DNA of 37,713 bases from NCBI GenBank assembly GCA_024224155.1, contig JAAENP010000469.1, positions 1 through 37,713 of the forward strand, written 5' to 3'. The translations under genes and the position numbers were made by a program. How positions within the stretch are numbered: position 1 is the first letter of the stretch; each line of letters opens with the position of its first letter. Below the pieces are notes generated by a model. It was given only the letters and a program-made list of their open reading frames with translations, did not search any database and was not told the origin of the DNA. Shown here one piece after another: positions 1 through 37,713 of the stretch. The DNA comes from a bacterium (GTDB lineage Bacteria > Acidobacteriota > Thermoanaerobaculia > Multivoradales > JAHEKO01).

Positions 1-537
1 GGTTGCGCAGGACTCTGCCGCCGCGATGCCGTTTCCGAGGTGGTGGGCGACCTCTTCAGGGGCGGGCTGGACGTCGCCCTCTAGCCAAACGCGGGCCAAC
101 GCACACCGCTCGACGAACGGGGCCTGTTCGCAGGCTTGCGTCGCTGCGCAGAGTATCTGCTCCCCATCCTTGCTCACCAGGGCCTGGGCGGTCGCTACGG
201 CGATGAGCACCGCGCCCTCCACGCCGAGTGGATGTGCGTGGGTAATCTGGGCCGACAGGCGGGCGGCCGCCGCGTTGACTTCACTGAAACGCTGGCTGGC
301 CCGGAAGACCTCCATGAACTCTCGAGTTTGCGTTGCGATCTTGCGCAGCTGGAAGAACTTGGCGAGCATGATGCTCCAGGTCACGATCGACATCACGCCG
401 AGGACCAAGAAGACGAGCTTGGCGATCGGCCCCGAGCTCCAGAAGAGCTCGAAGATAGATGGCTCCGCGCCGGCTCCGGTCTGGAAGAATAGAAACAATG
501 GGTGAGCGAGTGGCATAGAGCGGGACGAAAGTAACAT
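1..537 (-). CDS. Hybrid frame: TolQ-like N-terminus joined to C-terminal half of an ARH3-like ADP-ribosylhydrolase (partial, runs off edge)
   Basis: This frame is open from ATG 537 (or ATG 516) to the window edge, 179 codons. Residues 1-90 resemble the start of TolQ/ExbB/MotA proton-channel proteins: a short periplasmic stretch, 'IFELFWSSGPIAKLV', then one hydrophobic helix (about 39-59) and a basic cytoplasmic region. From about residue 95 the sequence no longer resembles TolQ. It resembles ADP-ribosylhydrolases of the ARH3/DraG family: 'ITHAHPLGVEGAV' corresponds to the family's LTH..LG..GA segment and 'EEVAHHLGNGIAAAES' to its LGNGIAA.ES segment. The switch lies near nt 249-273. The N-terminal half of the hydrolase fold is missing, and the GGDTDT metal-binding segment would lie beyond the edge. 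Either a rearrangement or an assembly join is possible. The identities are by memory of family motifs, not by search. Confidence 0.6.
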   Translation of the reverse strand, partial: MLLSSRSMPLAHPLFLFFQTGAGAEPSIFELFWSSGPIAKLVFLVLGVMSIVTWSIMLAKFFQLRKIATQTREFMEVFRASQRFSEVNAAAARLSAQITHAHPLGVEGAVLIAVATAQALVSKDGEQILCAATQACEQAPFVERCALARVWLEGDVQPAPEEVAHHLGNGIAAAESCAT

Positions 538-620
538 GGCCGCGGCTGAGTCACCAAGCGTTTCGAGCACTTCGCGGGCGGCTTCCGGCCGGAGGGTCGA
601 AACGGGCCGCCGGCCGAGTC

Positions 621-649
621 TTGACCGGGCCCAAGGGGACGCATAAGGT
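621..649 (+). promoter_or_regulatory. Putative sigma-70 promoter for etfBA
   Basis: TTGACC (621-626) and TAAGGT (644-649) are separated by exactly 17 nt. They lie about 90 nt before the etfB start in the divergent gap between the TolQ-like frame and etfB. The -35 matches consensus at five of six positions. The call is by eye. Confidence 0.45.
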
Positions 650-740
650 CGGATCAAGCGGCTCGTCCACCCATCCATCGAGTTCGCGTGGACGCAGGGG
701 TGCGAGCGTTTCTTTTCCCAACAGAGAGGTGGGGTTTGCC

Positions 741-1535
741 ATGAAGATTGCGGTTTGCATCAAACAGGTGCCCGATACCGAGGCGCGCTTGCGGGTGCGC
801 AGTGACGGTCTCGGAGTCGACGAGGAGGATCTGCCTTTCGTCATCAACGAAAGCGATGGATACGCACTCGAGGAGGCGCTGATGATCGCCGAGAAGACGG
901 GGGGTGATGTCGTCGTCTTCAGTCTTGGCAGCGAACGAGTGCGCGAGGCGCTGCGCAAGGCTCTGGCTCTGGGCGCGACGCGGGCCGTCCACCTCGACGA
1001 TGTGGCCTTCGCGGGCGGCGACGCCATGGCCACCGCAAGAGCGCTGGCGGCCGCCATCGATGGCGAAGAGTTCGACCTGGTTCTGACCGGGTCCCAGTCG
1101 GACGACGCCGGCTACGGCTCGACCGGCTCGATCGTGGCCGGTCATCTGGGATGGCCGCACGCCTGGCTGGTGATGGGAGTCGAGGTCGAAGACGGCGAGA
1201 GCTCGGCTCGTGTCACCCGCGAGATGGAGAGCGGCGTCAACGAGGTGCTCCGGCTCGCGCTGCCGGCGGTGATCGAGGTGCAAGCCGGGATCAACCAACC
1301 CCGCTACGCGTCTCTCAAGGGCATCATGCAAGCGAAGAGAAAGGAGATCGCAGGCAAGAGTGCAAGCGATCTGGGCCTTTCCGAGAACGAGGTCGGTGCC
1401 GCCGGATCGCGCCTCGAAACACTGGCGGTCTTCTTTCCGGAGAGTGGAGAGACGGCCGAGATCTTCGAGGGCGATCCCGCCGAAAGCGCCCGCCGGCTAG
1501 TCGAAAAACTCCAGAAGGAAGCGAGGGTCCTCTAA
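741..1535 (+). CDS. etfB: Electron transfer flavoprotein, beta subunit
   Basis: This 264-residue protein starts 'MKIAVCIKQVPDTEARL', the characteristic EtfB opening. It contains the AMP/FAD-domain segments typical of the family ('FVINESDGYALEEAL', 'LTGSQSDDAGYGSTGS'). EtfB pairs with EtfA to carry electrons from acyl-CoA and other flavoprotein dehydrogenases, usually to ETF-quinone oxidoreductase. ATG 741 was chosen because the family begins with this motif and a purine-rich GAGAGGTGGGG precedes it; the frame itself stays open further upstream. The stop directly abuts etfA (0 nt), so the subunits are co-transcribed and probably coupled. No ETF-QO or acyl-CoA dehydrogenase lies in the window. 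Confidence 0.95.
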   Translation: MKIAVCIKQVPDTEARLRVRSDGLGVDEEDLPFVINESDGYALEEALMIAEKTGGDVVVFSLGSERVREALRKALALGATRAVHLDDVAFAGGDAMATARALAAAIDGEEFDLVLTGSQSDDAGYGSTGSIVAGHLGWPHAWLVMGVEVEDGESSARVTREMESGVNEVLRLALPAVIEVQAGINQPRYASLKGIMQAKRKEIAGKSASDLGLSENEVGAAGSRLETLAVFFPESGETAEIFEGDPAESARRLVEKLQKEARVL

Positions 1536-2513
1536 ATGGCGAACATCTGGGTAGTCGTTCAGACTCGCGCGGAAGGCATTCATCCCATGGCACTCGAGAC
1601 TCTGGTCGCGGGCCAGGCACTGGCCGCCGAGCTCGGCGGGAGCGCTTCCGCGGTCGTTCTTGGCGACGGCGTCATGGACCGCTCCGGAGAGCTCTCGTCC
1701 TGGGAGCTTTCGGCTGTCCACGTGATCGAGCACGAAGCGCTGGCGGCCTACACACCCGGAGCCTACATCGGCGCGCTGTCCGCGGCGATCGGTTCCGAGG
1801 CGCCGGACTACGTTCTCTTTCCGCACACCTATCAGTCGGTCGAGTACGTCCCTCGGTTGGCGTATTCCGTAAACGGAGCCATGGTACCCGAGGCGACCGC
1901 CTTTCGGGTCGAGGAAGGAGCCGTTATCTGGCGCCGGCCGGCTTACGGCGGCAAGCTCCAGGCGGACGTTCGCGCCTCGGGGAGCCCGGTTCTGGTATCG
2001 GTTCAGAGCGGAGCGTACTCGGCCTCCGACCGGCGAGAGGGCAACGCCCCGGTGGCGGCGCTCGCGGTCTCGACGGAGATCATCGCCGATCGCGAGATTC
2101 TTGGCGTCGAAGAGGTCGCGGGAGAGCACGTCGACCTGTCGGCGGCGGAGCGCGTCGTCTCGGCCGGTCGAGGCGTCGGCGGCGAGGACAAGATGGGCGT
2201 CATTCACGACCTGGCGGCGGCGCTGGGAGCAGTGGTCGGCGCCTCGCGGCCGGTCATTGACAGCGGCTGGCTGCCGCGCGACTGCCAGATCGGCTCGAGC
2301 GGCCAGACCGTCTCGCCCGAGCTTTACGTGGCCGCGGGAATCTCGGGAGCGATTCAGCATCTGGTGGGCATGAAGGGCTCGCAGGTGGTGGTCGCGATCA
2401 ACAAGGACAGGAGCGCGCCGATCTTCGGAGTCGCCAACTATGGCATCGTCGGTGACCTGCACGAGGTTATCCCGGCGTTGATCGAGGCAATCGAGGAGGC
2501 CAAGGCCGGCTAG
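1536..2513 (+). CDS. etfA: Electron transfer flavoprotein, alpha subunit
   Basis: This 325-residue protein shows the EtfA layout. The N-terminal domain shares the EtfB fold ('IWVVVQTRAEGIHPMALE'). The C-terminal FAD-binding domain carries 'GSSGQTVSPELYVAAGISG', 'HLVGMKGS' and 'VAINKDRSAPIFGVANYGIVGD', all close to the family signature. Length is normal. The gene begins at the base after the etfB stop, so translation of the heterodimer is likely coupled. It converges with the minus-strand gene ending at 2569, and I saw no clear intrinsic terminator in the 55-nt gap. Confidence 0.95.
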   Translation: MANIWVVVQTRAEGIHPMALETLVAGQALAAELGGSASAVVLGDGVMDRSGELSSWELSAVHVIEHEALAAYTPGAYIGALSAAIGSEAPDYVLFPHTYQSVEYVPRLAYSVNGAMVPEATAFRVEEGAVIWRRPAYGGKLQADVRASGSPVLVSVQSGAYSASDRREGNAPVAALAVSTEIIADREILGVEEVAGEHVDLSAAERVVSAGRGVGGEDKMGVIHDLAAALGAVVGASRPVIDSGWLPRDCQIGSSGQTVSPELYVAAGISGAIQHLVGMKGSQVVVAINKDRSAPIFGVANYGIVGDLHEVIPALIEAIEEAKAG

Positions 2514-2568
2514 AAGGCATCCATTCGGAATACCTGCGTGATGACCGCGGTCCGACCGCCCTTTGGGT

Positions 2569-3210
2569 TCAGCGCTCGACGACGATGCGCGACGCGCGCA
2601 GAGCCCAGGGGCGCCGCGGCTCCGTGCCGTCGCCGATCCACGCCGCCACGAAGGCGTCGCCCTCGAGCCCCACGAGTCCCTGCGTCTCGCCACCGTTCAG
2701 GAAACGAAACGGGCGACTGGGGTCGTCCGCGCCCGGCGGAGGACAAGCGGGCGTCCGGTTCAACTTCACGCTGGGTAGGAAGGTGTTTCCTCCGTCGACT
2801 GAAACAGCGAAGCGAGTCTCGAAACAGAAGCTGTCCGGTCGAGCCCGGCGGTCGTTCCACATCACGCCAACCGCACCCGAGGAGTTCACGGCAAGCCCGG
2901 AGTTGCTGTGGTGGGCGGACGTGTCGTCGTCGTTGACAACGCGCGGCTCGGTCCAGGTGGCGCCGTGGTCGTCGGAGTGTGCGATCACGACATCGCGCCG
3001 GCTGCTCTCGGTTGAGCCAAGGGTCATTGCTGCCGCAAAGAGCCGCCGAGAGTCGTTCGGGTCGACCGCCAGCCACGGTTCGACGTGCCATTCGTCGGCC
3101 GCAGCGCTCAGCGCGACACCCGGATGAACTATGACCCGAGGCTGCGCCGCCGTGAGTGCTGAAAGAGGAAGCGCCGAGGACGCTAGTAGAACCGTCAGAA
3201 AGAAACGCAT
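2569..3210 (-). CDS. Small secreted BNR/Asp-box-like (sialidase-fold) protein
   Basis: This 213-residue protein has a clear Sec signal peptide: MRFF, then a hydrophobic stretch to about residue 20 ending in alanines. It has sialidase-like Asp-box segments ('SDDHGATWTEP', 'SVDGGNTFLPS'). Proteins annotated as exo-alpha-sialidase or BNR-repeat proteins are usually 350 residues or longer, so this is a short member with perhaps three to four blades, or a truncated one. Sialidase catalytic arginines cannot be assigned, so enzymatic activity is not claimed. The start at 3210 was chosen because it opens directly on the signal peptide; the longer open frame upstream overlaps the FMN reductase gene. 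It sits 17 nt after the FMN reductase stop and is probably co-transcribed with it. Confidence 0.7.
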   Translation of the reverse strand: MRFFLTVLLASSALPLSALTAAQPRVIVHPGVALSAAADEWHVEPWLAVDPNDSRRLFAAAMTLGSTESSRRDVVIAHSDDHGATWTEPRVVNDDDTSAHHSNSGLAVNSSGAVGVMWNDRRARPDSFCFETRFAVSVDGGNTFLPSVKLNRTPACPPPGADDPSRPFRFLNGGETQGLVGLEGDAFVAAWIGDGTEPRRPWALRASRIVVER

Positions 3211-3227
3211 GGAATCCAGGTGCCGTG

Positions 3228-3800
3228 TCAGGAATGCAGCTTGCTGGCGACGCTCACCAGCTCGCCGACCGCGACGCGCACGCGCCCGGCCACCGCCTCG
3301 TCGGCCAGGGAGCCGTCTTCGGCGAAGGCTTCGAAGGCACGTGAGACCGCGACCTGCGCCGGCAACACGAGCACGCCGATGCCCGCGAGAATCGCCCGCA
3401 CGTGGACCAAGCCCCGCTGGCCGCCGAGGGCCCCCGGGGACGCGCTCAGGAGCGTAGCCGTCTTGCCCCGATAGGCGACCAGTGGCGGCTCGTCCCCGTC
3501 TCGTCGCGAGAGCCAGTCGATGGTGTTTTTCAGGAGCGGCGTGATCGAGCCGTTGTACTCCGGACATGCGATCACCAAGCCGTCGTGCTCCTGAAAGCGC
3601 CGCTTGAGCTCGACCGCGTTGGCGGGCAGACCCTCGTCGGCCTCCAGATCCTGGGAGAACAGAGGCAGCGGGTAGTTGTCCAACTCGAGGAGAGTCGTTT
3701 CGGCCCCCGCAGCCCGGCACATTCCGGCCGCGACCGCGGCAAGTTTTCGATTGAACGAGTCCCTGCGGGTGCTGCCCGCAAAAACGAGGATCTTCGGCAT
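3228..3800 (-). CDS. NADPH-dependent FMN reductase family flavoprotein
   Basis: This 190-residue flavodoxin-fold protein has the family's N-terminal phosphate loop ('ILVFAGSTRRDSFNRKLA') and the FMN/quinone-site motif 'PEYNGSITPLLKNTIDWLSR'. The glycine-rich 'SASPGALGGQRG' segment follows. Members reduce FMN, quinones, azo compounds or chromate with NAD(P)H; the physiological substrate cannot be read from sequence. The start codon follows the stop of the upstream RNA methyltransferase with no gap. That and the 17-nt spacing to the next gene indicate a three-gene operon. Confidence 0.9.
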   Translation of the reverse strand: MPKILVFAGSTRRDSFNRKLAAVAAGMCRAAGAETTLLELDNYPLPLFSQDLEADEGLPANAVELKRRFQEHDGLVIACPEYNGSITPLLKNTIDWLSRRDGDEPPLVAYRGKTATLLSASPGALGGQRGLVHVRAILAGIGVLVLPAQVAVSRAFEAFAEDGSLADEAVAGRVRVAVGELVSVASKLHS

Positions 3801-4613
3801 CTAAGGTTCCTTTCGTGCGTCGCGCCGTCGCTCTCGCCTTGGGTCACGTCGGCGCCGCGCCAGCTCGTGAAGAACGACGCTCGCGGCGACGGTAACGTTG
3901 AGGGATTCTACCGGTGGCGCCACCGGGATGGTCAGGCGCAGGTCGGCTCGGTCACGAACCTCGTCCGGCAGGCCAGAGCCCTCGGAGCCGAGTGCCAACA
4001 CCACGCAGCCCGAGAGCTCGGTCTCATAGAGGTCGTCGCCACCGTCCGGATCCAGGGCCACCAGCACCGGCGAGAGCGGTGCCAGGTGGTCGAGAAGCGA
4101 GGCCAGATCGGCGCCGACGGCTAGGGGAACCCGCAAGAGGCTTCCCGCCGACGCTCTCAGCGCCTTGGGATTGTTGGGGTGCGCGCAGCCGGGAGCGAGC
4201 GCGATCCCAGCCACCGAAGTCGCCTCCGAGCTTCGAACCAGCGCGCCGAGATTGCCGGGATCCTGCACTCGGTCCAGAAACATGTAGACCCCCCCGGGAA
4301 CCGCGGCCAGGTGCTCGACGCCGGTTCGAGCGAGAGGCGTCACGGCCACAATCCCTTGGGGCGTGCCGGCATCGGTGATCGAGGCCAGCACCGTTTCGGC
4401 GACGATCAGCGGAGCCTCCGCCAGTCGATCCGCGATCCTGAGACCCGTGTCTCCGTCCAGGAACTCGGGGGTGGCAAGGACCTCTTGGAGCTCGAGGCCA
4501 GCGTCGAGCGCCTCCTCGACCAGATGGGGCCCCTCCAAGAAGGCGAACTCTTCTTTACAGGCTCGGAGAGCGCGAATAGTCTTGATGTGCCGGTTCTGTC
4601 GGCTCGAAATCAT
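3801..4613 (-). CDS. SpoU/TrmH-family (SPOUT) RNA 2'-O-methyltransferase
   Basis: This 270-residue protein has an N-terminal substrate-binding domain ('FAFLEGPHLVEEAL', like the L30e/RlmB-type domain) and a C-terminal SPOUT knot. The three SpoU motifs are present: 'DRVQDPGNLGALVRSSEA' (motif 1), 'LALGSEGSGLP' (motif 2) and 'ESLNVTVAASVVLHEL' (motif 3). It should transfer methyl from SAM to a ribose 2'-OH in rRNA or tRNA. RlmB-like 23S rRNA methylation is plausible but unproven. The start 'MISSRQNRHIK' is typical of the family, which fixes ATG 4613. That ATG shares the palindrome CATG with the start of the divergent DUF84 gene. Confidence 0.92.
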   Translation of the reverse strand: MISSRQNRHIKTIRALRACKEEFAFLEGPHLVEEALDAGLELQEVLATPEFLDGDTGLRIADRLAEAPLIVAETVLASITDAGTPQGIVAVTPLARTGVEHLAAVPGGVYMFLDRVQDPGNLGALVRSSEATSVAGIALAPGCAHPNNPKALRASAGSLLRVPLAVGADLASLLDHLAPLSPVLVALDPDGGDDLYETELSGCVVLALGSEGSGLPDEVRDRADLRLTIPVAPPVESLNVTVAASVVLHELARRRRDPRRERRRDARKEP

Positions 4614-5208
4614 GTCGGGTGATCTTAGAGAGTTTTGGAACCGCCACCAAGAAGGTGTCGATGTAGCCGTCGCCAGTTCTTCCTCGGGCGTACTGCTGGG
4701 AGTCCGCGACGGTTTCCAGCGCTTCTTGAGCACCAGCTTCGAACGGGTGGTTCCAGTTGCGATCGTAGCGCAGCCGCCGGTCGAGTCATCGTCAGGCCTG
4801 CCCGTCGGTGAGGAGGAAACCCTGGCACTGGCTCGTCTCCGAGCCGCCGCGCTCGAGGAGCGACTCGGAGACGAGTATCATTTCTACCTGGGCGCCGAGG
4901 GCGGCTTGAGCCAGCTGGAGCTGTCCGGAGAGTCCGCCTACTTCGTTCACTGCTGGGTGGCGCTGCGGGGGCTTGCCGACGAGACCTGGGGATCGAGCGG
5001 CAGCCTGCAGGTGCCCCGGAACTTGATCGCCGGCCTGGAGAAAGACGATGTGATCGCGGCGCTGCCGGCAACTCGACGGCGCGGCGGCATGCTGGCCGCT
5101 CTCAGTCAGGGCCGAGAGACGCGCCGGACGGCGGTCGCCTTGGCCGTCTTTCACGCCCTCACTTCACGCTTTTTCGGTATCCTCGGCAGCCGAGTCATGG
5201 AGCGCTAG
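4612..5208 (+). CDS. DUF84 / YjjX-like inosine-xanthosine triphosphatase family protein
   Basis: This 198-residue protein shows DUF84 features: an N-terminal 'VAVASSSSGVLLGVRDGFQRF' strand-helix, 'PVGEEETLALARLRAAAL', the acidic 'YLGAEGGLSQLE', and the 'WGSSGSLQVP' loop. The family hydrolyses ITP and XTP, limiting non-canonical purines. Several positions differ from the best-known members (for example S-S-S after the first strand), so specificity is uncertain. ATG 4612 overlaps the divergent methyltransferase ATG in one CATG. No strong Shine-Dalgarno is visible upstream, and a downstream start cannot be excluded. The 5' signals of this gene must lie inside the neighbour's coding region. Confidence 0.7.
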   Translation: MSGDLREFWNRHQEGVDVAVASSSSGVLLGVRDGFQRFLSTSFERVVPVAIVAQPPVESSSGLPVGEEETLALARLRAAALEERLGDEYHFYLGAEGGLSQLELSGESAYFVHCWVALRGLADETWGSSGSLQVPRNLIAGLEKDDVIAALPATRRRGGMLAALSQGRETRRTAVALAVFHALTSRFFGILGSRVMER

Positions 5209-5233
5209 CCGGGTCGCGCGTTTTGGGACCTGC

Positions 5234-5242
5234 TGCTAGAAT
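5234..5242 (+). promoter_or_regulatory. Putative extended -10 element for metK
   Basis: TGCTAGAAT matches an extended -10 (TGn plus TAGAAT). No convincing -35 lies 16-18 nt upstream. Transcription from here would begin about 60 nt before metK, just at the leader hairpin. Confidence 0.35.
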
Positions 5243-5247
5243 CCGCG

Positions 5248-5272
5248 CTCGGCGTTGTTGATCGACGCCGAG
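5248..5272 (+). other. Stem-loop in metK leader
   Basis: An 8-bp perfect stem (5248-5255 with 5265-5272) closes a 9-nt loop. It lies 36 nt before the metK ATG. There is no T-run after it, so it is not an intrinsic terminator, and I could not match it to a SAM riboswitch class. Confidence 0.35.
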
Positions 5273-5308
5273 AACCCCCAAACCACAATCAAGCGGGACA
5301 TCCAAATC

Positions 5309-6478
5309 ATGGCCAACGAAACTCGTCTGTTCACTTCAGAATCGGTGACCGAGGGGCATCCCGATAAAGTCTCCGATCAGATCTCCGACGCAATCCTGGA
5401 CGCCGCCCTGGCTCAAGACCCGGCCAGCAGGGTGGCCTGCGAAACCCTGGTTTCCACCGGTCTCGTCCTGGTCGCGGGAGAGATCACCACCAAGGCGACC
5501 ATCGAGTACGCGAAGGTCGCCCGGCGAGTTGTCGAGGAGATCGGCTACAACGATCCGAGCTTCGGCTTCGACTTCGAGTCGTGCTCGGTGCTGAACTCGA
5601 TCGACCCCCAATCGGGCGATATCGCCATGGGCGTAGACACCGGCGGGGCCGGCGACCAGGGTCTGATGTTCGGCTACGCCTGTCGGGAGACGCCGCAGCT
5701 CATGCCCTTGCCGATCATGCTGGCCCATGCCCTCACCGAGAAACTGGCCGAGGTTCGGCGCTCGGGGCAGGTGAAGAAGCTTCGCCCCGACGGCAAGAGC
5801 CAGGTCACGGTGGCCTACGACGAGAACGGCAACCCGACGCGAGTCCACACGGTGGTGATCTCAACCCAGCACGACGACGACGCCACCCGGGAAGAGCTGA
5901 CGGCCAACCTGACCGAGCACGTCATCAAGCCTTGCATTCCCGCCGATCTGCTCGACGACGAGACCATCATTCACGTCAATCCCACCGGTCGGTTCGTGAT
6001 CGGTGGTCCCAAGGGCGACTGTGGTCTCACCGGCCGCAAGATCATCGTCGACACCTATGGCGGCGTCGGCAGTCACGGTGGGGGAGCGTTCTCGGGCAAG
6101 GACCCGACAAAGGTCGACCGTTCGGCGTGCTACATGGCGCGCCATATCGCCAAGAACATCGTTGCCGCCGACCTGGCGGACAAGGTGCTGGTGCAGCTAG
6201 CCTACGCGATCGGCGTTGCCGAGCCGGTGTCGGTATTGATCGACGCTTTTGGTTCTGAGAAGGTCCCGACCGACGAGCTCGCGGCCGCCGTGCGCGAGGT
6301 CTTTCCGCTCACACCCGGGGGCATCATCGACTACCTGGATCTGCGCCGGCCGATCTACCGCAAGACCGCTTCATACGGCCACTTCGGCCGCGAGCTGCCC
6401 GAGTTCAAGTGGGAGAACACGGACGCGGCCGCGGCCCTCAAGGAGGCGGTCGGAGCCGCGACGGCGGTCGAGGCCTAA
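5309..6478 (+). CDS. metK: S-adenosylmethionine synthetase
   Basis: This 389-residue MetK has the normal family length. Signature segments are present: '[13 protein letters not shown]' (N-terminal methionine/ATP site), '[12 protein letters not shown]', and the P-loop-like '[16 protein letters not shown]'. It makes SAM from methionine and ATP in the cytoplasm, the donor for the methyltransferases and radical-SAM enzyme (MiaB) in this window. ATG 5309 matches the conserved start; the frame is open upstream from a TTG at 5255, but that extension is not conserved. The stop overlaps the stop of the convergent zinc-ribbon gene in 'CTAA'. Confidence 0.97.
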
Positions 6479-6954
6479 GACCGCTCGGCTTCGAGCCTCT
6501 CTACGACCTCGTCCAGGGCGTCGGGTGGCAGTTCCTGCCAGGTCTTGCCGTACTTGATCACGTCGTGCTTGAGCAAGTCTACCTCGACCTGGCGCTGGGT
6601 CGGCGTGGCGTCGCGATACACCGTGTCGCATCGGTAGCAGACGACCGAATCGCTGAGCCGTTTGTAGAGCCAGAGATCGACCAGCGACAGAGCGACCAGA
6701 GACAGCCCGTAGGTCCAAGGCACGAAGGCCGCGCCGATCAGGACCAGCAGACAGCCAAGCCCGCGATTGAAGTCGCGCTGGCGATAGAGGTGCTGGCATC
6801 CGCAAAGCGCACAGGCGTTGACCCGGTCACCCTCCCAGGTGGCGGTCGGCACGGGTAGCTCGACGCCGCAGTTCGGGCAGCCGAGCGGGTGGCCCGGAGT
6901 GATCCGGTCGCGGAACGGGAATCCGCATTCTCGACATTGGGTGCTGATGCGCAT
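6475..6954 (-). CDS. Zinc-ribbon membrane protein of unknown function
   Basis: This 159-residue protein has four CxxC pairs: 'CREC' and 'CPNC' near the N-terminus, 'CALC' at about 49-52 and 'CYRC' at about 107-110. They imply two treble-clef or zinc-ribbon units. Between the second and fourth pairs lies a hydrophobic stretch that could form two membrane helices ('[15 protein letters not shown]' and '[14 protein letters not shown]'). I recognise no named family. It lies 16 nt after the adjacent polytopic membrane protein gene, so the two are probably co-expressed. Its TAG stop overlaps the metK TAA. Confidence 0.75.
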
Positions 6955-6970
6955 CGCAGCGGCCGCCGCT

Positions 6971-7786
6971 TTAGATCGGGACCCCGACCGTCAGGGTCAG
7001 GAAGAGCGCAGTGATCTCGCCGATGAAGGTGCCGACGACCAGCACGTAGAGGATGCCGGTGGCGGACTGGTTCGATTGGTTGCGCGCGCAGTGCAGCGAC
7101 ATCACGGCCAGAATCAGGGGGATCGCCAGGCCCCAGAAGATCCGGAACCAGAAGAACATGCCCTGCGCGGCGAAACCGGTGAGAAGCCGGATGGGATGGG
7201 GATTGGCCATGGGATCGATGCTCGAAGCGGCCAGCAGACTCGAGCCGACGGCGCCGAAGCGCAGCAGGACAATCACGAGAAGAACCCAGCAGAAGCCCAC
7301 CAGATGGCGGAAGGTGAGTCTCGGCGCGACCAGGTACCAGTGGCCGAGCAACATGGTGACCAGGGACCAGCCCAGAATCAGCGCCGACAGGGCCAGCGCC
7401 ACCGCGAGCAGGACCGCCCGGTGGGGGAGTGGGGTCGTGCGGTGGATGAGCTCGGTGCCACCGATCAAAAGCGCGCCGCCGGCGCCGACCAGGGCCATCA
7501 CCGCCGCGGCTCGCCCCCAGCTCCATCGCTCTCGCCAAATGGCGGCGTAGTAGAGAAAGGCGCCGACCAGAGCGACGGTCAAGAAGATTCCGGCGGCGCT
7601 CGGGTGCGCTCCGAACGCTCCCGGCGGCTTCAAGAGCGCCACCGACATCGCCAGCCCCAGCAGGCCGAGCACGATCAACGCGTTCATCTGGAAGTAGCCT
7701 CGGCCCAGGTCGTCCTCCGGGATCCAGAACAGCGTCGAGATACAGCCGGCCGCGGTGGCCAGGAGGAAGAGCAGAAAGACCGCCAT
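6971..7786 (-). CDS. Polytopic membrane protein, unknown function
   Basis: This 271-residue protein has seven or eight predicted transmembrane helices by eye. A conspicuous 'LGHWYLVAPRLTFRHL' segment carries histidines that could face a cofactor or metal. I do not recognise the family. No transporter or enzyme signature is evident. It sits between the lptF-lptG gene (65 nt upstream) and the zinc-ribbon membrane gene (16 nt downstream), all on the same strand. A membrane role coupled to the zinc-ribbon protein is possible but inferred from position only. Confidence 0.75.
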   Translation of the reverse strand: MAVFLLFLLATAAGCISTLFWIPEDDLGRGYFQMNALIVLGLLGLAMSVALLKPPGAFGAHPSAAGIFLTVALVGAFLYYAAIWRERWSWGRAAAVMALVGAGGALLIGGTELIHRTTPLPHRAVLLAVALALSALILGWSLVTMLLGHWYLVAPRLTFRHLVGFCWVLLVIVLLRFGAVGSSLLAASSIDPMANPHPIRLLTGFAAQGMFFWFRIFWGLAIPLILAVMSLHCARNQSNQSATGILYVLVVGTFIGEITALFLTLTVGVPI

Positions 7787-7851
7787 GTGCCGCGGATGCT
7801 ACCTTAGCCTCGCCCGCGCTCGGACCGTCTATCGGGGTGGGGGAGTGGACC

Positions 7852-10242
7852 TTAGGTCTCGACGCCAAGAAACGTGTAGAGCGAAAGCAGCATGAACGCC
7901 AGGCTCGGGGCCCACACGGCGAGCCGCGGCGGCAGGGCACCGGTCTCGCCGAGCGTGCTGCAAAAAGCGACCGTGGCCAGAAACACCATACCCAGAACCA
8001 GGCCGAGACCGATACCGTAGAGCGCGCCTTTGCGCCCCATGCGGAACGCGAACGGGAGCGCCACGAATCCCATCACCAGAAACGTCGCCGGGTAGCTCAC
8101 CTTGTAGTGAAGCTGAGTCCAGAGCTCGGGTACCGCCTGGCCGCTGGCCTCGAGCTCTCCGATGTAGCTCTTGAGTGCCCGGTAGGAAAGAGCATCGGGC
8201 GTGCGGATCTCCGACTCGAAAAACTCGGGCGTCTCCGGGAACTGGCCGATGGCGTTCTTCAGTACCGGCTGGTAGCCGGTTTGGGTGAGACCGTTGAAGG
8301 ACCGCGTCCACACGTTCTCGAAAACCCAGCCGTCGCCGACATAGCGGGCCTTTTCGGCATAGAGGCGGCTGATCAGCCGGTGGTCGGAGTCGAACTCGAA
8401 GATCTGGAGCCGGTGGAGCTGCTTCGCCTCGGTGTCGTAGTTGAGGTAGTTGTAGATATAGCGATCCTGGCCGAAGAGCCAATTCCGATCGCCTCGCCGG
8501 TAGCTGTGCACCAGCTCGCGCCCGCGGATCTCGTCATTGAGCTGGGCGGCGCGCTGGTTGGCGGCGGGCAATACCCGCTCCTGGAGCCAGCCTCCGAGCA
8601 GCGAGACCAGCAGAGCGGTGCCCAGCGCGGGAACCGCCAGTCGGTAAACGCTGATACCAAGAGACTTGGCCGCAATGATCTCGTTGGTTCGCGAGAGAAC
8701 GCCGAAGATCACCAGAATCGTCACCAGGATCGCGATCGGAGCCACATCGAAGCCGATCTGCACCGAGGCGTACTTGTAGTAGTCGAGCACTGTCGTGAGT
8801 GGGATCTCGTTGTCGAGGATCTCGTCGATCTTCTCGGTCAGGTCCGAGATCGAAAAGAGGGTCAGCCCCGAGAGCAGAACCAGCGCAAACACGGACGCGA
8901 AGAGCCGGCCGATGTAGCGATCCATCAGATTCGGAAACCGAACCAGGATCTTGGGAATTCGAAGGACGAGCCCACCCGGCACGGCTCCCGACCTTGCTCG
9001 GGGGGGCGCGCCCCCGACGCGGTGGGTCGCGGTCTTTTTCCGGCGCCGAAACATGCGCACCAGCTTGTGGACTCGGGGGACGACGCTGGATCGGAGCCAG
9101 TAGTCGATGGGGCCCGGCAAGAGCGGCTGATCCTCGTTCTTGCGGAGCAGCAAGATCAGGCCGAGCGTGCCAAGCAGAAGGTTGGGCAGCCACATGGATA
9201 GCCAGGCGGGCATGCGTCCGTACCGGGCGGCCTCTTCGCCGTTGCTCATCATCACGTAGTGAAGAATGATCACCGCCAGCGACAGACCGAAGCCGGTGCC
9301 ACGACCGCCTCTCGCCTTCTGGATTCCGAGCGGCAGGGCCAGAAGGCCGTAGATCAGGCAAGCGGCTGGGAGCGCGAACTTCTTGTGGATCTCGACGTTC
9401 GCCAGATTGCGCAGCTCGTCGGGTAGGGAAGGGTCCTTCAGGCGGGCGCGCAGCTCCGGGACCGTCAGCTCTCGCAGCCCTCGCGAGGAGCGGCGCTTCA
9501 GGTTTGCCGCCGTCGCGAGTGGGTCTTCCAGAACCTGGTTCACTTCCTCGTAGCGGCGAGTTTCGTACTGTTCGGCGTCGCGCAGATTCACCTTGTGTTC
9601 GACACCCTCGACGAGCTTGAGGATCAGCCGATCGGGGTTGGTGGGATCGGCGCGCATTTCCCCCCGCTGGGCCACGCTGATCTCATTGCCCGAGCCAGGC
9701 AGAACCTTGGCCACGAATACGCCCGTCCACTCGTCGTCCCCGGGAATCGCCTCGAAGACGTAGATCATCAGACCGCGCCATTCCTCGTAAAAGACGCGCG
9801 GCTCGACCTGCCTCGAGGCCGAAGAAGTGAGGATCCGGAGCCGCAGGTCCTGAAGCTCGGCGTTGCCCTTTGGCAGAGTGTCCAGCATCAGGAAACCGTT
9901 GACGATCATGAGGAGCGTCCCGATCGCCACGATCGGGCGCAGGAGCCGCCAGAGGTTCACTCCGCTCGAGCGCAGCGCGACCATCTCGCTGTCCGACGAC
10001 ATTCGGCCGATCGCCACCAGCACGGCGAACAGAAAGGACATCGGGATGGTCAGAACGATGATGTTCGGAAGGGTAAGGACGAGGAGTTCACCGATCTGAG
10101 AGGCCGGAACACCGCGCCGGATGATCATCTCCGCCGAGCGGAACAGAAACTGAACCAGCAGGATGAAGGTATACGCGAAGAAGCCCAAGAAAAGGGGGCC
10201 GGCGATCTCTCGCATCAGGTACCGATCCAGGCTGGGAAACAT
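7852..10242 (-). CDS. lptF-lptG: Fused LptF-LptG lipopolysaccharide export permease
   Basis: This 796-residue protein carries two complete LptF/LptG (YjgP/YjgQ) permease units in one frame. Unit 1 (about 1-390) opens 'MFPSLDRYLMREIAGPLFLG', with membrane helices on both sides of a periplasmic beta domain. A basic linker of about 50 residues ('RRRKKTATHRVGG') follows. Unit 2 starts at about residue 440 with 'MDRYIGRLFASVFALVLLSG' and repeats the plan to the end. In known systems LptF and LptG are separate chains of the LptB2FG ABC exporter. No stop or frameshift separates them here, so this is a genuine one-chain heterodimer as read. ATG 10242 matches the conserved start; the frame is open further upstream. 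Partners lptB and lptC/A lie at 21968-24708. Confidence 0.92.
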   Translation of the reverse strand: MFPSLDRYLMREIAGPLFLGFFAYTFILLVQFLFRSAEMIIRRGVPASQIGELLVLTLPNIIVLTIPMSFLFAVLVAIGRMSSDSEMVALRSSGVNLWRLLRPIVAIGTLLMIVNGFLMLDTLPKGNAELQDLRLRILTSSASRQVEPRVFYEEWRGLMIYVFEAIPGDDEWTGVFVAKVLPGSGNEISVAQRGEMRADPTNPDRLILKLVEGVEHKVNLRDAEQYETRRYEEVNQVLEDPLATAANLKRRSSRGLRELTVPELRARLKDPSLPDELRNLANVEIHKKFALPAACLIYGLLALPLGIQKARGGRGTGFGLSLAVIILHYVMMSNGEEAARYGRMPAWLSMWLPNLLLGTLGLILLLRKNEDQPLLPGPIDYWLRSSVVPRVHKLVRMFRRRKKTATHRVGGAPPRARSGAVPGGLVLRIPKILVRFPNLMDRYIGRLFASVFALVLLSGLTLFSISDLTEKIDEILDNEIPLTTVLDYYKYASVQIGFDVAPIAILVTILVIFGVLSRTNEIIAAKSLGISVYRLAVPALGTALLVSLLGGWLQERVLPAANQRAAQLNDEIRGRELVHSYRRGDRNWLFGQDRYIYNYLNYDTEAKQLHRLQIFEFDSDHRLISRLYAEKARYVGDGWVFENVWTRSFNGLTQTGYQPVLKNAIGQFPETPEFFESEIRTPDALSYRALKSYIGELEASGQAVPELWTQLHYKVSYPATFLVMGFVALPFAFRMGRKGALYGIGLGLVLGMVFLATVAFCSTLGETGALPPRLAVWAPSLAFMLLSLYTFLGVET

Positions 10243-10327
10243 GGCACTCGAGCTTATCGAAGAAGGCAGCTGACGGAATCCAGGAAGTCGTCGCAGTGCC
10301 GAGCTGGCGGGACTTGATCCGGTGAGG

Positions 10328-10356
10328 GTAACCCAGGGGCCGAGAGGAGATGTCAA
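10328..10356 (-). promoter_or_regulatory. Possible promoter upstream of lptF-lptG
   Basis: On the minus strand a perfect TTGACA (10356-10351) is followed after 17 nt by a weak GGTTAC (10333-10328), about 85 nt before the gene. The poor -10 keeps confidence low. Confidence 0.3.
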
Positions 10357-10422
10357 GAGGGGGGGTTGGATCGGTTTTATATGCGGAGTCCGATAAGATA
10401 GGTTATGTAAACCAACGCTCAT

Positions 10423-10448
10423 GTCGAGCTACCGGCCCCGAGCTCGAC
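10423..10448. other. Stem-loop in the parB/lptF-lptG gap
   Basis: GTCGAGCT (10423-10430) pairs perfectly with AGCTCGAC (10441-10448) around a 10-nt loop. It sits downstream of parB on the minus strand in a 234-nt gap. No T-run follows on either strand, so a Rho-independent terminator is not supported. The rest of the gap is AT-richer than its surroundings and holds no gene I can see. Confidence 0.35.
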
Positions 10449-10476
10449 CCCTTCCCCGCGCCCCTGAGGCCGAGCG

Positions 10477-11355
10477 CTAGGAGGTCTTGAGCTCGTCGAG
10501 GATCTTCTCCAACGCCGAGATCAGATCCTCCTTGTCCACCTCGGTCTGCCGGAAGCGAACCGAGAGGCTGAAGGCCCTGTCGGGATCCTTGAACGTGAAC
10601 ACGGGCCGCTCGCTTTTGCGGGGCTGCGTGCGCGCCTTCGCCCCCGGCTTCCTGGCTCTCGCTTTCGATCGGAGATCTTCCCGCGTGAGCTCTGAAGCCG
10701 CGATCCCTTCGAGCAGGCTGATCTGCTCCGTGTCGCTGTCGCTCGCCTTCAGAACCCCCAGAAGCAGGGACTTCGAGTTGATTCCGAGGGCGTCGGCAGC
10801 GCCACGTACCCGCTGGGACATCTTCAAAAGCTGCAGGCTCTCGGTGACCGAGGTTCGGGCCTGACTCACGGCCGCCGCGATCTGCTCCTGCGTGTAGCCG
10901 TGGATGTCGCCGAGGGCTCGATAACCTTCGGCTTCCTCGAATGGCGTCAGGTCCTTTCTCTGGAGATTCTCGATCAGCGCGATCTCGAGGGCTTCATCCT
11001 CCTCGACGTCCATGATGATCGCCGGAATCTCTTCCTGGGAAAGCGCCTTCGAAGCCTGAAAGCGGCGCTCTCCGGAGATGATTCGAAAGCGCCTGGGCGG
11101 CCTGTCGCTCTCGCCGTCCATGGCCCTGACGAGGATCGGCTCGAGCACCCCCTTGTCCCGGATGGAGCTCATCAGCTCGTCGAGGTCTCCCATCGAGCTT
11201 CTGGGCTGGTTGGGATCGGGCTCGATCTGCACCAGAGGCAACATCCGTCCGATCGACTCATCTGGACTACGGGCGGTCAACTCCTCGACGAAGTGCTGGT
11301 CGTGGCGCATCTTCACCCGGACCGGGAGACCGCGTTTGGCAGAGCTTCTAGACAC
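10477..11355 (-). CDS. parB: Chromosome partitioning protein ParB/Spo0J
   Basis: This 292-residue protein has the ParB CTPase/N-terminal domain ('IEPDPNQPRSSMGDLDEL', 'GVLEPILVR', 'FRIISGERRFQASK', 'IALIENLQRKDLTPFEEAEGY'). The central parS-binding helix-turn-helix ('GYTQEQIAAAVSQARTSVTESLQLL') and a C-terminal dimerisation region follow. I chose GTG 11355, giving a start 'VSRSSAKRGLPVRVKMRHD', common in the family. It overlaps the parA stop by 8 nt (GTGTCTAG), so translation is probably coupled to parA. No clear consensus parS site was found in the window. Confidence 0.88.
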   Translation of the reverse strand: MSRSSAKRGLPVRVKMRHDQHFVEELTARSPDESIGRMLPLVQIEPDPNQPRSSMGDLDELMSSIRDKGVLEPILVRAMDGESDRPPRRFRIISGERRFQASKALSQEEIPAIIMDVEEDEALEIALIENLQRKDLTPFEEAEGYRALGDIHGYTQEQIAAAVSQARTSVTESLQLLKMSQRVRGAADALGINSKSLLLGVLKASDSDTEQISLLEGIAASELTREDLRSKARARKPGAKARTQPRKSERPVFTFKDPDRAFSLSVRFRQTEVDKEDLISALEKILDELKTS

Positions 11356-12106
11356 GGCTGAGAATCTCCTCGGACAGTTTGTAGTACTCGTAGGCACCGG
11401 TGGATCGCGGCGAGAACGTGAAGATCGACTCGCGGTACGCCGGGCTCTCCTCGAGGCGGACGCTCTTCGAGATGACGGTTTCGAAGAGCTTGTCGCCGAA
11501 CACCTGCGCCACCTGCTCGTGGATGTCGCGCGAAAGAAGGGTGCGCTTGTCGTAGAGCGTGAGGACGGCACCGAGGATCTGGAGCTCGGGATTGGTCCGC
11601 TGCTTGATCTTGTCGATGGTCTCCAGCAGGTCGTCGGTGCCCTCGAGTGCGAAGTAACTCGACTGGATCGGAATCAGGACATGGGTTGCTGCTGCGAGCG
11701 CGTTGACCGTGATGATTCCCAGCGTCGGAGGCGTGTCGATCACGATGTAATCGTAAGTCTCACGGATCAAGTCGATCTCGTCCTTCAAGCGGTAGTAGCT
11801 GTCGATCTCGCCGAGCAGTTTGGCTTCGATCTTGGCGAGGTGAATCGACGACGGAGCGATTGCCAGGCTCGGGAGCTTCTCCGCGCGCCGGGTCACGTCC
11901 GAGATGCCCACTCCAGGCTCGGTCAGGGCCTCGTAGACTCCCGGATGGGCTCCGTCGAGGTCGAGAAACGACATCGAACTGTTGGCCTGCGGGTCGAGAT
12001 CGATCAGCAGGGTGGCCAGTCCCTTCGATGCCATCGCGGCCGCGAGATTGATCGCGGTGGTTGTCTTCCCTACCCCGCCTTTTTGGTTGGTGATCGCGAT
12101 GATCAT
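11348..12106 (-). CDS. parA: Chromosome partitioning ATPase ParA/Soj
   Basis: This 252-residue ATPase has the deviant Walker A 'KGGVGKTTTAINLAAAMA' at residues 9-26, the 'DLDPQANSS' switch and 'DTPPTLGIITVNAL' Walker B. Its length is typical of chromosomal Soj-type ParA without an N-terminal regulatory domain. ATP-bound ParA dimers bind the nucleoid and are displaced by ParB, moving the origin region. The start 'MIIAITNQKGG' fixes ATG 12106. A good sigma-70-like promoter lies 24-52 nt upstream, and a REP-like palindromic element lies beyond it. Confidence 0.95.
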   Translation of the reverse strand: MIIAITNQKGGVGKTTTAINLAAAMASKGLATLLIDLDPQANSSMSFLDLDGAHPGVYEALTEPGVGISDVTRRAEKLPSLAIAPSSIHLAKIEAKLLGEIDSYYRLKDEIDLIRETYDYIVIDTPPTLGIITVNALAAATHVLIPIQSSYFALEGTDDLLETIDKIKQRTNPELQILGAVLTLYDKRTLLSRDIHEQVAQVFGDKLFETVISKSVRLEESPAYRESIFTFSPRSTGAYEYYKLSEEILSRV

Positions 12107-12129
12107 GCAGTGCTCAATGGAACGCGCCG

Positions 12130-12158
12130 AGTGTATGCAAACCACCAAGGGTGGTCAA
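12130..12158 (-). promoter_or_regulatory. Promoter of parAB with internal palindrome
   Basis: On the minus strand TTGACC (12158-12153) and TACACT (12135-12130) are 17 nt apart, predicting a start about 17 nt before parA. The spacer/-35 region holds an inverted repeat, ACCACC-AAG-GGTGGT (12141-12155), in the position of an operator. Confidence 0.6.
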
Positions 12159-12163
12159 ACACA

Positions 12164-12339
12164 TCGGGGACACGATTCCTTCGTGTCCCCTCCCGACTGG
12201 TTTTCGAAGTGATCCCACGTGGCACAAGAGGCAATGTCGGCCGGCCGACAATCGGGGACACGAAGGAAGGGTGTCTCTCCCATTCCCTCTGCCGACGCAA
12301 AACCAGTCGGGAGGGGACACCAAGGAATGGTGTCCCCGA
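12164..12339. repeat. REP/BIME-like palindromic element with three GGGGACAC hairpins
   Basis: The outer arms 12164-12204 and 12299-12339 are 41-nt inverted repeats differing at only two positions. Each arm folds into its own 10-bp hairpin (GGGGACACGA/TCGTGTCCCC on the left, GGGGACACCA/TGGTGTCCCC on the right). The two differences compensate each other within the stem. A third, decayed unit (GGGGACAC...GTGTCTCT, 12254-12278) and a perfect 16-nt palindrome (12235-12250) lie between. The element ends one base before the stop codon of the next gene. Its structure resembles REP elements mobilised by RAYT (Y1) transposases, but no RAYT gene is in the window. Confidence 0.75.
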
Positions 12340-12340
12340 A

Positions 12341-12853
12341 CTACATCTCGTACTTGCCGAGCTCGTCCGGGCCGGCGTCCTCGAGCCACTTCTTGAGACG
12401 CTCGTCGTCGCCGAGCTTGTCGGTCAAACCCGTGAGCTGCGCTTTGTCGAACACCTGTTGATGGACGAACAGCGGCGCCTCGGCGCGGAGCGCGAGAGCA
12501 ATTGCATCGCTGGGTCTGGAGTCGATGGTCTCCCGAGCGGAGCCGCGACGCACGTGGATCTCGGCGAAGAATGTGTTGTCGATCAGGTCGCTGACCACGA
12601 CGTGGCTGATCTTGGCGTGGACCCCCTCGACCAGACTCAGTAGCAGGTCGTGGGTCATCGGTCGCGGCGTATCCACACCCTCCAATCCGAGCGCTATCGC
12701 CTGGGCCTCGAACAGGCCGATCCAGATAGGCAGTAGACGATCTCCATCGATATCGCGGAGAACGACGATCGGCAGGTTGGAGGAAGGGTCGAGGACGAGA
12801 CCCTTGATCTCTACGATTACGGTCCCCTCGGGCGGCGCCGGCGAGCCAGTCAT
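12341..12853 (-). CDS. Bifunctional nuclease (DUF151) family protein
   Basis: This 170-residue protein matches the DUF151/BFN fold: 'VLRDIDGDRLLPIWIGLFEAQAIALGLEG', then 'RPMTHDLLLSLVEG' and 'SARETIDSRPSDAIALALRAEAPLFVH'. The last segment is the family's most conserved. Plant and bacterial members are described as having RNase and DNase activity, though the role in most bacteria is unclear. I chose ATG 12853. An upstream TTG at 12889 in the same frame would add 12 residues without family support. It follows miaB by 45 nt and probably ends the long minus-strand operon before the REP-like element. Confidence 0.88.
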   Translation of the reverse strand: MTGSPAPPEGTVIVEIKGLVLDPSSNLPIVVLRDIDGDRLLPIWIGLFEAQAIALGLEGVDTPRPMTHDLLLSLVEGVHAKISHVVVSDLIDNTFFAEIHVRRGSARETIDSRPSDAIALALRAEAPLFVHQQVFDKAQLTGLTDKLGDDERLKKWLEDAGPDELGKYEM

Positions 12854-12898
12854 GGGCGCTATTGTGCGCGCCCTGGCTGATGGGGTCAAGCGCCGTTT

Positions 12899-14260
12899 TC
12901 AGGCGACGACCGAGAACCTCGGAGCCGGCCGATCGGCGCGCCGACCGAGCAGGCTGTGAGGAAGGGCTTCCTCGATCTTGACCTTGACCAGATCGCCGGT
13001 CGCGGCCGCTTCATCGCCGCCGAGCGGAAAGTGAACCACCCGGTGGCAAGGCGTTCGGCCGCTTTGCGTGCCGGGACGCCTGCCCCAGCCGGTGACCAGC
13101 ACCTCGGCTTCCGATCCGACGAGTCGCTCGTTGAGGCGTCTCTGAATCGGCTCCTGGGCGGCAAAGATCTGCTGCAGCCGCTCGTCCGCAATCTCCGCCT
13201 CGACCGGCTCACCGAGCCGGGGCGCGGCGGTGCCGGGTCGCGGGGAATACTTGAACGCGAACAGGCTGGCAAATTCGATCTCGGTGACCAGCTCCAGCGT
13301 CTTGGTGAATTCTTCGTCGGTCTCCCCCGGGAAGCCCACGATCAGGTCCGTCGAGAGTGCGATGTCGGGCCGAGCTGCGCGCAGGCTCGCCACCAGCGCG
13401 AAGTAACTCTCGATCGTGTAGCCTCTGCCCATTCGCTGGAGCACGGAGTTCGCCCCGGACTGAACGGGCAGGTGCAGGTAGGGGCTGATGTTCGAGTGCT
13501 TGGCGAGTTGGTCGACCATTCGCGGCGTGAAGTCCCGAGGGTAGGAGGTCACGAATCGGAGTCGGTCGACGCCGGGGACCCTCGCCACCTGCTCGAGGAG
13601 ATCGGCGAAGTCGATGGTCTCCGAGCCGGGTTCGCGCCAGTGGTTCACGGTCTGCCCGAGCAGCTCGATCTCGCGGAATCCGTAGTCGACCAGGTGCCTC
13701 ACTTCGGCGAGGATCTGGGCCATCGGACGGCTGCGCTCGGGGCCGCGCGTCAGCGGCACGATGCAGAAGGTGCAGTTCTTGTTGCAGCCCTCGATGATCG
13801 TCACCATGCCCTTGTAGGTGCCGTCCCGCGAGATCGAATCGAAGTCATGATTGCGCTCCTCCGGGAACCCGGTTGCCACGACTCGCTTCCCGCGCCGGCG
13901 CTCGGCCAGAACGTCGAGGATCTCTCCAACGCGCGCCGGGCCGAGCACGAAGTCGAGATCGGGCACCCTCTTCAAGGCCCGCTCGCCCGCTTCCTGTGCC
14001 ACGCATCCGCACAGTCCGATGCGCACTTCCGGGCGCGCTTGCTTGAACTGCCGGTACACGCCGAGCCGGGAGTAGACTTTCTGTTCGGCCTTTTCGCGCA
14101 CGCTGCAAGAGTTGAGCAGGATGAGATCGGCCTCGGCTGATTCTCTTGTGGGGAGCATTCCCTGCTCCATGAGCTTCCCCGCCAAACGCTGGCTGTCGAG
14201 CTCGTTCATCTGACAGCCCCAGGTCTCGACGAAGAATCGACGTGGCTTCGAGTCGCTCAT
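12899..14260 (-). CDS. miaB: tRNA-2-methylthio-N6-dimethylallyladenosine synthase MiaB
   Basis: This 453-residue radical-SAM methylthiotransferase has three domains. The N-terminal UPF0004 domain carries cluster cysteines in 'TWGCQMNELDS', 'LNSCSVREKAEQK' and 'GLCGCVAQ'. The radical-SAM core has CxxxCxxC in 'GCNKNCTFCIVP', and a C-terminal TRAM domain follows. It thiomethylates i6A37 of tRNAs reading UNN codons, using SAM supplied by MetK. ATG 14260 begins the conserved 'RRFFVETWGCQMN' region. The gene starts 7 nt after the stop of the lipoprotein gene. Close relatives (MtaB, RimO) are less likely because the motif spacing fits MiaB. Confidence 0.93.
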   Translation of the reverse strand: MSDSKPRRFFVETWGCQMNELDSQRLAGKLMEQGMLPTRESAEADLILLNSCSVREKAEQKVYSRLGVYRQFKQARPEVRIGLCGCVAQEAGERALKRVPDLDFVLGPARVGEILDVLAERRRGKRVVATGFPEERNHDFDSISRDGTYKGMVTIIEGCNKNCTFCIVPLTRGPERSRPMAQILAEVRHLVDYGFREIELLGQTVNHWREPGSETIDFADLLEQVARVPGVDRLRFVTSYPRDFTPRMVDQLAKHSNISPYLHLPVQSGANSVLQRMGRGYTIESYFALVASLRAARPDIALSTDLIVGFPGETDEEFTKTLELVTEIEFASLFAFKYSPRPGTAAPRLGEPVEAEIADERLQQIFAAQEPIQRRLNERLVGSEAEVLVTGWGRRPGTQSGRTPCHRVVHFPLGGDEAAATGDLVKVKIEEALPHSLLGRRADRPAPRFSVVA

Positions 14261-14267
14261 CGGGAGC

Positions 14268-15200
14268 TCACCGCCGCCGGCCGTCGGGGTCGGTCGCCAC
14301 CTTGGGCTCTTCCGGGACGTACTCTCCCGGCGGTGGCATGCCAGGGTCTCGATCGCTCTCAACGACTTCGGGCTCGAGATCGATGCCCTCTCGCAACCAA
14401 CCCGGAAGAGCCGAGGCTCGACGACCTTCTTCGAGGACGTCGTGGACCTCGATTCGGTGCTTCTCGGCCGCCGCCTTAGCCTCCTCCAATCGGTCAAGGG
14501 CGTGGTCCCAGGACGGCTTGATCTGCGAATCCCGGTAGTAGGGGTCTTCCTCGGCATAGAAGCGCTGGCGCAGCTCGGCGATTCTGCTTTCGAGATGGCT
14601 GATCTCCTCGACTGCCGAGGCCCAGTCCTTTCGTGCTTTCAGGACCCGTCCCCGCCAGTAGGCCTCGGCGTCGGCCGTCTCGTCCATTGCCATCGAGCTC
14701 GGAGAGTCGGTGCGGCCGCCGGCATCCGGTTTTGCGGCGTCCGGGGGCGCCTCCGGCTCTCCCATCTCGGTGAGTTGGCCCTCACTGAAGTCGCTGAGGT
14801 TCTCATTGGTTATGACCGCGATCGACTCCCCCGCCGTCTCGCGCCGCTTGCGCTCGGCCGCGGCGGCCTCGACCAGACTCCGCCTCTTGCTCTGCTCCGC
14901 GTCTTCTTCCTCGATCACGACCGTGAGCGCCGATCGGCGGTCCGTCGATTCGGGCGTGGCCACGGTCTCGGGTTCGGTTTCGGCGACGGGCTCCCGGGGA
15001 TCGGGTCCGAGTGAGTTATCGGGCTCGGGCGGCGGCGAAGCCGACATGGTCTGCGGCGGCAGGCGCTCCGGCTTGGGCGTCGAAGAGCAGGCGGCGAGCG
15101 TGAGGCTCGAGAGCACGAGCGCAGCGGTCGCGACCGAGCGCGTCAGGTCGAAGGCAGGCGCTGGGCCCCGAAACGACTTGGCAGAGAGTCTCTTAAACAT
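14268..15200 (-). CDS. Putative lipoprotein with coiled-coil C-terminus
   Basis: This 310-residue protein has a type II signal peptide: hydrophobic 'VATAALVLSSLTLAAC' with lipobox LAAC, the cysteine at about residue 38. The mature part is Pro/Glu/Ala-rich and probably disordered to about residue 170. A charged helical region follows ('YWRGRVLKARKDWASAVEEI' through 'DRLEEAKAAAEKHRIEV'), likely coiled coil. The family is unknown. ATG 15200 is well supported: GGAGGAAG (15215-15208) lies 7 nt upstream. As a result the first 58 nt of the gene overlap the 3' end of ptsI. An envelope role is inferred from the lipobox only. Confidence 0.8.
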   Translation of the reverse strand: MFKRLSAKSFRGPAPAFDLTRSVATAALVLSSLTLAACSSTPKPERLPPQTMSASPPPEPDNSLGPDPREPVAETEPETVATPESTDRRSALTVVIEEEDAEQSKRRSLVEAAAAERKRRETAGESIAVITNENLSDFSEGQLTEMGEPEAPPDAAKPDAGGRTDSPSSMAMDETADAEAYWRGRVLKARKDWASAVEEISHLESRIAELRQRFYAEEDPYYRDSQIKPSWDHALDRLEEAKAAAEKHRIEVHDVLEEGRRASALPGWLREGIDLEPEVVESDRDPGMPPPGEYVPEEPKVATDPDGRRR

Positions 15201-16912
15201 TTCAACACTTCCTCCGCGGTGGATCGAGCCAGAGCCTCTTTCAGTGGTTCCCGGAACTCCTTGAGTGAAATCGAGCGAATGGCCTCCTTGACTTCCGGGA
15301 TCGTGCTCGGGCTCAAAGACAGTGTCCGCACTCCCAGGGCAACTAGCAAGGATGCGGCCTCGGGGTCCGCGGCCATTTCGCCACAGACGGACACCGCCAC
15401 GCCCGTTTCCTCGCCCACCGCGGCGACCGAGCCTATCATGCGCAGAATCGCCGGATGGTAGGGCTGGTACAGGTATGACACGTGCTCATTGTTGCGATCC
15501 ACCGCCATCGAGTACTGGATCAAGTCATTGGTTCCGATCGAAAAGAAGCTCACCTCGCGAGCGAGCTCTGGGGCGATCCACACAGCAGCCGGAACCTCGA
15601 TCATCACCCCCAACTCGAAATCGGTGGAGTGCTCGACTCCTCGCTCTTCGAGCTCGATGGCGGCTTGCTCGACCAGCCGCTTGAAGGCACGGACCTCCTC
15701 CACGGTCGTGACCAGAGGCAGCATGACCTGCAAACGTCCACGCGCCGCGGCGCGCAGCAGAGCCGTCACCTGGGTGGCGAAGATCTCGGGTCGCGCCAGG
15801 GTCAGCCGCACACCCCGCATCCCCAGGACCGGATTCTCTTCGTCGGTGTGCATCACTTCGCGAGCGAGCTTGCGCCCGCCCAGGTCGAACGTGCGCACCA
15901 CCACCGGGTGCGGCGCCATGGTCTCGAGCAGTCTGGTGTAGATCTCGAGATGCTCGTCCTCGGTCGGCAGCTCCGGACTGCGCTCGATATAGATGAACTC
16001 GCTGCGGTAGAGTCCGACGCCGGTGGCGCCGAACTCGTAGGCCTCGCCGATCTCCTCGGGCAGGTCGATGTTGGCCCGAAGCTCGACGCCCACACCATCG
16101 AGGGTCTGCGCCGGAACCGTTCGCGCGCGCACCCCTCGGTCCCAGCGCGCTCGGCGCCGGGTCTCGGCGGCTCGATAGTCCTCTCGAGCCGCCTCGCTGG
16201 GGTGAAGCACTACCCTGCCTCTGTCGCCGTCTACGAGGAGCGGATCCTCGTCCGTAACCTTGTGCGTGAGGCCGGTCAGTCCGGCGACCATCGGAATGTG
16301 CAGCGAGCGCGCGATGATCGTCGTGTGCGAAGTGCGACTCCCGGTCTCGATCGCGAACGCGATCACCCGCTCACGTCCGAGGCGCACCGCCTCGGACGGA
16401 GTCAGGTCGTGAGCGACGACAATGAAGTCGCCCTCGATGTTGGACAGGTCCTGATGGAAGAGTCCGCCCAGGGCTCGTTGCAGATGCCTCGAAACGTCGA
16501 CCAGGTCCTCCCCGCGGGAGCGCAGATGCTCGGCGTCGAGATCCCGAAAGCGCTCGGCGAGCTCTGACGCGGTCTCGTGCACAGCCCACTCCGCGTTCAC
16601 CTTCTCGGTACGGATTCGCTCTTCGATCCTTCCCAAGAAGCCGGGATCCGAGAGCAACAGGCTATGCGCCTCGAAGATGCCGCCGAGCTCGGTGGCAATC
16701 TCCGCGCTGGCGCGATGCCGAGCGGTTTCGAGCTCTTCCTGGGCGAGCGCGACCGCCTGGTTCAAGCGATCGAGCTCCGCGTCGATATCCACCTCCGCTA
16801 TCGAGAGGCGATAGATCTCTTCCTCTTGGGAAGCGATGCAGACCGCCCTCCCCAGGGCAGCTCCGGGAGATACGGCCAGCCCCTCGACAATCTCCTCGGG
16901 CAAACGGGTCAC
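15143..16912 (-). CDS. ptsI: Phosphoenolpyruvate-protein phosphotransferase (PTS enzyme I)
   Basis: This 589-residue enzyme I has the expected architecture. The HPr-binding/phosphohistidine domain carries the active-site His196 in 'GSRTSHTTIIARSL'. The C-terminal PEP-binding barrel includes 'RTFDLGGRK', 'GMRGVRLTLARPEIF', 'FFSIGTNDLIQYSMAVDR' and the catalytic Cys in 'VSVCGEMAADP'. It has no N-terminal GAF domain, so it is the standard form and not PtsP. It starts at GTG 16912, 6 nt after the ptsH stop. It should phosphorylate the neighbouring HPr. With no sugar permease here, the relay probably serves regulation. Confidence 0.95.
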   Translation of the reverse strand: MTRLPEEIVEGLAVSPGAALGRAVCIASQEEEIYRLSIAEVDIDAELDRLNQAVALAQEELETARHRASAEIATELGGIFEAHSLLLSDPGFLGRIEERIRTEKVNAEWAVHETASELAERFRDLDAEHLRSRGEDLVDVSRHLQRALGGLFHQDLSNIEGDFIVVAHDLTPSEAVRLGRERVIAFAIETGSRTSHTTIIARSLHIPMVAGLTGLTHKVTDEDPLLVDGDRGRVVLHPSEAAREDYRAAETRRRARWDRGVRARTVPAQTLDGVGVELRANIDLPEEIGEAYEFGATGVGLYRSEFIYIERSPELPTEDEHLEIYTRLLETMAPHPVVVRTFDLGGRKLAREVMHTDEENPVLGMRGVRLTLARPEIFATQVTALLRAAARGRLQVMLPLVTTVEEVRAFKRLVEQAAIELEERGVEHSTDFELGVMIEVPAAVWIAPELAREVSFFSIGTNDLIQYSMAVDRNNEHVSYLYQPYHPAILRMIGSVAAVGEETGVAVSVCGEMAADPEAASLLVALGVRTLSLSPSTIPEVKEAIRSISLKEFREPLKEALARSTAEEVLKCLRDSLPSRFGAQRLPST

Positions 16913-16918
16913 GGGTGC

Positions 16919-17188
16919 TTAGCTCCCCTCGCCGAACTTGTCGGTGACCAGTTCACTCAGCTCCGCCAGGGCCTGACCCTCATCGTTTCCATCGCAAGAT
17001 ATTGTCAACATTGTCCCTTGAGCCGCGGCCAGCAGGAGAATACCGAGAATGCTCTTGCCGTCCACCTTCTGCCCGTCCGCGGAGAGCATTACCCGGCAGC
17101 CAAAGGAACCTGCCAAGTGCACGAACTTCGCCGCCGCTCGCGCGTGCAGACCGAGCCGGTTGATGACCTCGAGCTCGCGTTCAACCAC
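16919..17188 (-). CDS. ptsH: Phosphocarrier protein HPr
   Basis: With GTG 17188 as start, the protein is 89 residues and the active histidine falls at exactly His15 ('NRLGLHARAAAKFV') and the regulatory serine at exactly Ser46 ('DGKSILGILLLAA'), the canonical numbers. This is why I prefer it to the longer GTG 17227 frame. His15 accepts phosphate from enzyme I, and Ser46 is the target of HPr kinase, encoded three genes upstream. The start overlaps the stop of the EIIA-like gene by 8 nt, implying coupled translation. Confidence 0.93.
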   Translation of the reverse strand: MVERELEVINRLGLHARAAAKFVHLAGSFGCRVMLSADGQKVDGKSILGILLLAAAQGTMLTISCDGNDEGQALAELSELVTDKFGEGS

Positions 17189-17615
17189 TATCCGATTCGC
17201 CCTCTGCCCGGCCGTCGCTGTCGGCACGGCAGATGCTCTGCCTGCCTTTCTCCTGGAGCCAGGCGGCCAGCTCGCCGACCGAACGCTCCTGGCAGCCCGG
17301 ACAGCATAGTCTCACCACCATCGGCAGGTTGACGCCGGATAGCACCTCGACGTTGCGCCCTCGCGCGAACTTCCTGGCCACGTTGTACGGCGTCCCGCCG
17401 GGGAGATCGGCGAGGATCAAAACCTCTTCCTCTGCCTCCGTGCCTCGGCCCCTATCGGCCAGAGCCGCCGCCAGCTTGCGCTCACTCGTTTCCCGGCTCT
17501 CGTCCCAGTCCAGGGAGAGCGTCTCGAGTCGAGTCGTGTGCCCGGCGATGATGTTTGCTCCCCGGACGAGCTCGTTCGCAAGCGCGCCTTGGGTCACGAC
17601 AAGGATTCTGGCCAT
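17181..17615 (-). CDS. EIIA-Man-fold PTS protein lacking the phosphorylatable histidine
   Basis: This 144-residue protein has the mannose-family EIIA fold: 'ILVVTQGALANELVRGANIIAG' at the N-terminus, 'ILADLPGGTPYNVARKFA' and 'EVLSGVNLPMVVRL'. In the family the residue before the first glycine is the phosphorylated His (the THG motif). Here it is Gln9, encoded CAA. A short tail after residue 110 contains a Cys pair ('LCCPGCQ') and a charged end. The frame overlaps rapZ by 22 nt upstream and ptsH by 8 nt downstream. No EIIB, EIIC or EIID accompanies it. I infer a non-transport, possibly regulatory or degenerate EIIA; a functional phosphocarrier by the usual route is unlikely. Confidence 0.85.
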   Translation of the reverse strand: MARILVVTQGALANELVRGANIIAGHTTRLETLSLDWDESRETSERKLAAALADRGRGTEAEEEVLILADLPGGTPYNVARKFARGRNVEVLSGVNLPMVVRLCCPGCQERSVGELAAWLQEKGRQSICRADSDGRAEGESDSG

Positions 17616-18475
17616 TGCGCCTTGTTCCCTCGCGTAATGTCGCGGTGGTTGATCTGTATCGATTGCTTTTCCGAGCGCAGGGTCTCGGCCAGCGCCTCGG
17701 TCATGGCCACTGAACGATGTCGTCCGCCGGTGCAGCCGATCGCGATGGTCAGGTAGCTGCGATTCTCACGCTGATAGCGTGGCAGCAGAAAGTGCACGAA
17801 GTCCTCGAGCTTGGCTCGCACTTCGTCGAACTCGGCCTCCGAGGTCAGGAACTCTTGAACCTCCGGATCGATGCCGGTCTTCTCTCGAAGCTCAGGCACG
17901 AAGTAGGGGTTCGGCAGAAACCTGACGTCGAAGAGCAGATCCGCGCCGGCCGGAACGCCAAACTTGAAACCGAAGCTGGTCACAGAGACCACGAGATTGC
18001 TGGTCACCACATCGGCGTATTCTCTGAAGATGTGCTGGCGCAGATCGTGGACCGACCACTCGCCGGTGTCGATCACCAGATCCGCACGCGCGCGCAGCGG
18101 ACTGAGTAGCGTCCTTTCCGCTCGAATGCCGGCGGCCACGGTACGACGGTCCTGGGCGAGAGGATGCGGCCGGCGCGTCTCGGAGAACCGCCGGACCAGC
18201 GCGTCGTCCGAGGCCTCGAAGAAGATCAAAACCGCGTCCGGTGAACGGTCCAGAACCCCTGGGAACCTGTCGACAAAACCCGGTGAACGAACGTCCGCGA
18301 CGACCGCGATCCGATTGCGATCGGGAACTAGCGTTTCGTGCTCCACCAGCAGGCGCTCGAGCAGCTCCAGGGGCAGGTTGTCCACGCAGTAGTAGCCGGC
18401 GTCTTCGAAGCACTTGGCGGCGCTGCTCTTGCCCGAGCCCGAGAGGCCCGTTATGACGACGATCCTGGTCCTCAT
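17594..18475 (-). CDS. rapZ: RNase adapter / nucleotide-binding protein RapZ
   Basis: This 293-residue protein has Walker A 'GLSGSGKSSAAKCFEDAGYYCVDNLP' spanning the P-loop and its conserved flank, a Walker B-like 'VADVRSPGF', and the C-terminal domain with 'FLPNPYFVPELREKTG' and 'AIGCTGGRHRSV'. In E. coli RapZ guides RNase E to GlmZ and senses glucosamine-6-phosphate. In other phyla it is typically beside hprK or ptsN, as here, and its target is unknown. The ATG overlaps the hprK stop (ATGA, 4 nt), and the 3' end overlaps the EIIA-like gene by 22 nt. Confidence 0.95.
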   Translation of the reverse strand: MRTRIVVITGLSGSGKSSAAKCFEDAGYYCVDNLPLELLERLLVEHETLVPDRNRIAVVADVRSPGFVDRFPGVLDRSPDAVLIFFEASDDALVRRFSETRRPHPLAQDRRTVAAGIRAERTLLSPLRARADLVIDTGEWSVHDLRQHIFREYADVVTSNLVVSVTSFGFKFGVPAGADLLFDVRFLPNPYFVPELREKTGIDPEVQEFLTSEAEFDEVRAKLEDFVHFLLPRYQRENRSYLTIAIGCTGGRHRSVAMTEALAETLRSEKQSIQINHRDITRGNKAQWPESLS

Positions 18476-19452
18476 CCGCCAGGCTTCTCCGGCTCGGAGG
18501 TTTTCTTCTCGCCCTTGAGCTCCTCCTCCAAGCGCCTCGCGAACTCGCGGGCGGAGTGGTGGCCCTGAAGCTTGAGGACATGATTGCGCGCGGCCACTTC
18601 GACCAGAATGGATAGGTTGCGCCCCAAGGCTACCGGCATCTTGATGTAGGGCACCGGTACATCCAAGACGTGGTAGACGGATTCGTCGAGACCAAGGCGA
18701 TCGTAGGCGCGATTCTCGTCCCAGGACTCAAGCTCGACCACCAGATCGATCGATTTGCGCTCCCGAACCGAGGCCAGTCCGAAGAGATCCTGGATGTTGA
18801 CGATGCCGAGCCCTCGAAGCTCCATATGATGAAGCAGCCGCCCCTCCGAGGAGCCCACCAGATCGCCGTTGGGATACCGCTTGGCGGTCACTCGATCGTC
18901 GGCGACCAGCGAGTGTCCGCGGGTGATCAGATCGAGCGCGCATTCGCTCTTGCCGACGCCGCTTTCGCCGATCAGGAGAACGCCCAGCCCGTACACGTCC
19001 ATCAACACGCCGTGCACGTGCGTGGAAGGGACCAGATGCTCTTCCAGAAAGTTGCTGATGTCCTTGATGACGGACGAAGACAAAGCCGGCGACGCGAGGA
19101 CGGGGCGCTGACGCTCGGTGCAGAGTCTCAGAAACTCGGGGAAGGGCTCGAGGCCCTTGGTGATGATGAAGACGGGTACCGCCATCTCGGTGATTGCGTC
19201 GAAACGCTCGAGCCGAACCCCTTCTTCGAGAGTGGCGAGGAAGCGTGTCTCGCTTTCCCCGATGATCTGGACCCTGCCGGGACGGATGTACTGGTAGTAG
19301 CCGGCAAATGCCAGGCCGGGCTTCTGAACCCTCGGGTTGGTGATCTCCTCGTCTAGACGCTTTCTTCCACAGAGCTGGGAAAACTTCAGCCGTGACAACC
19401 CCTCCCCCAGAAGCTCGCGTACGCGAACCGAGGCAGCGTCGGCCGCGGTCAC
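18472..19452 (-). CDS. hprK: HPr kinase/phosphorylase
   Basis: This 326-residue HprK/P has an N-terminal DRTGG-like domain and a C-terminal kinase with P-loop 'GESGVGKSECALDLITRGH', 'VADDRVTAKR' and the signature 'MELRGLGIVNIQDLFG'. It phosphorylates or dephosphorylates Ser46 of HPr. The target serine is present in the HPr encoded nearby. GTG 19452 was chosen because it forms a GTGA overlap with the ptsN stop; the frame is open far upstream only as a shadow over ptsN. The end overlaps the rapZ start by 4 nt. Length is normal for the family. Confidence 0.95.
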   Translation of the reverse strand: MTAADAASVRVRELLGEGLSRLKFSQLCGRKRLDEEITNPRVQKPGLAFAGYYQYIRPGRVQIIGESETRFLATLEEGVRLERFDAITEMAVPVFIITKGLEPFPEFLRLCTERQRPVLASPALSSSVIKDISNFLEEHLVPSTHVHGVLMDVYGLGVLLIGESGVGKSECALDLITRGHSLVADDRVTAKRYPNGDLVGSSEGRLLHHMELRGLGIVNIQDLFGLASVRERKSIDLVVELESWDENRAYDRLGLDESVYHVLDVPVPYIKMPVALGRNLSILVEVAARNHVLKLQGHHSAREFARRLEEELKGEKKTSEPEKPGG

Positions 19453-19925
19453 TTCACACCGGCGCCTTCTGGGGAGCCCGGCTGACTGAGTAGGTCCAGG
19501 ATGCTCTCTCGATCGGGCTGCTCGAGGATGCGTTCGACGTGCGAATCGGCCTGGACCCACTTGGAGATCGCCGCCAGCGATTTGAGGTGAGCCGCGGGCG
19601 ACTTCTCGGGCGAAAGCACCAGGAAGAGCAGCCGGACGGGCTGCCCGTCCGTGGCTCCGAACTCGATCGCCTCTCTCAGAATCCCGACGGCCACCACGAC
19701 CCGATCCAACTTTCGCACCTTGCAGTGTGGGATCGCGACGCCGTCCCCGACGCCGGTCGAGCACAGCTCTTCGCGCTCGAGTAGCTTCTCGTACAACTGA
19801 TGGGCGTCGTTGACGATGCCCTGCTCGACCATGCGCTCCGAGAACGCCCACAGCGCCGATGCCTGATCTGTCCCCTGGAGCTCGGGGAAGATGAGCTCGG
19901 GCCGTGTAAGAGTAGCCAACTCCAT
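19449..19925 (-). CDS. ptsN: PTS EIIA-Ntr (PtsN-type) regulatory protein
   Basis: This 158-residue protein has the fructose/nitrogen-type EIIA domain. The active histidine is His67 in 'GVGDGVAIPHCKV', and 'LVLSPEKSPAAHLKSLAAIS' follows. In the nitrogen-related PTS this protein receives phosphate from HPr or NPr and regulates other proteins such as potassium transporters and sensor kinases. Placement after rpoN and hpf is the classic rpoN cluster. It begins 4 nt after the hpf stop, and its stop overlaps hprK by 4 nt (GTGA). Confidence 0.92.
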   Translation of the reverse strand: MELATLTRPELIFPELQGTDQASALWAFSERMVEQGIVNDAHQLYEKLLEREELCSTGVGDGVAIPHCKVRKLDRVVVAVGILREAIEFGATDGQPVRLLFLVLSPEKSPAAHLKSLAAISKWVQADSHVERILEQPDRESILDLLSQPGSPEGAGVK

Positions 19926-19929
19926 TGTG

Positions 19930-20475
19930 CTAAAGCTCCGGCGTGATCAGTCCGTAGTTGTCGTCTCGTCGCCGATAGAGCACGCTCACCCGATCGCTTT
20001 CGGAGTCCCGAAAGACCACGAACTGGTTCTCCGAGTTCTGCAGCTCGAACGCCGCCTCTTCGAGGTTCATCGGCTTGATCGAGATCTGGGTGGAGTCGAC
20101 GATCTTGGGCACCTCTCCGCCGCCCAGCGACTCGGGAGCGAGGATCTCCAACGGCCATTTGTCCCCGCCGGCGTTCTTGGTGCGCCGCTTGCGACCCTTG
20201 GCCTTCTTTCGCGACCTGCGCGCCTGCTTTTCGATCTTGTCAACGGCGAGGTTGATCGCATCCATCAGGCTGTCGGTTTCTTCGGCGGCCTGCAGGGTGC
20301 CGAAACGATGTGAAGCGTGAATCTCCGCGAGCTTGCGGTGCTTTATCTCATCCAGAATCACGCGTATCTCGATCGGCTCTTCCAAGAACTTGACCGCCTT
20401 GGTGAGCTTCTTGTCCGCGTAGTTACGAGTCCTGTCGTCCAGACGGAAATGGCGTGCGACGTAGTCGATTTTCAT
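19930..20475 (-). CDS. hpf: Long-form ribosome hibernation promoting factor
   Basis: This 181-residue protein has an N-terminal S30AE domain ('IDYVARHFRLDDRTRNYADKKL', 'EIHASHRFGTLQA', 'DAINLAVDKIEKQ'). A basic linker ('RRSRKKAKGRKRRTK') and the C-terminal dimerisation domain ('EAAFELQNSENQFVVFRDSE', 'VLYRRRDDNYGLI') follow. The long form joins two 70S ribosomes into 100S dimers during starvation. It lies between rpoN (32 nt upstream) and ptsN (4 nt downstream), the usual order. Confidence 0.94.
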   Translation of the reverse strand: MKIDYVARHFRLDDRTRNYADKKLTKAVKFLEEPIEIRVILDEIKHRKLAEIHASHRFGTLQAAEETDSLMDAINLAVDKIEKQARRSRKKAKGRKRRTKNAGGDKWPLEILAPESLGGGEVPKIVDSTQISIKPMNLEEAAFELQNSENQFVVFRDSESDRVSVLYRRRDDNYGLITPEL

Positions 20476-20507
20476 ACTCTGCTGCTGTCTCCTGGTTGGT
20501 TGAGATC

Positions 20508-21962
20508 CTAGAAAATCTCCTTGCGATGAGTCGAGGACGAAATCCCGAGCTCGTCTCTGTACTTAGCAACCGTTCTGCGAGCGATGTTGATTCCCTCGCG
20601 CTTCAAGATCCGAGTCAGCTCGCTGTCCGAGAGCGGCCGCTTTTGGTTCTCGTTTTCGATCAGCTGCTTGATCTTGCGTTTGACCGTCAGCGATGAGATG
20701 TCGCCGCCGTAGTCGCGCTCGATACCGCTGTGGAAGAAGAACTTCATCGGGAACACGCCTCGCGGCGTGTGGATGTACTTGTTCGAGACCACCCGGCTGA
20801 CTGTTGACTCGTGCATTCCGATGTCGTCGGCGACGTCGCGCAACACCATCGGCCGAAGCTTGTCGATGCCACTGTCGAGAAAGGCCCGCTGTTGACGAAC
20901 GATGGATTCGGCCACCTTGTAGATCGTCCGCTGCCGCTGGTCGATGCTCTTGATCAGCCAGAGCGCGGATCTGAGCTTCTCGCGGATGAAGTTCTTGGCG
21001 TCCGCCTGGCCCGCGTCCGACCTCACGGTGCGCAGCATCTGCCGGTACGCGCCGCTGATCCGCAGCTTCGGCAGGCCGTCGTCGTTGACCTGAATGACGT
21101 ATTCGCCGCTGACTTTGACGACGTAGACGTCGGGTTCCACGTATACCGCCCGGTCGCTGTTGAACCTGCGCCCCGGGCGGGTCTCCAGGGTCTTGATCTC
21201 CTCGACCGCCGGCTCGAGCTCTGCGAGCTCAAGGCCGAGCTTCTTCGCAAGGCTGGGGAACTGGCGTTTCAGGAACAGCTCCCAGTACTCGGTCACGATG
21301 CGCCGGACGAGAGAGTCCTCGGGCTCGCCCCGGGCGTCGAGCTGCTTCAGGAGGCACTCGGCCAGGGACTCGAACGCTATGCCCGGCGGGTCCAGGCCGC
21401 GCACGAAAGCCAGGGCTTCCTCGACCTCTTCGAGAGAGTAACCCGGTTCGCCTGGGATACCGTCGCCCATGGCTCGAATCTCTTCGGCGGTAGCAACCAG
21501 ATAACCATCCGGGTTGAGGTTGCCGACGATCAGCTCGGCAATCTCGCGCTGGCCGTCCGGAATCTCGGCCATGTGGAGCTGCCAGAGAAGATGGTCGTAG
21601 AGATCCGGCTCGCGGCTCAACGTCGCTTCGAGCGGCGGCGCCTCTCGATGCTGCAGCCGGCTTCCGGATGCCAGGCCGGGGCCACCGTCGAGGTATTCGC
21701 TGAAATAGGCCTCGAAGTCGATGTTCTCCATGGCGTCGACTTCGGGAGGTTCGGCGTCGGGCGACTCTTCGTCGACGTCCTCGGCGGTCGCGCTCTCCTC
21801 GAACTCGCCCTCTTCGAGGACCGGGTTTTCGACCAGCTCCTGAGTGATGGTGGTCTGGACCTCCATCCGGGTCATCTGCAGCAGCTTGATCGCCTGCTGC
21901 AGCGACGGCGTCATGACCAGCTTCTGGGCCAGACGGAGTTGGAGCTTTTGTTCGAGTGCCAT
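20508..21962 (-). CDS. rpoN: RNA polymerase sigma-54 factor
   Basis: This 484-residue sigma-54 has region I, Gln-rich ('LQLRLAQKLVMTPSLQQAIKLLQM'), an acidic region II at about 45-80, the core-binding region, the helix-turn-helix ('DIGMHESTVSRVVSNKYI') and the C-terminal RpoN box 'ARRTVAKYRDELGI'. It directs polymerase to -24/-12 promoters with AAA+ activators. No such activator gene lies in the window. It starts 5 nt after lptB and precedes hpf and ptsN. I found no convincing -24/-12 site near these genes. Confidence 0.96.
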   Translation of the reverse strand: MALEQKLQLRLAQKLVMTPSLQQAIKLLQMTRMEVQTTITQELVENPVLEEGEFEESATAEDVDEESPDAEPPEVDAMENIDFEAYFSEYLDGGPGLASGSRLQHREAPPLEATLSREPDLYDHLLWQLHMAEIPDGQREIAELIVGNLNPDGYLVATAEEIRAMGDGIPGEPGYSLEEVEEALAFVRGLDPPGIAFESLAECLLKQLDARGEPEDSLVRRIVTEYWELFLKRQFPSLAKKLGLELAELEPAVEEIKTLETRPGRRFNSDRAVYVEPDVYVVKVSGEYVIQVNDDGLPKLRISGAYRQMLRTVRSDAGQADAKNFIREKLRSALWLIKSIDQRQRTIYKVAESIVRQQRAFLDSGIDKLRPMVLRDVADDIGMHESTVSRVVSNKYIHTPRGVFPMKFFFHSGIERDYGGDISSLTVKRKIKQLIENENQKRPLSDSELTRILKREGINIARRTVAKYRDELGISSSTHRKEIF

Positions 21963-21967
21963 CGTTG

Positions 21968-22705
21968 CTATAGGACGAAGTCTTCCCCGAGGTAGATTTT
22001 CCTTACTTCGGGGTCCATGGAAAGGGAGGCAGGATCGCCGGAACGGAGGATCTCACCGTCGTTGATGATATAGGCGCGATCGGTGATTTTCAATGTGTCG
22101 CGGACGTTGTGATCGGTGATCAGAACGCCGATCCCCATGTCGCGCAGATGGGACACGATCGACTGAATATCGCGAACCGCGATCGGATCGATTCCGGCGA
22201 AGGGCTCGTCAAGGAGAATGAACGACGGATCGATCACCAGCGCCCGGGCGATCTCTACGCGCCGTCGCTCACCACCGGACAGCGCGAATCCCGGACTCTT
22301 GCGTACCTTGCCCAGGCCGAACTGATCGATGAGCTGATCGAGGCGCCGGTCCTTCTCGTCGCGCGTCAACCCGCTCAGCGTCTCGAAGATGGCGCGCAGG
22401 TTGTCTTCGACCGACATCCTCCGAAACACCGAGGCCTCCTGCGGCAGATAGCTGACGCCCTTGCGCGCGCGCATGTACATGGGCACGGAGGTGATCTCCT
22501 CGTCACCGAAGAACACTCGTCCGGCATCCGGCCGGATGACGCCAACCACCATGTAGAAGATCGTCGTCTTGCCGGCGCCATTGGGTCCCAGTAGACCGAC
22601 GATCTCGCCCGCCGCGACTTCGATCGCGACGTCGCGCACCACCGCTCGACCGGCGTAGACCTTGCGCAGCTCGCTGGCGGAGAGAACCAATCGCCCTTCG
22701 CTCAA
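21968..22705 (-). CDS. lptB: Lipopolysaccharide export ABC ATPase LptB
   Basis: This 245-residue ABC ATPase has Walker A 'GPNGAGKTT' (40-48), Q-loop 'YLPQEASVF', signature 'LSGGERRR', Walker B '[13 protein letters not shown]' and the switch histidine in '[10 protein letters not shown]'. These are all close to LptB, including the '[12 protein letters not shown]' segment. It powers LPS extraction with LptF/LptG, which are fused here and encoded about 12 kb downstream. It starts at TTG 22705 in a TTGA overlap with the lptC/A-like gene. A TTG start may lower its yield relative to neighbours. Confidence 0.95.
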
Positions 22706-24708
22706 CGATCGCCCCCCTCGGCCGTGGCGTTCGAGCTGGTGGCGCTCTGGAATTGGGCGGTGGAGGTCTCGAAGTCGTAGAGCACGCGGCCGGCCCGAAT
22801 GACGGCGCCGTCGGGGTTCTCCAGCGTCACCGGGCTTCCCGAGACCTCGACCTTCGAATCACCGGGCCGGTAGAGAGCTTCCGATCCACGGACCTTGCGC
22901 CCGCCAACGCGATCGTCGATCAAGGTCTCGCCGCTGCACTCCAGGCGATCGAGGCTCGAGCCCTCGCCGAGATACACCGCCAGGTCATCGCAACTCATCA
23001 ACCGCCCCGAATCCCTGACTTCCGAGTTGCCTTTGTACTCGATCAGATTCTCTGCTTTCGTGTAGTCGAGAGTATCGGCCGACACCCGCACCGGCCCCCG
23101 CTGCTCGTCCTCGCCCTCCCCTCCCCCGGTCGATTGGCGTTCGAGAGTCGTTTGGACTCCCCCGAGCGCCCGCAGGCGCCCGCCATTCTCTCCGATCAGG
23201 CGCTCCGCAGTCAGGAAACTTTCTCCCTGCCAGGCTCGCACCTTGCCCTGGAACTCGAACTCGCCGGTCGCCTGCGCCCATTTGGCCGTCTCCGCGGTGA
23301 CCTGGATCGGCAGGTCGGCGGAGGTCTCGGTAGCCGTGACCATGGTGAAGTCACCGTCGGGTGGAAACCACGCCCGCACCCCGCTGCGTGCGGCTACGTC
23401 TCCGGTGGTCCTGTGGTAGGCAAGCTGGGGCGCGCTCAACTCGCCCTCGCCGGTGTATACGTAGGCCGGCTCGCCTTCGACCTCGACCAGATCTTTGCCG
23501 CGGGCGGTAAGAGTCTCGCCCGTGGTCTGGAAACCGGGCCGGTGCAGGTCGACGCCGCCGATGACTTGGAACTCGGCCAGTTCACCCTCGCGGTCGAACT
23601 TGGCCGCCGTCACGCCGCCACAGACTCGGCTGAGCTCGCGGGTCTCATCGAATTCGAGAAATTCGGTCATCGTCATCGCGCCGGCGGTGGTCACCTCGCG
23701 GACCTGTCCTTTGCGAAACGTGGCCTCGAGCCGGCGCGTCGAGAATCGTCGGACCATCCCGCTGTCGTCGGCCTGATCGAAACGGACCGGCGCGTTCGCT
23801 GTACCCGCGATCTCCGCCCGCCGCGGCTCGCTGCCGTCCTTGCCGTAGGCGATGGAGACCTCTTCGCCGGCGAATCGAAGCCGCCGCTCGAATCCTCGGG
23901 GATCGTCCGAGACCAGCGTGCCGGCCACGTTCCAGCGGGCGCGGACGAACCGCGCCTGCGACTCCTCCTTGCCGGCCAAGGTCACCGCAATGCGCCCGCA
24001 GGTGAGCTGGTCGCGACCGCTGAGGAGGGTGACTTCGCCCTCGGCGTGAACCAGATTGTCCGGTTTGTCGTACACGACCCGCTTGGCTCGCAAGCTCATG
24101 GCGTCGTCCGGTCCCTCCCCTTCGCTCGAGAGCCGGACCTTCCCGGTCAGCTGGAATCGGTCTTTTTTCAGATAGGCCTCGATCTCGTTGGCCGAGCCGG
24201 TCATCCGGTCGCCGGCGGCAAACTCGATCGGTGCCCGGCTCCTCACCAGTTTGCCCTTGTTCAGCAGCGCGAACTTCTGCCCTTTCATCTCGACGCCGTC
24301 GGGCCCGGTCAAGACCACGTTGCCCTCGACCTCGGCGGTGTTTCGCTTCGATTGGTAGCGGCCGCTCTTGGCCGCCAGCTCGTAGACTTCACCGGAGTCC
24401 CGCTCGACCGTGAGCACGATGCCTTCGAGAGTGACCACGTTGTCGCGATCGGCGAGGATGCGGTCGGCTCGAATGTGAAACAGTCGCTGCTCTCCGTCGG
24501 TGACCTCGTAGTCGAACCCTTTGCCCGAGAGAATGATGTCGGCCAGGCTGGAGTCGAGCTCACTCCCGGTCCCGGTCTCGATCTCGGCCTCGTCGCTCAT
24601 GCGGTTGTCGATGAAGATCGCCACCACGGCTCCCAGAAACAGCGCCAGGGCGACCAGTAGGAGTCGTCGAATCAGGACGACGGGGCGATAGCTCCCGGAC
24701 TTGCTCAC
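22702..24708 (-). CDS. Large LptC-LptA/OstA-like LPS transport protein
   Basis: This 668-residue protein has one N-terminal membrane anchor (about 13-34, '[22 protein letters not shown]') and an LptC-like start to the periplasmic part. A long series of beta-jellyroll segments of the OstA/LptA kind follows ('[18 protein letters not shown]', '[14 protein letters not shown]', '[16 protein letters not shown]', '[20 protein letters not shown]'). LptC is normally about 190 residues and LptA about 180, so this chain could form both LptC and much of the periplasmic bridge. Its overlap with lptB (4 nt) supports the function. No separate lptA is seen. Domain limits are by eye. Confidence 0.85.
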
Positions 24709-24717
24709 CGATTCATT

Positions 24718-26439
24718 CTATGGGTCTTGGAGACCGGCCGTGGCCGGACGGGCGTCGACAATCTCGACCGAGGCACGCCCCAGGTAGCTGTCGACCTTCA
24801 AGTGTCCGAGAACCTCGAAGGGCTCGGAGAACAGCTCGGTCCGATCCGCCCAGCGCCAGGCGACCAGATCCACAGCGACCCCCGAATCGTCACGGGCTCT
24901 GAGCCCGAGGTGATCCTTGCCGAACTGGCGCGGCGGAACCGCCAGGCTCAGAGGCCCGAGTCGGAAGAGCGGCCGCCGGTTGGCCATGCCAAACGGCTCG
25001 AGGCGATCGAGCTGATCGACCAGATCCAGGCTCACGGCCTCGACCTCCAAGTGCTCCTCGTACTCGTAGCTCGGCACCAGTACGTCCGGATCCCACGCCT
25101 CGGCGGCCTCCTGGAATGCCCGGTCGACCTCCTCCAGGACATCGATCTCGATCGAGATCCCGATCGCCTGGGCGTGGCCGCCGAAGCGCCGAAACCGATC
25201 CTCGAAGGCGCTCAGAAAATCGTGAAGATGTACCCCGCGTACACTCCGCCCCGAGCCCACGGCGATCGCGTCATCCCCGGCACCCTGCAGACTCAGGAGG
25301 ATCGCCGGGCGGTGGAACTCCCGCGCCAGCCGGCCGGCCGCGATGCCCAGAACGCCCCGATGCCAATCCGGGCTCCAGGCCATCAGGAACCTGGGCAGGG
25401 CCTTGCCGGTGTCGAGGAACCTGGCTCGCGCCTCCTCGACGACCGCCAGCTCGGCTCGCTGTCGTTCCTGGTTCCATCGGTCGAGGGTCTCGGCCAGATC
25501 GCGGGCACGAACCGGATCGCGCTCGAGCAGCAGCTCGAGAGCCGGCTCGGGATTGTCCATCCTGCCGGCCGCGTTCAGACGCGGACCGAGCCGAAAGCCG
25601 ACGTCGCCGGCGGTCACCGATTGGCGCACCCGCGACACCTCGATCAGGGCCTTGAGACCGGCCGAGCGGGTGGTGTCGAGCGCCTCAAGGCCGAGGGCGG
25701 CGATCGTTCGGTTCTCACCGGTCAGCGGCACCAGGTCGGCGATGGTTCCGAGACACGCGATTCGCAGCAGCGCTATGGGATCGACCTCTCGGCCCGCCGC
25801 CTCGGCGAGAGCGATTGCCAGCTTGAAAGCCAGTCCGGCGCCGCTGAGCTCCCGATAAGGATAGTCGCAGGCTTCTTGATGGGGATTGATCTCTATCACC
25901 CGGGGATCGAGAGCCGGGCCTGGGATGTGGTGATCGGTCACGATCACCGAGATGTCCCTCTCAAGCGCGGCCTTGGCGGCGTCGATCGAGCGCGAGCCGC
26001 AGTCGGCCGTGACGATGAGCCGGCTCCCGTTCGCCTCCGCGCGCTCGACATGAACCGGTTGGAAGCCGTAGCCCTCGGCCATTCGGTGCGGCAGAATCGA
26101 ATCGGCTTCGAGACCGCAGGCCCTAAAGACGGCCAGGAGCATCGCGGTAGCGCTGACGCCGTCGACGTCGTAGTCGCCGACGATCGAGACCCGCTCGCCA
26201 AGCTCGCGCGCCGCCAGCAGTCGCTCGACGGCCTCGGGCAGGCCGGCGAGACGCCGCGGGTCGTGCAGGTCGGAGAGCGACGGCGAAAGGAATCGCCCGA
26301 CCTCGTCGGCGTTTTCGAGCCCGCGACGGGCCAGGAGTCGAGCGAGCCGCGGGTCGACATCGGTGACCCCATCGGCCAGCGCAATCTCCGGGGCGGGAGC
26401 GGCCCTCCAAACCGCTGTTGGCCTTGCCACTGGGTCCAC
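24718..26439 (-). CDS. recJ: Single-stranded-DNA exonuclease RecJ
   Basis: This 573-residue DHH phosphoesterase has motif I 'VGDYDVDGVSATAMLL', 'VTADCGS' (motif II), the DHH motif 'VIVTDHHIPG', the 'GTIADLVPL' motif IV and the DHHA1 domain with 'SGRSVRGVHLHDFL' and 'RFGGHAQAIG'. A C-terminal OB-like domain follows. It degrades ssDNA 5' to 3' in recombination and mismatch repair. It starts at GTG 26439 (a second in-frame GTG is at 26430). The gene lies 19 nt after accA and 9 nt before the lptC/A-like gene. Confidence 0.95.
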   Translation of the reverse strand: MDPVARPTAVWRAAPAPEIALADGVTDVDPRLARLLARRGLENADEVGRFLSPSLSDLHDPRRLAGLPEAVERLLAARELGERVSIVGDYDVDGVSATAMLLAVFRACGLEADSILPHRMAEGYGFQPVHVERAEANGSRLIVTADCGSRSIDAAKAALERDISVIVTDHHIPGPALDPRVIEINPHQEACDYPYRELSGAGLAFKLAIALAEAAGREVDPIALLRIACLGTIADLVPLTGENRTIAALGLEALDTTRSAGLKALIEVSRVRQSVTAGDVGFRLGPRLNAAGRMDNPEPALELLLERDPVRARDLAETLDRWNQERQRAELAVVEEARARFLDTGKALPRFLMAWSPDWHRGVLGIAAGRLAREFHRPAILLSLQGAGDDAIAVGSGRSVRGVHLHDFLSAFEDRFRRFGGHAQAIGISIEIDVLEEVDRAFQEAAEAWDPDVLVPSYEYEEHLEVEAVSLDLVDQLDRLEPFGMANRRPLFRLGPLSLAVPPRQFGKDHLGLRARDDSGVAVDLVAWRWADRTELFSEPFEVLGHLKVDSYLGRASVEIVDARPATAGLQDP

Positions 26440-26458
26440 CGCGGAGGCTAGCTCGGCC

Positions 26459-27412
26459 TCAACTCTCGGTCAGAAAGCCGAGCTTCCTGAACCGGTTGTA
26501 ACGCGCGGCCAAGAGCTTGTCGAGCGACTGGCCTTCGATCTCGGCCAGACCGGCGGCGATCGTGCCACCGACGTTCTGGATGGTCTCGTTGGGGTTGGCG
26601 TGCGCCGCCCCGGCGGGCTCCGGAATGACCGCGTCGACGACGCCGAGCTCGAAGATGTCGGGTGCCGTCAGCCGGAGGGCGTCCGCAGCGTTCTCCTTCT
26701 TGTTTTGATCCTTCCACAGGATCGCGGCGCAGCCCTCGGGCGAGATCACCGAATACACCGAGTACTGGAGCATGTACACGCGATCTCCCATCGCGATCCC
26801 GAGGGCACCGCCGCTGCCGCCCTCTCCGGTGATGGTGACCACGATCGGGGTGCGCAGAGCGGCCATCTCGATCAGGTTGCGGGCGATGGCCTCGGCCTGG
26901 CCGCGCTGCTCGGCGCCGATGCCCGGATAGGCGCCGGGGGTATCGACGAAGCACAAGAGCGGCAGGGAAAACCGCTCGGCCATCTTCATCAAGCGCAGGG
27001 CCTTGCGGTAGCCCTCGGGGCGGGCTTGGCCGAAGTTGCGATGGATTCTCTCCTTGGTAGCGCGGCCCTTCTGGTGACCCAGCACCGCCACCGAGCGACC
27101 CATGAACCTCGCCAGCCCGGCGACGATGGCGGGGTCGTCGGCGAAGGCGCGGTCGCCGTGAACCTCCACCCAATCGCTCATCAGGTGCTCGACGTAGTCG
27201 AGGGTGTGGGGCCGCTCGGAGTGCCTCGCCACCAGCGTCTTTTCCCAACGCGAGAGCGTGCCGTAGACCTCGGTGGTGTCCTTGATCAGCTTGGACTTGA
27301 GACGCGAGATCTCCTTGCTCCGACCGGAGCCCTCGGGATAGCTCTCCAGTTCTTCGATTCGGCGGCGCAGGTCCTCCAGAGGCGCTTCGAACGGTACTTC
27401 GCTGGGACGCAT
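26459..27412 (-). CDS. accA: Acetyl-CoA carboxylase carboxyltransferase, alpha subunit
   Basis: This 317-residue AccA has the usual N-terminal helices ('LRRRIEELES') and the crotonase-like core: 'DPAIVAGLARFMGRSVAVLGHQKG', 'NFGQARPEGYRKALRLM', 'FVDTPGAYPG', 'GEGGSGGALGIAMGD' and 'EGCAAILWKD'. With AccD it transfers carboxyl from biotin to acetyl-CoA, making malonyl-CoA for fatty acids. AccD is not in the window. The gene sits between priA (32 nt) and recJ (19 nt) on the same strand. Confidence 0.96.
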   Translation of the reverse strand: MRPSEVPFEAPLEDLRRRIEELESYPEGSGRSKEISRLKSKLIKDTTEVYGTLSRWEKTLVARHSERPHTLDYVEHLMSDWVEVHGDRAFADDPAIVAGLARFMGRSVAVLGHQKGRATKERIHRNFGQARPEGYRKALRLMKMAERFSLPLLCFVDTPGAYPGIGAEQRGQAEAIARNLIEMAALRTPIVVTITGEGGSGGALGIAMGDRVYMLQYSVYSVISPEGCAAILWKDQNKKENAADALRLTAPDIFELGVVDAVIPEPAGAAHANPNETIQNVGGTIAAGLAEIEGQSLDKLLAARYNRFRKLGFLTES

Positions 27413-27444
27413 GGCGGGCCGTCAAGCTAGCATGTCTGAGCCGC

Positions 27445-29901
27445 CTACAACAACTCCATCGGGTCGACGTCGACGACGATCTCCGAAGTCGCGCGCTCGG
27501 GCAGGCTCGCCTGCACCAGCCGCCGAACTCGGCTCGCCGAGGGGCCGCGAACCAGGATCTGAAAACGCCACTTACCGCGCAGGCGCTCGAAGGCGGCGGG
27601 TGCCGGTCCGATCACGCGAATCTCCGCTCCCCTCTCCCCTACCCCGGGCGCTCGGCGCCCGAGCTCGTGGGCAACTCGCTCGGCGGTCTGGGCGGCCCGT
27701 TCGCGATGACTATCGCGCACCAGAAGCTGCACCATTCTCGTGTAGGGCGGATAGTGGAAGATCCTCCGAAAACGCATCTCCTCCTCGCGAAAGGCGCGGT
27801 CGTCGTGCGTCAGCACGGACTGGATGGCGTAGTGATCGGGATGGTAGGTCTGGATCAAGAACTTGCCCTTGCGGTCGCCTCGACCGGCGGGGCCGCCGAG
27901 CTGGATCAACAGGTTGTAGGTGCGCTCGACCGCCCGAAAATCCGGGAAGCTCAGGTAGGCGTCGGCCTGGAGAACGGCGGCCAGCGCCACTCCCGGGAAA
28001 TGATGCCCCTTGGCCACCATCTGGGTACCGATCAGGACTTGGGTCTCACCCCGGCCAAAGCGATCCAGCACGTTGGTGACGCCGCCGCGGCGGCGCACGG
28101 TGTCGCGGTCCAGTACCGCCGCCGGGACCTCCGGGAATCGTTCACGAAACTCCTCCTCGACGCGCTCGGTACCCGTCCCCATCGGCTCGAGGGCGGATTC
28201 GCCGCAGCTCGGGCAGGTCTCGGGCACCGACCGACGGGACCCGCAATAGTGGCATTGCAGCTCATCGAAACGCTTGTGGAAGGTCCTTGGCAGACCACAG
28301 TCGTCGCAGCGCAGATCGTCTCCGCACGCGCGGCACAACAGCACCGGCGAGTAGCCGCGCCGGTTCCTCAAGAGGATCGCCTGGTCCCCGGCCGTGAACG
28401 CCTCCTCCATCTCGGTCAGCAGCCGGGGTGAGAAGTGCACCGTTCCGGGCCGCCGGATCTCGGTCGACTCCCGCAGATCGACCAGCACGCTCTCGGGGAG
28501 CTCGCCGATCCCCACCCGCTCGGTGAGTAGCAGCGGCGACAGCTTCTCGCGCTCGGCGTTCAACCGGCTCTCGAGGCTCGGTGTCGCCGAGACCAGGGCC
28601 ACCGTCGCCTCGGCTTCGCGACCGCGCCAGAGAGCCACGTCGCGAGCGTTGTAGCGGGGCGTCGAGCCCTGCTTGTACGCGGAGTCGTGCTCCTCGTCCA
28701 CGACCACCAGCTCGAGATTGCGCACCGGCGCGAAGATGGCCGAGCGCGGGCCGAGCACCAATCGCGCTTCCCCACTCCGGATGCGGTGCCACTCCTGCTG
28801 GCGCTCGGGCGCGCTCAGGGCCGAATGCAGAATCGCCGCGTGCTTTCCAAATCGCTCGCGCAGCGCCTGGGCCAGCACCGGTACCAGTGCGATCTCCGGA
28901 ACCAACAGAATCGCCGAGCCGTCGCCGGCGAGGACCCTCTCGACCGCGCGCAGGTAGACCTCGGTCTTACCGCTTCCGGTCATCCCATGGAGCAGGAACG
29001 GCCGGAATCGCCCTTCGGCGAGTGCCGTCGTCAGGCTCTCGACGGCCTCGGCCTGGTCCGGCCTCAAGACGAAACTGTTCTTGCGCCCCGGCTCGGTTCG
29101 ATGCTCGTCGAGCTCCAGCCGAGCGATCTGGGTGAAGCTCCGAAGCACCCCGAGCTTGATCAGCCGGCGCACCACGCCCGGCGACACCTCGAGCTCGGCC
29201 TCGAGCTCGGATCGCAGTGCCGGCCGCCCGGCATTCGCCAACCACTCGACCACGGCGCGGCCCGGTTTCGAGCGCCCGCATCTCTCCAAGAGCTCTTCGA
29301 GCGTGCCCTGGGCCAGCTCGACCGCGGTGACGTAGCGGGTACCGGTGCGACGAGATTCCGAAACACTCAGCCAGCCCCTTTCGCGCAGGCGCTCGACCGC
29401 TTCGTGAATCGCGGCGCCGCCGCACGCGGCTTCGAGCTCGGCCAGGCTCATCCTGCCACCGGGCCGCAGAGCCTCGAGCACCTTCTCCTCGAGCCCGTCC
29501 CTGGCTCTGCTCGCCAGGGCTCCGCGATCGCTCAGCCACACCCGCTGGCTGCCCCAGGCCTCGAGCCCCGAGGGCAGAAGCGCCCGGTAGACCTCCCCGA
29601 TCGGCGCCAGGTAGTACTCGCTCACGAACGCGGCGAGGTGAGTGAGCTCGGCCGGCAGGATCGGAGCGAGATCGATCGCGGCGGTCAGCGGCTTGAGCTT
29701 GATCCCGGCCTCGGCGGGATCGCGAGCGTGCCGTTCGACCACCACGCCCGTGACCTTGCGCCGCCCCACCGGCACCCGAACGCGAACGCCCGGGAGGGCG
29801 CGCTGATCCATGGACGGCGGCACCAGATAGTCGAGCGCCTTGGGAATCGGCAACGGTACCGCGACCGCCGCGTAGGGTTCCTTCAGCGAGCTTGCCGACA
29901 C
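27445..29901 (-). CDS. priA: Primosomal replication helicase PriA
   Basis: This 818-residue helicase has the N-terminal 3'-DNA-binding domain ('VAVPLPIPKALDYLVP', 'GVRVRVPVGRRKVTGVVV') and a winged-helix region. Helicase lobes carry Walker A 'GMTGSGKTEVYLRA' and 'VVDEEHDSAYKQ'. Eight zinc cysteines lie in the 'CRACGDDLRCDDCG' and 'CHYCGSRRSVPETCPSCG' segments. It restarts stalled replication forks. The start is GTG 29901 with only a weak Shine-Dalgarno, chosen because it opens just before the conserved N-terminal domain. It lies immediately downstream of the carD terminator and is the first gene of the long operon. Confidence 0.95.
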   Translation of the reverse strand: MSASSLKEPYAAVAVPLPIPKALDYLVPPSMDQRALPGVRVRVPVGRRKVTGVVVERHARDPAEAGIKLKPLTAAIDLAPILPAELTHLAAFVSEYYLAPIGEVYRALLPSGLEAWGSQRVWLSDRGALASRARDGLEEKVLEALRPGGRMSLAELEAACGGAAIHEAVERLRERGWLSVSESRRTGTRYVTAVELAQGTLEELLERCGRSKPGRAVVEWLANAGRPALRSELEAELEVSPGVVRRLIKLGVLRSFTQIARLELDEHRTEPGRKNSFVLRPDQAEAVESLTTALAEGRFRPFLLHGMTGSGKTEVYLRAVERVLAGDGSAILLVPEIALVPVLAQALRERFGKHAAILHSALSAPERQQEWHRIRSGEARLVLGPRSAIFAPVRNLELVVVDEEHDSAYKQGSTPRYNARDVALWRGREAEATVALVSATPSLESRLNAEREKLSPLLLTERVGIGELPESVLVDLRESTEIRRPGTVHFSPRLLTEMEEAFTAGDQAILLRNRRGYSPVLLCRACGDDLRCDDCGLPRTFHKRFDELQCHYCGSRRSVPETCPSCGESALEPMGTGTERVEEEFRERFPEVPAAVLDRDTVRRRGGVTNVLDRFGRGETQVLIGTQMVAKGHHFPGVALAAVLQADAYLSFPDFRAVERTYNLLIQLGGPAGRGDRKGKFLIQTYHPDHYAIQSVLTHDDRAFREEEMRFRRIFHYPPYTRMVQLLVRDSHRERAAQTAERVAHELGRRAPGVGERGAEIRVIGPAPAAFERLRGKWRFQILVRGPSASRVRRLVQASLPERATSEIVVDVDPMELL

Positions 29902-29929
29902 AGTCGGAGCCTAACCCGATTCGACGAGG

Positions 29930-29970
29930 GCAAGGAAAAGCGGCCGGCCGTTTCGAGGGCGGCCGGCCGC
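29930..29970 (-). terminator. Rho-independent terminator of carD
   Basis: On the minus strand an 11-bp perfect GC stem (29970-29960 with 29950-29940), with a 9-nt loop, is followed by CTTTTCCTT. It starts 25 nt after the carD stop and separates carD from priA. Confidence 0.8.
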
Positions 29971-29995
29971 ATCAGAAACCAGGAAAAGGTCTCGG

Positions 29996-30517
29996 CTATT
30001 CGGGCTCGGGGTTCGCCTTCCGGCGCTTCTCGATGCCGGTGTGCAAAGCCTTCTCGACCTGCTTGTCGGCGGCGCCTTCCTCGATCTTCTTGACGTGGGC
30101 GACCTCGCTGACAATGAAATAGCGCGCCCGCTCGTACATCTTCTTCTCGCGGAACGACAGGCTCTTTTTGGTGCTCACCAAACGCAAGTTCTTGAGAACC
30201 TGGGCCACTTCGTGCAGCTCGCCGGTCTTCATCTTGTCGAGATTCTGCTTGTAGCGCCCCTTCCAATCCTTGTAGGTGTCGATGTTGCCGTCCCGAAGCG
30301 TCCGGAACAGACTCCGGATGTCGGTGGTCTGACCCAGCGGGCGCAGACCAACCAGCTCGAGATTCGGCTTCGGAACCATGACCTTCGAGTCATTCGACAT
30401 GAACCGGAGGTGATAGTAGGTCTGTTCCAGGCCATCGATCTCGCCCTGCTCGATCTTCTCTACCACTGTCACCCCGTGGTTCGGGTACACAAGTTTCTGT
30501 CCAACTCTGAAAGCCAA
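29996..30517 (-). CDS. carD: CarD-family transcription regulator
   Basis: This 173-residue protein has the N-terminal RNA-polymerase-interacting domain ('FRVGQKLVYPNHGVTVVEKI') and the helical DNA-binding domain ('YKQNLDKMKTGELHEVAQVLKNL', 'LSFREKKMYERARYFIVSE'). CarD binds the beta subunit and stabilises open complexes at housekeeping promoters, notably rRNA. It has its own consensus-like promoter (30614-30642) and terminator (29930-29970), so it appears to be a monocistronic, strongly expressed unit. Confidence 0.94.
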   Translation of the reverse strand: MAFRVGQKLVYPNHGVTVVEKIEQGEIDGLEQTYYHLRFMSNDSKVMVPKPNLELVGLRPLGQTTDIRSLFRTLRDGNIDTYKDWKGRYKQNLDKMKTGELHEVAQVLKNLRLVSTKKSLSFREKKMYERARYFIVSEVAHVKKIEEGAADKQVEKALHTGIEKRRKANPEPE

Positions 30518-30613
30518 CTTTGGGGAACCCCTTTCGCTCGTATAGTATCGGCCCGAGCTCGGTCGGGCCTAGATGGGCTTAAGTCGTTGAAAGACAACAA
30601 CTTAGCGGAGCTA

Positions 30614-30642
30614 ATGATACACGAAAAAGGTCACTTTGTCAA
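30614..30642 (-). promoter_or_regulatory. Strong sigma-70-type promoter of carD
   Basis: On the minus strand TTGACA (30642-30637), a 17-nt spacer and TATCAT (30619-30614) predict a start near 30607 and a leader of about 90 nt. Confidence 0.8.
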
Positions 30643-30740
30643 GCCCCCGGAAAGGCGCATCTCGTCAAAAGCGCTTAGTCCCCGAGAATCGACCGGTCAA
30701 ACCGGCACGAGCGTTACCAAACGCCACAGCTCGACGCCCG

Positions 30741-30769
30741 TTGACACCAATACCCACCCCACCTAGGAT
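30741..30769 (+). promoter_or_regulatory. Sigma-70-type promoter of tRNA-Leu
   Basis: TTGACA (30741-30746), a 17-nt spacer and TAGGAT (30764-30769) lie 20 nt before the tRNA 5' end, the normal distance for a short tRNA leader. Confidence 0.7.
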
Positions 30770-30788
30770 TCTTCTTCGCTCACGCCCG

Positions 30789-30874
30789 GCCGGAGTGGCG
30801 GAATGGCAGACGCGACGGACTCAAAATCCGTTGAGGGCAACCTCGTGGGGGTTCGACTCCCCCCTCCGGCACCA
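30789..30874 (+). tRNA. tRNA-Leu (CAA), with encoded CCA
   Basis: This is an 86-nt class II tRNA. Acceptor GCCGGAG pairs with CTCCGGC and is followed by ACCA. The anticodon stem ACGGA/TCCGT encloses CTCAAAA, giving anticodon CAA (reads UUG). A long variable arm and a T-arm with GGTTCGACT are present. It is intact. The accessory region begins directly downstream, consistent with tRNA genes being common integration sites. Confidence 0.95.
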
Positions 30875-30957
30875 GAATTAAATCGTTGCATATGAATGGT
30901 GTACCTGTGACTCAAAACGATCGCAGCCATCGACTATTTGAGTGCTGGTTCAGTTGC

Positions 30958-30973
30958 GGCACACTCTTGGCAC
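30958..30973. repeat. Left 16-nt inverted repeat flanking the pentapeptide gene
   Basis: The reverse complement reads GTGCCAAGAGTGTGCC and matches 32102-32117 (GTGCCAGGAGTGTGCC) with one mismatch. The two copies are in opposite orientation just outside the pentapeptide-repeat gene. They could be integrase arm sites or element ends. Confidence 0.6.
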
Positions 30974-30974
30974 A

Positions 30975-32063
30975 CTAGAGAAGGGCTGTGACTGCATCGA
31001 GTACCCAGCGCAACGTGCGCTCGAGCCCGAACCGCCAGACATAACCAGCGGAGATCCAGATCCGCTCGCCCACGAGCACCAGGCCTAGGATTCCGCCTAG
31101 CAGTGTGCTGAGAGCGGTCAGCCACTGCGAGCCTCTCCGACTCAGTTTCTCGGAGACGTACAAGAGGCGCGGATGGCCATGCTCTTCGACCCACCGCGTC
31201 TCGGAGAACTCCTGGACACGTAGCGGGCATCTAGTGCGGTAGATCGTGGTTCCCACTACGAGAAGGAGGCTGCCGAGGAGAATAAAGGACATCCGATGAG
31301 GAACGGGCACCGGATACTGGATCGAGTCGATGAGCATCCGCTCATTCAGAAGTCCGATCGTATTGATCGTGACGAGGCAGGCCAGAAGAGCGCTCCAAGA
31401 CACAGCGAACAACGGGAACCTCCCAATGGCCCTGAGAAAGCCCCAGTTCAGGCGGTCGGACGCGGAGTAGACGAGTTCATCCGACCCGTCCGAGAAGCTT
31501 GAGTGGTTCTCATCAAACCGGACACGCAGCTTGGTTCGGTGTGAGAACTTCGAGCCGCGAAACTCGGCTCCGGTGAGGTTGACCCACTCAAGCACTGCGC
31601 CGCTGAAGTTTGTGTCTTTCAGCTTGGACTCTGTGAGCGAAACGTTGTTCAGAACGGCGCCTGTTAGGTCAACCGTGTTGAGGATGGCTTGCGTACAGTT
31701 CTGATTGACGAGACGGGCCCTGGTCAATCGAGCCTCTTTAAAGTGGGCGCCAACGGCCAGACCCCCCGCCAATTCCATACCGGTGCAGTCGCAGTTCCAG
31801 AACTTGGCCCGTTTGACGGAACCGCCCTGGAACTTCGCGCGACGCAGATCAGCCCGGGAGAAATCTGCATTGGAGAGTTGAGTGTTCTGAAAGGAGGCTC
31901 CCGAGAGGTCGCAGCCCTGGAAATTCGCATTCTGGAGAATAATCTCGTGCGGCCCCAGCGTCAGGCCCGACAGATCAGGCTTCAGCTCCGGATTCGCTGC
32001 TCGCCACTGGTTCCACGCGGCTAGCCCCATTTCCAGTCGCTCGACGTGTTCAGCGAGAGCCAT
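30975..32063 (-). CDS. Pentapeptide-repeat protein with C-terminal membrane helices
   Basis: This 362-residue protein has three parts. Residues 1-30 ('VERLEMGLAAWNQWRAANPE') form a helical cap seen in many bacterial pentapeptide proteins. Residues about 30-178 carry repeated A(D/N)LxX-type pentapeptides ('NADFSRADLRRAKFQG', 'LTGAVLNNVSLTES') that fold as a right-handed beta-helix. The rest holds three membrane segments (about 217-239, 257-275, 314-338). It lies alone in the less GC-rich region between tRNA-Leu and an integrase, bracketed by 16-nt inverted repeats. I do not know its function. Membrane-anchored pentapeptide proteins on islands are candidates for phage-defence effectors, which is inference only. 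Confidence 0.85.
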   Translation of the reverse strand: MALAEHVERLEMGLAAWNQWRAANPELKPDLSGLTLGPHEIILQNANFQGCDLSGASFQNTQLSNADFSRADLRRAKFQGGSVKRAKFWNCDCTGMELAGGLAVGAHFKEARLTRARLVNQNCTQAILNTVDLTGAVLNNVSLTESKLKDTNFSGAVLEWVNLTGAEFRGSKFSHRTKLRVRFDENHSSFSDGSDELVYSASDRLNWGFLRAIGRFPLFAVSWSALLACLVTINTIGLLNERMLIDSIQYPVPVPHRMSFILLGSLLLVVGTTIYRTRCPLRVQEFSETRWVEEHGHPRLLYVSEKLSRRGSQWLTALSTLLGGILGLVLVGERIWISAGYVWRFGLERTLRWVLDAVTALL

Positions 32064-32101
32064 GCACCTCGCATGATACCGCGAAGAATTCGGAATCTAG
32101 C

Positions 32102-32117
32102 GTGCCAGGAGTGTGCC
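32102..32117. repeat. Right 16-nt inverted repeat flanking the pentapeptide gene
   Basis: GTGCCAGGAGTGTGCC is the partner of 30958-30973 in inverted orientation, with a single A/G difference. It lies 38 nt upstream of the pentapeptide start codon and 135 nt before the integrase gene. Confidence 0.6.
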
Positions 32118-32164
32118 AGAGCGAGCCCTCTTTTCAGATTCCCGCGATAGATACCTGATGTACT

Positions 32165-32195
32165 GCCGGAATGGCAACGGACTATAGATCCGTTG
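32165..32195 (+). other. tRNA-Leu-like anticodon-arm fragment (possible att site)
   Basis: The segment shares CGGAATGGCA, ACGGACT and ATCCGTTG, in the same order, with the tRNA-Leu gene at 30789-30874. It lacks six nt of the D-arm side and has a different loop (CTATAGA instead of CTCAAAA). It lies just before the integrase promoter, where an attP- or att-type core would be expected. It cannot be a functional tRNA. Confidence 0.5.
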
Positions 32196-32224
32196 TTGAC
32201 AGTTTTGGCTGCCTTCTGTAGCGT
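32196..32224 (+). promoter_or_regulatory. Putative integrase promoter
   Basis: TTGACA (32196-32201), a 17-nt spacer and TAGCGT (32219-32224) lie 27 nt before the integrase ATG, whose AGGAGG sits at about 32238-32243. The -35 abuts the tRNA-like fragment, so integrase binding there could block transcription. Confidence 0.5.
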
Positions 32225-32251
32225 GTTGCCTACGGACAGGAGGACAGGCAG

Positions 32252-33307
32252 ATGGCGACAATCCGAAAGCGAGAAACCGGCAGCGACACGGTCTGGCACG
32301 TTCAAGTGCGGCTCAAGGGCCACCCCCAGGAGACAGCCACTTTCACTCGGAAGACCGACGCTAAGAAATGGGCGCAGGACACTGAGAGCGCAATCAGGGA
32401 AGGTCGGCACTTCAAGACGCGGGAGGCGAGGAATCACACCCTTGGGGAGTTAGTCGAGCGGTACGTCGCTCAGCACCTCTCGGGTAAGAAGTCGGCGAAG
32501 GATCAGAGGAGAGTCCTCGAGTGGTGGAAGACCAAGATCGGTTCGTATTCCCTCGCTGACGTAAACCCAGCGCTCTTGGTCGAATGGCGGGACAGGCTGG
32601 CGAGCGAAACGACCGTTCGCGGGACTAGGAGAAGCTCCGGAACAGTCAATCGATATCTCGCCTACCTTTCTCACGCTTTCACTGTTGCGACCAGAGAGTG
32701 GCAGTGGCTCGAATCCAACCCCCTGACGAAGGTCTCCAAGCTCAAAGAGCCAAGAGGCCGAGTTCGATTCCTGTCTGACGAAGAAAGACAAGATCTGCTG
32801 GACGCCTGTCAGGAGAGTGACGACCCCCTTCTCTACCCTCTCGTAGTTCTTGCTCTTTCCACGGGAGCCAGACAGGGAGAGCTTCTGGGTCTGCGCTGGT
32901 CCGATGTTGACCTCAAGCGGAAGGTTGCCATTGCCCACGACACCAAGAATGAAGATCGGCGAGCACTACTGCTGAGCGGCCTAGCGTTCGATGTGCTGCG
33001 GGACCTGAGGAAAGTCCGAAGGCTTGACACTGACCTGGTTTTCGCAAACCAGAAGGGTAAGGCGTCCTTCCCCCGAAATGCCTGGGAAGCAGCTCTCAAG
33101 GCCGCTGAGATCGAAGATTTCCGTTTCCACGACCTCCGGCACTCAGCGGCCAGTCCCCTCGCCCTGAGCGGCGCAACCCTGGCCGAGATCGCCGAGGTTC
33201 TGGGCCACAAGACGTTGGCGATGGTCAAACGCTACAGTCATTTGACCGAGCAGCACACGAGCAAGGTAGTGGCGCGGATGAACGAGAAGATCTTCGGTCA
33301 GCAGTAA
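32252..33307 (+). CDS. Tyrosine recombinase / phage-type integrase
   Basis: This 351-residue integrase has an N-terminal arm-binding domain, a SAM-like core-binding domain ('TLGELVERYVAQHL' to 'PLTKVSKL') and a complete catalytic domain. Arg207 is in 'STGARQGELLGLRW', His293 and Arg296 in 'FHDLRHSAA', His319 in 'EVLGHKT', and nucleophile Tyr328 in 'MVKRYSHL'. It should excise or integrate the surrounding element. A strong AGGAGG precedes ATG 32252. It is transcribed away from tRNA-Leu. All catalytic residues are present, so the enzyme is probably active. Confidence 0.93.
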   Translation: MATIRKRETGSDTVWHVQVRLKGHPQETATFTRKTDAKKWAQDTESAIREGRHFKTREARNHTLGELVERYVAQHLSGKKSAKDQRRVLEWWKTKIGSYSLADVNPALLVEWRDRLASETTVRGTRRSSGTVNRYLAYLSHAFTVATREWQWLESNPLTKVSKLKEPRGRVRFLSDEERQDLLDACQESDDPLLYPLVVLALSTGARQGELLGLRWSDVDLKRKVAIAHDTKNEDRRALLLSGLAFDVLRDLRKVRRLDTDLVFANQKGKASFPRNAWEAALKAAEIEDFRFHDLRHSAASPLALSGATLAEIAEVLGHKTLAMVKRYSHLTEQHTSKVVARMNEKIFGQQ

Positions 33308-33314
33308 GTTCCAA

Positions 33315-33782
33315 GTGGCAAAGAAGACCAGAGAGGAATTCCTTGTCTCCATGGCGGAACAAGGGATCAAGAAGGCCAAGACCGACGCTGAGGCCGAGTG
33401 GCACAAGCAGCTCTGTATTGATTGGGGTACGGAGTGGACGGGTGAGCAATTCCCCCGCGACAGGCTTGAGTCTTGGATAGACCAAGCGAGCCCGGCAGAG
33501 GTCGAGCGTTGTCTCTCACTGAGAACGTTCATCGTGATTATGGAATCGTTGCTTGAGCGATTGCGAGCCGGCAAGTACCTCGATGTTCTGGCAGATGCCT
33601 CCGTTTTTCTTCAACCGCATCCTCGCCGTCCAGGTCGCCGCCGGCAGCTAGGTCGGACTCAACTCCTCCGCCTCGCGAACACCCTGCGCCACAACGACCC
33701 CCAGCTCTCAAAGCGACAGCTTGGAAAACGCCTCGAACCCTTCGTTGGGATCAGCGCGGAAACAATCAGAAAGCTGATCTGA
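33315..33782 (+). CDS. Hypothetical protein, island cargo
   Basis: This 155-residue protein starts at GTG 33315, 7 nt after the integrase stop, so it is probably co-transcribed with it. It is helical and charged, with a basic region at about 103-113 ('PRRPGRRRQLGR'). A C-terminal 'LSKRQLGKRLEPFVGISAETIRKLI' looks like a helix-turn-helix. I recognise no family. A DNA-binding accessory role is plausible from the last segment. ATG 33351 is an alternative start. Confidence 0.6.
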   Translation: MAKKTREEFLVSMAEQGIKKAKTDAEAEWHKQLCIDWGTEWTGEQFPRDRLESWIDQASPAEVERCLSLRTFIVIMESLLERLRAGKYLDVLADASVFLQPHPRRPGRRRQLGRTQLLRLANTLRHNDPQLSKRQLGKRLEPFVGISAETIRKLI

Positions 33783-33837
33783 GTTAGCCGTTTCCGCCGA
33801 CAAGATTCGGCGTTCGAGTCTCCCCCAAAATCGGGTG

Positions 33838-33863
33838 GGTGGGTCGAAATCCAATGACCCACC
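33838..33863. other. Stem-loop upstream of the excisionase-like gene
   Basis: GGTGGGTC (33838-33845) pairs perfectly with GACCCACC (33856-33863) over a 10-nt loop, 57 nt before ATG 33920. There is no T-run, so it may be an operator or leader structure instead of a terminator. Confidence 0.35.
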
Positions 33864-33919
33864 AGAGTTGGTGTCTACTCGTCAGCGTTGCGAGTTGCAA
33901 TGACTTTCGAGGAGGAATC

Positions 33920-34159
33920 ATGGCGAGTTTTGAGCACTTGAGATCGGTGAAGCAGATTGCGGAGGCAAACCCAGCTTTCACCGAACCGAGCCTGCGGTGG
34001 CTGATCTTCAACGCTCAATCAAACGGAATGAACAGCGCTCTGGTTCGCGTGGGGCGGCGTGTGCTCATCGACGTGCAGGCATTCAATGCCTGGCTCGAGG
34101 AGGGGCGAGGCAGGCCCATGGCCCGAATGCCTTGGGAAACGAAGACACAGGAACCATAG
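33920..34159 (+). CDS. Small excisionase/AlpA-like helix-turn-helix protein
   Basis: This 79-residue protein starts 'MASFEHLRSVKQIAEANPAF', continues 'SLRWLIFNAQSNG', and ends in a wing-like 'ALVRVGRRVLIDVQAFNAWLEE'. This is the pattern of small winged-helix, excisionase-type proteins that sit beside integrases. The start is fixed by a perfect GAGGAGGAA 4 nt upstream of ATG 33920; the longer open frame before it lacks a signal. It probably controls excision direction or element transcription. Its TAG stop overlaps the next gene's apparent ATA start in 'ATAG'. Confidence 0.75.
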   Translation: MASFEHLRSVKQIAEANPAFTEPSLRWLIFNAQSNGMNSALVRVGRRVLIDVQAFNAWLEEGRGRPMARMPWETKTQEP

Positions 34160-34554
34160 CCCTGAAGAACAAGGTTGTGATTTCTGGATGGGTTGGCGCA
34201 CGACCCAAGGATTACCCCGAGCGAGATGGGAAGCAGCGATTCGTGCGCCTGGACGTAGCGACCAACCCGCCGAATTCCGAGAAGGACGCGAATTTTGTCG
34301 CGGTGAACGCCTACGGCGAGATGGCAGGCCGGATCATCGACGGACTTTGGATCCGTAGAGGCGACGAGGTGCGAGTAGCGGGCTTCCTCTCGACACGCCA
34401 CGCTAACCCCGGCTGTGGCCGCAGGCACAGGTTCACCGTTGTGGTCGCTACTGATTTCGAGCTGCTCCGAATGTCCAAGAGTCGGCCCGAAGCTCGCTGG
34501 CGCAACGTGCCCAGGCCACCTCTGCTCACTCCCGGCAAGCCATCGCCATTCTGA
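34156..34554 (+). CDS. SSB-like OB-fold protein with apparent ATA start
   Basis: This frame encodes about 132 residues with single-stranded-DNA-binding-protein features: 'LKNKVVISGWVGARPKD', 'FVRLDVATNPP', 'NFVAVNAYGEMAGRI', and 'RRGDEVRVAGFLSTR', matching the SSB order of beta strands. No ATG, GTG or TTG lies where the family begins. Reading ATA 34156 as the start gives the natural-looking (M)ALKNKVVIS and a 4-nt ATAG overlap with the upstream stop. CTG 34162 and GTG 34177 are alternatives, but GTG 34177 would cut into the first strand. SSB-like proteins are common on mobile elements. The start is uncertain. Confidence 0.65.
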   Translation: MALKNKVVISGWVGARPKDYPERDGKQRFVRLDVATNPPNSEKDANFVAVNAYGEMAGRIIDGLWIRRGDEVRVAGFLSTRHANPGCGRRHRFTVVVATDFELLRMSKSRPEARWRNVPRPPLLTPGKPSPF

Positions 34555-34718
34555 GGCCCCTACTAGCTTGGATTTCCGCCGTGGAAGACCGAACTGTGAA
34601 TGGGAAAGACCATTTGAGCGAACAAGTGTCGTTCGGTGTGCCCAGGAATCCCTCCCCCAGATCCTCTAATGCTCACTCCAGGTCTCGTCCTGCCGACTTG
34701 CAATTTTCTTGCATACCT

Positions 34719-34748
34719 TTGACGGAGAGGCCCTCTACTCCCAAGAAT
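34719..34748 (+). promoter_or_regulatory. Possible promoter for the interrupted gene pair
   Basis: TTGACG (34719-34724) and AAGAAT (34743-34748) are 18 nt apart and lie just before a 20-codon frame coupled to the interrupted gene. The region 34555-34718 before it holds no gene I can see. Confidence 0.35.
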
Positions 34749-34759
34749 CAGGACTAGGC

Positions 34760-34822
34760 ATGAAGACCCTCAATTCAGCCGGCGCTCGACAGTCCGACCC
34801 CGGAGGGGAGGAAGACGCATGA
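34760..34822 (+). CDS. Short 20-codon upstream ORF
   Basis: The frame ATG 34760 to TGA 34822 encodes MKTLNSAGARQSDPGGEEDA. It overlaps the next ATG by ATGA. Its own Shine-Dalgarno is weak, so it could be a coupling or leader peptide. Too short for any family call. Confidence 0.3.
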   Translation: MKTLNSAGARQSDPGGEEDA

Positions 34823-34872
34823 CAGCTCCCTCCCGCCAACGGCATACTCCAGAATCGGCAGAGTTGCCTGAT
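34819..34872 (+). pseudogene. 5' end of a gene interrupted by the IS21-family element
   Basis: ATG 34819 follows a strong GGGGAGGAAG at 7-8 nt spacing and forms an ATGA overlap with the short ORF before it. Eighteen codons (MTAPSRQRHTPESAELPD) remain before the IS left end at 34873. Read-through meets a stop inside the IS terminal repeats. The rest of the gene presumably lies right of 37712, outside the window. The function is unknown. Confidence 0.5.
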
Positions 34873-35016
34873 TGCGTATTCCGGCGCATCGTGATCACTG
34901 ATTCCGCTGGAACGTGATCACCGATTCCGGCCATTGTGATCACTGATTCCGGCGAACGTGATCACCGATTCCGGTCATTGTGATCACCGATTCCGGTGAT
35001 CGTGATCACTCCTCGG
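34873..35016 (+). repeat. IS left-end array of about 22-bp transposase-site repeats
   Basis: GTGATCAC(C/T)GATTCCG(G/C) units begin at 34891, 34914, 34936, 34958 and 34980, and a diverged unit begins at 35002. Spacing is 23, 22, 22, 22 and 22 nt, two helical turns. The terminal unit (34873-34884) keeps only the ATTCCGG half. Confidence 0.85.
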
Positions 35017-35064
35017 TAGCGAGATCGTGCACTCTGGGCCCTTCCCGGAAAGGAGGGCTTGGAG

Positions 35065-36624
35065 ATGGCAGCAAAGAGGCTACCGATGAGGAAGATCCGA
35101 GAGATTCTGAGATTGAAGTACGAGGTGGGGCTGACCCACCGTGCGATCGCACGCGCCTGCTCGGTGGGAGTGGGCACCGTGTCGCTGTATGTAACGCGAG
35201 CGCGGGAGGCGGGGCTTGTCTGGCCGTTGCCGTTGGAGATGGACGAGGCGGCACTCGAGGCCCGACTGCTGCGCGGTCCCCGGTCGCCGACGGGCGCGCG
35301 ACCGCAGCCGGAGGTGGCGCACATCCACGAGGAGCTCAGGCGGGTGGGCGTGACCTTGCACCTGCTGTGGATGGAGTACCTCGAGGTCCACCCGGACGGC
35401 TACCGCTACAGCCAGTTCTGCGAGATCTACCGGCGCTGGGCGAAGAAGCTCGATCCGTCCATGCGCCAGCGCTATCGGGCCGGCGAGAAGGCGTTCGTCG
35501 ACTACTCGGGCAAGAGGCCACACATCGTCGACCGTCGCACTGGAGAAGAGATTCCGGTGGAGCTGTTTGTCGGCGTCCTGGGAGCCTCGAGCTACACCTA
35601 CGCTGAGGTGACAGCGAGCCAGGAGCTTCATAACTGGATCGCCTCGCACACACGGATGCTCGCGTTCTTCTCGGGCTCTCCCGAGATCTACGTCCCGGAT
35701 AACCTAAAGAGCGGGATCACCAAGCCGTGCCGCTACGAGGCCGGGGTCAACCGCACTTATCAGACGCTGGCCGAGCACTACGGCGCGGTGGTCATCCCGG
35801 CTCGTCCAGGCAAGCCCCGCGACAAGGCCAAGGTCGAAGCCAACGTCCTGGTCGCCCAACGCTTTATCCTGGGCGCGCTGCGCGATCGAACGTTTTTTAG
35901 CCTCGCTGAGTTCAACCAAGCGATCCGCGAGAAGCTCCTCGAGCTCAACAACCGACCGATGCAGCACCTGGGCGCGAGCCGCCGCGAGCTCTATGAGCGG
36001 CTCGATCGACCGGCCTTGAAGCCCTTGCCCGCTGAGCGCTACCAGATGGCCGAGTGGAAGCCGTGTCGAGTCAACATCGACTACCACGTCGCTGTCGAGC
36101 GTAACTACTACAGCGTGCCCTACCAGCTCGTCGGTGAGCTGCTGGAGGCTAGCTTCACGCCGACGATCGTCGAGGTCTACTCCAAGTCCAAACGCGTAGC
36201 GTCGCATCGCCGGCTGGCTGGCCGCGGCCAGGCCTCGACCGTCCCTGAGCACATGCCCCGCTCGCACCGGGCCCATGCCGAGTGGACCCCGTCGCGGCTG
36301 GTGCGCTGGGCACAGAAGACCGGCCCCGCGACCGGCCGCCTGGTGGCCGAGATCCTCAATCGACACCGACACCCCGAGCAGGGCTACCGTGCCTGCCTGG
36401 GGATCCTGCGGCTGGGCAAACGCTACGGCAGCGAGCGGCTCGAAGCCGCCGCGCGGCGCGCCGAGCGCCTGCGCTCCTACAGCTACACGACGATCAAGAA
36501 CATCCTCTCCTCGGGGGCCGACCGGCTCCCCCTGGAGGAGGAGTCTGAAGCTCCGGACCCGACGCCCCACCACGACAACATCCGCGGCGCCACCTACTAC
36601 GCCGCCAAGGAGATCGAATGCTGA
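35065..36624 (+). CDS. istA: IS21-family transposase IstA
   Basis: This 519-residue transposase has an N-terminal helix-turn-helix ('LTHRAIARACSVGVGTVSLYV') and the DDE integrase core. Asp146 is in 'FVDYSGKR', Asp212 in 'YVPDNLKSGI' and Glu258 in 'PRDKAKVEANVLV'. A C-terminal Mu-type beta-barrel region follows ('VAVERNYYSVPYQLVG'). ATG 35065 is preferred over TTG 35059 because AGGAGG (35051-35056) is then 8 nt away. The stop overlaps istB by 7 nt, giving coupled translation. All catalytic residues are present. Confidence 0.95.
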   Translation: MAAKRLPMRKIREILRLKYEVGLTHRAIARACSVGVGTVSLYVTRAREAGLVWPLPLEMDEAALEARLLRGPRSPTGARPQPEVAHIHEELRRVGVTLHLLWMEYLEVHPDGYRYSQFCEIYRRWAKKLDPSMRQRYRAGEKAFVDYSGKRPHIVDRRTGEEIPVELFVGVLGASSYTYAEVTASQELHNWIASHTRMLAFFSGSPEIYVPDNLKSGITKPCRYEAGVNRTYQTLAEHYGAVVIPARPGKPRDKAKVEANVLVAQRFILGALRDRTFFSLAEFNQAIREKLLELNNRPMQHLGASRRELYERLDRPALKPLPAERYQMAEWKPCRVNIDYHVAVERNYYSVPYQLVGELLEASFTPTIVEVYSKSKRVASHRRLAGRGQASTVPEHMPRSHRAHAEWTPSRLVRWAQKTGPATGRLVAEILNRHRHPEQGYRACLGILRLGKRYGSERLEAAARRAERLRSYSYTTIKNILSSGADRLPLEEESEAPDPTPHHDNIRGATYYAAKEIEC

Positions 36625-37379
36625 CCCAAGAGACCCTGGACAAGATGCGCACGATGAAGATGGCCGACATGGCCGAGGCCTTCACCCAGCAGATGGGCTC
36701 GAGCGAGTATGCCGAGCTGAGCTTCGAAGAACGGGTGGGGCTGATGATCGACACTGAGTGGATCGCCCGCGAGCAGCGCAAGCTCACTCGGCGGCTGCGA
36801 ACCGCGAAGCTACGCTATCCGGCCTCGCTCGAAAACGTCGACTTCAAGGCCGCGCGCCAGCTCAAACGCCAACAGGTCCTGTCGCTGGGCACCTGCGCCT
36901 GGATCCAGGAACGCCACAACCTGGTCGTGACCGGGCCGACCGGAATCGGCAAGTCCTATCTCGCCTGCGCCTTCGTCGAGCGCGCCTGCCGCAAGGGCTT
37001 CAACGCCTACTACGTGCGCACACCAAGGCTTTTACACCAGCTGGCCGTGGCCAAAGGCGACGGCTCCTACCATCGGCTGCTGACGCGCTTGGCGCGGCTG
37101 CATCTCTTGGCCATCGACGACTGGCTGCTGGCACCGCTCAAGGCCTCTGAGAGGCACGACCTCTTGGAGGTGATCGAGGACCGAAGCGAGAACGCCTCGA
37201 CGCTGGTCGCCAGCCAACTCGATGTCGAGGACTGGCACACCGGCATCGGCGATCCCAACCAGGCCGACGCCCTGTGCGACCGACTGCTCCACAACGCCCA
37301 TCGCATGAAGCTCAAGGGACCCTCGATGCGCAACCCCGAGCCAGATACCCCCAAGCGCAGCAAGAAGGCCAGCCAGTGA
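36618..37379 (+). CDS. istB: IS21-family helper ATPase IstB
   Basis: This 253-residue AAA+ ATPase has an N-terminal helical domain, Walker A 'GPTGIGKSYLACAF', Walker B 'HLLAIDDWLL' and the sensor 'TLVASQLDVEDWH'. IstB assembles on DNA and activates IstA for target joining. It begins 7 nt inside the end of istA. Length and motifs are normal. The C-terminal tail is basic and Lys-rich. Confidence 0.95.
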   Translation: MLTQETLDKMRTMKMADMAEAFTQQMGSSEYAELSFEERVGLMIDTEWIAREQRKLTRRLRTAKLRYPASLENVDFKAARQLKRQQVLSLGTCAWIQERHNLVVTGPTGIGKSYLACAFVERACRKGFNAYYVRTPRLLHQLAVAKGDGSYHRLLTRLARLHLLAIDDWLLAPLKASERHDLLEVIEDRSENASTLVASQLDVEDWHTGIGDPNQADALCDRLLHNAHRMKLKGPSMRNPEPDTPKRSKKASQ

Positions 37380-37612
37380 GAGACGTCGCTTGCGCTCCGA
37401 CGGCTTTAGGGAGACCCGCGGAAGCTGCCGGGACCGTGGAAAACGCTACCCCCTCAACCCCCGCGTTTCCCACCGCCCCTTGGACGGCGCCTCCGGCGCC
37501 GACCACAGCTCCCGCAGGCCCGGCGGCGGCGAAAAGAGAGCCAAAAAAGGTCGAAGAGTAAGATGTCCCGACTTGAGACAAGGAGGCCGATGAACCGCTA
37601 ATCGTCGCTACG
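37380..37612. other. Non-coding tail of the IS between istB and the right-end repeats
   Basis: Short frames cross this stretch on both strands, but they are low-complexity Ala/Pro-rich translations with no ribosome site or family resemblance. I see no gene here. Confidence 0.5.
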
Positions 37613-37712
37613 CTCCGAGGAGTGATCATGATCACCGGAACGAGTGATCACGATCACCGGAACGAGTGATCACGTTGCCCGGAATCGGCGATCACAATCA
37701 GCGGAATCCGCA
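37613..37712 (-). repeat. IS right-end array of 22-bp repeats
   Basis: Units begin at 37613, 37635, 37657, 37679 and 37701, exactly 22 nt apart, in inverted orientation to the left array. The inner unit here (with CCGAGGAGTGATCA) mirrors the innermost left unit (TGATCACTCCTCGG). Confidence 0.85.
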
Positions 37713-37713
37713 C

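Follow-up and report, generated by a model that had tools for sequence, protein, structure and literature searches.

A TolQ–ADP-ribosylglycohydrolase hybrid reading frame at a contig end is very probably a chimera of the assembly

Chimeric contigs that arise from k-mers shared between genomes are described in a review on metagenome assembly (PMC7299287). The locus reported here resembles such short-read chimeras in several respects: the join is close to where the contig ends and falls in a short sequence which both parents may share, the interrupted gene has its true continuation elsewhere in the bin, on a different contig, and the other end of the contig carries an exact 141-base overlap. It can also be compared with two protein families, TolQ (MotA/TolQ/ExbB family, PF01618), whose pore helices lie in the MotA_ExbB domain, and the ADP-ribosylglycohydrolases (ARH, PF03747), which in full-length form match the profile with both halves of the fold. 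With TolQ it shares 96 N-terminal residues and the gene neighbourhood but lacks the C-terminal pore-helix part, whilst with ARH it shares 83 residues but lacks the first half of the protein, and its end is cut by the contig. We conclude, with a probability of about 0.94, that the TolQ–ARH hybrid is an assembly chimera at the contig end, that it is not a real feature of the genome and that no new protein is encoded here.

The window (the whole stretch of DNA analysed, 37,713 bases) is the entire contig C469, one of the 576 contigs that make up a draft genome of 5,714,182 bases, whose completeness is estimated at 96.59% and contamination at 3.03%. On the minus strand, a frame runs from the ATG at position 537 to base 1 as 179 stop-free codons and is cut off by the contig end; a start further upstream, at the ATG at 678, is possible too. 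An earlier note, made from the sequence alone, had described a single uninterrupted frame in which a TolQ-type membrane helix and neck give way to ARH motifs, and our analysis bears out this description. The note had placed the change of family near nt 249–273; the switch itself stands, and its position is narrowed to 250/249 by the DNA similarity of the window to two tolQ genes (contig C129 of the same bin and the congener G001), which ends exactly at window 250. The join is thus 249 bases from the left end of C469, and the G+C content is 68% in 1–249 vs. 60% in 250–538.

The segment at 250–537 (minus strand) is a genuine 5′ part of tolQ, comprising 96 codons for the N-terminus, the first membrane helix and the neck. 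Its residues share 81% identity with the congener TolQ over query residues 14–97, and it is divergent from etfB (741–1535, plus strand; PF01012, e-value 4.5e-43), a conserved neighbour of tolQ, so that both N-terminal similarity and synteny identify the gene. A Pfam search with 250–537 alone returned no match, because the MotA_ExbB profile spans only the C-terminal part of TolQ that is missing here, in keeping with the absence of pore helices noticed earlier. The missing part sits on contig C129 (35,610 bases), which breaks off within tolQ. Between its terminal 157 bases and window 250–406, 150 of 157 positions are identical (95.5%) in a gap-free alignment bounded by window 250 and by the end of C129. 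From there C129 holds the remainder of TolQ up to the stop codon, with a MotA_ExbB match at an e-value of 2.9e-33, followed in translation by a TolR-like frame. The check for tolQ elsewhere in the genome, which the earlier note had proposed, thus recovered the rest of the gene on another contig of the bin. As 7 of the 157 bases (4.5%) differ between the two contigs, C129 is not proved to continue the tolQ of the very same strain.

This divergence implies that two strains may be present, which would also suit a different reading, namely that one strain bears a real scar of recombination or deletion, where illegitimate recombination at a short stretch of common sequence cut tolQ short and placed the last part of an ARH gene behind it. 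Such a scar would need a strain without a working TolQ, and its breakpoint would have to fall less than 250 bases from a contig end and in the same gene in which C129 also ends. Nor is it seen in any relative: the ARH segment was beside tolQ in none of the 29 relatives' tolQ loci that were read, drawn from 48 other genomes matching the TolQ part, and it was matched in none of 58 relatives at an e-value ≤ 0.001. We consider a scar of this kind very unlikely.

In all 29 of these loci tolQ extends beyond the join point, as it also does on C129; the earlier note had taken a relative with a normal continuation of tolQ at this place as the mark of an artefact. The divergent arrangement of etfB and tolQ was found in 25 of the 29, whilst in the other four (L010, L024, which is cut by the contig end, L031 and L034) etfB was not in the stretch read. 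The congener G001 possesses the same divergent etfB/tolQ pair as the window and encodes a full-length TolQ of 236 residues. No TolQ–ARH hybrid was seen among the 48 matching relatives: with three exceptions, the alignments reach no further than residue 97. Two of the exceptions, L009 and L016, are ordinary full TolQ proteins, and the third is a second match in G024 (e-value 5e-4) that was left unread.

Apart from that one unread match, the same survey bears on the idea, also offered in the earlier note, of a real and functional membrane-tethered TolQ–ARH fusion protein. What speaks for it is the single open frame without a stop, against which both domains are incomplete, the ARH part lacking profile positions 1–143 and the TolQ part the whole MotA_ExbB domain, and none of the relatives surveyed displays the hybrid; we give this reading almost no credence.

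The remaining segment, at 1–249 on the minus strand, is a piece of an ARH gene, 83 codons long, that runs off the end of the contig. It contains the stretches THAHPLG.EGA and LGNGIAA.ES, in which the earlier note had seen ARH motifs, and the residues encoded by 273–4 match PF03747 with an e-value of 3.2e-9 at profile positions 144–237 of 287, whilst the 1–249 segment alone still matches at 4.9e-8. The match starts at profile position 144, so the first half of the hydrolase fold (positions 1–143) is indeed missing, as had been suspected; the ARH relatives L037 and L038 carry this half upstream. The search for an intact ARH gene elsewhere in the genome was negative: the own bin shows no PF03747 match besides the fragment, no second copy of the segment and no other contig that continues the ARH side. 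In 395 other genomes of the phylum the segment had three matches (51%, 52% and 34% identical), a search of genome contigs gave four relatives (best 55%), plasmids gave five records (best 45.7%) and viral contigs none. No close parent of the piece was therefore found in genome contigs, viral contigs, plasmids or 396 genomes of the phylum, the best relatives sharing 51–55% identity, and the ARH piece is most likely foreign to its position. A native origin in the lineage was considered, as PF03747 genes occur in 7 of 17 other genomes of the family, including both congeners (G001 and G002), yet it was rejected given that the window's segment matches none of the 58 relatives. The full-length PF03747 genes of the congeners (G001 C129:29318–30205 and G002 C100:2815–3702) are of a different kind from the window fragment.

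The two parts meet at the AARLSA codons (250–267, minus strand), a peptide common to TolQ and to an ARH protein at this place. At the join, AARLSASPLVG is the sequence of TolQ in both C129 and G001, and the ARH protein of Marinobacterium arenosum (L038) natively reads AARLSAQITHAHPL at the corresponding place, the same as the window, whilst the other ARH relatives (L037, L039 and L040) do not have the complete AARLSA. Both families can accordingly contain the word at the join, read in the same frame, and for this reason a false join would be in frame and free of stops. The earlier note had called the in-frame, stop-free junction striking; the observation is correct, but it is accounted for by the shared frame of AARLSA. 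At the base level, the window and the C129 tolQ agree at all 15 bases next to the join, beyond which there is one mismatch, the comparison on the ARH side being that of the AARLSA peptide in L038. The base alignment with L037, which was out of register, and the frames of L042 and L044, which were in the wrong orientation, were left out of the analysis. An identity of 15 bases with C129 falls short of the k values normally used and so counts against a k-mer join, but the match to the tolQ of the strain itself may be longer.

Short homology at the junction is also what illegitimate recombination would leave behind. A true tolQ–ARH fusion formed in this way in one strain, anchoring the ARH fragment in the inner membrane, seems to us highly improbable; were it true, it would represent a membrane-anchored ADP-ribosylhydrolase fragment unseen in any relative searched. 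We favour an assembly chimera instead, because tolQ continues on C129, the synteny of the locus is conserved, the break lies at a contig end and the peptide at the join is shared. The lack of a second ARH copy in the bin, the step in G+C content and the 141-base overlap with C186 speak for it as well. Of the three explanations offered in the earlier note, an assembly join near the contig end is thus the one supported by the C129 continuation and by all 29 relatives. Most likely, at least two strains differing in tolQ were present, so that tolQ broke in the assembly, as suggested by C129 ending there with a 95.5% identical overlap. At the break, the assembler would have carried C469 through the short sequence common to tolQ and ARH (the AARLSA codons) and into 249 bases of ARH; both genes read this word in one and the same frame, so the join would introduce neither a frameshift nor a stop. 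The case shows how draft genomes can acquire apparent ‘fusion proteins’, in frame and without stops, when contigs are wrongly joined at a coding word that two genes have in common; comparing contig ends with other contigs of the same bin exposes such joins.

The opposite end of the contig also bears a sign of the assembly. The last 141 bases (37573–37713) overlap exactly with the end of contig C186, at 100% identity between the two contig ends, and the 142nd base differs. Exact end overlaps of this length are typical of contigs from a de Bruijn graph with k = 141. The same end carries an IS21-type insertion element (34880–37713, plus strand), in which one frame matches Mu-transpos_C_2 and rve and a second one IstB_IS21, with inverted arrays of 22-base repeats on both sides. 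C469 ends inside the right array, in which the overlap with C186 lies, and the repeats also match contig C88.

Elsewhere on the contig, LptF and LptG are apparently fused in one frame of 856 residues (7855–10422, minus strand), with PF03739 matched in two stretches. This frame has a match in 25 of 26 genomes, its own included, and as the match covers most of the length in most relatives, the LptF–LptG fusion seems to be characteristic of the order and not an artefact.

Follow-up and report, generated by a model that had tools for sequence, protein, structure and literature searches.

An EIIA-Man-like protein without its phosphoryl-accepting histidine is kept in a rapZ-ptsH operon of Thermoanaerobaculia

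The 37,713-nucleotide stretch of DNA analysed here (contig JAAENP010000469.1, hereafter the window) encodes an EIIA-Man-like protein in which the canonical phosphorylation site is absent. Comparison with orthologues shows that its fold, pocket and operon position are kept and that the active residues of the surrounding relay are intact. The protein would belong, as its EIIA-Man component, to a regulatory phosphotransferase system (PTS) that has no permease and is encoded by an operon of the Thermoanaerobaculia. We propose that it is a dephospho-locked EIIA-Man that may still bind its partners and serve as a regulator, a reading to which we give an even chance.

The open reading frame (Table 1) has an ATG start, opens with MARILVVTQGALA and is the sole match to Pfam PF03610 (EIIA-man) in the window's genome, at 55.4 bits against a curated cut-off of 21.4. 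Its AlphaFold model has a mean pLDDT of 87.7 and matches the EIIA-Man crystal structures 3bed, 3lfh and 1pdo with Z scores of 17-19 over 126-131 aligned residues, in line with the earlier view that the fold segments are otherwise intact. In the alignment to E. coli ManX, whose reference sequence was verified against PDB 1vrc/1pdo, Gln9 stands at the position of the phosphoryl-accepting His10, whereas Asp70, Thr75 and Asn78 correspond to Asp67, Ser72 and Asn75. The replacement of His by Gln called by the first-pass annotation is confirmed by the alignment and by the codon itself. The activating Asp and the Ser/Thr72 loop are both present, and Thr8 and Gly10 are retained in the pocket as well. 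Overall, the window protein shares with the EIIA-Man domain of ManX (1pdo/1vrc, PF03610) its fold, its length, the Asp67 equivalent, the GG(S/T)P loop and the Asn75 equivalent.

Table 1 Features of the EIIA-Man operon in the window
Feature	Coordinates	Strand	Basis
EIIA-Man-like gene without phosphoryl-accepting His, 144 aa	17181..17615	-	PF03610, 8e-15; predicted model resembles EIIA-Man structures (Z 17-19)
Gln9 codon CAA, E. coli His10 position	17589..17591	-	Alignment to E. coli ManX and codon reading
Asp70 codon GAT; position of Asp67, which activates the His in E. coli	17406..17408	-	Alignment; 12/12 non-His proteins keep Asp
rapZ (RNase adapter/RapZ family)	17594..18475	-	NF003828, 6e-103; P-loop GLSGSGKS intact
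ptsH (HPr), likely start GTG 17188	16919..17227	-	PF00381, 9e-27; His15 and Ser46 motifs intact
ptsI (Enzyme I)	15143..16912	-	TIGR01417, 2e-167; active-site His motif SRTSHTTIIA intact
hprK (HPr kinase/phosphorylase)	18472..19440 (start approximate; open frame to 19851)	-	TIGR00679, 1.5e-106; Walker A GESGVGKSE intact
ptsN-like EIIA-Ntr/Fru	19449..19925	-	PF00359, 5.5e-33; active His intact (AIPHCK)
hpf (ribosome hibernation factor), conserved neighbour	19930..20475	-	Named from sequence and gene order, not profile
rpoN (sigma-54), conserved neighbour	20508..21962	-	Named from sequence and gene order, not profile
lptB, conserved neighbour	21968..22705	-	Named from sequence and gene order, not profile

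The gene lies in an operon with the order lptB, rpoN, hpf, ptsN, hprK, rapZ, EIIA-Man, ptsH, ptsI, followed by miaB (also named from sequence and gene order rather than by profile search). As had been remarked at first pass, it is overlapped on both sides: by rapZ over 22 bp at its start and by ptsH at its stop, over 8 bp if HPr begins at the likelier GTG 17188 or 47 bp if it begins at GTG 17227. The rapZ-EIIA-ptsH-ptsI core is shared by almost every relative in the class; the order of HPr and EIIA appears swapped in two genomes (G001 and G038), according to an automated reading.

EI, HPr with both His15 and Ser46, HprK and EIIA-Ntr are encoded together in the window operon with their active residues intact. 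The same holds in the genomes whose EIIA-Man lacks the His. The HPr His15 and Ser46 motifs, the EIIA-Ntr His and the RapZ P-loop are intact in 12 of 12. The EI His motif is intact in 11 of 12 (EI being uncovered in G002), as is the HprK Walker A motif (the alignment of G007 is interrupted at this motif). Judged from these motifs, the lost function is confined, where the other components are readable, to a single phosphorylation step of the relay. In addition, two profiles were searched, PTS_EIIC (PF02378) and the mannose-type EIIB profile PTSIIB_sorb (PF03830); neither gives a match in any of 18 family genomes, among them that of the window, and control genomes do match both. This sets the system apart from that of E. 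coli ManX, and its role is most likely purely regulatory, like that of the Brucella PTS.

Within the class Thermoanaerobaculia (Acidobacteriota), 136 of 149 genomes gave a PF03610 match. The site was read in 134 orthologues, of which almost every one lies between rapZ and ptsH in the operon: 122 have His, 8 Gln and 4 Arg. In the window's genus, each of the three species has Gln, as do g3 and g5, two other genera of its family, and, elsewhere, G052 (family f3) and G085 (family f8); G051, the sister species of G052, has His. Arg is carried by the three species of genus g4 and by G037 (family f12). Among the orthologues read, the His has been replaced repeatedly, by Arg as well as by Gln. The codons are CAA, CAA and CAG for Gln across the window's genus, and CGT, CGC and CGG for Arg across g4. 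Since they differ within genera, the codon has drifted under an unchanged residue.

Two overlapping sets, both ranked or chosen and so non-random, were read beyond the class. The first, made of loci from a scan of a genome collection and the best matches in the phylum, gave 101 His, 8 Gln and 1 unread site, and every Gln row is a class member already counted above. The second, made of phylum matches and including 30 genomes picked mostly for divergent homologues, has His throughout except for one Lys, in G200. A scan of a virus collection with the window protein returned two weak partial matches only.

These counts bear on whether Gln9 could be a sequencing or assembly error. The window's genome is metagenome-assembled and fragmented into 576 contigs; nevertheless, two congeners and several other genera, all assembled independently, show the same residue, which rules the error out and leaves it a negligible probability. 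The first-pass annotation had held that its reading would fail if all close relatives had His. Both congeners have Gln, and the codon has turned over synonymously, so recent decay is excluded as well.

Parsimony places 7 changes at the site on a tree of RapZ, HPr and EI, and 5 on an EIIA tree computed with the site removed. On the EIIA tree, the hypothesis that all Gln proteins arose once was rejected (AU test, p = 0.002) and was discarded on this ground. A single origin inside family f1 is compatible with both trees (p = 0.31 on the EIIA tree, 0.086 on the RapZ, HPr and EI tree), and we therefore state the loss count as a range of 5-7. From the distribution on these trees, there look to be at least four separate losses, in f1, G052, G085 and G037, one of them between sister species; with its sister G051 having His, the Gln of G052 may be young. 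Eight single-base changes of a His codon alter the residue, and three of the eight lead to Gln or Arg. By our arithmetic, the chance that four events would all land on Gln or Arg is about 0.02, which is mildly non-random for four or more.

Nearly all of the proteins that have lost the His keep the rest of the pocket. The partner Asp, Gly10 and Gly73 are present in 12 of 12, and Thr75 in 11 of 12, with Ser in the remaining one. The position of E. coli Trp69, a neighbouring aromatic, is Pro in four and His in two of the proteins of genera g1 and g4, so the lip of the pocket is not fully frozen. The dN/dS ratio is 0.15-0.36 when both members of a pair are non-His, compared with 0.08-0.47 in His pairs, and 0.19 for the Gln/His sister pair; dS is often near saturation, which makes these values rough. 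The ratio of EIIA to RapZ p-distances has a median of 1.53 (1.22-2.33) in non-His pairs and 1.32 (0.96-2.16) in His pairs, and this slightly higher relative rate hints at some relaxation. Where the EIIA gene is retained, these measures indicate that it is retained as a protein.

Slow decay has to be weighed against this. On such an account, the EIIA-Man branch would be dispensable in the order, the His would be lost first and the gene deleted last, and little function would be left by now. Several relatives fit the end point. In G057 (L307) and G058 (L308), of genus g19 in family f5, EIIA-Man is cleanly missing and rapZ is directly followed by ptsH, the other PTS genes being intact; at about 6070-6090 of L308, no more than a few bases separate the TGA stop of rapZ from the ATG at which ptsH starts. 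The 13.5 kb read in G061 (L309) contains rpoN, rapZ and miaB, and ptsN, hprK, EIIA-Man, ptsH and ptsI were not found within it. A related genus in which EIIA-Man has been cleanly lost makes the function dispensable in the order, and the raised EIIA rate and the repetition of the losses within one order agree with decay too. However, the reading frame is open, the pocket intact and the operon slot conserved; dN/dS is far below 1, and the Gln and Arg codons turn over synonymously. Moreover, only Gln and Arg are seen among the single-step changes available to a His codon. We consider slow decay the less likely account, but it is the main rival of our reading and a live one.

A second alternative keeps the protein at work on the relay itself: it would dock phosphorylated HPr without accepting the phosphate and so tune the supply of HPr to HprK and EIIA-Ntr. 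Asn78, whose E. coli equivalent Asn75 is a mapped contact at the HPr interface, is kept in 11 of the 12 non-His proteins, the C-terminal KGRxSI stretch is retained as in the His relatives, and the EIIA gene adjoins ptsH. The same residues may instead serve dimerisation or binding of a target, and E. coli Lys127 is unconserved, being Cys129 in the window protein. An HPr decoy or sensor therefore strikes us as improbable. The decoy for HPr suggested at first pass is compatible with the data, and other parts of that proposal fare better: that phosphorylation at the canonical site is impossible, that the gene is kept in its operon and that the protein is in a locked state are all well supported by the sequences.

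A phosphosite displaced to another His, to a Cys or to the region around the Arg or Gln could also restore phosphotransfer. Candidates are His26 and a CCPGC cluster in the window protein, as well as Cys105, which does not vary among the counted proteins of the order. However, the three congeners have no His in common outside the tail, and Cys105 is just as constant in relatives that have the His (the count covers 12 non-His and 33 His proteins), so it is no replacement for the His. A displaced His, which the first pass had named as speaking against its reading, was ruled out, none being common to the non-His proteins, and we regard a displaced phosphosite of any kind as highly improbable. Among the non-His proteins, the CCPGC cluster (residues 104-108) and Cys129 are found in the window's genus only; the cluster is a possible redox or metal site.

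The reading that we prefer, a dephospho-locked EIIA-Man, also draws on which residues replace the His. The class shows only Gln and Arg there, never Asp or Glu, which makes a phosphomimic less probable than a dephospho-like state as far as residue identity can tell. The phosphomimic reading was rejected for the same reason, none of the loss events having produced an acidic residue. Gln or Arg in place of His would hold the protein permanently in the dephospho conformation. Locked in this way, EIIA-Man may still act by binding partners, as is proposed for Brucella melitensis, where the EIIA-Man-like protein binds SucA in a yeast two-hybrid assay and its dephospho form has been proposed to inhibit 2-oxoglutarate dehydrogenase (PMC2937029). 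Its output would depend on how much of it is present and on competition with HPr instead of on phosphorylation from PEP and EI, and EIIA-Ntr would be left as the sole phosphorylatable EIIA of the operon. The incomplete PTS of B. melitensis (HprK, NPr, EIIA-Ntr) likewise has its EIIA-Man-like protein, PtsM, in one locus with HprK and NPr, and no permease (PMC2937029). In contrast to the window protein, which is without a canonical phosphosite, the Brucella protein is phosphorylated by NPr.

In logic, the locked EIIA-Man would be the EIIA counterpart of Crh of Bacillus and Parageobacillus, an HPr relative with Gln for His15. Crh is likewise a relative of a PTS phosphocarrier, with its active His changed to Gln, that acts as a regulator (PMC9631020). 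The window EIIA resembles it in that the active His is replaced and the protein is otherwise under selection. The likeness is of logic only: Crh has the HPr fold, occurs alongside HPr and is switched at Ser46 by HprK, whereas here the altered protein is an EIIA of the EIIA-Man fold that has neither a paralogue nor a known second switch.

The phosphosite-less EIIA-Man is real, and its mechanism is what we infer. The His-Asp pair has been stated to be universal in EIIA-Man homologues (PMC7587183), a statement that needs qualifying, with proteins of the window's type as exceptions. Our search of the open-licence literature found no described EIIA without its His, which is a weak absence. Proteobacterial rpoN/ptsN/ptsK clusters with IIA-Man, ptsH and ptsI, for example in Xanthomonadales, bring together the same gene set (PMC2405797), with no mention of phosphosite loss in the passages considered; the other classes that we sampled keep the His, bar one Lys.

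EIIA proteins are usually read as phosphorylation switches. Here the phosphosite has been removed repeatedly, with Asp, pocket, EI, HPr, HprK and EIIA-Ntr unchanged, a natural experiment that separates a phospho-dependent from a phospho-independent role of EIIA-Man in a widespread type of operon (rpoN-ptsN-hprK-rapZ-ptsH). Such "dead" EIIA-Man proteins might form a class of phosphorylation-independent PTS regulators, with several origins in one order and acting by partner binding alone; we offer this generalisation tentatively, its chances being somewhat short of even. If true, it would show a phosphate-free function for EIIA-Man in hprK/rapZ operons, comparable to Crh and to pseudokinases.

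Some relatives depart from the common pattern in other ways. The Lys-bearing protein of G200 (L310, 4945-5784; same phylum, another class) comes from an open frame of 280 aa in which two stretches resemble EIIA-Man; one, the first, has Lys at the His site (SKG), and the second also lacks His there; no other operon gene was matched within the 11.5 kb read. Families f10 and f18 gave no ptsN (EIIA-Ntr) match within the operon stretches read. The same is true of hprK and hpf in genus g23 of family f7 (21 genomes; L109, L115-L119, L121, L123-L136). There, HPr with the Ser46 motif is kept in 20 genomes and was not found in G078, and the residue preceding Ser46 is mostly Arg or Thr, compared with Lys in other families. 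EIIA-Man of g23 keeps its His, but the partner Asp is changed to Glu in 20 and to Gln in one (G071). Finally, G084 (L137, family f7) keeps the His and has Ala for the partner Asp (LCALYGDTP), so that here it is the Asp half of the His-Asp pair that is lost.
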